Origin: Methanoregula sp.
GTDB taxonomy: Archaea > Halobacteriota > Methanomicrobia > Methanomicrobiales > Methanospirillaceae
Reading direction: 5' to 3'
Length of the DNA stretch: 36,686 bases
Assembly: GCA_030651815.1 (NCBI GenBank)
Contig: JAUSBW010000202.1
Location: 1-36,686 of the forward strand
Numbering within the stretch: position 1 is the stretch's first letter; every line of letters starts with the position of its first letter. A program made the translations under genes and the position numbers. The notes beneath the pieces were generated by a model. The model saw nothing but the letters and a program-made list of their open reading frames with translations, ran no database searches and was not told the origin of the DNA. This document shows positions 1 to 36,686 of this stretch, piece by piece.

Positions 1-102
1 ACTTCAACCGGATCAGTAGGGTGGGGCACACCCGAATTTGCGCTCATGGAAATTAGATCCTCTGTTCCGGCATCGACCGCCGGAGTAAGTTCTGGTCGAT
101 GA
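1..102 (+). CDS. tnpB: TnpB C-terminus (IS200/IS605 family), cut by window edge
   Basis: Frame 1 is open from the first base and stops at TGA 100-102, giving the last 33 residues of a longer protein (ending VSSGR). The short Ser/Thr/Gly-rich tail, followed within about 10 bases by a CCC..GGG end hairpin, is the usual 3' arrangement of TnpB genes in IS200/IS605 (IS1341-type) elements. TnpB proteins are RNA-guided nucleases that use the right-end transcript as guide RNA. The RuvC and zinc-finger domains would lie left of the window, so activity cannot be judged. The call rests on the end structure more than on the 33 residues themselves. Confidence 0.6.
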   Translation, partial: TSTGSVGWGTPEFALMEIRSSVPASTAGVSSGR

Positions 103-140
103 AGTGAGAATCCCTCGACTTTAGTCGTGGGAGTGTCAAC
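1..140 (+). mobile_element. Right end of an IS200/IS605 (IS1341-like) element
   Basis: The end consists of the tnpB 3' tail plus an imperfect hairpin at 112-131: CCC, a T-T mismatch, CGAC paired with GTCG, then GGG, followed by GTGTCAAC. Such subterminal hairpins are recognised by TnpA in this family. The cut point is probably within or just after TCAAC (136-140). No target duplication is expected. The left end and TAM lie outside the window. Sequence just right of the end reads as a TBP gene, so the element appears to have inserted into that gene. Confidence 0.65.
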
Positions 141-160
141 ACATGAAAGAGCCGAAAATC
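30..160 (+). ncRNA. Possible omega/reRNA of TnpB with guide segment
   Basis: In IS200/IS605 elements the guide RNA overlaps the tnpB 3' end and the right-end hairpin and reads into flanking DNA, whose first 16-20 bases act as the guide. By analogy the scaffold would end near 140 and the guide would begin with ACATGAAAGAGCCG. The 5' limit given is arbitrary. What is seen is only the tnpB tail and the hairpin; the RNA is inferred from family knowledge. Confidence 0.35.
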
Positions 161-313
161 ACGGTATTGCTCTTTTCTTCGGGGAAAGTGGTAATGACGG
201 GCATTACCGTCATGGAGGAATTCCAAAAAGGTCTTGAGGTTCTCATCAGCCAGGTAAACGGTTTGGGGTTCAGAACTTCTCCCGTGCCCGATGTTTCCGT
301 CAAAAATTCCTGT
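143..313 (+). pseudogene. TATA-binding protein (TBP) gene fragment
   Basis: The 57 residues in this frame match the end of the first TBP repeat and the start of the second: KEPKITVLLFSSGKVVMTG corresponds to the family pattern L-K-x-P-K-x-x-x-L-I-F-S-S-G-K-x-V-x-T-G, then a helix (EEFQKGLEVLISQVNGLGF), then PVPDVSVKNSC matching the linker P-E-V-x-V-Q-N-I-V. The part before KEPK is replaced by the IS200/IS605 end, and everything after the first strand of repeat 2 is missing because the frame runs into the 3' end of the kinase gene at 313. A TBP lacking most of both halves cannot form the DNA-binding saddle, so this is a remnant of a TBP paralogue. The frame stays open to 706, but that part is antisense to the kinase. 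Confidence 0.7.
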
Positions 314-2145
314 TACCGGTTACCTCTGCTGTCATATTCCATTACGCCTGTTTTTTCAGGCAAGGAAATGATAAAGACCGTCCCGCCATCCTTTTCACAT
401 ATAATTTTTCCGTCCAGCTGGTCGACAAGGCTGTTTACGAGACGGAACCCGAGCGATTCAAGGTTCTTCCAGTCCAGATCGGGGGGCATGCCGATCCCGT
501 CATCCCCCACTTCCAGCCGGATAGACCCGTTATCATATCCGCTACTTATCCGGATCGTCCCGCTCCGGTCATCCGGGAATGCATGTTTGAGTGAATTGGA
601 TACCAGTTCGTTGATGACAAGGCCAAGCGGTATCGCGGTGTTGATGTCCAGCAGGATCTTTCCCAATTCGAGCTTCAGCGCCACCTTGCGTGTATCGATC
701 GCATAAAACGAAAAGAGCCGGGTTGCAAGGAATCGGATGTAATCCGCAAAATCGATCAGGGAGAGACTCTCCGACTGGTAGAGCTTCTCGTGCACAAGGG
801 ACATTGCCCGCACCCGGTTCTGCGTCTCGGCCATTACCTGCTTTAACAGGGGATCATCGAGTTTGCGCATCTGGAGGTTGACAAGGCTGATGATGATCTG
901 GAGGTTGTTCTTGACCCGGTGGTGGACTTCCCGCAGGAGGATGCCCTTCTCTTCAAGCGATGCCTCCAGCTCCTGCGTGCGGGATCTGACCTTCAGTTCA
1001 AGTTCCTCGGTGAAGTGTCTTTGTAACTCCTCTGCCTGCCGCTGCTCCGTTACATCACGGATCGTTCCCTGGTAGCTTTGAATGTGCCCTTCTTTGTCTT
1101 TGATCGCAACCGATGTTATGAGAGTTTGTATGATGGTGCCATCTTTTTTCCGCAGCCTGACCGGGTAGTCCTTGGAATGCCCGTGCTCGTTGATGGAACT
1201 GAGGTACCGGGCTCTCTCATTCGGATCTGCATACCGGTCCCCCACGCGGCCTGCCTGCAGTTCTTCCCTGCTGCCATATCCGAAAAACGTTACTGCCTCG
1301 TCATTAAATTCAATCCAGTGCCCGTCGGGGGATGTGATGAATACGCAATCCCGTGAAGTGCTGAAGAACGCACGGTACCGCTCCTCGCTTTTTTTCAGCG
1401 CCTCCTCCGCACGCTCGGGATCCGTGACATCGATGCCGATGGCGATGAAACGGGACGGCCTGCCGGAGGGGGCGTCGGGTAGATTCCTTGTGTTCCACAG
1501 GATAACTTTCTGCGAGCCGTTTTTCGATAGGACCGTTGTCCTGAAGTTCTCCAGAAAGAGGTTCTTTGAAATGATCTCCGTGATTTTTTTGGTGATCTCT
1601 TTCCGGTAACCCGCATCCGGGTAAAGGTATTTCCAGACTTCGGTTTTACCGATCACTTCGTTTGCAGAATAACCGCTCATCTCCTCTGCTGCGGTATTCC
1701 ATTCCAGAACCCTTCCTGCAGAATCGAGCACCATCAGCCACACATTCGCGTTCTGGATGATGCTCTGCCGGACCTGAGCGGTTTTTTTGAGTTCATCCTG
1801 TACCTGCACGAGATGTTCCGAGAGATACACGATGAGCGCCGCGATCGCGATAAAAATCGCAACACGTATGATCGCACCCTCAATCAGGAATATATCGCCG
1901 GGCTGGTATGCCGCTACAAGAGCGAGATACGCCATGCTTAACAGGATACAGAAGAAAAAACCCTTTTTCCGGTAATGATACGCGAGGAGCACGATGGGGA
2001 TGTAGTACAAATGCATGAAGATAATCGTGATGCCGTTTGAGAGGCACCATGCGGTGATGATGAGGACTGCGCAGGAGGTAAAAAGAATAACTGCCCTCCA
2101 GATATTCTCAGTTAATGAAAATGCAGACCGGCCAGTATCACTCAT
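313..2145 (-). CDS. Membrane PAS-PAS-HisKA_2 sensor histidine kinase
   Basis: 610 residues. Three or four hydrophobic segments lie within residues 18-108, followed by a short coiled linker, PAS 1 (about 125-245), PAS 2 (about 255-370) and a second coiled coil (370-400). The HisKA_2 dimerisation box REVHHRVKNNLQ has the likely phospho-acceptor His near 409. A HATPase domain follows, with N-box NELVSNSLKHAF, G1 DDGIGMP and G2 SLGFRLVNSLVDQL. It should autophosphorylate in response to a PAS-sensed signal and pass phosphate to a separate receiver, since it has none of its own. The ATG at 2145 has AGGATGG upstream and lies 42 bases after the receiver-kinase gene, so the two are probably co-transcribed and arose by duplication. 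The signal is unknown. Confidence 0.9.
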   Translation of the reverse strand: MSDTGRSAFSLTENIWRAVILFTSCAVLIITAWCLSNGITIIFMHLYYIPIVLLAYHYRKKGFFFCILLSMAYLALVAAYQPGDIFLIEGAIIRVAIFIAIAALIVYLSEHLVQVQDELKKTAQVRQSIIQNANVWLMVLDSAGRVLEWNTAAEEMSGYSANEVIGKTEVWKYLYPDAGYRKEITKKITEIISKNLFLENFRTTVLSKNGSQKVILWNTRNLPDAPSGRPSRFIAIGIDVTDPERAEEALKKSEERYRAFFSTSRDCVFITSPDGHWIEFNDEAVTFFGYGSREELQAGRVGDRYADPNERARYLSSINEHGHSKDYPVRLRKKDGTIIQTLITSVAIKDKEGHIQSYQGTIRDVTEQRQAEELQRHFTEELELKVRSRTQELEASLEEKGILLREVHHRVKNNLQIIISLVNLQMRKLDDPLLKQVMAETQNRVRAMSLVHEKLYQSESLSLIDFADYIRFLATRLFSFYAIDTRKVALKLELGKILLDINTAIPLGLVINELVSNSLKHAFPDDRSGTIRISSGYDNGSIRLEVGDDGIGMPPDLDWKNLESLGFRLVNSLVDQLDGKIICEKDGGTVFIISLPEKTGVMEYDSRGNR

Positions 2146-2187
2146 AACCCACCATCCTTACGGTATAACCAGCCCGGGGAAGTGTGC

Positions 2188-4077
2188 TCATACGGAGGGC
2201 TCCTTCTCGTGCAGCACCATCATGAATGCGGTTCCGGAACTCCTATCGAGATCAATCGTCCCGTTCATCTGGTCGACGAGTGAAGTAACCAGCCGGAGCC
2301 CCAGCGACGGTGTGTTCGTCCAGTCAAGATCGCCCGGAATCCCGATCCCGTCGTCTTTGAAAAGGATGGTCAGCGTGTGACCTTCCTTTTTCACGCTGAT
2401 GAAAACCTCCCCTTTCCTCTCTTCCGGGAATGCATATTTCAGGGAGTTCGAGATCAGTTCATTCATGATGAGTCCGAGCGGTATCGCGGCATTGATATCG
2501 ACATCAACATCACGGATATCCAGACTGAACCTGATCCCCCGGCTCTTGGCATCGTAGAACTGGAAGAGGCCGGTGCCGAGGAACCTGATATAGTCGTTAA
2601 GACTGATGTGGGAAATGTCTTCTGATCTATACAATTTTTCATGAACCAGCGCCATTGCCCTGACCCGGTTCTGGCTCTCCTTTATGGCGGCGAGTGTCGG
2701 TTCATCTGTTATGTAGCGGGACTGGAGGTTTAAGAGACTTGCAATGATCTGGAGGTTGTTCTTGACCCGGTGGTGGACTTCTTTTAAGAGCATCACCTTT
2801 TCATCATAGGATGCCCGGAGTTTTCCCTCGGCATCGAGGCGCTGGGCGATCTCCTCTTCGAGCCCTTCGTTTGCCTTCATGAGGGCTTCGGTCCGGTCTT
2901 TGACCCGCTGTTCAAGTACAATGTTCAGTGAGCGGATCTCAGATTCCATGAGTTTGCGGTCGGTGACATCAATGAGCGATGCAATACTCTTCTTCGTTCC
3001 CGAAATCATACTGTTGGTGAGAAAGATAGTGCGGACTTCCCCGTTCCGTGTCAGAAAGCGAAATTCGTAGTGGGTAAGAGCTTTCTCATGCGTTTCACGC
3101 CGGAGCCGGTGCTGGACGAGCATCCGTTCCAGGTCTTCTTTAACCACAAATTCGGTCCAGCTCTTCTTCCCGTCAATCTCCTCACCGGTATAGCCAGAGA
3201 GCTGCCAGAACCCGGTGTTTGAAAAACCGATGGTAGTATCCTCCTCGATGACGACCATCGCGGTACCGGTGTGCTCGAATATTGCCCGGTACCGTTCCTC
3301 GCTCTGTCGGAGCGCTTCTTCGGTCTTCTTCTGGAGGGTGATGTCATGAGAGATTATCATCACCAAGGCGACCTCACCGTCATCAGACAGTATCGGAACT
3401 CCAACAGATTCATGGTAAAACTCGCGACCGGCGATTATCAGCCTGCCCTTGTAGCGCTCCGGTTGCTTTGTCTTGATGACAGCCTCAAATTTTTCCATCA
3501 GTAATTTACTCTCTTCAGGCGAGGGGAAATCGAAAAATATCCTGCCCAGCACCTCATCCTCTCTCATCTGTGTTATTCTGACAACAGACTCGTTCACGAA
3601 CTGGATCCTGCCCTGAAGGTCAAGGATGATAACCGAATCCGGATTTGATTCAACCAGCATCCTGTAACGCTGTTCACTCTCCCGCAGTGCATCTTTTTCC
3701 TGCCTGCGCCCGACCGCACTCCTGATCTTGTGCATCAGCTCGGTATACTGTGACTTTGGTTCCCCCCCTTTCTGGAGATAAAAATCTGCCCCGTTCTCGA
3801 ACGCCTGGATGACTACTTCTTCCCGCCCTTTTCCGGTAAAGAGAATGAACGGGATATGGCCGTGATGCTCACGGACGTATTTGAGGAACTCAATGCCATC
3901 CATACCCGGTATCTGGTAGTCGGAAACAACCGCATCATAGTTTGCTGTTTTCAGTTTCTGAAGGGCGAGTTCTCCTGATTCGGCCGTGTCAACGGTAAAA
4001 TCCCCATTGTCCTCGAGATAGCGTTTCGTTAGCGCAAGATGCGGCTCTTCATCATCTACACACAGTACAGATATCAC
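2188..4077 (-). CDS. Receiver-PAS-PAS-HisKA_2 hybrid histidine kinase
   Basis: 629 residues and no membrane segment, so cytoplasmic. The N-terminal receiver domain (1-120) has acidic residues D8/D9, phospho-acceptor D53 in VVSDYQIPGMDG, the conserved Thr of LFTGKG and Lys of YLQKGG. Two PAS domains follow (about 135-250 and 260-375), then a coiled coil, the HisKA_2 box KEVHHRVKNNLQ and a HATPase with NELISNSLKYAF and DDGIGIP. Its catalytic half closely resembles that of the kinase encoded downstream (same HHRVKNNLQ and DYIRFL motifs). The start is GTG at 4077 with no clear ribosome site; an AT-rich TATA-like stretch lies about 45 bases upstream. It probably receives phosphate from a partner kinase and relays it onward. 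Confidence 0.9.
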   Translation of the reverse strand: MISVLCVDDEEPHLALTKRYLEDNGDFTVDTAESGELALQKLKTANYDAVVSDYQIPGMDGIEFLKYVREHHGHIPFILFTGKGREEVVIQAFENGADFYLQKGGEPKSQYTELMHKIRSAVGRRQEKDALRESEQRYRMLVESNPDSVIILDLQGRIQFVNESVVRITQMREDEVLGRIFFDFPSPEESKLLMEKFEAVIKTKQPERYKGRLIIAGREFYHESVGVPILSDDGEVALVMIISHDITLQKKTEEALRQSEERYRAIFEHTGTAMVVIEEDTTIGFSNTGFWQLSGYTGEEIDGKKSWTEFVVKEDLERMLVQHRLRRETHEKALTHYEFRFLTRNGEVRTIFLTNSMISGTKKSIASLIDVTDRKLMESEIRSLNIVLEQRVKDRTEALMKANEGLEEEIAQRLDAEGKLRASYDEKVMLLKEVHHRVKNNLQIIASLLNLQSRYITDEPTLAAIKESQNRVRAMALVHEKLYRSEDISHISLNDYIRFLGTGLFQFYDAKSRGIRFSLDIRDVDVDINAAIPLGLIMNELISNSLKYAFPEERKGEVFISVKKEGHTLTILFKDDGIGIPGDLDWTNTPSLGLRLVTSLVDQMNGTIDLDRSSGTAFMMVLHEKEPSV

Positions 4078-4514
4078 GGAACATCTACAATCAATTAATG
4101 GGGATAAAAGAAGAAATATTTATCTGCCCGGTGTGGCCGTAAATAGGGGGGAAAATGATTGGATTGGCGTTTTCATGTTTAGTGGATCAAAAAGGAATTG
4201 GCAAAAACAATTATCACTCTGAGCGGGAATCCACTTCATGAAGGTTCTTGGTATACTTCCTGGTCTGGCATTAATCGTGTCAGCAGTAACAGCACTTCAG
4301 CTCCCGGTGGTGCCGAATCTCTCCGGTTTTCGCAGTCCGGACCTGACAAAAGGCTCTGTTTTCGAAAATGGGCAGCGGTGCAAGGCGGGTTGTGGACCCG
4401 GTGATAAGCTCAGCAGATTGTTGGGATTATTACGGGGATGGTGGTGTGAGACGAACTATCCCTCATTTCCCCTTCGTCGGAGTGACCTGGAATCAGGGGG
4501 TCCGGACCCTGATA
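4078..4514. other. Intergenic region, no convincing gene
   Basis: The left part carries the promoter of the hybrid kinase: on the minus strand, GATAAATATTTC lies 4115-4126. An ATG frame at 4238-4522 begins with a signal-peptide-like stretch (MKVLGILPGLALIVSAVTAL) but soon becomes Gly/Arg/Trp-rich, lacks a ribosome site and runs into the conserved non-coding element, so I do not call it. A perfect-arm hairpin TCAGGG..CCCTGA at 4493-4512 could be a terminator or mark the edge of the conserved element. Confidence 0.5.
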
Positions 4515-4781
4515 GCAAATAAGCCCATTTCAGGCTATTTTACCCGTTTTTGTACGTTAGTCAATCCCGGAAAACCCCGATAATTCCCTCTTTTCAGTTC
4601 CTGTGGAAAATAAGCCCAAATATCGTTTTAATTGCTAAAATAAGGCAGGAAAGCCCCTCTCCTAAAGCCCGCCAAAGGCCTTTAAATCGATGCTGTTTTT
4701 GCCACTTAGTTTATGCCATCGGACCCAGGAAACCCTGCCGGAATGCGAGTATGAGGGTCTTTTTCCGGGGGTCTGAAAAAA
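4515..4781 (+). repeat. Conserved 267-bp non-coding element, copy A
   Basis: This stretch is colinear with the reverse complement of 31264-31528. Blocks shared in the same order and nearly the same spacing are AAGCCCA, CCGGAAAACCCC, GTGRAAATAAGYCCA, TGCYAAAATA, GCCAA-GG-CCTTTAAATCG, TGTTTTT-CCAC-TA-TTT, ATCKGAC, GAAAC-CTG, GGTC-TTTTTCCGGGGG and GTCTGAAAAA. Copy A has AAATAAGCC pairing with GGCTATTT near its left end. The TTTTTC..GAAAAA arms at the right end can form a stem in both copies. Open frames are not conserved between copies, which argues against coding. TTTAAATCG could be a TATA box with ATG 4713 about 30 bases on, a possible leaderless 13-codon frame. It may be an ncRNA gene, a recombination site or a repeat family. 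Confidence 0.6.
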
Positions 4782-4813
4782 GAGTAATTTTCAGGGGGTA
4801 TTACCCCAAATAT

Positions 4814-5286
4814 TCAACGTTTTTGAGCATTCTGCATCTGCAACAGTTCCCCTCTGACCCGGTCCATCATTGCCTGAAACTCCGGCTGGAGTTCTCCCTC
4901 GCGTCTTTGCCTGCATAACTTTATTCGCTGCTTCTTTTAGTGAGTTCGCATCCGCACGTATCACAAAATTCCCGTGTCGGACCGTTGACCGTGAAACACC
5001 GGGGGCACTGCCGCGCTTCAAGAGTCTTTGATCTCTCCTCTTTGGTAATGATCCCGGCCTTATCAGTTATTACCCGCTCCACATCGGAATCGACCCGGTG
5101 AAGGTACGTTGAAAACATTTTGCTGTTCAGGTTTCCCCAAAGCAATTTCTTTTCAATGGCCTCACCGTATCCCTGCCGGATGAGGATGGTTGCCCGTGTG
5201 TGCCGGAAGATATGCGGAGTCATGTGCTTTGTTATGCCCACTCTCCTGGCGATGACACGAATCTGCTTTGCCAATCCTGCATGTCG
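4814..5286 (-). pseudogene. Archaeal tyrosine recombinase, C-terminal remnant
   Basis: The frame from 5286 down to the stop at 4921 encodes the catalytic end of an XerD-like archaeal integrase: HIFRHTRAT (H-x-x-R), a GN-x-x-S box LLWGNLNSKMF in place of the usual LGH, and YLH with the nucleophile Tyr. A zinc ribbon CPRC...CDTCGCEL follows. A stop (TAG) at 5287-5289 and the missing Arg I half show that the N-terminus is lost. Beyond the ribbon the family's C-terminal helix is readable only by shifting frame twice: KEAANKVMQAK, then EGELQPEFQAMMDRVRGELL ending near 4814. So the gene is truncated and frameshifted. It sits between copy A of the non-coding element and the toxin-antitoxin pair. Confidence 0.75.
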
Positions 5287-5331
5287 CTAAACTGTCGTCG
5301 GCATAAAAATAATATGCCCCCGCCACTATCT

Positions 5332-5559
5332 ATGTTCATGAACGCGCAATCACGGATCATCCTTGACCCTTCGGTTCTTTCCGGCAAACCAATTATCCGG
5401 GGGACGAGAATCTCTGTTGATCTTGTTCTCGACCTCCTTGCATCGGGATGGGATGAAGCCACCATAGTAAAAGAGTATCCCGGGCTTTGCCGGGATGATA
5501 TACTCGCATGCATCCGGTATGCACAGGAGATTATCCATTCAGAACGGGTCAACTCATAA
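5332..5559 (+). CDS. DUF433 family antitoxin
   Basis: 75 residues from ATG 5332 (ATG 5338 is the alternative). The body IILDPSVLSGKPIIRGTRISVDLVLDLLASG is the DUF433 signature, a winged-helix-like domain usually acting as the antitoxin partner of PIN-like toxins. A TATA-like CATAAAAATAATAT lies 5302-5315, so the message is probably leaderless. The stop is 15 bases before the DUF5615 gene, with which it forms a pair. By analogy it should bind both the toxin and the operon promoter. Confidence 0.85.
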   Translation: MFMNAQSRIILDPSVLSGKPIIRGTRISVDLVLDLLASGWDEATIVKEYPGLCRDDILACIRYAQEIIHSERVNS

Positions 5560-5574
5560 GGGAAAGATCACCGG

Positions 5575-5925
5575 ATGAAACTCCTTGCTGATGAGAATGT
5601 CCCATCCTCGATCGTGAGGGCACTCGAAGAAGAAGGCTATGATATCCGGTCGATACGACTCGATGCACCCGGCATCTCTGGCATTGAGGTTATGCGGTAT
5701 GCACACAAGGATACGCGGGTCATCCTGACATTCGATTTGGACTTCGGAGAACTTGCCGTCAAGGACCGGGTGTACCCTTCAGCCGGAATTATTCTGTTGC
5801 GCTTGCATCAGATGAATCCACACCAAATGGCAGAATATACAAGGGGTGTCATCAAATCACGTCAAGACCGGGAAGGGCATCTTTCCGTCATAGAAAACGA
5901 CCGTATCCGGATGAGACAACTATAA
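5575..5925 (+). CDS. DUF5615 PIN-like toxin
   Basis: 116 residues, full family length. The N-terminus MKLLADENVPSSIVRALEEEGYDI has the DEN acidic motif, and VILTFDLDFGELA carries the second acidic cluster of the PIN-like fold (DUF5615, Mut7-C-like). Such proteins are predicted metal-dependent RNases and nearly always pair with DUF433 partners, as here. The ATG follows GGGAAAGATCACCGG, a modest ribosome site. It probably cleaves cellular RNA when the antitoxin is lost and may stabilise the adjacent mobile island. Nuclease activity is inferred from the fold, not visible. Confidence 0.85.
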   Translation: MKLLADENVPSSIVRALEEEGYDIRSIRLDAPGISGIEVMRYAHKDTRVILTFDLDFGELAVKDRVYPSAGIILLRLHQMNPHQMAEYTRGVIKSRQDREGHLSVIENDRIRMRQL

Positions 5926-5942
5926 GTAACGCGAATATTTTT

Positions 5943-5971
5943 CTCAAAATTCTTTGAGCGATAAAAAATCG
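5943..5971 (+). terminator. Double hairpin after the toxin gene
   Basis: CTCAAA-ATTC-TTTGAG (5943-5958) is a perfect 6-bp stem. It is followed at once by CGAT-AAAAA-ATCG (5959-5971) and then by a T-run at 5979-5984. Position and A/T runs suit transcription termination of the toxin-antitoxin operon; archaeal terminators rely mainly on the T-run. Confidence 0.4.
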
Positions 5972-5976
5972 TACGG

Positions 5977-6008
5977 GATTTTTTAAAATAAACACTAACA
6001 AGTGTTAG
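5977..6008. promoter_or_regulatory. Palindromic operator / left inverted end of the integrase island
   Basis: A GATTTTTTAAAATAAAC tract (a good TATA box) runs into the palindrome CTAACA-AG-TGTTAG at 5995-6008, about 21 bases before the integrase start. The repressor-type position between TATA box and transcription start suggests control of the integrase gene. The same T/A tract plus palindrome recurs inverted at 15255-15285, so it may instead be an element end or recombination site. Confidence 0.5.
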
Positions 6009-6029
6009 GATTTTTGAGAAACCATTAAT

Positions 6030-7370
6030 ATGTCAGGAGTTCCATACTCCTGTATGGTAAGGAAAGCAGACAAACCAAGTGAAGGGAACCCCCCCGTACC
6101 TAAACTGGTTAAGTTCCTGTCAGGGTATAGCAATGGCAGCACAAAGGCGGGATATAAGACCGCAATTGAGAGTTTCCTTCGGTGTATTTTTGGGATGAAG
6201 AAAGACGATATCAAATCGGGTAAGATACCCACCCCCGATTATAATGCACTTTTTGAAATGTATCTCCTAGAGAATCGGGACAACGATGCAGACTTTATCA
6301 GATTCTCTGAACATCTGATAGAAACCAGACCGGCATTATCAGCAAAGCAGTCTATGACCGCGATTAGGTACGCGATGACATATCACGGGGTAAACATCAG
6401 TAAGGGAACCAGTCAGGACATACGCCGTGAAACCATGAAGGGCAGCGCGGCAACGGTGGATCGGGTACTCAATACCAAGATTATCAATGCAGCACTTCAG
6501 CACACGACGATCCAAGGCAAAGCATTGTTCCTCTGTCTTGCATCATCGGGAGCAAGGTTGAACGAGATGCTATCGGTTAGTATCAATGATATAGACTTCA
6601 ACAGCCACCCGATTAAGATGACGTTCAGAGGAACGAACACCAAGAACGGACAGCAGAGATACACCTTCATATCCGATGAAGCAACGGCAGCGGTTCAGGA
6701 GTGGTTAAAGGTTCGCGGTCGGTATATCGAAATGAGCAATGCCAAAAGCAAGAAACTGATTGAGATGGGGCGTGCAAGTGTTAAGACTGCCAATGATACC
6801 CGCCTATTTCCGTTCAGTGATGCCAGCGTGACCGGATGGTGGAACGATGCACTATCAGCAAGCGGTGAATTGACAAAGGACGATGTGACCGGCAGAAACC
6901 AGCTAAGGATTCACGGATTTCGAAAATTCTTCTTATCGCAGATGAGCCTTATTGTCAGCAAGGAGATCCCGGAGATGCTCGCAGGTCACTCTGCTTATCT
7001 GTCAGGTTCATACAGAAGATACGACGATGAAACCGTTGGAGCAGAGTACTTGAAAGCGATGCACATGGTTTCCATCACTGGAAATAAACAGGTCAAAGAA
7101 TTAGAGAACGAATTGAAAGAGAAGATGCAGGAGCAGGCAGTCAAAACAGAAAAAAATACGGATGCACTGGTGATGGTCTTAAACGAGAACATGACCCTAA
7201 AAAATCAGATGCTAGGATTTGAGAGGGAAAATGCAGCGCTCCAAGCACGATTACAAACGATTGAGGAAACACAGACAACCACAATCAATATTGATGCAAT
7301 AATTGCTACGATGAAAGAGGAAATGATGACGGAAATTATGGCACGATTGCAGAAGAACCAAAAACAATAA
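6030..7370 (+). CDS. Tyrosine recombinase / integrase with C-terminal coiled coil
   Basis: 446 residues. After an N-terminal helical SAM-like DNA-binding region (about 20-135), the catalytic domain shows Arg I in ASSGARLNEML (near 176), the beta-hairpin Lys of NTKNGQQRYTF, H-x-x-R in HGFRKFF (near 295-298), LAGHS (His near 320) and the nucleophile Tyr in SYRRYDDE (327 or 330). All catalytic positions are present, so it should be active. Residues 350-446 form a long coiled coil (ELENELKEKMQEQ...) typical of integrases of archaeal plasmids and integrated elements. The start at ATG 6030 is chosen for its distance from the TATA box; ATG 6054 is possible. It probably integrates and excises the island to its right. 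Confidence 0.9.
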   Translation: MSGVPYSCMVRKADKPSEGNPPVPKLVKFLSGYSNGSTKAGYKTAIESFLRCIFGMKKDDIKSGKIPTPDYNALFEMYLLENRDNDADFIRFSEHLIETRPALSAKQSMTAIRYAMTYHGVNISKGTSQDIRRETMKGSAATVDRVLNTKIINAALQHTTIQGKALFLCLASSGARLNEMLSVSINDIDFNSHPIKMTFRGTNTKNGQQRYTFISDEATAAVQEWLKVRGRYIEMSNAKSKKLIEMGRASVKTANDTRLFPFSDASVTGWWNDALSASGELTKDDVTGRNQLRIHGFRKFFLSQMSLIVSKEIPEMLAGHSAYLSGSYRRYDDETVGAEYLKAMHMVSITGNKQVKELENELKEKMQEQAVKTEKNTDALVMVLNENMTLKNQMLGFERENAALQARLQTIEETQTTTINIDAIIATMKEEMMTEIMARLQKNQKQ

Positions 7371-7534
7371 TCTCTTTTTTAATGCGGCAGGTATCCGGTT
7401 TTCTTTCTTTTTCGGTTCAATTGCAAGATTGGTATGCGCAAATATGGACAAAATACCCCTCCCCCCCTATTAATATAACATGTTAGTGCTAAAACGGACT
7501 CTAAATTAAAATCAGCCTGATTAAATTCGTTTTT

Positions 7535-7560
7535 TCGATAAGTTTTATATGCCCGTTTTT
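7535..7560 (+). promoter_or_regulatory. Promoter of the small-gene operon
   Basis: AAGTTTTATATGCC (7541-7554) is a strong archaeal TATA box about 40 bases before the first operon start at 7588. The preceding stretch (7371-7535) holds the T-rich end of the integrase gene and no gene. Confidence 0.5.
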
Positions 7561-7587
7561 GGATATGCCTCTTTAAGGAAACGAAGT

Positions 7588-7782
7588 ATGACACACATTT
7601 CGATCTCAAAAAAATTAACCGACCGATACCATTCGCTCGGTGGAAATGTCTCCGGTTTTTGCCGGCGATGTGTTGAGCAGGAGATCACAAGAATCGAAAA
7701 CGAAATCGGGGGAACACGCCGCCAAGCAATGCAACCCCCGACTACCAACCCGAAGGAAGGCGATCAAATTGTCAGCACCTGA
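7588..7782 (+). CDS. Small RHH-like (CcdA-type) DNA-binding protein
   Basis: 64 residues from ATG 7588; an upstream in-frame ATG at 7552 would add 12 residues but falls on the TATA box. ISISKKLTDRYHSLGGNVSGFCRRCVEQEI fits the pattern I-S-x-x-L-x-x-x-Y-x-x-L-G-x-N-V-S-x-x-C-R-x-x-x-E-x-E-I of short archaeal ribbon-helix-helix proteins related to CcdA antitoxins. First gene of a run of eight coupled genes, it could be their autoregulator. The last 14 bases overlap the next gene. Confidence 0.6.
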   Translation: MTHISISKKLTDRYHSLGGNVSGFCRRCVEQEITRIENEIGGTRRQAMQPPTTNPKEGDQIVST

Positions 7783-7906
7783 AAATAAAAATCCTCTCGT
7801 GATCTCGCATATCGTTTTTGAGAGCCTCGATCCATTCCACCGGGCAGCCGCTGAAGTCTTAGAACTTCACGGCAAGGTTGTAATTGAAGGGGTGAAATCA
7901 CCATGA
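7769..7906 (+). CDS. Unknown 45-residue protein (TTG start)
   Basis: The start is TTG at 7769, chosen because AAGGAAGG lies about 8 bases upstream; no ATG is available in the conserved-looking part. The product, SAPENKNPLVISHIVFESLD and on to GVKSP, is one short alpha/beta unit with no recognised domain. It overlaps the preceding gene by 14 bases and the next by 4 (ATGA), implying translational coupling. Too small for a confident family call. Confidence 0.4.
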   Translation: MSAPENKNPLVISHIVFESLDPFHRAAAEVLELHGKVVIEGVKSP

Positions 7907-8232
7907 AAAAAGTTGTGTCCCCCGGGTTGCCTGCCCGGGGAACGAGGAGCGTTTTGCAGGGTACCATCGCCTGCACAATTATATCAACTGACTCCAATAT
8001 CAAAAACCTTCCCTCCAAGGATCTTAAATCTGTTATTATTTGTGCCAGAGGATTTCTCGCAGCTGGTCAGCAAGTCGATGAGAATCTTCTTTTTGACAAG
8101 TGCCCCAGCAGATACCGCCGTGGAAATTGCTTAAAGGCGCTGCGAGTCCTGCATCGACTATACCCCAATACCAGACTCGTTTTGGAGTCTGGTATTTATG
8201 TGTTGTATCCGTCGGGGGGTGAACGGGCATGA
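7903..8232 (+). CDS. Unknown 109-residue protein, possible winged helix
   Basis: The start ATG 7903 overlaps the previous stop (ATGA). The N-terminal 30 residues are basic and glycine-rich. The C-terminal half (GNCLKALRVLHRLYPNTRLVLESGIYVLYPSG) has a helix followed by a two-strand hairpin, as in winged-helix folds, but the match is only by shape. No catalytic motif is seen. The stop at 8230-8232 overlaps the next start by 4 bases. Confidence 0.55.
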   Translation: MKKVVSPGLPARGTRSVLQGTIACTIISTDSNIKNLPSKDLKSVIICARGFLAAGQQVDENLLFDKCPSRYRRGNCLKALRVLHRLYPNTRLVLESGIYVLYPSGGERA

Positions 8233-8504
8233 CCGAAAAAAGCACCGATGGGTGGAAGGCTCAACAGAAACCCACAGAAAAGCCTACCATTGCCCCCCCA
8301 GTGGTAAAAGTACCGGCAGATGTGCGGAGGAATCAGCAGATTAACACAGAGTGCCAGGAATGCCCGATTGCCAGAACTCATTGCCGTCTGTTGTGGCGCA
8401 ATACCAAGAAGAAAAAAGATAGAAAGCCCGTATTTATCACGGCAATAGTAGCCCTAGCGGTCAAGCACGGCGGGGAGATGGTTTGCTTGAGGGGGAAACC
8501 ATGA
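8229..8504 (+). CDS. Unknown 91-residue Cys-motif protein
   Basis: Starts in the ATGA overlap with the preceding gene. A charged, proline-rich N-terminus is followed by ECQECPIARTHC, a C-x2-C-x6-C cluster that could hold zinc or iron-sulphur, then a basic KKKKDRKP stretch and a short hydrophobic helix. A further Cys lies in MVCLRGKP. The basic patch beside a metal site suggests nucleic-acid binding, but no family is recognised. It ends in another ATGA overlap. Confidence 0.55.
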   Translation: MTEKSTDGWKAQQKPTEKPTIAPPVVKVPADVRRNQQINTECQECPIARTHCRLLWRNTKKKKDRKPVFITAIVALAVKHGGEMVCLRGKP

Positions 8505-9118
8505 GCGATCTGGACTGGAGAAAAGTATCTTCCAAACTTATTGAACGCGATTGCCGTCCATTACGGGAAAAAAATCTCGATGAAGTCCTGAGAGGGTTTA
8601 ACGGCGACCCGTTTTATTCGGTGGGTATCGATATTGATCGTGATTCCGATAAAACAGTTCACGAGAACTTTGCCATCATTGAGGGGATTCAGCAGTTGTT
8701 TCAGGCATTATCGAATATTACTCACACCGGATATAATGATCTTCTGCGCGTGATAGTGATACACGGATTCGCCTTATATGATCTAAAAATAGGAAACGAT
8801 ATTGCACTATCATTCAGGAATCGTCAGGACGACATTCTAAACCGTAAATCGGCATCTTTAGGTGCGGCACAATGCAATATCAATATTGAAGAAAGCGAAG
8901 GGAAGCATACCTCTTTTAGTCTCGACAAGGTGCTGTCAGGTGCGCTCGGACGCCATGCCAGGATGGGCTGCATACCAAAATACAAACTGATCACGATCTG
9001 TATGTGTTACAGCCTCGCCTCATACCCTGATCTTGAAAATTCCCCTTGGGTTGAAATCTTCACAACAAGCATTCAGAAATTTGAAAAGAAACAACGTGAG
9101 CGGATGGGTATATTATGA
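8501..9118 (+). CDS. Unknown 205-residue protein
   Basis: ATG 8501 overlaps the previous stop and is preceded by GAGGGGGAAACC. The TTG at 8483 is an alternative but would leave the ribosome site inside the gene. The sequence is soluble and mixed alpha/beta, with acidic DIDRDSDKTV and helical segments IEGIQQLFQALSNI and LLRVIVIHGFALYD. The C-terminus is basic (KKQRERMGIL). It is the largest protein of the operon, with no signal peptide or known motif. A replication or regulatory role is possible by context only. Confidence 0.65.
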   Translation: MSDLDWRKVSSKLIERDCRPLREKNLDEVLRGFNGDPFYSVGIDIDRDSDKTVHENFAIIEGIQQLFQALSNITHTGYNDLLRVIVIHGFALYDLKIGNDIALSFRNRQDDILNRKSASLGAAQCNINIEESEGKHTSFSLDKVLSGALGRHARMGCIPKYKLITICMCYSLASYPDLENSPWVEIFTTSIQKFEKKQRERMGIL

Positions 9119-9366
9119 TAACACGGAGTAGAGTATATAAAGATACGACGTGCGTGATTAAACGATTAATTGATTACAGGATTATTCAATTAATTGATTA
9201 TCCGATTATTCAATTACACCGTAATCAGTTAATAGAATATATCAAATCCCAGATTCAACAAACTCCCATTTTTTCAATCCCATCGACGGTGAAACCCCGC
9301 ATACCAGTACTGGTTGTACTGTACTCAGGGATTCACCGACGAGACACACGGAAAGGTGTAACATGA
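9115..9366 (+). CDS. Unknown 83-residue protein with internal peptide repeat
   Basis: Starts and ends in 4-base overlaps (ATGA) with its neighbours, the main reason to accept it. Residues LIDYRIIQ and LIDYPIIQ are consecutive copies of an 8-residue unit encoded by a 24-bp tandem duplication, followed by a looser copy ending IEY. The rest is basic and unremarkable. AT content over the repeat is higher than in the operon as a whole. Function unknown. Confidence 0.4.
   Translation: MITRSRVYKDTTCVIKRLIDYRIIQLIDYPIIQLHRNQLIEYIKSQIQQTPIFSIPSTVKPRIPVLVVLYSGIHRRDTRKGVT
9166..9213 (+). repeat. Two tandem 24-bp repeats
   Basis: The units at 9166-9189 and 9190-9213 differ at three positions (C/T, A/C, G/C at unit positions 12-14). 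Each starts TTAATTGATTA and ends GATTATTCAA. They keep the reading frame of the 83-residue gene. A partial third copy follows. Confidence 0.85.
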
Positions 9367-9530
9367 AGTTGTACGGCTGGCTCGCGTTTCTGTTTGTCGT
9401 TGTTGGATTATTTCTGGTATTTATCAGGGCCCGCGATTATTGGTGTGATAGATTTCATAGACCGGCCACGGTCGAACCCGAACCCAAAACATACACATTA
9501 CAACGGGTATCATTGAGGCGGTTGAAGTGA
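9363..9530 (+). CDS. Small single-span membrane protein (55 aa)
   Basis: The ATG at 9363 overlaps the preceding stop (ATGA). A hydrophobic stretch LAFLFVVVGLFLVFI (residues 7-21) forms one membrane helix, followed by a basic, Pro/Glu-containing cytoplasmic or external tail (RARDYW...). Its stop at 9528-9530 overlaps the GTG of the next gene. No family recognised. It is the only membrane protein of the operon and might anchor a partner. Confidence 0.55.
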   Translation: MKLYGWLAFLFVVVGLFLVFIRARDYWCDRFHRPATVEPEPKTYTLQRVSLRRLK

Positions 9531-9826
9531 GAATAAAACAGATAGCTTCATTCATTGGAATATTCCATGCGGGACATCAACGACTTCCCCCAGGATGGGA
9601 TGCCCTCATGCACAAAATATCAAGGCGTCCGGGACATCTGATGAAATTTATTTCCTGTCTTGAAAAGAAATACCCGGCAGCACTCGCAGAATTATTGAGT
9701 GTGTATAAGTTTCAAGGCGATGATACCGCTGATGATTGCGATGGATTTCACCCGGCACCTTTGACCGAACCGAAGGATCATAAAGTCATTCCGCTGGAAC
9801 CGGAGCATCTGAAATTTTATCAATAA
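9527..9826 (+). CDS. Unknown 99-residue protein (GTG start)
   Basis: GTG 9527 overlaps the previous stop as GTGA, continuing the coupling pattern. The product has a helical N-terminal half (KISRRPGHLMKFISCLEKKYPAALAELLSVYKF) and an acidic, proline-rich tail. No motif is recognised. It is the last gene of the coupled run; a T-run (ATCTTTTTTTTACC) follows within 20 bases and may terminate transcription. Confidence 0.55.
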   Translation: MRIKQIASFIGIFHAGHQRLPPGWDALMHKISRRPGHLMKFISCLEKKYPAALAELLSVYKFQGDDTADDCDGFHPAPLTEPKDHKVIPLEPEHLKFYQ

Positions 9827-9844
9827 TCTTTTTTTTACCACAAG

Positions 9845-9879
9845 TTATATCATGTTATATGAAATAATATAAAATAACT
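9845..9879 (+). promoter_or_regulatory. Promoter with repeated GTTATAT boxes
   Basis: GTTATAT occurs at 9844-9850 and 9854-9860, followed by AATAATATAAAATAAC just before ATG 9880. The repeated boxes could be operator half-sites or alternative TATA elements for the DUF2683-like gene. Confidence 0.35.
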
Positions 9880-10047
9880 ATGGCAAAAATGTTGATTGAA
9901 TTGTCTAACGATGAAGACAAAATTGTAGAAGTCTATAAGGTGGTGAAAAGTTTGAATTCAAAACAGGAGGCAATTAAAGAAATGATTCGGTACTTTGCGG
10001 TGGAAATTCGACCAAAAAATTTAGAGGAGAAAACGTATTTCAAATAA
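9880..10047 (+). CDS. DUF2683-like small RHH protein (55 aa)
   Basis: MAKMLIELSNDEDKIVEVYK is a beta strand followed by helix alpha-1, and SLNSKQEAIKEMIRYFA is the second helix with the S-K-x-x-A-I-x-x-M signature of archaeal DUF2683 ribbon-helix-helix proteins. Expected to dimerise and bind DNA. It stands 12 bases before the LemA-like gene and probably shares its message. Codon use is AT-rich like its downstream neighbour. Confidence 0.6.
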   Translation: MAKMLIELSNDEDKIVEVYKVVKSLNSKQEAIKEMIRYFAVEIRPKNLEEKTYFK

Positions 10048-10059
10048 ATATGGGGGATA

Positions 10060-10887
10060 ATGATGTCTTATAACCGCCCACGTATGAATACAACTCGTAA
10101 AGTTAATGGAGAAAATAGTATAGTTGGGAAAATTAGCGGAAGAAGTGATGCAATATTTTTTCGTAACAAGTACCAGACAGAACTTGATAATGCAAATGTA
10201 GCTATTGTAACCCATGTACATTATCTTGAAGATAAACAAAAAGAATTAAAAGGAGCATTTGATAATTCTCAACGCCTGAAAAAAAATATTGATGCTCATT
10301 TAGATGAACAAAAAACCCTCTACGAAAATCTTGAAAATTTACTTGCAAATGAAAAAGGTCATGAAAAAGAAATGTGGTTTGAAACTTTAAAGAGCAGAAT
10401 ACAGGAAATGAAAGATAAAAATATTACAGTAATTCCTAAAATAAAAGATTCGGATGTTGAATCTATGAATATTGGATCATCATTAGATCATCCAAAACAA
10501 TATCCAGACTCTAAAATTAAAGACCGATATCAGAAGATTTTAAACGATATTGAATGGAAAGAGAAAGAAATTCGAAAAGAACGTGAATCATATAACGGTG
10601 CTGTATCCACCTATAACTTCTTCTTAACTCCATTTGAAAAAAATATCCAAAAAGCAGAGGACAAATTTACAGCATACGATAAAATATTGCAAGAAGGTAC
10701 TAAGCGATTGAATGAATGCCGATATTCTGGAAGTTTTTTTCACAAATTCTCTTCAGAAAAATCCAAAGACGAAATTTCCATTGATACTTTATCACATCGC
10801 GTAGAACAATTCAGAAACACATTAGATATTATAAAAAGAAACTTGTCACAATACGAGACTAAAAAATTCGTTGAAATGCAATACTAA
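10060..10887 (+). CDS. LemA-like helical protein
   Basis: 275 residues, nearly all alpha-helical and highly charged (Lys/Glu-rich). The stretch ERESYNGAVSTYNFFLTPFE resembles the LemA signature R-x-x-Y-N-x-A-V-x-x-Y-N-x-x-x-x-x-F-P, with the long paired helices typical of LemA around it. LemA proteins normally begin with a membrane helix, which is absent here, so it would be cytosolic. Codon use is far more AT-rich than that of core genes, pointing to foreign origin. ATG 10060 or 10063 follows GGGGGATA. A pure coiled-coil protein of other origin is the alternative. Confidence 0.6.
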   Translation: MMSYNRPRMNTTRKVNGENSIVGKISGRSDAIFFRNKYQTELDNANVAIVTHVHYLEDKQKELKGAFDNSQRLKKNIDAHLDEQKTLYENLENLLANEKGHEKEMWFETLKSRIQEMKDKNITVIPKIKDSDVESMNIGSSLDHPKQYPDSKIKDRYQKILNDIEWKEKEIRKERESYNGAVSTYNFFLTPFEKNIQKAEDKFTAYDKILQEGTKRLNECRYSGSFFHKFSSEKSKDEISIDTLSHRVEQFRNTLDIIKRNLSQYETKKFVEMQY

Positions 10888-11177
10888 TATCTTTTTAATT
10901 TTGTCACAATCAACAATGTGTTATTTAAAAATAATGGAAACTATCCACAAAACAAAAGGAAACCCTGTTTTGTATTTGCTTTTTGTTTCGCGATGCTGTT
11001 TCAACAACACTCAGAGCTATGCACACAGCCTCTCTCCTGCCCTCCGAGGTGAGGACGTGCCATGCGAATCTGATGCGGAGGTTCGGTTCTCTTTAATCGC
11101 GTAGAGGGGAGGGGTACGTTGGGACAAAGGGCGCGGGCGGGCGCAAAGTTCAAGTTAGGCACGTCTCACAGATTGCT
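10888..11177. other. Intergenic region with composition switch
   Basis: The left 60 bases are AT-rich and hold CACAATCAA-CAA-TGTGTTATT (10905-10925), a motif seen again at 21840-21860, then a T/A tract: probable terminator of the LemA-like gene. From about 10980 the sequence becomes GC-rich and contains no open frame worth calling. GAGGGGAGGGG (11103-11113) is not positioned as a ribosome site. No promoter stands out for the following zinc-ribbon gene. Confidence 0.4.
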
Positions 11178-11411
11178 ATGTCAGTACAATTCTCAATCAT
11201 CAGATGTCCCAAATGCAAGCACGTAATGAGATACGTTCGCAAAGATGGAGTGTGGAAATGTGGGTATTGTCCCAACTCGCTCCCCGATGAAGCACAGACT
11301 ATTGCCGTACAACCCCAGCCGATGCCAGAACCTGCCAAAGAAGAAACGCCGTTTGACATCAACGATCTCCAGATGTTCAACAAGCAACCAGAAGCACCGG
11401 GGGCGACATAA
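11178..11411 (+). CDS. Small zinc-ribbon protein (77 aa)
   Basis: Residues 10-31 form a zinc ribbon: CPKCKHVM...WKCGYCP (C-x2-C-x15-C-x2-C). A proline-rich linker (QPQPMPEPAKEE) and an acidic tail DINDLQMF follow. Such ribbons bind nucleic acid or protein partners. The stop TAA at 11409-11411 shares a base with the next ATG (TAATG), so the three genes 11178-12015 look coupled. Real by its motif; function unknown. Confidence 0.65.
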   Translation: MSVQFSIIRCPKCKHVMRYVRKDGVWKCGYCPNSLPDEAQTIAVQPQPMPEPAKEETPFDINDLQMFNKQPEAPGAT

Positions 11412-11584
11412 TGCCAATCACAGTCTGTCCTTCTTGCCGTGGCCGTGGATGTCGGGAGTGTGGCCGTCGGGGAGTTGTCCGAGCACCTGAGCAGCAACCC
11501 CAACAGCAACCCCAGGACACAGGGCGTTCCGTGGCGGAATTTATCGATCGGTTCGGGCAGCCGGTTTTTCGGAGGGATAGATAA
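11411..11584 (+). CDS. Mini DnaJ-type zinc-finger protein (57 aa)
   Basis: MPITVCPSCRGRGCRECGRRG contains C-x2-C-x-G-x-G-C-x2-C-x2-R-G, close to a DnaJ cysteine-rich repeat. A Gln/Pro-rich linker and an amphipathic tail VAEFIDRFGQPVF follow. ATG 11411 overlaps the previous stop (TAATG), and its own stop TAA 11582-11584 overlaps the next start in the same way. Probably a protein-interaction module of the element. Confidence 0.6.
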   Translation: MPITVCPSCRGRGCRECGRRGVVRAPEQQPQQQPQDTGRSVAEFIDRFGQPVFRRDR

Positions 11585-12015
11585 TGGGCGAATTGACACC
11601 CCGCGAGAGGATTGCCTTCGAAATGCAACTCGCACGAGAACAGCATCTCGATCCAGCGATGCAAAGAGCAGCCGATGTGACAAAGATATTCCAGAAAGGC
11701 GCACAGGCAGTTCAGGAAAAAGTCAGGAGCGAAAACCCACAGCCCATTGGTGCACGACCACGGGGTATCAGACCGGGCAGGGGTGCATCATCCAACGTTT
11801 TGCCGGCTATGGGTTCATCTGCGTTCGGCATGGGCGGGGGGCACATTGACTTTCGCGGGGGTTCGGGGGTGGCATACGGAGCAGCCAGAGGGAGCTCGGT
11901 GGACTTCGGGCATGGGTCTGCCGTGGATACGCGTGCACTGAATAGCCGAAAGTTCGGCATGAATGACGCCGTACTGGAATATTCCAAACCGATATTCGGA
12001 CGACGCAAAAATTAA
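11584..12015 (+). CDS. Unknown glycine-rich protein (143 aa)
   Basis: Starts in a TAATG overlap. The N-terminal helix LTPRERIAFEMQLAREQHLD is followed by a second helix (QRAADVTKIFQKGAQAVQEKV), then from residue 55 a low-complexity Gly/Ser/Ala/Arg region (GIRPGRGASS, FGMGGGHIDFRGGSGVAYG) and a basic end FGRRKN. No signal peptide. The layout, a short helical head and a disordered basic Gly-rich tail, suggests assembly or nucleic-acid binding; no family recognised. Confidence 0.6.
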   Translation: MGELTPRERIAFEMQLAREQHLDPAMQRAADVTKIFQKGAQAVQEKVRSENPQPIGARPRGIRPGRGASSNVLPAMGSSAFGMGGGHIDFRGGSGVAYGAARGSSVDFGHGSAVDTRALNSRKFGMNDAVLEYSKPIFGRRKN

Positions 12016-12038
12016 GGTAGGCATGGTGTACCAAGACG

Positions 12039-12215
12039 ATGAAGGTGGTGAACGACACGAACAAAGAATCCGGATTTCACAAAACACGCCAGAACGCGAA
12101 TATGATTATCAACCGGCAGTGTATCCATCCTGTCCACTTCGGACTTAACGCGATGGAATGCCACTCGGACGGAGCACTCACGCACGTACATAAAAAGATG
12201 TACCACATTGAGTAA
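12039..12215 (+). CDS. Possible 58-residue protein
   Basis: ATG 12039 to TAA 12215. MKVVNDTNKESGFHKTRQNA, then CIHPVHFG, ECHSDGALTHVHKKM: His and Cys residues are spaced in a way that could bind metal. A competing frame (to 12148) covers part of it. There is no clear ribosome site, but it lies 23 bases after the glycine-rich gene on the same strand. Confidence 0.35.
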   Translation: MKVVNDTNKESGFHKTRQNANMIINRQCIHPVHFGLNAMECHSDGALTHVHKKMYHIE

Positions 12216-12235
12216 ACTTATTTCACTTTTTTTTA

Positions 12236-12763
12236 TTATTTCATGCCGATTTCAAACCTCAATAAATAAAATGCTGATATTGGTAATATACAACCAAGAA
12301 CCCCAACAAACAATCCAATTATTCCAAGTTGAATAACAAAATTTACCATAAGGATTGATATATATAATATTGAAATATAGTGCTTATACGTTATACAGTA
12401 TGCACCCTTAAAAAATATATTCTTGATTAATTCAATAGGTCGATAGATAAGGAAATTTAGAGATTTGTCACGTACGTAAAATCTTTTATCATCATACCTT
12501 TGATTCATCTCCCTGATGTATTTTTTACCTTCAGGACTATTTCGCCATCTTTCTTTATCAATTTCTTCTTGACGTTTTAATCGGTCGATTTCCATCTGTA
12601 ATTTTTCAGATTCCAACCGATTACGTTGAATAGTACTTTGTCGAAATTGCTCGTCTAATTCTTCCTTGTATTCGTTATCCCTTGGATCTTGATTGGCTGG
12701 AACAGGTCCCCAAATATCAAAAGGAAGAATCGGTCGAGGAAACCGGTTGTCCTTCTTTGCCAT
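12236..12763 (-). CDS. Unknown coiled-coil membrane protein (175 aa)
   Basis: Starts at ATG 12763 (MAKKDNRF). Residues about 35-90 are a charged coiled coil (ESEKLQMEIDRLKRQEEIDK). The C-terminal third has two hydrophobic segments, ISILYISILMVNFVIQLG and GLFVGVLGCILPISAFYLL, probably membrane hairpins. Codon use is very AT-rich, similar to the LemA-like gene, and unlike the GC-rich neighbour 11584-12015. It points against the surrounding genes. No family recognised; soluble head with membrane anchor. Confidence 0.55.
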   Translation of the reverse strand: MAKKDNRFPRPILPFDIWGPVPANQDPRDNEYKEELDEQFRQSTIQRNRLESEKLQMEIDRLKRQEEIDKERWRNSPEGKKYIREMNQRYDDKRFYVRDKSLNFLIYRPIELIKNIFFKGAYCITYKHYISILYISILMVNFVIQLGIIGLFVGVLGCILPISAFYLLRFEIGMK

Positions 12764-12851
12764 GATAGGTATCAAAAGCAAGTTGTATTTCTTTATTGTG
12801 ATTTACACAAATCTATTTTTCACTCACTGCATACATTCTCACATCTAGCAG

Positions 12852-12905
12852 GACTTTTGCCAACAGAAACCCAATGGCGAGGTCTGCCGTCAATGCTGGA
12901 TAGGC
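12852..12905 (-). repeat. Copy 1 of a 54-bp repeat (membrane-gene 3' end)
   Basis: Identical at 53 of 54 positions to 13877-13930. On the minus strand it reads AYPALTADLAIGFLLAKV, the end of the small membrane protein intact at 13862-14053. Here it has no proper start upstream, so it is a duplicated fragment lying just before a lipoprotein gene. Confidence 0.85.
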
Positions 12906-12938
12906 GATCACCCCACACGAGTCATCATCAAATAAGAG

Positions 12939-13003
12939 AATATATCATCACTCAAATGAAAGGGGGGGTATGAAATATCTCCTTTTTGTCCTTTTACTGG
13001 TGG
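12939..13003 (+). repeat. 65-bp perfect duplication, copy 1 (leader and signal peptide)
   Basis: Identical at all 65 positions to 14183-14247. It covers a TATA-like AATATATC, the ribosome site AAAGGGGGGG, the ATG and the first 11 codons (MKYLLFVLLLV) of the lipoprotein signal peptide. Confidence 0.95.
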
Positions 13004-13833
13004 CAGTAATAATAACCGCAGGATGCACAAGTGGAAATCAAAACACCGTTGTTACACCTACGCAGACAACATCCCCATTATCAACCAACACTCTCACAAC
13101 AACTGCACAAACAACCGCAGTATATACACCGTCACAGACTTACAAAACTGCGGATCTGGTGTTAGTACTTAACACCAACCCGACGTATGGATTTAAAATG
13201 GATTACCCGTCAGAGTGGACATACAAACGTGAGATCAACAAAGGTTGGAGAGCGGGTTATAATTTTTCAAGTCCCGATGAAAAATCCTATGTATCTGTTA
13301 ATATTGATGATAATGCGGGATCGGCAGACTATTGGTATCCGCTAATTACACCCACAGAGAATAGCGCTTGGTCAATGACAGACAAAGGATCATGGGCTGG
13401 TAATACAATCAAAGCAGAGACGGAACCTTCATATTGCCTTGACGGAGCAGGTAATCCCGGTAAACCGGGGGACTGTTCTTCAAGTGCAAGTGAGAAATCA
13501 TATTTACACCGGAGATTAATTAGCAGTGAACCAGTTACACTATCAGGAAACGTTAAAGCCTATAAAATGGTATTCGCACCCGATATCAAAGACAGACAGA
13601 CATCAGAGGGGACTAAGACGGATTATATCATGCATGTCGGAAAGATTCAAGGATATAACTTCACCGTACCGCAACACCCAGAGGTTGCCGTAAAGGTAGA
13701 TGGACCCGTATGGGACTATGGAATGGATGGACAGGCATATGCAATTCAGCTAAAATCTTCAAAAGACCAAATGAATGCGACATCGGATATCTTCGATCAC
13801 ATGATAAAATCGTTTGAAGTGACAATAAAATAA
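12970..13833 (+). CDS. Lipoprotein with PsbP-like domain
   Basis: 287 residues. Signal peptide MKYLLFVLLLVAVIITAGC has a lipobox TAGC, so Cys19 is likely lipid-anchored outside the membrane. A Thr-rich linker (residues 25-60) leads to a domain beginning NPTYGFKMDYPSEWTYKRE and ending DIFDHMIKSFEVT, the beginning and end typical of PsbP/DUF1795-like domains found in archaeal surface lipoproteins. Start fixed by the strong AAAGGGGGGG site. Its leader and signal peptide are an exact copy of those of the second lipoprotein gene downstream. Role probably in cell-surface binding; substrate unknown. Confidence 0.8.
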   Translation: MKYLLFVLLLVAVIITAGCTSGNQNTVVTPTQTTSPLSTNTLTTTAQTTAVYTPSQTYKTADLVLVLNTNPTYGFKMDYPSEWTYKREINKGWRAGYNFSSPDEKSYVSVNIDDNAGSADYWYPLITPTENSAWSMTDKGSWAGNTIKAETEPSYCLDGAGNPGKPGDCSSSASEKSYLHRRLISSEPVTLSGNVKAYKMVFAPDIKDRQTSEGTKTDYIMHVGKIQGYNFTVPQHPEVAVKVDGPVWDYGMDGQAYAIQLKSSKDQMNATSDIFDHMIKSFEVTIK

Positions 13834-13861
13834 AATTACATCTTTTATTCACGGCATAAAT

Positions 13862-14053
13862 TCATCCATCTTCAGTGACTTTTGCCAACAGAAACCCAAT
13901 GGCGAGGTCTGCCATCAATGCTGGATAGGCAACCGCCCTGCATGAATATACGTTTATTTTCTTCTTCCCTTCCAAAAGAACCAGTATTACTAAAATTCCG
14001 AATAAGAGAACAACCCATCCGATTATGGTTCTCGTTTCGATGTCGTTGGTCAT
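13862..14053 (-). CDS. Small membrane protein (63 aa)
   Basis: The start ATG 14053 has GAGGTT 9 bases upstream. MTNDIETRTIIGWVVLLFG opens the first membrane helix (GWVVLLFGILVILVLL), followed by basic GKKK, then YSCRAVAYPALMADLAIGFLLAKV as second helix or re-entrant segment. Its last 54 codon-region bases are repeated at 12852-12905 and, more weakly, at 14121-14165. It is the likely parent of those fragments. Sits between the two lipoprotein genes on the opposite strand. Function unknown. Confidence 0.6.
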   Translation of the reverse strand: MTNDIETRTIIGWVVLLFGILVILVLLEGKKKINVYSCRAVAYPALMADLAIGFLLAKVTEDG

Positions 14054-14120
14054 CGCTCGAACCTCAAATATTTTGATATTATCTATACTCCACGAAGTAT
14101 CTATCGACTTTGGGAAACCC

Positions 14121-14165
14121 CAACAGAAACGCAATAGCGAGGGCTGCCGTCAATGATAGATAGTC
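14121..14165 (-). repeat. Copy 3, diverged fragment of the membrane gene 3' end
   Basis: CAACAGAAACGCAATAGCGA matches CAACAGAAACCCAATGGCGA of the other two copies, and the match continues through GCTGCCGTCAATG. As with copy 1, it sits just upstream of a lipoprotein leader, so fragment and leader were duplicated as one unit. Confidence 0.75.
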
Positions 14166-14182
14166 AACCATCATGCTCGGTA

Positions 14183-14247
14183 AATATATCATCACTCAAA
14201 TGAAAGGGGGGGTATGAAATATCTCCTTTTTGTCCTTTTACTGGTGG
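14183..14247 (+). repeat. 65-bp perfect duplication, copy 2
   Basis: Identical to 12939-13003, covering TATA-like sequence, ribosome site, start codon and signal-peptide core. Identity ends abruptly at 14247, after which the two lipoproteins diverge (VAVIITAGC versus VVVLITAGC). Confidence 0.95.
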
Positions 14248-14699
14248 TAGTTCTAATAACAGCCGGTTGTGTTAGTCAACCCCAAACCCCTACAACAACT
14301 ACTAGTTACAGTGTTGTCGTACCTCTTACAATTGAACCTCTCACCTATCAAGCAACAACTCGGTATTTACCCGAATCATCGGAGTATGGTTGTTTCGAGA
14401 TTACAGGGTTATCTGAAGCATATATCGCAAGTGGATATTTAGGGCCTAATATTGCAGATACTAGAAGAATGACTGGTACAATAAAAAATAATTGCGGAAA
14501 AATAATGGCCTTTCATATTAGAGTACGATGGTTTGACGAAAATGGTGAAGGTGCATACGTATCCTCCTATTTTTCTAGATTGAAATCGGGTGAGAGTAAG
14601 AGCTTCGTAATGGATGGTTTTCATAACACAAAATATTATGGGTATCTTGAGGAGACAAAGGGATGGACATATAAAATTGCTATTGAGGTTGAAACCTAA
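14214..14699 (+). CDS. Lipoprotein with FxLYD-like domain
   Basis: 161 residues. Signal peptide and lipobox TAGC (Cys19) as in the upstream lipoprotein. After a Thr-rich linker, the segment MTGTIKNNCGKIMAFHIRVRWFDENG, then LKSGESKSFVMDG, matches the extracellular FxLYD/beta-sandwich pattern (G-x-I-x-N-x-x-x-x-x-x-x-x-x-V-x-x-x-D-x-x-G). A surface-anchored beta-sandwich of unknown ligand. Mature parts of the two lipoproteins are unrelated, so only the export module was copied. Confidence 0.75.
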   Translation: MKYLLFVLLLVVVLITAGCVSQPQTPTTTTSYSVVVPLTIEPLTYQATTRYLPESSEYGCFEITGLSEAYIASGYLGPNIADTRRMTGTIKNNCGKIMAFHIRVRWFDENGEGAYVSSYFSRLKSGESKSFVMDGFHNTKYYGYLEETKGWTYKIAIEVET

Positions 14700-14730
14700 T
14701 TCAAAATTCTTCGTGGTACTAACGGAAGAA

Positions 14731-14990
14731 TCAAGAATTGGCGGAATACCCCAGCAGATCAATAACTGGCGCAATAGCCTCAAGGCTCAAAGATAGTGTT
14801 CTGGCTCTCATATCCGCCGAGAACTTCAAAATATTCTGGGTCAAATAGATAAGTTTCCATTCACTTTTGCAGATCCCAAGACCTCGTCTCTGGAATTTTT
14901 TTAAATTCCGATTTTCTTTAGTCCACCCAAAAAAAGGTTCGATGATTGTTATCCGTTTTGAATAAAGTGATTTAGCATTTGGTTGCAGGA
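14731..14990 (-). pseudogene. IS transposase C-terminal remnant (IS1182/IS5-like DDE)
   Basis: Reading the minus strand from about 14990 gives KSLYSKRITIIEPFFGWTKE, then NRNLKKFQRRGLGICKSEWK, then LIYLTQNILKF, ending at TGA 14731-14733. The I-E-P-x-F-G-x-x-K-x-N-R...R-x-x-R-G...E-W-x-L-x-x-x-x-x-N-x-x-K pattern is the conserved end of DDE transposases, with the final catalytic Glu in IEP. A stop lies upstream near 15015, and no inverted repeats or first two acidic residues are found, so it is a dead 5'-truncated copy. Confidence 0.75.
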
Positions 14991-15020
14991 TGGAACGGTT
15001 GAGAAGAAAGTATCACGCGA

Positions 15021-15161
15021 TCAATCCCGCTGCATCAAACCGCAATCAGGACATAACCATCCTATCGAAACAAATTTCCTATCCTTCCTAGTGTATATTC
15101 TCTGCATTTTGAACACACGTTTATCTGAGTGCTCATGTTCTTTGTGTTTGATGTCTACCAT
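15021..15161 (-). CDS. Mini zinc-ribbon protein (46 aa)
   Basis: From ATG 15161 the frame reads MVDIKHKEHEHSDKRVFKMQ, then RIYTRKDRKFVSIGWLCPDC, then GLMQRD. The basic first half and C-x2-C at GWLCPDCG resemble half zinc-ribbons of small archaeal transcription-associated proteins; a dimer would be needed to complete a four-Cys site, or His residues HKEHEH supply the rest. It lies beside the transposase remnant. Low-complexity surroundings leave some doubt that it is expressed. Confidence 0.5.
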   Translation of the reverse strand: MVDIKHKEHEHSDKRVFKMQRIYTRKDRKFVSIGWLCPDCGLMQRD

Positions 15162-15254
15162 AAAGATGTATACAACTTTCTAAGATAAAAAGTTAATCGG
15201 GGCGATTTCCTTTGAGATTTCACTCATACTTATTTTTTTGAGAGTTGATATTTA
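15162..15254. other. AT-rich spacer, no gene
   Basis: A T-run (TTATTTTTTTGAGAG, 15230-15244) precedes the right palindrome. Nothing codes here. Confidence 0.4.
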
Positions 15255-15285
15255 CTAACACTTGTCAGATATTTTTAAAAAAAAT
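15255..15285. promoter_or_regulatory. Right palindrome, inverted relative to 5977-6008
   Basis: CTAACACTTGTCAG (15255-15268) matches the reverse complement of 5995-6008 at 13 of 14 positions and is followed by ATATTTTTAAAAAAA, as the left site is followed in mirror orientation by TTTTAAAAAATC. It abuts the FKBP stop codon. Candidate right limit of the integrated island, or second operator. The A/T tract also suits termination of FKBP transcription. Confidence 0.5.
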
Positions 15286-15286
15286 A

Positions 15287-15853
15287 TCAGCCTTTTTGTA
15301 TCTCAATTAACCGAATCGTAAAAACGAGATCTTTTCCTGCAAGTTCGTGGTTCTCGTCCCAGGTAATTGTTGAAGGGGTGACATTGATTATCTTTACCCG
15401 GGCAACAGCCCCATCGGGTTTCCTTGTAATTGTCAGGACGCCCCCCACTTCTGGCTTTACATCATCGGGCAATGTCGAACGGTTCACTACATGGACGAGT
15501 GCATCGTTATACGGGCCATAGGCTTTGTCAACCGGAATCTTTAACGTCTTTGTCTCCCCTTGTGCCATGCCGGTGACTCCTTCTTCAACACCCTTGATAA
15601 CCCTGCCCTGCCCGATAATAAACGTAAGCGGGGTTGAGTTCACATTCGAATCAAAGACCGTTCCATCAGTAAGACTCCCGGTATACTCAACCGTCACCAT
15701 ATCCCCGCTCTTTGCACCGGATGGATTAAGCAGGATGTACCCGATGACTACGAGAATCAGTATTACTGCTGCCGCAACCATCGCAAGTTTGGGGTAGAGT
15801 CTTTTTTTGGCTGCAACCGCTTCCCTGCCCTTGACCTTCTCAGACTTCTTCAT
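15287..15853 (-). CDS. Membrane-anchored SlyD-like FKBP peptidyl-prolyl isomerase
   Basis: 188 residues from ATG 15853, which has GGAGAT just upstream; the longer frame to 15892 lacks this. Residues 22-42 form a membrane anchor (LAMVAAAVILILVVIGYILL), so the enzyme faces outward. The FKBP core VTVEYTGSLTDGTVFDSN, then PLTFIIGQGRVIKGVEEGVTGM holds the prolyl-binding aromatic and hydrophobic positions. An inserted IF-like flap (LPDDVKPEVGGVLTI...) and the SlyD-type NHELAGKDLVFTIRL close it. It catalyses proline isomerisation and chaperones exported proteins. Divergent from nifB. Confidence 0.9.
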   Translation of the reverse strand: MKKSEKVKGREAVAAKKRLYPKLAMVAAAVILILVVIGYILLNPSGAKSGDMVTVEYTGSLTDGTVFDSNVNSTPLTFIIGQGRVIKGVEEGVTGMAQGETKTLKIPVDKAYGPYNDALVHVVNRSTLPDDVKPEVGGVLTITRKPDGAVARVKIINVTPSTITWDENHELAGKDLVFTIRLIEIQKG

Positions 15854-16002
15854 GGTAATCTCCAGTACAATAATCCAATCAACCATATACATTTAATCAG
15901 GAGAGATCAATCGGTCACAAAAACTAAAAAACCAGTATCGGCAAAGATATCGACAATAAGAGAACCCTCCACGTGTTGTTGTGAATCGCAATCACAATTG
16001 CA

Positions 16003-16018
16003 CGATATTTATACCAAC
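16003..16018 (+). promoter_or_regulatory. nifB promoter TATA box
   Basis: CGATATTTATACC lies about 30 bases before ATG 16044, the spacing of an archaeal core promoter with a very short leader. Confidence 0.55.
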
Positions 16019-16043
16019 AGAACGAACGTAAGTGGTGTTGACT

Positions 16044-16937
16044 ATGGCTGATCAAGTGATGATTGCAGATGTTGCAGGAAAAAAAGTTCAGTGGGACGCA
16101 GCGCAGATGCGCAAGATACAGGAGCATCCCTGTTTTTCCGAAAAGGCGTGCCACACCTTTGGCAGGTGCCATTTACCGGTTGCTCCCAATTGCAACATCC
16201 AGTGTAATTACTGCATCCGTGATTTTGACTGCGTAAATGAGAGCCGCCCCGGTGTAACTACACGGGTACTAAATCCCGATGAATCCATGGACATGGTAAA
16301 AAAAGTGATGGAGAAGTACAATTACATCAAGGTAGTTGGCATTGCCGGACCCGGTGAACCGCTGGCAAACGAAGAGACATTTGAAACACTCCGTCGCCTC
16401 CATGAAGAGTACCCCAATGTAATCAAATGCATCAGCACCAATGGTCTCGTCCTGCCCGACAAGATTGACCTGCTCGAGAAATATGATGTCGGTAACATCA
16501 CCGTAACCCTCAATGCAATCGATCCCGAGATCGGTGCAAAGATCTACCAGTTCATCGATTACAAGGGTACGCGTTATACGGGACTTGAAGGTGCAAAACT
16601 GCTGCTCTCCCAGCAGATGAAGGGTATCGAAGAGGCAGTAAAGCGGCACATGATAGTAAAGATCAACACGGTCTATATCCCCGGCATCAACGAGGATCAT
16701 ATCCCGGCAATTGCAAAGAAAGTCGGAGAGATGGGCGTGTACACCTTCAACGTCATCCCGCTCATCGCCCAATACAAGTTTGCAGATATCACTCCCCCGA
16801 CACAGGAGATGAAACGGAAGATGCAGGACGAATGCGCAAAATATGTAAAACAGATGCGCCACTGCCAGCGATGCCGCGCAGACGCAATCGGTAAACTGGG
16901 TCACGACGTCCAGTCGTGTATGTATGAAAATAAATAA
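16044..16937 (+). CDS. nifB: NifB, FeMo-cofactor precursor (NifB-co) radical SAM synthase
   Basis: 297 residues from ATG 16044. NCNIQCNYCIRDFDCVNESR has the radical-SAM C-x3-C-x2-C (Cys50, 54, 57) followed by the NifB-specific RDFDC. GIAGPGEPLAN is the SAM-binding glycine motif, and HCQRCRADAIGKLG near the end carries the C-x2-C-R-A-D-A-x-G signature for the K-cluster. Accessory Cys residues occur at 30, 36 and 42. As in other methanogens the NifX-like C-terminal domain is absent. It fuses two [4Fe-4S] clusters with a carbide to make NifB-co. No nitrogenase genes are visible in the window. Confidence 0.95.
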   Translation: MADQVMIADVAGKKVQWDAAQMRKIQEHPCFSEKACHTFGRCHLPVAPNCNIQCNYCIRDFDCVNESRPGVTTRVLNPDESMDMVKKVMEKYNYIKVVGIAGPGEPLANEETFETLRRLHEEYPNVIKCISTNGLVLPDKIDLLEKYDVGNITVTLNAIDPEIGAKIYQFIDYKGTRYTGLEGAKLLLSQQMKGIEEAVKRHMIVKINTVYIPGINEDHIPAIAKKVGEMGVYTFNVIPLIAQYKFADITPPTQEMKRKMQDECAKYVKQMRHCQRCRADAIGKLGHDVQSCMYENK

Positions 16938-16983
16938 TTCTTTTTTTATTTGTTTTTACCGGCTGAACACCTGACAGAAAAAT

Positions 16984-17499
16984 TTAATATGGCAGGTTTG
17001 CAAACGGACGATCAATCCGTTCGCCGCTGTCAGCCATATTTATGATGCGGTTCATCTCGTTGATCACAGCTTGCAATGACGGAGGAATCGCAGAATCTTC
17101 GGCAATCACGGTCTTGCCATGATAGCTGATAGTATACCGGAAATAATCGGTAGTCCCGCGCCGGGCAGAATAATTTCCCTGCAACATGGAGAACTGCGCC
17201 TCATTAAAGATTCCGGTAATCCGTTCAAGCTCGCTCTGGTTTAACGCAATCTCTGTGCTGACAGTTTTTCGTGATATGACTGCAACCCCGTTATCAAAAA
17301 TTACAAGCCGATCATCTGAACCAGCGATACCTCCGGCACGCTGATAATCGACAAATACCGCAGGAGGTATGGGGCGCGATACGGATGGCGTCCTGACTCC
17401 AAGACACCCGGATATCGCTACTGCTGCCAGAAGCACGACCATAAAAGCCACTATCCATTTCCTGATAATTATCCCTCCACTGCCAGTAAATTTACCCAA
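16984..17499 (-). CDS. Unknown lipoprotein
   Basis: About 160-171 residues. RKWIVAFMVVLLAAVAISGC is a signal peptide with lipobox ISGC, so it is lipid-anchored outside the cell. The mature part (DDRLVIFDNGVAVISRKT...) is beta-rich with a C-terminal helix LQAVINEMNRIINM; no domain recognised. The start is unclear: TTG at 17499 is the only standard codon giving the full signal, but the ribosome site GGAGGG (17473-17478) stands before ATT 17467-17469. It lies 12 bases after the next gene's stop in the same direction, so probably an operon. Confidence 0.75.
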   Translation of the reverse strand: MGKFTGSGGIIIRKWIVAFMVVLLAAVAISGCLGVRTPSVSRPIPPAVFVDYQRAGGIAGSDDRLVIFDNGVAVISRKTVSTEIALNQSELERITGIFNEAQFSMLQGNYSARRGTTDYFRYTISYHGKTVIAEDSAIPPSLQAVINEMNRIINMADSGERIDRPFANLPY

Positions 17500-17511
17500 T
17501 GATATCCTGGT

Positions 17512-17838
17512 TTACAGCTGTACTACATCTGCCTTGACAGGCTTTCCTGTGGTTTTGCGCCCGGTGACGTCTTCTAATACATTGATGAGATTGTCAAGCT
17601 TTTCATTTTTAAACGTTTCCCTGAAGGCATGCAGCTCTGCGCCATTCATGATCATGATCCCTTTTTTCTTCATGGGGAGCCCGTTTTCTCCGATTGGGTT
17701 GATGTCAATGGCAAGGGAGGCAGCTCTGTTCTTGTACGGGGGGAGCCGGATGATAGAGACACCATTAACTGAGGTGTTCTTGCGTTCCCAGTCCTGTCCA
17801 GATTCAACAAATTCCTTAAGACTTTCAGCTAGTTCCAT
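17512..17838 (-). CDS. Unknown 108-residue protein
   Basis: Start ATG 17838 (MELAESLKEFVESGQDW) preferred over upstream codons because a TATA-like TTAATATATAAATC lies 20-30 bases before it, implying a leaderless message. A helix is followed by a beta-rich region (VSIIRLPPYKNRAASLAIDI) and a helical end (AFRETFKNEKLDNLINVLED), with a KxxGI-M-I-M-N strand between. Resembles small archaeal proteins of unknown function. Co-directional with the lipoprotein gene downstream. Confidence 0.65.
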   Translation of the reverse strand: MELAESLKEFVESGQDWERKNTSVNGVSIIRLPPYKNRAASLAIDINPIGENGLPMKKKGIMIMNGAELHAFRETFKNEKLDNLINVLEDVTGRKTTGKPVKADVVQL

Positions 17839-18009
17839 AAGAACAACTTTTGATTTATATATTAAAAGGCTATCCATTCTTATCCGGACCCGGCAAGTAC
17901 CATTGTATGCCATCGCGCGTTATTGCAGGGAAAATTCCCCGGCTTTTTTGTAAGTATAGCAGCCTGGTACCATATATGGATTGAACAACAGACGTTACGA
18001 TATATCTCC

Positions 18010-18858
18010 ATGCCAAAAATCTCCCTTTCGGCTGACCTGCCATTCTCTCTTGACCAGACGCTGGGATGTGGTCAGGTATTCCGCTGGGAGCGGACAGAAG
18101 AAGGGTGGTGGTACGGTGTAGTAGGTGGCAGGGTTATTAAGATCCGACAGGATGAATCGAATCTGATCTTTGAAGGAGCGAAAACCGCATTCATCAGTCA
18201 CTATTTTTCCCTGGATCTCGATCTGGAGCAGGTAATAAAAACCATTGACCAGGATCAGTTCATCCATGCAGCGATCAGCAGGTGCACCGGACTTCGTCTG
18301 GTCCGGCAGCCGCCATGGGAGTGCACGGTCTCTTATATCTGCTCTACGAACTCCAACATTCCCACGATCCGACGCAGGATTGCTTTTATCGCGGAGCGGT
18401 TCGGAAAAGTGATCGAATTCGAGGGGAAGAAATATTACACATTTCCCGATCCCTCATCTATCTCCTATGAAGGAAATGACGGGCTGACGGAGTGCATGCT
18501 GGGCTACCGCCAGCCCTATGTTTTTCGTACTTCCTGTTCGGTCACTGATGAGAAACAGTGGGAGGAGACGATCCGAAGGCTCCCGTACGAGGATGCCCGC
18601 AAAGAACTGATGAAACTGCATGGAGTGGGCCCTAAAGCTGCCGACTGCATCCTGCTCTTTTCATTCCAGAAGTACGAGGCGTTCCCGGTCGATGTCTGGA
18701 TCCGTAGGATAATGCAACAGAACTATATCAAAACCCTGGATCTTAAAGCCGGGCTCACCAACCGGGATTACGATACAATTCGCCGGTTTGCCCGGAAGCA
18801 TTTCGGGGAATACTGCGGGTATGCGCAGGAGTATTTGTATGCGGCAAGGGAGGGATGA
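18010..18858 (+). CDS. ogg: 8-oxoguanine DNA glycosylase/AP lyase (OGG1 type)
   Basis: 282 residues from ATG 18010; the frame extends to 17923 without a better start. The N-terminal domain SLDQTLGCGQVFRW is the OGG1/AlkA-type beta domain opening. The helix-hairpin-helix LMKLHGVGPKAADCILLFSF has the catalytic Lys near 208, followed by PVDVWIRR with the catalytic Asp near 228. CGYAQEYLYAARE ends the fold. It excises 8-oxoguanine and nicks the abasic site in base-excision repair. Full length and all key residues present. Divergent from the 17838 gene. Confidence 0.92.
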   Translation: MPKISLSADLPFSLDQTLGCGQVFRWERTEEGWWYGVVGGRVIKIRQDESNLIFEGAKTAFISHYFSLDLDLEQVIKTIDQDQFIHAAISRCTGLRLVRQPPWECTVSYICSTNSNIPTIRRRIAFIAERFGKVIEFEGKKYYTFPDPSSISYEGNDGLTECMLGYRQPYVFRTSCSVTDEKQWEETIRRLPYEDARKELMKLHGVGPKAADCILLFSFQKYEAFPVDVWIRRIMQQNYIKTLDLKAGLTNRDYDTIRRFARKHFGEYCGYAQEYLYAAREG

Positions 18859-19513
18859 TCATACGCGTAGCAATAACGGGCTCGCAGGGATGGACAAGCA
18901 CCCCTGCTTCGCCAGATTTGGTTTAAGCTTAAAAACGTTAAGAGAAAGATCAACCAACTTCTCTGTGGCAGGAGTGTCCCCCTCTGGGGCAGCGGAGTTC
19001 TCTTAATCATTTCTTCTTTTTTAAAAGAAATTTATCACTTTTTTTCTTGAGACAATTGCCAAAAATCCGGAATATAAAAAAAAATTATCTGAACATTTTC
19101 GTGAAGGTTCTTTCAGATTTTTCCCGCAATCTCCTCCTCACTGCTATCAGGACTATAACAAGAAACCACCCTCACCCACTATTATCCCCCATCTCCACAA
19201 TGTAAGTATATTCACATTGAGACGATCCAGTCAAACAAAAAATTATAATGACTCATCGATCCTGTATCAGTCTCCCTTGTATGAAGTTAATTGCAAAGCG
19301 GGAAAGGCTCTCAGTGGAGATACACCCGGGAACCACATCGTGAAAAGGCATTAACGAGGTTATCCTGAAAATTGTGAGAGCCAGCGCTTTTAGTGTTGGT
19401 AAACTATCTTTAAAGCAAAAAATCAGGTAACAACCGTTTATATATCTTCATAGGGGACAAATTAAAATAGACGAATGCCCGTGTCGATAAACTGCGAATT
19501 AAGGTTTGCAAAG
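18859..19513. other. Long intergenic region
   Basis: About 650 bases with no credible gene. Seen: TTTCTTTTAAAAGAAA-type A/T stems near 19010-19030 (possible terminator), a CAATGT..ACATTG hairpin at 19198-19218, and a TATA box CCGTTTATATATCTTC at 19433-19448 that could drive the downstream kinase with a long leader. Short frames here are random in composition. Confidence 0.4.
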
Positions 19514-19652
19514 GAGGTTGTTGCATAACTCGAAAAAAATAACCCATTTGTACAATCGGTATTGGAGATTATGCATTCGGGCGAAAATGCGGGGATATTT
19601 CTGACCTCAATTGGCACAATAGTACAATCGAAAATAGTCATGCAACAGCCTC
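19514..19652. mobile_element. 139-bp MITE-like element with terminal inverted repeats
   Basis: GAGGTTGTTGCATAAC (19514-19529) and the reverse complement of GTCATGCAACAGCCTC (19637-19652) agree at 14 of 16 positions. AAAG flanks both sides (19510-19513 and 19653-19656), a likely 4-bp target duplication. The interior has no transposase frame, but GTACAATCG occurs twice. It ends 35 bases before the kinase ATG, so it has inserted into that gene's leader or promoter. Confidence 0.65.
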
Positions 19653-19687
19653 AAAGAGTCGGATAATAAAATAGGATTGTTGCTCCA

Positions 19688-21682
19688 ATGTCCGAAATGA
19701 ATACTCACAATAAGCCGGTTCAGGGAAATGATATTACAGAAAATCAATTTTTTCAACGGCTGACCGTGATCTGTGGAATCGGCACAATATTCATCAGCAT
19801 CCTAGAATTTGTAATTCTATTCCTGAACATTCCCCTGTACGATTTTTTATATCCAGATTATAAGAGCATGGCGTTTTCGGCGGCACTTATCTATATTATT
19901 TTAGGTTTAGTACTTGCCATTCACGCGGTAAAACCGTTCCAGGGGTTGATAAAAACCGGCATTAAGGCAGTGCTTATAGTCATTGCACTCTTCGCACTCA
20001 TCGAATGTCTCTTCAATATGCAGGGCAGTCATTTCATTGTAGAAACCTGGTTATTGCAGGCCGGGACAATAATTCTTGCCAGTCCTCTCTCTTACATATC
20101 ACCCATATCTGCCGCATTGGTAATACCTGCATCCATCGCCTTGATTCTGATGTTGAACATTTCTGACCCATCAAATCTGCACAAAAAGACCCTGAATGCA
20201 ATTGGCATTATCGGGGTAGTTATATTTCTTGTCAGTTTCACTTTTTTCCTGAGTTATATCTATGACAACCCGTTCCTGTACGACACCCCCATTCTTCCTG
20301 TTGCCCCGGGATCAGTACTGGCATTACTCTTCTTCAGCGTGGGACTCGTTACCCTCTCCGGGCCAACTGCAATCCCCCTTATTTATTTTTCAGGCCCATC
20401 GACAAATGCCCGGCTTTTACGCGTCTTCATCCCCCTTGTCATCATCATCATATTTCTCCAGAATTATCTTGAGATGACGATTTTCTCGATCTATAAATTT
20501 AATATGGCAATATTAGTCGCAGTATTTTTCGTAGGAGTCGCCATCGTCACAACCTTTGTCGTTATCCGGGCATCCAGGTCTATTGGTGATGCCATTGATA
20601 GCGCAGAACAAAAAAGAATAATGGCAGAGATTGCGCTAAAAGAGAGTGAAGAGCGTTTCCGCTCTTTTGTGGAAAATGCCAATGACATTGTTTATTCTCT
20701 GACCCCGGATGGTATTTTTACCTATGTCTCTCCCTACTGGACAGAAGTGCTGGGGCACAGGTCCGATGAAGTCATCGGTCAGTCAATAAAGGTCTTTGTG
20801 CACCCGGATGATCTTTACCATATTCGTGAATTCCTGCGACAGACAATCCTGAAGGAAAAAAAGATAAGCGGGGTCGAATACCGGGTGCAACACAAGGACG
20901 GTACATGGCAATGGCATACCACGAATGCTACGATCATGCACGACAGTGAGGGCAAAATTGTTTCACTTATGGGTATTGCCCGCAATATCACCCAGCGTAA
21001 ACAGACTGAACTGGCGCTGCACGACGCAAATAAAAAATTGAACCTCCTTTCTCATATTACCCGGCATGACATCAAGAACCAGCTCACGGCGCTCATGGCA
21101 TATATTGAACTCTGCAAGGACTCCCTTAACAACCCAGAAGAACTGGCAGAATATATCGGTAAGCAGCAGCAAATCGCTGACTTAATTGATAGTCAGATTA
21201 ACTTTACTCGTTACTATGAAGAAATAGGGATGAAAGATCCGTTATGGCAAAACTTTAGTGAGTTAATACGAGAGTCGGCGACCACTCTTCCTATGAGAAA
21301 TATCCTGGTTGATGTCGACCGGAACGATCTCGAAATATTTGCAGACCCGCTTTTTAAGAAGGTCTTCTATAACCTCATCGATAATTCACTCCGCTACGGG
21401 GGCAACAAGATGACCATTATTCGGGTCTCATCCTCTACATCCGAAAATGAACTCACCATCGTCTGCGAGGATGATGGTGCAGGAATTTCAGATGACGATA
21501 AAAAACGTCTCTTCACGCGAGGCTTTGGCAGGAACACCGGTTTCGGGTTGTACCTCTCACGGGAGATATTAGCAATTACCGGCATCACTATCACCGAAAA
21601 CGGTACACCCGGCAAAGGCGCACGGTTCGAGATTATTGTGCCGAAAAGGATGTGGCAGTTCAGAGATATTGGGCAAAATTAG
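19688..21682 (+). CDS. Multi-span membrane PAS histidine kinase
   Basis: 664 residues. Seven or eight hydrophobic segments between residues 25 and 300 form a membrane sensor of unrecognised type. A PAS domain (about 323-445: FVENANDIVYSLTPDGIFTY...GIARNITQRK) follows, then the H-box LLSHITRHDIKNQLTALMAY with phospho-His near 460, and a HATPase with N-box FYNLIDNSLRYGG, G1 EDDGAGIS and G2 GFGRNTGFGLYLS. The H-box differs from the HisKA_2 type of the two kinases at the window's left end and is typical of archaeal kinases. No response regulator adjoins. Preceded by the MITE-like element. Confidence 0.9.
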   Translation: MSEMNTHNKPVQGNDITENQFFQRLTVICGIGTIFISILEFVILFLNIPLYDFLYPDYKSMAFSAALIYIILGLVLAIHAVKPFQGLIKTGIKAVLIVIALFALIECLFNMQGSHFIVETWLLQAGTIILASPLSYISPISAALVIPASIALILMLNISDPSNLHKKTLNAIGIIGVVIFLVSFTFFLSYIYDNPFLYDTPILPVAPGSVLALLFFSVGLVTLSGPTAIPLIYFSGPSTNARLLRVFIPLVIIIIFLQNYLEMTIFSIYKFNMAILVAVFFVGVAIVTTFVVIRASRSIGDAIDSAEQKRIMAEIALKESEERFRSFVENANDIVYSLTPDGIFTYVSPYWTEVLGHRSDEVIGQSIKVFVHPDDLYHIREFLRQTILKEKKISGVEYRVQHKDGTWQWHTTNATIMHDSEGKIVSLMGIARNITQRKQTELALHDANKKLNLLSHITRHDIKNQLTALMAYIELCKDSLNNPEELAEYIGKQQQIADLIDSQINFTRYYEEIGMKDPLWQNFSELIRESATTLPMRNILVDVDRNDLEIFADPLFKKVFYNLIDNSLRYGGNKMTIIRVSSSTSENELTIVCEDDGAGISDDDKKRLFTRGFGRNTGFGLYLSREILAITGITITENGTPGKGARFEIIVPKRMWQFRDIGQN

Positions 21683-21839
21683 AAATTTCCTTGATCATTT
21701 TGGTATCTTTGGTGTCAGGTTATTTTTTTTATGAAAAACACTTATCGCCACCAACTATCTAATCGAAAGACTGAAAGAAAGATGTTTAGATGTGAAAAGA
21801 GGTATGTCCTGGGCGGGACTTTTACCTTTTTGCTTTAAT

Positions 21840-21860
21840 CACAATCAATTGTGTGTTATT
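21840..21860. terminator. Shared hairpin motif CACAATCAA-TTG-TGTGTTATT
   Basis: CACAAT-CA-ATTGTG forms a short stem, followed by an A-run, between two convergent genes. It matches 10905-10925 at 18 of 21 positions. It may serve as a bidirectional terminator. Confidence 0.35.
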
Positions 21861-21876
21861 AAAAAAAAAAGAGAAC

Positions 21877-23103
21877 TTACGTTCCGATATCCCAGCTGCA
21901 CTGGTATTTCTTCTGCTCTTTTGACTGCACATCTATGGAAAGCCCGAGCGAGGAGAGCTTGAGATTTGCGACCTGCTCATCGATCTCCTGCGGGACTTCA
22001 TACACTCCACCCTTGAGTTTTTTGCCGTTTTTGGCAATGTACCGGGTGCAGAGCGCCTGAAGAGCGAAACTTAAGTCCATGACCTCGATCGGGTGGCCCA
22101 TGCCTTTGGGTGTTGCAAGGTTTACAAGCCTGCCCTCGGCGAGCACATGTACCACTTTTCCTTTGAGCATGAACGTCTCGATGCCATCGCGCTGGATGAC
22201 CTTGTCCGCATTCTTATGGAGCCATTCGATATCGATCTCTACATTGAAATGACCGGCATTGGACAGGATCGCGCCCTCTTTGAGTTTCTTGAAGTGCCGC
22301 TGGTTGATCACTGCCATGTTGCCTGTTGTGGTGATGAAGATGTCCCCGAGCGCCGCAGCCTCGTCCATGGTCATGACCATATACCCGTCCATGTGCGCCT
22401 CAAGCGCCCGCCGGGAATCGATCTCGGTCACGATGACCTTGGCCCCAAGCCCGTGCGCCTTCCTTGCAAGACCCCGCCCGCAGTACCCGTAACCGGCAAC
22501 GACCACATACTTGCCGGCAATCAGGGTGTTGGTCGTGATCATGATAGAGGTGAGCGCACTCTCTCCGGTCCCGTGGACATTGTCAAAGAACCGCTTCATG
22601 GGCGTATCGTTTACCGCGATGACCGGAAACTCAAGTTTGCCTTCTGCTGCCATGGCACGAAGCCGGTGGATACCCGTGGTTGTCTCCTCGCAGCCGCCGA
22701 TGATGGTTTTTATGAGATTGCGGCGCTTTGTGTGGATGTAGTGGATCAGGTCCATACCATCGTCGATGGTGATGACCGGTTTTGCATCCAGTACGAGATC
22801 GATTGCTGCATAGTATTCCTCCACAGAGCAGGCGCGCTTTGCATAACAGTGAACATTTTTAACCGAGTTCAACGCCTCTGCCACATCATCCTGCGTGGAG
22901 AGCGGGTTGCAGCCGGTGATATGCACAACAGCCCCGCCCGCAGCAAGCGTTGAGACGAGATTTGCGGTCTTGGCCTCGACATGGAGCGCCATACCGATTG
23001 TCATGCCTGCGAACGGTTTTTCCTTGACAAACTGTTTTTTTATGGCTGCGAGCACCGGCATGTACTGCGCCGCCCATTCGATCTTCAGCTTTCCTGAGCT
23101 CAT
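21877..23103 (-). CDS. ahcY: S-adenosyl-/S-inosylhomocysteine hydrolase
   Basis: 408 residues. Opening ALHVEAKTANLVSTLAAGGA and GCNPLSTQDDVAEAL match the SAHH substrate domain. NDTPMKRFFDNVHGTGES holds the catalytic Lys and Asp-Asn, and VVVAGYGYCGRGLARKAHGLG is the NAD-binding G-x-G-x-x-G loop. NAGHFNVEID and the end KKYQCSWDIGT complete the family, although the usual C-terminal K-x-x-x-Y motif is altered. It reversibly splits the by-product of methyltransfer; in methanogens the homologue can act on S-inosylhomocysteine, which sequence alone cannot decide. Convergent with the membrane kinase. Confidence 0.93.
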   Translation of the reverse strand: MSSGKLKIEWAAQYMPVLAAIKKQFVKEKPFAGMTIGMALHVEAKTANLVSTLAAGGAVVHITGCNPLSTQDDVAEALNSVKNVHCYAKRACSVEEYYAAIDLVLDAKPVITIDDGMDLIHYIHTKRRNLIKTIIGGCEETTTGIHRLRAMAAEGKLEFPVIAVNDTPMKRFFDNVHGTGESALTSIMITTNTLIAGKYVVVAGYGYCGRGLARKAHGLGAKVIVTEIDSRRALEAHMDGYMVMTMDEAAALGDIFITTTGNMAVINQRHFKKLKEGAILSNAGHFNVEIDIEWLHKNADKVIQRDGIETFMLKGKVVHVLAEGRLVNLATPKGMGHPIEVMDLSFALQALCTRYIAKNGKKLKGGVYEVPQEIDEQVANLKLSSLGLSIDVQSKEQKKYQCSWDIGT

Positions 23104-23248
23104 GAACTTCCTCGTATGGGAAGGCCGTATAGCAGGCCCGCCCGGATAATGACTACCCTATGAATAGGCACGGCAAGTTACATAAAAACTCCGTGGCCGG
23201 CAAACGGAGTGGAAACATAGATAGTATCCGCCACCCAAGCTATATTCA

Positions 23249-24055
23249 ATGGTGCTCACACGAAGGATCATACCCTGCCTTGATCTCAAGGATGGCAGGG
23301 TGGTCAAAGGGACGAATTTTCTCGGTCTGCGGGATGCCGGTGACCCGGTAGAACTTGCCGAACGGTACAATGAGCAGGGCGCAGATGAAGTGGTATTTTT
23401 AGACATCACCGCATCGGTGGAAAAACGGGGCATTATCATCGATCTGATCAAACGGGCAGCAGACCAGCTCCTCCTCCCGCTGACGGTCGGCGGGGGTATC
23501 CGTTCCACAGACGATATCCAGCAGATCCTCCGGGCCGGAGCCGATAAAGTGGGTATGAACACCAGCGCCGTGCATGATCCCACCCTGATCACCCGGGGTG
23601 CAGAAGCATTCGGCACACAGTGTATCGTGGTCGCTATAGACGTACGCCGGAATTTCACCCCGAACGAAAAGGCAACCCCCGTGTATCTCGAAGACGGGAG
23701 GAAGTGCTGGTATGAAGTGGTTATCTACGGGGGCAGCAAACCGACAGGTATCGATGCAGTCGCGTGGGCAACAGAGGCAGAGGAACGGGGTGCGGGAGAG
23801 ATCCTGCTGACAAGCATGGAGACCGATGGTACGAAGAACGGGTTTGATATCCCCATAACCTCCGCAATCTCCGATGCTGCCGGTATCCCGGTGATCGCGA
23901 GCGGTGGTGTCGGGACCCTTGAACATTTCTACGACGGGTTCACAAAAGGAAAAGCCGATGCCTGCCTTGCGGCAAGCGTCTTCCACTACGGCGAATTTAC
24001 GATTAAAGAGGTAAAAGAGTATCTCAGAGGGCGGGATATCCCGGTACGGCTCTGA
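23249..24055 (+). CDS. hisF: Imidazole glycerol phosphate synthase subunit HisF
   Basis: 268 residues, full length. A (beta-alpha)8 barrel with catalytic Asp in [15 protein letters not shown] (near 12) and in VVAIDVRRN (near 131). Phosphate-binding loops are TVGGGIRS and [11 protein letters not shown]. It cyclises PRFAR with ammonia supplied by HisH to give imidazole glycerol phosphate and AICAR in histidine synthesis. No other his gene adjoins. Its 3' end overlaps that of pheT by 32 bases on the other strand. Confidence 0.97.
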
Positions 24056-25652
24056 GATCGAACTCGAACGCGGCAACGGAGTGCTCGAGTTCAAACGCGT
24101 TTAACACGGCGGGATGGATCTCGCCAAAGACGCCAATCTTTTTTCCGGCTACGATGATATCGCCCCTGCGCCCTTCAATAAATGCCGGGTCTTCGGATTC
24201 CTTCACGGTATAATCAATGGAGAGCTCGTGGAGCACGGCATCAGCTGATGCGTAGGCTTCCGAGAAGTCCGCGTCCGGATGCGTGCTGACCCCGGATGCC
24301 TGCTGGTAAGTGAGGCAGGTGTCCACCACATCACCCACGGTAAAGAGGCGTTGCGGGAGTTCGCGGTGCCGGTTCAGGGTTAAAAATTCGAGGAGCAGGG
24401 GAAGGATCTCGGTCCTGACCACCGTGTTCTCGATGCTGATCGGATGCATGACATGGAGTACGCCGTTCTTCTCCTCCCGCTGCATCTTCCGGTAGAGCAC
24501 GTCCTCGCTTGTCAGGGTAAACGGCATCACTTCGAGATAACCCAAGCCGCAGAAGACCTCGCGGGCAAGGGCAGCATTGACCTGCACAGGATGGGGTTTT
24601 CCCACAGTGAAGGTCTTTGGAGCCATGTCCGTTATCTTATCGTAACCGTACGCGATTGCCACGTCCTCAAAGAGGTCCCAGTCATGCATGATGTCGGCCC
24701 GGTAACAGGGCACCTGCACGTTTAACTTGTCTGCGCCCGCAGGTTCGGCACCGAACCGCATCTTCCGGAGAAGCTCTGCCATCGTGGCTGCGGTCAGCTC
24801 AATCCCGAGAAGCCGGGAGCACTCGTTCACGCTCACTGTCCGCTCTACGGGAGCAAGGGTAGGGGTCTGCATGCCGCCGATCTCAACACTCCCTATGGTC
24901 GCGCCTGCCTCTGCCATCGCTGTGCAGATGATGTTGACGGCAACGCCGACCGCCCGTTTGTCGGTGCCGGTTGTATCGAGAAGGATATTCTTCGTATCAA
25001 GGGTCACCCGCGTCCGCTCGCCGTTGATGATCGGGGGAAACGAGAGGACATGGTCGTCTTTGTCCACTATCAGCGGGAAGAGGGGAAAGTCCCTGATGAT
25101 CTTCGCATAGTCCCTGCCCTTCGGGTGCTTTTCGAGGATCTCGTCCATGGTCATCTCTTCAGTATAATCGAGCGGGATGAACTTCCGGCTCCGCGGCGAG
25201 GCAATGTACCGGAACGGGGGCTTGACCGTGTCGAGGTCGTGGATGCCGATCGCCACCTTGCTCCTGCCCCTGCCGACCGCCCAGTGGAGCGACTCCTGCA
25301 GGGACATGATGCTCTGAATTGACTCGTCATCGAACGAGACCCCACGGATGACCGCTGCACCGAGCACCGGGCGGATATTTGCCAGCATGGGATCCACAGT
25401 GAACGAGATTCCCGATGGCTTTACCGGGTACACAGACAGTCCGGTCTCGATCCCGAGGTAGCCCCGCATGGCCCGGGCCACGCCTTCCGGTGAGAAGAGG
25501 TCGGGGCGGTCCGGGAAGAACTCCACGTCTGCGTGATCTTCTTCGATCCGCTCCACATCAGAGCCGATGAAGGCGACCTTATCGAGGATCGTCTTTTTGT
25601 CTGTACGGGTGAGCCGCTCAAGATACTTGTAGGGGAGGGTGATGACAGCCAT
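24024..25652 (-). CDS. pheT: Phenylalanyl-tRNA synthetase beta subunit
   Basis: 542 residues, archaeal/eukaryal-length beta subunit without the bacterial EMAP and anticodon extensions. [20 protein letters not shown] begins the fold; the B3/B4 region [18 protein letters not shown] and the catalytic-like core [20 protein letters not shown], with [15 protein letters not shown], follow. It forms the alpha2-beta2 enzyme with PheS and charges tRNA-Phe. One base separates it from pheS, and its end overlaps hisF. Last gene of the endA-trpS-pheS-pheT operon. Confidence 0.96.
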
Positions 25653-25653
25653 T

Positions 25654-27096
25654 TCAGATACCTCCCTTCGTGTGGCGCAAAGCAGGTGTTTTACGGAGGA
25701 ACGCCACGTCGCTCTTATGCAGGTAGCGGAGGTCCTTGAGACCGAGACGGAGCATCGCGATCCGGCTCACGCCAAGTCCCCATGCAAGGACGGGATAGTT
25801 GATCCCGAGCGGGGCGGTAACTTCCTCACGGAAGATACCGGCACCGCCCATCTCGATCCAGCCGATGCCCTCGACATAGACCTCGGCATCGAGGCTCGGC
25901 TCTGTGTACGGGTAGTACGAGGGTTTGAACCGCACGCCCTCAAAGCCCATCCGGTGGTAGAACTCGCGGAGGATCCCGAGCAGGTTGCCAAACGTGACTC
26001 CCTCGTCCATCACAATCCCTTCGAGCTGCTCGAACTCGGCAAGGTGAGTGGTGTCGATCGTTTCGCGCCGGTAGACCCTGCCGATGCAGAAAGCCTTGAC
26101 GGGGGGGTTTGGGTTTCTCGCGAGGTGCTGGATAGAGACACTCGTGGTGTGGGTCCTGAGCACGCACTGCTCCGCCTTCTCCTCTTTCCAGATTCCGCCC
26201 CAGCCGGTCGACGAGGTCTCGCCGCCGCACTCGTGCATTGCCTTCACCTTCTCGTATCCCGGCGGGAGCGGGAGGGTCTCTCTGAGATAGAACGTGTCCT
26301 GCATCTCGCGGGCCGGGTGATCCTGCGGCTGGAAGAGGGCGTCAAAGTTCCAGTAGGATTGCTGAACGATGCCGCCATAGAGTTCAATAAATCCCATCTC
26401 TAGGAGGATCTCCCGCATCTCGGCGATGATCCGCTGGTAGGGGTGGATCTTGCCGGGGTACGCCTTCTTCGGGAGTTTTGTCACATCGTACTTGCGGAGG
26501 TTTGCGGTTTTCCATGCGCCGGAGAGTATCTGCTCGCGGGTAAGGGTACCGGTCTCCTCGCGGAGGTCGAGACCTTTTTTGACGAGCGCGAGTCCTTCGT
26601 TTGTGATGGCGATCTTATACTGGACGGTTTCGGACTCTTGCAGTATCCCGCGCCTGATGAGTTCCTTCGTTCTCTGGTCAGCGGCAGAAGGGTTTTTCAA
26701 GGAGGCTTCATCCGCATCCGTAGAGGCACCCGGTGTTTTTGTAACGGAGGTGCCATCGACTTTCACGAGTCCCTTCTTCCGCAGTTGGCCAAATCCGATC
26801 TTGAACGCGTTGTGCTTCTGGAGATCGGCAAGCGTAGTTCCCGGCAGGATAAAACGGAGGAGCTGTGTTTCAGGAAGCCCGTTCTGTGCATACTCCTTCC
26901 CCTCATCCGTGTATACAAACTCCTTTGCCACAACCCGCTCAACAGTCGCAAGCCCCTTGTCCCCGGCAAGGTGCGCCCACTGCACCACTGCTTCAGGAGT
27001 CGCATCCAGCAGGCCCGCGAGATGCGGGGCATCTGCTCTCTTCTCACTTTCCAGTATCGCCAGCAGCCGTTTCTCGTTCTGCGTCAGTTCCGCCAT
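25654..27096 (-). CDS. pheS: Phenylalanyl-tRNA synthetase alpha subunit
   Basis: 480 residues from ATG 27096 ([20 protein letters not shown]); the longer frame to 27249 would run deep into trpS and is not needed. N-terminal winged-helix repeats (1-180) bind tRNA. Class II motif 1 is around [19 protein letters not shown], motif 2 includes [12 protein letters not shown] and [19 protein letters not shown], and motif 3 is [18 protein letters not shown]. It catalyses phenylalanyl-adenylate formation and transfer to tRNA-Phe as a complex with PheT. One base separates the trpS stop from this ATG. Confidence 0.96.
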
Positions 27097-27097
27097 C

Positions 27098-28354
27098 TCA
27101 CACCTCAATCCTGTCTGAAGCTGCGTCCATCTTCTCCTTAAAGTCGTGCAGGAACGCAACAACGCGCTCTGCCGTCTCTTTCTTGCACTGGCCGCAGGTG
27201 ATCTCGCCACCAGTGCATTTCCTCCGGATCTCTGCCAGATCCGCATCATCGGTCACCATGTGGAAGAGATTGAGCAGGTAGAGCGAGCACTTGTCAGGTT
27301 CGCCGCCGAGCCGCTTCTGTTCTTCCAAAGTCGCCCTCCCGCCCGTGATCCCGCTCATCACTTTCTTTCTCACGACCGCCTCCGGCTCGTAAAACGAGAT
27401 GATGCTCTCAGGGATACTGCTGGACATCTTGCCGCCCATGAGCCCCGGCATGAAGATGTGGTAGGTGGAAGAAGGCGTGTAAAACGCAAAACCGCCGTGA
27501 GCCCGTTCAATCTCCCGCACTTTCGCACTCACGTCAGCGCACTGCGCACCTTTGATATCCACGTGGCCTTCGTATTTTTTCGCGTGCGGGAATGCCTGTT
27601 TCACCGCTTCGAGCGCTGCTTCCGGCGCATTCTTGGACCGGACGCTGATGTACCCGTCGCGCTCCTCTGTAGTGAACATCCGCATCTTGTGGGCAATCCC
27701 ACGGGTGAGCCGGATATGCGGGTCCTGGTCGACACCGACCGGCACGAGCGTAGGCGCGGGCTCCCGGTCAATCTGGGGATACAGGATATCGGCTACCTGC
27801 ATGATCACGCTGTCCGCATGGGCCAGATCGGTCTCTGGCGAGAATCCGTAAATCGCGGCGAGTTCCGAGAAGTTCACCTTTGTTGCCGCTTCGAACGCGA
27901 GATCCTTGAGCCGGTCGTTTTTACTCTGGAAATACGTGGTGCCTTCAAACCCGAGCGCGTACAGGCAGGCGAGATACTCTTTGCCGTATTCCCGGCACTT
28001 CTCCCATGACATGTCCCGGACCGCATGTGCCTCCCGGTCGGCGATGGTCACGTACCCGTTACCACCCTGCTGCACATGCCAGACCACTTCCTTCATCACC
28101 ATCAGGTGACCGAGATGCGGGTGGCCGCTCGGCATGAACCCGGTGAGAATATGAAAAGGCGTGCGGTTGCGAATCGCACTCGCTATCGGGCGGTAGTCCC
28201 GATGCCCGACAACAATATTCCGCCGCATAAAATACGGGACTGAAGGGAGCTCGGAAAGAATGGGGGCGATAGGCTCGATACCAAAATCGGCAAATGTCTT
28301 CTCAATATCGAGCGACGGTGTACTTGACCAGGGATTGATCTGCGTTTCTTGCAT
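27098..28354 (-). CDS. trpS: Tryptophanyl-tRNA synthetase
   Basis: 418 residues, archaeal/eukaryal type with N-terminal extension. The HIGH motif appears as SGHPHLGH in FMPSGHPHLGHLMVMKEV and KMSKS as GGKMSSS. DQDPHIRLTRGIAHKM is the tryptophan/ATP-site segment typical of archaeal TrpS. It charges tRNA-Trp. The stop of endA lies 9 bases upstream, and pheS begins one base after its own stop, so three aminoacylation genes are co-transcribed. Confidence 0.97.
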   Translation of the reverse strand: MQETQINPWSSTPSLDIEKTFADFGIEPIAPILSELPSVPYFMRRNIVVGHRDYRPIASAIRNRTPFHILTGFMPSGHPHLGHLMVMKEVVWHVQQGGNGYVTIADREAHAVRDMSWEKCREYGKEYLACLYALGFEGTTYFQSKNDRLKDLAFEAATKVNFSELAAIYGFSPETDLAHADSVIMQVADILYPQIDREPAPTLVPVGVDQDPHIRLTRGIAHKMRMFTTEERDGYISVRSKNAPEAALEAVKQAFPHAKKYEGHVDIKGAQCADVSAKVREIERAHGGFAFYTPSSTYHIFMPGLMGGKMSSSIPESIISFYEPEAVVRKKVMSGITGGRATLEEQKRLGGEPDKCSLYLLNLFHMVTDDADLAEIRRKCTGGEITCGQCKKETAERVVAFLHDFKEKMDAASDRIEV

Positions 28355-28363
28355 GAAAGGTGC

Positions 28364-29374
28364 TCACAGTTTGATTCGTGCAAATTCCACGAATTGAATT
28401 CCGTTAGTATGTACAGCGCCAAACAACATCTTCTTTTTGACACTGTGCGCCATCCGGACCGAGCGCGAGATTGCGCTCATGGGGAGCGCAGCATCTTGCT
28501 CCACCGCATGTACCAGCAGATCGGAATGCACGTTCTTGCCGCAGTAGACCCGGAAGTGGTGGCCGAACTTGTAGCCGGTCCGTGGTGTATAATCGTGCGA
28601 CCGGAGTTCTGTATACACCTTGTCCTTCTCGGCAAGTTCCGGGTCATTCTCACGGGCCAGTTCAAAAAACTCCGGATTAGTAACATGAGCATCTCCTTTC
28701 CGAAGCTCGATCATGCCTTTTCCCATGAGATAGAGCAGCTCAACCGGAGAAAGCATGAGCCGTTCATCATCAAGGCGCTTTCCAAAACCCGATACCTCGA
28801 GATCGGACGGGGGACTGATCCTGACCATGGCCGATTTTCCGATAAGAACAGCTTCATGTTTCGAGAGGGGTGTTAACGGAGTGCAGGCATCTGCCAGTAC
28901 CTGCAGCTTGATCTCGTAATAGGTGAGCTCCTCTTCGTCATCGACAACCGCAAGCACGTACTGTTTGCGCATGTTGCGGGACGCAACTACCTCTTCTATC
29001 AGTTTGGTAAACCTGATGGGATCGCGTTCCGAGAGCACGCGGACTAAATAGAGGGATTCACCGGTGCCGGGTTTCTCACCGCGCCGGAACACTCTGAAAT
29101 CATGCGGGCCGGTCTGGACCACATACCCCCGTTCGCGGAGGTCACGGTACACTAAAAAACTCCGCAGGAAATTGCGTTCACTGGCAAACTCCGAAAACAG
29201 GGTATCAAACGTATATCCATCTAAGGTGATCTTCTGGCGGTGAATGAGATAGAGCGCCTCCTGGGGTGCAAGTTTCACGCCATCTTTTTCCAGGCGCCCG
29301 TACCCGCTCTGCTCGTAGAGCACACGCCCTTCCTTTCCCACCCGCACCGCAGTGCCATCAAATGTTGCCTTCAC
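28364..29374 (-). CDS. endA: tRNA splicing endonuclease, two-unit (epsilon/alpha2 type)
   Basis: 336 residues from GTG 29374 (MKATFDGTAVRVG); a start at 29428 would add 18 residues but overlaps the presumed promoter CCTTAATTATC. Two EndA units are fused: the first (1-165) is degenerate, the second carries the triad Tyr in RTGYKFGHHFRVY, His in DLLVHAVEQ and Lys in HSVKKKMLFG. It cuts bulge-helix-bulge introns from pre-tRNA. The fused two-unit form is usual in Methanomicrobia and other Euryarchaeota. First gene of an operon with trpS, pheS and pheT. Confidence 0.94.
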   Translation of the reverse strand: MKATFDGTAVRVGKEGRVLYEQSGYGRLEKDGVKLAPQEALYLIHRQKITLDGYTFDTLFSEFASERNFLRSFLVYRDLRERGYVVQTGPHDFRVFRRGEKPGTGESLYLVRVLSERDPIRFTKLIEEVVASRNMRKQYVLAVVDDEEELTYYEIKLQVLADACTPLTPLSKHEAVLIGKSAMVRISPPSDLEVSGFGKRLDDERLMLSPVELLYLMGKGMIELRKGDAHVTNPEFFELARENDPELAEKDKVYTELRSHDYTPRTGYKFGHHFRVYCGKNVHSDLLVHAVEQDAALPMSAISRSVRMAHSVKKKMLFGAVHTNGIQFVEFARIKL

Positions 29375-29495
29375 TGCCGGATATATTGTGTTTAAGTGAT
29401 AATTAAGGGCACTCTGAACGCCCCGCACTTATAGCAGAATCTGTGGGCCATGTTTGCATGAGCATGGTTACCGGAGAGGAAAATTGTACCAGGGT

Positions 29496-30335
29496 TTACC
29501 GGGCAAGGTTACGGACTGCCAAAATATTCCCGCGGTCGTCCCTGCGATCATCAACAGGAGTCTCGCAGACCAGTGGCAGATCCTTAAAGGCCGGATGATG
29601 GAGTATGCGCCGGAACCCATCCTGACCAATAAAGCCCATACCGATATGCTCATGCCGGTCAAGTCCGCTTCCCTTATCGCCTTTCGTATCGTTCAGGTGA
29701 ACAAGCTTTAAGTTCCTGATTCCCACTTGTTCATCGAACTGTGCGAGAGTGTCTGCGATCCCCTCATCCGTCCTCAGTTCGTACCCTGCCGCAAATGCAT
29801 GGCAGGTGTCAAAGCAGATACCGATCCGCTCTGGTGCATCAAGCCCATCCATGATCCCCCTGATGTGCTCAAAACTGCTCCCTACGCTGTTCTTCTCGCC
29901 CGCAGTGTTCTCAAGGAGCAGCATCACGGAATTGTCTGATTCGTCAATGGCAGTGTTGATCGCCCGGATGACCCGCGCCCGTCCGCCTGCGATGCCATCA
30001 CCGAGGTGGTGGCCGAGATGCGTCACAAGATAGGGTATGCCCAACTTATCGCAGCGGTCAAGTTCAGCTGCAAGTGCCGGTACGGATTTTTCATAGATCT
30101 CCGGTTTGGGTGAGGCGAGGTTCGGCAGATAGGGCATGTGGTCAACGGGAATGATGCCGGTGGCCTTGATCTTTGCCCGGTAGTTATCACAATCCTCATC
30201 AGATAGTGACTTGTATGCCCAGCCCCGGGGATTTCTTGAGAACTGCTGAAAGACATCGCAGCCAGCATCCTTTGCACGATCCACCGCGAGATCGAGCGAG
30301 CCTGCTATTGAAACATGGACTCCGACACGAACCAT
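29496..30335 (-). CDS. nfo: Endonuclease IV (AP endonuclease)
   Basis: 279 residues, full length. MVRVGVHVSIAGSLDLAVDR opens the TIM barrel. Zinc ligands appear in VTHLGHHLG, LLENTAGEKN, CFDTCHAFAAGYE, HLNDTKGDKGSGLDRHEHIG and CETP, all intact. It nicks DNA 5' to abasic sites, acting after glycosylases such as the OGG encoded at 18010. The 121 bases before endA hold that operon's promoter, so nfo is probably a separate unit. Confidence 0.96.
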   Translation of the reverse strand: MVRVGVHVSIAGSLDLAVDRAKDAGCDVFQQFSRNPRGWAYKSLSDEDCDNYRAKIKATGIIPVDHMPYLPNLASPKPEIYEKSVPALAAELDRCDKLGIPYLVTHLGHHLGDGIAGGRARVIRAINTAIDESDNSVMLLLENTAGEKNSVGSSFEHIRGIMDGLDAPERIGICFDTCHAFAAGYELRTDEGIADTLAQFDEQVGIRNLKLVHLNDTKGDKGSGLDRHEHIGMGFIGQDGFRRILHHPAFKDLPLVCETPVDDRRDDRGNILAVRNLAR

Positions 30336-30459
30336 TTCAACACCGTTTTGTATGCATCTTGGTTCGGGGCGGATCTATGATAAGGTTGTGATCGTACCTG
30401 GCCGGGGATGCCGGGAAGTTATAAGAAAAAGGGAATATGATCCTGCCGGCGTTTTTGGA

Positions 30460-30968
30460 TTATCTCATGATGCGTAGTGCAACAAACCCGACTGCTACGA
30501 GTGCGACAAATACACCAACCGGGGATTTGATGGGTTCCGGCGCTGCGGGTGATGCACTGGCCGTAGTACCGGGTGCAGGATTCTCACTCATAGAGAGAGT
30601 GCCTGACCGGGAACCAGACTGGCTGCACTGCGCATTCACCCAAATCTCTCCGCTGCTCCCTTTGAGCTGCGGGAGATTGTACCGGTAGGTGAATGATGAT
30701 CGGTCCGGCTGGCTGGTGTAGGACTTGTCGATGAGCACGGTATCACCCTGTTTCACCGTCACCTGTTTCACGTAATGTGTTTTAGGATCGTCGATCTGGT
30801 GGGTGATGGTGACAATAAGGTCTCCGGTATTCTGGTCATAAGTCATCGCTGCATCACTTGGGGGGTGCGCAAGAGCACCCCCGCTCAGCACAGCAAGGCT
30901 GACCAGTGCCAGAACGAGTGTCCTTAACGCCGGAACCGCACAGGAGACGAATGCGATCTATCCTGCAT
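30460..30968 (-). pseudogene. Exported surface protein with frameshift in the signal region
   Basis: The open part (from GTG 30891) encodes about 143 residues. A beta-sandwich-like domain (MTYDQNTGDLIVTITHQIDD...IWVNAQCSQ) is followed by a Pro/Ser/Ala linker and a C-terminal membrane helix VGVFVALVAVGFVALRIMR, a surface-anchor layout common in methanogens. In frame upstream lies a clear signal peptide LRTLVLALVSLAVLSGGALA but no ATG/GTG/TTG before a TAG. ATG 30968 begins MQDRSHSSPVRFRR in the neighbouring frame, so a one-base indel near 30925-30930 would restore a normal 5' end. Either a recent pseudogene, a sequencing error, or a start I cannot see. The domain resembles desulfoferrodoxin-like folds weakly. 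Confidence 0.55.
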
Positions 30969-30982
30969 AGTAGTTCGCCTCC

Positions 30983-31195
30983 AGAGTTCCGGCAGTGCGC
31001 TATGTGAGGGAGCATGGTGTTATCACCAATAAAGCGTACCGTGAACTTACCAGAGTGATTGACCGGACGGCTCTGCGAGATCTGAATGATCTTTGTATGA
31101 GGGGCATTTTCTCGAAACAGGGTAAGAAGGGACGGGCTACTGAGTATGTCATGGTGAAAAAGAATCCCGACAATCCCTACATTAACCCGAAGTGA
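30983..31195 (+). pseudogene. C-terminal winged-helix fragment of an AlbA_2/RecG-like regulator
   Basis: VRYVREHGVITNKAYRELTR, then DRTALRDLNDLCMRGIFSKQ, then GKKGRATEYVMVKK is the wHTH tail that closes AlbA_2-HATPase regulators (compare YVKEHGTIRRSEVADLCKIN at the end of the intact gene at 33763-35445). GTG 30995 could serve as a start, giving a 66-residue wHTH protein, but the frame continues upstream without a start and no N-terminal domain is present. Probably the last piece of a broken gene, though autonomous expression cannot be excluded. Confidence 0.6.
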
Positions 31196-31263
31196 GAGTC
31201 TTGCTTCGCCGTGCTCGCCCCAGATCCGCGACCGACTCCCCTCTTATTCCAGGTCAAAACCAT

Positions 31264-31528
31264 GTTTTTCAGACACCCCCCGGAAAAAATGACCCCCATA
31301 TTTCATGTTTTAACAGCGTTTCTCATGTCAGATGTCACAAAGTAGGTGGAAAAACAAAACGCGATTTAAAGGGCCTTGGCAACCTTCGTTTTTTAAGCCC
31401 ATTCCAGCCGTATTTTGGCAAACAGGGCGAGATGTATGGACTTATTTTCACATTCCGGAACCCGACGGCTTTACAGGGGTTTTCCGGACTGGAAACCGGC
31501 AATCGGAGCCCAATCTGGGCTTGTTTCC
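31264..31528 (-). repeat. Conserved non-coding element, copy B (inverted)
   Basis: 265 bases whose reverse complement aligns end to end with 4515-4781 in ordered blocks. On the minus strand it begins GGAAACAAGCCCA and ends GTCTGAAAAAC. Copy B folds AGCCCA-GAT-TGGGCT near its start, where copy A folds AAGCC..GGCT, so the stem is kept with different bases. It lies between the regulator fragment and the four-gene cassette, both pointing toward it. Confidence 0.6.
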
Positions 31529-31633
31529 CCCCCTCCCAACAGTACCCCGATGAGAAGGATATCAGCCGACAAAAAGCAAACAAAAAACGAAGAGAAAAAG
31601 GAGTGAAACAGAGATGGAATCTCACCCTTCTAT

Positions 31634-32218
31634 TCATGGTCCGGACGAACCAATAACCCCCACCACCTGCTGCACCGAGACCGGGTCGAGAACTTTTGCC
31701 AGCACGAGCCCGACCATCACGACGAACAACGACCAGAAAACTTTCTTCACCTGCTCATTCTTCCCGAACGCTTCAATCACAACATCCACGTCAGCATGCA
31801 GCCCGCGTTGAATCAGCTTCGGAAGAAAAACAAACAGCGGAAGGAACAGTATCGCAGCGCTGATGAACGCAAGCGTGATCTCGGTCCGGCCAGCAAGGAA
31901 GCACCCGATCGGAACCACAAACATACCAGCCAGCACCGCAGCCATCCTGACCTCCCCGAACCAGAAGTAATGCCGCTTATCGGAATAGTTCAATCGCTCT
32001 GCATCTGTCAGCGCGGAGAGATCGAAGATGCCAAGAGTGTTCAGCATCCCGTACCAAACCGCGTGCGTCTCCTCCGGGTCAGCAACGAGACCAAGGAACA
32101 GCACCGCGATCGGCAAGATGAGAAGGATGAGAGGAAGATGGGCCAGCACAAAGACCAGCCCGAGCAGGACACCGGTCCCGCAGATGGCGGCCCGGGTCTG
32201 CAACTCATTCTCGAACAT
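31634..32218 (-). CDS. Unknown four-span membrane protein (cassette gene 4)
   Basis: 194 residues from ATG 32218 (MFENELQTRAAICGTGVLLG), with GGAGA 9 bases upstream. Four hydrophobic segments: about 12-45 (probably two), 95-135 (two close spans), and 170-190. The loop between the pairs (DPEETHAVWYGMLNTLGIFD...LNYSDKRHYFWFGE) is acidic and aromatic. No family recognised. Overlaps the previous cassette gene by 14 bases, implying coupled translation. As the terminal gene it may anchor the products of the upstream genes. Confidence 0.7.
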   Translation of the reverse strand: MFENELQTRAAICGTGVLLGLVFVLAHLPLILLILPIAVLFLGLVADPEETHAVWYGMLNTLGIFDLSALTDAERLNYSDKRHYFWFGEVRMAAVLAGMFVVPIGCFLAGRTEITLAFISAAILFLPLFVFLPKLIQRGLHADVDVVIEAFGKNEQVKKVFWSLFVVMVGLVLAKVLDPVSVQQVVGVIGSSGP

Positions 32219-32687
32219 CGGGATTCTCCGCAATCCGGATCTCGAACACCGGGCTTAAGTATCCTCCATTCTCCGGGCTGAAATCCCGGACCCGCCCCAT
32301 CTGGGCAAACTTGCGCCGACCGGTCCGTATCTGAATCGTATGGGTGCCAGGTGAACGCGGGTAAACCCGGCGACCGTCAATGTCGTGCATCTCCTCATAC
32401 GGCGGAATGTCGAACCAGTCCGGCCAGAACCGGACGCCTCGCGGGATATCCGTTCCCCGGCGCAGGTCTTGCATCCGCATCGGTGAGAGGTTGTCATAGA
32501 TTACATCGATGATCAAATTCTCATCGCCCTCCTCCGGGCGCAGGTCCAATTCATAGAAGATGGGATTGCGCCTCACTTCGTCACGGGTAAGAGGCTTATC
32601 CAAGGTGAGCGGTTCGAGCCCGCTAAATTTGCCACGGTACAGACCGGTCACGGTTGCGACCGGCTGTGTTCTCATTTCAGTTTCCAT
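32205..32687 (-). CDS. Unknown soluble protein (cassette gene 3, 160 aa)
   Basis: Start ATG 32687 (METEMRTQPVATVTGLYRG) with AAGGAGAAC 5 bases upstream, an excellent ribosome site inside the end of the preceding small gene. The protein is beta-rich and charged, with DVIYDNLSPMRMQDLRRGTD, WPDWFDIPPYEEMHDIDGRR and RRKFAQMGRVRDFSPENGGY as its distinctive stretches. No signal peptide. No known domain; a structural or ligand-binding beta protein is plausible. Confidence 0.75.
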   Translation of the reverse strand: METEMRTQPVATVTGLYRGKFSGLEPLTLDKPLTRDEVRRNPIFYELDLRPEEGDENLIIDVIYDNLSPMRMQDLRRGTDIPRGVRFWPDWFDIPPYEEMHDIDGRRVYPRSPGTHTIQIRTGRRKFAQMGRVRDFSPENGGYLSPVFEIRIAENPDVRE

Positions 32688-32841
32688 GATAGTTCTCCTT
32701 GTGTCGTTCGTGTTCGCTCCGGAGTTTCTTGAACTCCTCAACGATCTCATCATATTTGCCGATCTTCTGATGGATGGCAAACAGCACGGGATACAGCGGG
32801 AGCACAACTCCAAGAAGAATCCCTAATGTTTCAGTGTCCAT
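32677..32841 (-). CDS. Small membrane-anchored coiled-coil protein (cassette gene 2, 54 aa)
   Basis: ATG 32841 with GGAGGACC upstream. MDTETLGILLGVVLPLYPVL begins a membrane span, followed by IHQKIGKYDEIVEEFKKLRS, a short charged coiled coil, ending at TGA 32677-32679 inside the start region of gene 3 (11-base overlap). N-out single span with a helical tail resembles small phage or membrane-complex accessory proteins. Strong ribosome site and overlaps make it real. Confidence 0.7.
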   Translation of the reverse strand: MDTETLGILLGVVLPLYPVLFAIHQKIGKYDEIVEEFKKLRSEHERHKENYHGN

Positions 32842-32928
32842 AACGGTCCTCCGCACAAAGACGAGAGGACCAAAAAGAGAGGGGACCAGGAAGGTCTCCT
32901 CCCCTCCAGGTCTTATCGTCTGGCGATT

Positions 32929-33432
32929 CTAGGCGAGGGTCGCCACGGTGTCTGCCCAGGCTTCGACATTTGTCCGGATGGCTTCATCCGAATAGGATGT
33001 GAGGGTTAAGCGTTTGCGGCTGAAAGTCACATTGAACAGTTCACCGTTTGCGTCGTGGCACCTCAAGGTCGCGCTGTATGTCTCATTGTCAGCGTCACGG
33101 ACCGCAGAACCACCGTGTGCAGTGATGAGTGCGGCGCTTGCGGCAAGCGCTGCTGCCCCTGCGGTGAATCCGTCAATGGTGCCGAACTTGCTGGAGTCGG
33201 TGCCGACTGTCTTTGCTTCGGTGTCCTGGTAGACGACCTTCACCGTGTAGCTCTCCCGGGTCTTTTCGACCGGGTCGTGGGTTACACCGGCAGTCATATA
33301 CGATACACACGCAAACGGGTTGTCGGTGATAACCGACTGCACGATTGAGTTGAACGTTGCTACGTCTGCAATCTGGCTCTCAAGTGTGCGAATTGCGCTT
33401 TTGGTTTCTGAGCTCTGTACGAAATCTGCCAT
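32929..33432 (-). CDS. Unknown 167-residue protein (cassette gene 1)
   Basis: ATG 33432 with GGGAGAAAATTT just upstream. The N-terminal helix SETKSAIRTLESQIADVATF is followed by a beta-rich region with VTHDPVEKTRESYTVKVVYQ and KTVGTDSSKFGTIDG, an Ala-rich helix AAALAASAALITA and an end ETYSATLRCHDANG..., WADTVATLA. No signal peptide or catalytic motif. The balance of strands plus one helix at each end suggests a structural, perhaps self-assembling, protein. First gene of the cassette, 87 bases before gene 2. Unrecognised. Confidence 0.75.
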   Translation of the reverse strand: MADFVQSSETKSAIRTLESQIADVATFNSIVQSVITDNPFACVSYMTAGVTHDPVEKTRESYTVKVVYQDTEAKTVGTDSSKFGTIDGFTAGAAALAASAALITAHGGSAVRDADNETYSATLRCHDANGELFNVTFSRKRLTLTSYSDEAIRTNVEAWADTVATLA

Positions 33433-33762
33433 AAATTTTCTCCCACCCTTGGGCCCTCGGGCTATATTCTCATATTACTCACAGTGATATAAGCGTGACT
33501 TGATGATGAGTGAAGGTGATTTGAAAATGAGGGGATTTCTGGAGGGGAAAGGTGAGGAAATTGTTTGTTGGGTTTTGTTGAAGAGTTGACTTTTTTTTAA
33601 AAAAAATAAGTGCCTAAACCTTTTTTGATTCAGAGACCATGATTAATTATTAGTGGGATCAACGGGTTCACCGCAGAAACCCGCCCGGCCCGGATGGCGG
33701 CTGCTGGTGAAGATTGAGCATTATCGTATCAAGGCAAATAAAATACTGAGGGCAACGAAGTG
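33433..33762. other. Divergent promoter region between cassette and regulator
   Basis: For the cassette (minus strand), GAATATAGCC lies about 28-37 bases before ATG 33432. A T9/A8 tract with terminator-like symmetry (TTTTTTTTTAAAAAAAATAA) lies 33591-33611. For the regulator, GGCAAATAAAATACTG (33734-33749) is close to its start. No gene in between. Confidence 0.45.
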
Positions 33763-35445
33763 ATGGAAACCGCAGCGACAAAGACATTGATTGCACAGGG
33801 CGAATCCCTTGAACGGGAATTCAAATCGGATTTGCGCCGGGAGTTCACTGACAAGGAAATCTATGATGAGATCGTGGCTCTGGCAAATACCAATGGGGGT
33901 GTGCTGCTGATCGGTGTCGAGGATGACAGGAACATCACCGGCTCGCGGCCACGTCACGGTAAATCAACCGATGTCAATAAACTGAAATCCGCAATTTTCC
34001 ACAATACCGTGCCCAACATTAATACTAGAGTTTCTGTCGTCTCTCACCCCAAGGGAAATATTCTCGTCATTGAGGTGGAACGATACCCGGATATCTGTTC
34101 CACAACTTCAGGAAAAACACTCCGACGTGCAATCGGGGCCGACGGGAAACCCCAGACCGTTCCGTTCTATGCAAGGGATCAGATCTCCCGAAGAGTGGAT
34201 CTCGGACTCCTTGATTTCTCTGCACAGTCAGTGGACACAGCAACATTCGATGATTTTGATCCTCTTGAATTTGAACGGATTCGCCAGACTATCACCAAAC
34301 TCACGGGGGACAGGACACTTCTCGAACTCTCCAACGAAGAGCTTGCAAAAGCCCTGCGTCTCGTAGAGACTCGTAACGAAGCACTCGTACCGAATGTTGC
34401 GGGACTTCTTCTTCTGGGTCGCCTTACGTCAATCCAGCAGTTTTTACCCACCCATGCAGTGCATTTTCAGGTGCTTGACATCCAGGGAGATGTGCGGGTG
34501 AATGATGCATTCCATGAGCCCATTGTAAAAATTATCGAGGCGATTGAATCCCGGTTTAAGGCACGGAACGATGAGCGTGAAAAGATCGTGGGACTCTTAC
34601 GGTACCCGATACCGGATTATTCGCCCCTTGGATTTCGCGAGGCGGTCAACAATGCCCTTCTTCACCGGGATTACAGCCGCATGGAGAGCATCTACATCCA
34701 GTGGCAGCACAATCATATCCTCATTACAAATCCCGGCGGGTTCCCTGAAGGTATCACTGCCGAGAACATCCTTGTCCATGAACCCAAACCCCGGAACACC
34801 CGGCTTGCAGAAGCGTTTAAGCGGATTGGGATAACGGACCAGACCGGTCGTGGGGTAGACAAAATTTACATGGGGCAGGTCCGGTACGGAAGACCGCCTC
34901 CGGATTATTCACGGAGTGACAATGCTGCGGTACGCGTTGTTATACCGGGTGGGGAGTCGTCACTGGATTTTGCCGCATTCATCTTTGAGGAGGAGCGAAA
35001 CGGGAAGGTCTTCTCACTCGATGATCTGCTGGTCATGAACGAATTGTACTATGACCGTCGCATAGATGCCCCAACGGCTGGGAAATTAATCCAGAAGGGA
35101 ACGCCTGAAGCTCGCAGGGTTCTTGAACACCTGCACGAACTCGGGCTCGTGGAAGGACGCGGGGAGCGGGGCGGGCGAGTGTATCATCTGCCTGCATCGC
35201 TCTACAAACGGTTCCATATGAAAGCAGAATATGTTCGGGCGAAGGGATTCGAGCTGCTCCAGCAGGAGCAGATGATTATCGAGTACGTGAAGGAGCACGG
35301 GACCATAAGGAGATCTGAAGTAGCGGATCTCTGTAAAATCAATGACGTTCAGGCTAAACACCTGCTTCGCCGCATCACCGGAAAATATTCGCAATTCCAG
35401 CAGAAAGGAGTCAAACGAGGGACCCATTATGTGTGGGTGGATTAA
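33763..35445 (+). CDS. AlbA_2 (Schlafen-like)/HATPase_c_4 regulator, RecG-like
   Basis: 560 residues from ATG 33763. N-terminal AlbA_2 domain (about 10-130): ESLEREFKSDLRREFTDKEI, ALANTNGGVLLIGVEDD, IEVERYPD and KTLRRAIGADGKPQTVPFYA. A HATPase_c_4 region (about 270-390) has LGFREAVNNALLHRDYSRME, ITNPGGFPEGIT and ITDQTGRGVDKIY. Two winged-helix segments follow, ending with YVKEHGTIRRSEVADLCKIN. Proteins of this build are putative transcription regulators often found in accessory and defence regions; some AlbA_2 relatives have nuclease activity. Divergent from the four-gene cassette, which it might control. A palindrome array follows its stop. Confidence 0.85.
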   Translation: METAATKTLIAQGESLEREFKSDLRREFTDKEIYDEIVALANTNGGVLLIGVEDDRNITGSRPRHGKSTDVNKLKSAIFHNTVPNINTRVSVVSHPKGNILVIEVERYPDICSTTSGKTLRRAIGADGKPQTVPFYARDQISRRVDLGLLDFSAQSVDTATFDDFDPLEFERIRQTITKLTGDRTLLELSNEELAKALRLVETRNEALVPNVAGLLLLGRLTSIQQFLPTHAVHFQVLDIQGDVRVNDAFHEPIVKIIEAIESRFKARNDEREKIVGLLRYPIPDYSPLGFREAVNNALLHRDYSRMESIYIQWQHNHILITNPGGFPEGITAENILVHEPKPRNTRLAEAFKRIGITDQTGRGVDKIYMGQVRYGRPPPDYSRSDNAAVRVVIPGGESSLDFAAFIFEEERNGKVFSLDDLLVMNELYYDRRIDAPTAGKLIQKGTPEARRVLEHLHELGLVEGRGERGGRVYHLPASLYKRFHMKAEYVRAKGFELLQQEQMIIEYVKEHGTIRRSEVADLCKINDVQAKHLLRRITGKYSQFQQKGVKRGTHYVWVD

Positions 35446-35460
35446 CCGGTTTAATCGTAA

Positions 35461-35528
35461 TGTCCATTAGTTATGGACATGTCCATAACCATGTCCCCGC
35501 AATATGGACATGTCCATAATGTGTCCAT
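35461..35528. promoter_or_regulatory. GGACATGTCC operator-like array
   Basis: Two perfect 14-bp palindromes ATGGACATGTCCAT occur at 35473-35486 and 35504-35517, centres 31 bp apart (about three helical turns). Half sites TGTCCAT flank them at 35461-35467 and 35522-35528. The array lies 15 bases after the regulator stop and ahead of the broken AlbA_2 gene. It looks like a cooperative protein-binding site. Confidence 0.6.
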
Positions 35529-35606
35529 AATTATGTTTTCATCATTAGCTTAGATTCAAACGTTTCGTATTTTTCGCCCGATTTTTATGACGTGATATTT
35601 TGAAAA

Positions 35607-35804
35607 TTATCGATGTTGACAGCAATAGAAAAATTTATGGGCGCGCCCATTTCTGTGCCCATAATTACCATACAAAGTGGATCTCTTGACCGTCACCCCC
35701 CTCCCGTAACAATGCTCGCACAACTTCACCCCGGTTTCCCGGTCAATCCAATCAGCTCTCACCAGCCCGCAGACCGAGCACTTCCTCTCCCACCAACCAG
35801 AAGA
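35607..35804 (-). pseudogene. Zinc-finger protein remnant
   Basis: On the minus strand between a TGA at 35805-35807 and TAA at 35607-35609 the frame reads WWERKCSVCGLVRADWIDRE, then TGVKLCEHCYGRGVTVK. C-x2-C ... C-x2-C is a good zinc ribbon, but there is no start codon before the first pair of Cys. It is therefore either the 3' part of a gene disrupted at about 35805 or a chance open frame; the Cys spacing favours the former. Confidence 0.35.
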
Positions 35805-35865
35805 TCAACAACAAGAAAAAGGAAGAGAGCCCTAACTCAGTACAAAGCTCTGATGCCCTCCGCTC

Positions 35866-36451
35866 ATGACCCTCCACGAATCCGACACTCTTGAATTTTT
35901 AAAAATCCCTCTCCCTCATCGAGCCCGCGCTTAAATCCATATGCGGGTTCCTCAACCATCATGGCGGCGTCATCTCGTTTGGCAGGACCAACACCGGGGC
36001 AATTGTCGGCGTAGATCCCGCCGATCACTCGCTCCGCAAACTCTCCCAACAAATCACATCCCGGATAAAACCGGAGATCACACCGGATATCCGCGTCATC
36101 GAAGAAGAGGGAAAACACCTGATCGTTGTCACGGTCCTGGAGGGAATCAGCAAACCGTATTATCTTGACGGCATCGCGTATATGCGGACAGGAACCGAGA
36201 ACCGGGTCGTACCACCCGACGAAATCAAGCGGATGATCCTCTCCATCAGCCAGCCCCCGTGGGATCGGGAAATTTGCCCTGGCGCAACGATTGATGATAT
36301 CGATGCTGCCATTGTTTACAATTTTCTTGCAAAGGCAAAAGACGAACGCCGCCACGATACCGACGCAAGCGCATCCGTTTCCAGCATCCTCAAAAAACTC
36401 CACCTGCTCAAAAACGGAGTGCCTACAGAGGTCGTTGCACAGACCGACTGA
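35866..36451 (+). pseudogene. AlbA_2-domain gene, frameshifted and truncated
   Basis: ATG 35866 begins MTLHESDTLEFLK, the usual E-S-x-x-L-E-F-K opening of AlbA_2. At the T5A5 run 35887-35896 the frame must shift by one base, after which SLSLIEPALKSICGFLNHHG, GVISFGRTNTGAIVGVDPAD, then GISKPYYLDGIAYMRTGTEN continue the domain without a break. The frame proceeds through IKRMILSISQPPWDREICPG and a linker to VPTEVVAQTD and a stop at 36451, where the family normally continues into the T-N-x-x-x-L-L-F-G and ATPase part. So the C-terminal half is lost. A single-base homopolymer indel suggests decay, phase variation or sequencing error. Confidence 0.7.
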
Positions 36452-36551
36452 AAAGTCCCCTACCGTCATAGCCCCCACAATCCCCTCAAACAGATGAAAT
36501 CTGACAAAACCTCATGAAACCAACCGAACAAATTTGAAATAAAAACTCGGC

Positions 36552-36661
36552 GTTCGAACATATTTAAACATAGTATTCGAGATCTCGCATCAATGGAATC
36601 CTGCTCACAAATGGCTTGTAAGCAAGGGGGTAAAGGCTTAGTAATATATCTGAGAAAATAA
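36552..36661 (+). promoter_or_regulatory. Promoter flanked by palindromes, with a possible leaderless mini-ORF
   Basis: TATA-like CATATTTAAACA (36559-36570) is bracketed by palindromes GTTCGAAC (36552-36559) and CGAGATCTCG (36578-36587). ATG 36593 lies at the expected transcription start and opens a 22-codon frame (MESCSQMACKQGGKGLVIYL, then RK) ending at 36661. It may be a leader peptide, or the promoter may serve a gene beyond the window. The rest of 36452-36686 holds nothing else I can support. Confidence 0.3.
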
Positions 36662-36686
36662 TATTAATATGGGATGAATGCACCCG

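Follow-up and report, generated by a model that had tools for sequence, protein, structure and literature searches.

Eight short open reading frames follow a tyrosine recombinase gene between positions 7588 and 9826 of the window, the 36.7-kb stretch of Methanoregula-type methanogen DNA analysed here. Do these frames form a true operon, do they belong to a mobile element, and what could such an operon do? An earlier note had read them as an eight-gene operon and as the possible core of an undescribed archaeal mobile element.

Layout and coding potential of the operon

All eight frames were recovered at the predicted coordinates: 7588-7782, 7769-7906, 7903-8232, 8229-8504, 8501-9118, 9115-9366, 9363-9530 and 9527-9826. 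As the earlier note described, neighbouring frames share 14 bp at the first joint; at each of the remaining six they share exactly 4 bp (five ATGA and one GTGA). Among ORFs of at least 40 aa, the longest chain of 4-bp overlaps in the window has seven members. This exceeds chance expectation, since 60 sequences simulated with a first-order Markov model, each 36.7 kb long, reached 2-4. The same count reaches 11 in the related locus L190, 8 in L207 and 7 in L054, and two more loci reach 6. Tight ATGA/GTGA packing is therefore usual for such compact elements, where it is an ordinary form of translational coupling. The proposal that strict coupling implies a fixed stoichiometry or a strict order of products is not upheld, since coupling is common in the relatives whatever their gene content.

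Shine-Dalgarno-like motifs (GGTGA, GGGGGA, AAGGTG) precede most of the starts. A TATA-like stretch lies upstream of the first gene (approximately 7543-7551) and a terminator-like T8 run downstream of the last, an arrangement that would fit a single transcription unit. Codon statistics gave z=7.0 for the integrase, z=4.0 for the fifth frame (g5, 8501-9118) and z=0.1 for the sixth (g6, 9115-9366), with weaker support for the shorter ORFs than for g5. Because 9115-9366 has no coding signal and includes 9165-9216, where the element has its strongest tandem repeat, the supported count is seven genes and one doubtful ORF. Seven of the eight proposed genes thus stand, and the sixth looks more like a patch of AT-rich repeats than a gene.

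All eight frames lie on the forward strand. The first encodes a ribbon-helix-helix (RHH) protein of 64 aa (7588-7782), of the CcdA type with an E-value of 0.0064, below the Pfam cut-off. It is followed by g2 (7769-7906, 45 aa, start TTG), g3 (7903-8232, 109 aa), the Cys-cluster protein g4 (8229-8504, 91 aa), the 205-aa ORFan g5, the doubtful g6, the single-span membrane protein g7 (9363-9530, 55 aa) and g8 (9527-9826, 99 aa, start GTG), the final gene, which the T8 run follows. That no product apart from the RHH protein is recognised holds for Pfam, PHROGs and NCBIfam. The g3 coding sequence also contains two strong hairpins, at 8167-8196 (12 pairs) and 7917-7943 (10 pairs).

The element, its ends and its cargo

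At the DNA level, the window and the contig L037 of genome G123 match in only two places, the integrase region from 5979 onward and 53 bases at 15232-15284, while the flanks and most of the cargo differ. As only these two parts match, and as the ends recur in the genomes with copies, the element was delimited to 5979-15284 (9.3 kb). The related element in L037 occupies 7542-12456 (4.9 kb).

Both ends are AT-rich and form imperfect inverted repeats. The left end, TTTTTTAAAATAAACACTAACAAGTGTTAGGATTTT (5979-6014, forward strand), is a terminal repeat with the inner palindrome CTRACA-NN-TGTTAG, and homology to three other copies begins here. The right end (15250-15284, forward strand) is an inverted copy of the left and matches the right end of L037, with unrelated flanks. 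Twelve genomes were searched for the end pattern. Left ends occur four times (once each in G000 and G123, twice in G118) and right ends three times (G000, G123, G118); a reversed control pattern had no match in the same set. The ends share T-run/A-run cores (TTTTTTTAAAA) and the inner palindrome CTRACA-NN-TGTYAG. Copies at unrelated sites thus have defined ends in common, which places them among tyrosine-recombinase integrative elements.

The integrase (6030-7370, forward strand; PF00589, E=2.5e-11) has 446 aa and a C-terminal coiled coil. Its catalytic residues R176, H295-x-x-R298, H320 and Y328 are invariant in the alignment, so the intact recombinase that had been claimed upstream of the operon is present. 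It is 81-86% identical to those of G118 and G123 (85-86% over most of the length; 81% for G123 over the full alignment). The best NCBIfam model was archaeal XerA, below its cut-off, and phage and plasmid records yielded only a weak partial plasmid match.

Beyond the operon, 9880-12781 is occupied by mixed ORFs. These include a 55-aa short ORF (9880-10047) with weak similarity to phrog_9850, a LemA-domain protein with a coiled coil (10060-10887), whose gene is very AT-rich (30% GC), a Zn-ribbon gene cluster (11178-12015) and a membrane protein on the minus strand (12236-12781) with a relative at L042:4224-4613. Two related lipoprotein-like genes follow on the forward strand (12970-13833 and 14214-14699). 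Their upstream DNA and signal-peptide starts (12939-13025 and 14183-14269) are 93% identical, while the genes otherwise differ, as if the leader had been shuffled like a cassette. A 57-nt non-coding repeat surrounds these genes in three copies (12860-12916, 13885-13941, 14120-14176) and is also found in another genome (L036 3676-3741), outside the corresponding element; it may represent a mobile repeat or an RNA. Genes for capsid or conjugation functions were not recognised in the element, and PADLOC reported nothing convincing.

Insertion sites

The right end of the element lies about 3 bp past the stop codon of a host FKBP-type isomerase gene (15287-15892, minus strand; PF00254), and the T-run just past this stop is the insertion site. 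The gene is kept in relatives of the same genus, where homology with the window ends at the element end; most of them have an A-run there, which is the T-run after the FKBP gene on the gene's own strand. The flanks of these relatives past the T-run differ, and an empty site was not seen at the base-pair level. In L037 the right end is about 10 bp past the stop of a 311-aa ORF, and in L240 the third right end follows a 279-aa ORF at about 45 bp. The left end in L038 lies about 15-20 bp past the stop of a 621-aa ORF, presumably threonyl-tRNA synthetase. The four sites thus lie in T-runs, 3-45 bp downstream of genes. The left flank of L036 has no comparable gene end, and its right end was not located on the contig. 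The window contains no tRNA gene, and insertion occurred after the FKBP gene. Four sites are too few to establish that terminators are preferred; the choice of AT-rich DNA alone, as in Tn916, would also fit.

Just left of the element, at 4921-5925, lie an integrase that is truncated and ends in a zinc ribbon, and a small gene followed by a DUF5615 (PIN-like) gene. These last two genes are toxin-antitoxin-like, and the site may be an insertion hotspot.

The g2 family and recurrence of the module

The earlier note had proposed the 205-residue g5 as the marker for a neighbourhood search. This gene proved unsuitable: homologues were absent from 232 genomes of the class, from IMG/VR and from phage records. 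In profile searches of the 232 genomes the recurrent gene of the operon is instead the 45-aa g2, which has homologues across Methanomicrobiales. The family alignment contains 25 members. One more comes from L036, where the integrase shares 85% identity with that of the window. In a draw of 393 genomes from the phylum 32 were g2-positive, 31 of them from the same order as the source.

Twenty loci (L190-L209) were fetched by g2 alone, and two of these have no upstream sequence. Among the other 18, an integrase on the same strand is found 15-2018 bp upstream in 16, and one more has it at 5.1 kb. The g2 match in L201, with no integrase and the appearance of a chance frame, was dropped as spurious.

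The other genes recur less often. TBLASTN matches were found for RHH, g2 and g7 in L066, g2 in L053, g3 in L064 and g4 in L037, all downstream of integrases, and g3 in L066 was added by reading the locus. With weak g3, g4 and g7 matches (E above about 1e-3) left out of the counts, profile searches of the 232 genomes found g3 clearly in three other loci, with L205 added by iteration, and g4 and g7 in one each. The g3 homologues thus follow integrases in L066, L064, L190 and L205. The g4 homologue (L037:9321-9494) is 40% identical across the C-terminal 55 aa and lies downstream of an 86% identical integrase, and that of g7 (40% identity) belongs to the integrase-led element of L066. The L066 counterpart of g8 is weak and positional (27%), and no clear homologues were found for g5, g6 or g8 in these searches. 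Iterated profiles joined the RHH protein of the window to the RHH proteins immediately before g2 in other elements. IMG/VR scans with the integrase, g3, g4 and g7 yielded no relatives.

The order RHH-g2-g3 is common to the window, L066 and L190, and in the relatives more widely an integrase is followed in order by a small DNA-binding protein, g2, accessory genes and a replicase. The small genes therefore recur in order next to integrases, as the idea of a module had predicted. Together with the borders and the intact recombinase, this recurrence bears out the assignment of the operon to an archaeal mobile element; we consider both the element and its recurrent module established.

The predicted g2 protein is a beta-alpha-alpha-beta mini-domain (AF2 mean pLDDT 80, about 90 in the core). 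No Pfam family matched it, a fold search with the model gave no match below E=2.8, and the family has no conserved catalytic-type residues. Comparison of the g2 and g3 profiles as a paralogy test returned probabilities of 28% and 5%. The pairs of g4 and g7 are too diverged for a usable dN/dS, and selection estimates are thus limited to g2 (0.13-0.55 in five close pairs) and the integrase (0.08-0.09). Both are under purifying selection; the neutral evolution of the small genes that would have counted against the module is not seen in g2. Many such elements are marked by the g2 family, a hallmark that had not been named before.

The replicase slot and the origin-like repeats

In many relatives g2 is followed by replication proteins. 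These are helicases with D5_N/DUF5906 domains in L190, L193, L205 and L066 (DUF5906 alone in the last) and NrS-1-type polymerases in L191 and L196. The g3-bearing L064 encodes a D5_N protein, and an ATPase family of 386-461 aa is common to L037, L040 and L074. In the window the slot held by the replicase in relatives is filled by g5. Judged from this position, a replication role of g5 has at best an even chance. A single-sequence AF2 model of the protein (pLDDT 33) was not usable.

An AT-rich patch of 8/24-bp repeats follows at 9156-9240. In L037 the patch after the slot gene consists of six copies of the 9-bp motif ATTTTCACC on both strands, and in L066 of a long imperfect inverted repeat. 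The sequence of the patches varies from element to element. Because AT-rich repeats follow the slot gene in the window, L037 and L066, their position suggests an origin. The L066 inverted repeat (14920-15350 of the reverse complement, between the primase-helicase gene and g7) has arms well over 100 bp long and could be either an origin or a nested small element.

The lack of a recognised replicase or capsid gene in an element of satellite-like size (9.3 kb) could also mean that it is a decayed or satellite provirus which kept its integrase and early genes, lost its replicase, uses g5-g8 as accessory or host-takeover genes and needs a helper virus. Some g2-bearing relatives (L196, L193) hold a terminase-like or tape-measure-like ORF, and L074 shares the ATPase family. 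However, most of the ORFs are open and have some coding signal, the dN/dS of the integrase is low, and the 4.9-kb sister in L037 carries its own ATPase, which indicates that small size is normal for this group. We regard a satellite provirus as possible but rather unlikely.

The DNA-binding partner of g2

A small DNA-binding protein usually directly precedes g2. In general it is an RHH protein, and these RHH proteins are mostly closest to CcdA. Other partners are of the MazE/AbrB type (L192, L197), a winged helix (L191), HTH_17 (L205) and a zinc ribbon (L053); the remaining ones were assigned by eye. In 4 of the 25 aligned loci (L198, L199, L207 and the plus-strand copy in L058), also read by eye, such a partner is not evident. 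In L194 a single ORF (6690-7067) carries both RHH and g2, while its close relative L193 has two genes overlapping by 1 bp. The fused ORF indicates that RHH and g2 work together, and the two likely form a two-part repressor pair.

The partners upstream of g2 have antitoxin-type folds (CcdA, MazE, VapB-like), the fold is exchanged as in toxin-antitoxin modules, and the RHH and g2 genes overlap, all of which would suit an addiction pair stabilising the element, with g2 as toxin and the exchangeable DNA-binding protein as antitoxin. The resemblance of the RHH domain to CcdA-type antitoxins stays below the Pfam cut-off, and no CcdB match was found among the neighbours of the RHH gene, nor was a CcdB, MazF or PIN partner seen within the module. 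That g2 is a 45-aa domain without conserved catalytic-type residues speaks against a toxin, its fusion to the RHH domain in L194 would be odd for one, and HTH_17 and winged-helix partners are typical regulators. An addiction pair is accordingly improbable, and the repressor reading is preferred.

That the ORFs of 7588-9826 are chance open frames is hardly credible and, for five of them or more, is refuted. In favour of chance, coding signal is missing from 9115-9366, and g5, g6 and g8 lack clear homologues. Against it, the seven-ORF chain exceeds the simulated maximum of 4, RHH, g2, g3, g4 and g7 have protein-level homologues in other genomes, and g2 shows constraint in all five close pairs.

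Comparison with known elements

Small integrase-plus-replicase elements are known from archaeal dark-matter islands, including those of Methanosphaerula (e.g. with Mpal_2033), and have been proposed to be integrated satellite elements (PMC4158269). As far as that account describes them, they resemble the window element in their small size, integrase, mostly unknown ORFs, lack of capsid genes and, in some, a methanogen host. They carry a primase/helicase protein, whereas the window element has an ORFan in that place: no pRN1-like or Mpal_2033-like primase-polymerase and no SF3/SF1 helicase was found among its scanned ORFs, while several g2-bearing relatives have them. "Undescribed" is thus fair for the element at 5979-15284 and too broad for small integrase-plus-replicase elements of archaea as a kind.

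AT-rich ends and targets are known in the Tn916/Tn1549 family (PMC12084037, PMC5871717), and the Tn916 target consensus is TTTTTA-W4-AAAAA, mostly intergenic (PMC12084037). The window element shares with this family its AT-rich imperfect inverted ends and AT-rich, non-unique T-run/A-run sites, seen at four left and three right ends with different flanks. It differs in that its integrase is closest to archaeal XerA models, only four sites have been seen and, unlike in Tn916/Tn1549, no relaxase or type IV secretion match occurs among the scanned ORFs. Archaeal integrative plasmids and viruses that use tRNA genes, such as those of the SSV type, likewise have a tyrosine recombinase beside one end, and RHH regulators are common in them. 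In contrast to these, the window element has no tRNA at its site, its integrase gene is unsplit (the 446-aa ORF is intact inside the element) and its ends are inverted AT-rich repeats.

Proposed role of the operon

The best explanation of the whole, and in our judgement a probable one, is that the operon at 7588-9826 controls a 9.3-kb element integrated in a Methanoregula-type methanogen and probably also initiates the replication of this element. The module is best read as an integrase, a two-part repressor, accessory genes, a slot gene and origin-like repeats. RHH and g2 would jointly repress the operon and keep the element silent while integrated. Upon relief of repression the coupled operon would be translated as one unit, g5 may act at or near the origin-like repeats downstream of it, and the integrase would excise and then reinsert the element. 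Through its AT-rich inverted ends with their T-run/A-run core, the element would integrate into AT-rich T-runs immediately behind the 3' ends of host genes, in a manner likened to relaxed-target tyrosine recombinases. We consider it unlikely that these elements go further and constitute an archaeal family of tyrosine-recombinase transposons which, like Tn916, uses many sites, prefers poly-T terminators behind protein-coding genes, is controlled by an RHH+g2 repressor and has in g5 an unrecognised type of initiator.

No description of g2-bearing Methanomicrobiales elements was found among open-licence papers. Three features are new: a hallmark family (g2), the exchange of DNA-binding partners beside it, and the combination, in an archaeal element, of inverted AT-rich ends with T-run sites at gene ends. 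Little has been catalogued of the mobile elements of Methanomicrobiales. Across this order g2 can serve as a sequence marker of integrated elements and help to detect plasmids, proviruses and satellites. Insertion into T-runs at gene ends, if general, would be an unusual choice of safe site for an archaeal element, and the g5 slot offers a concrete place to seek new replication proteins.
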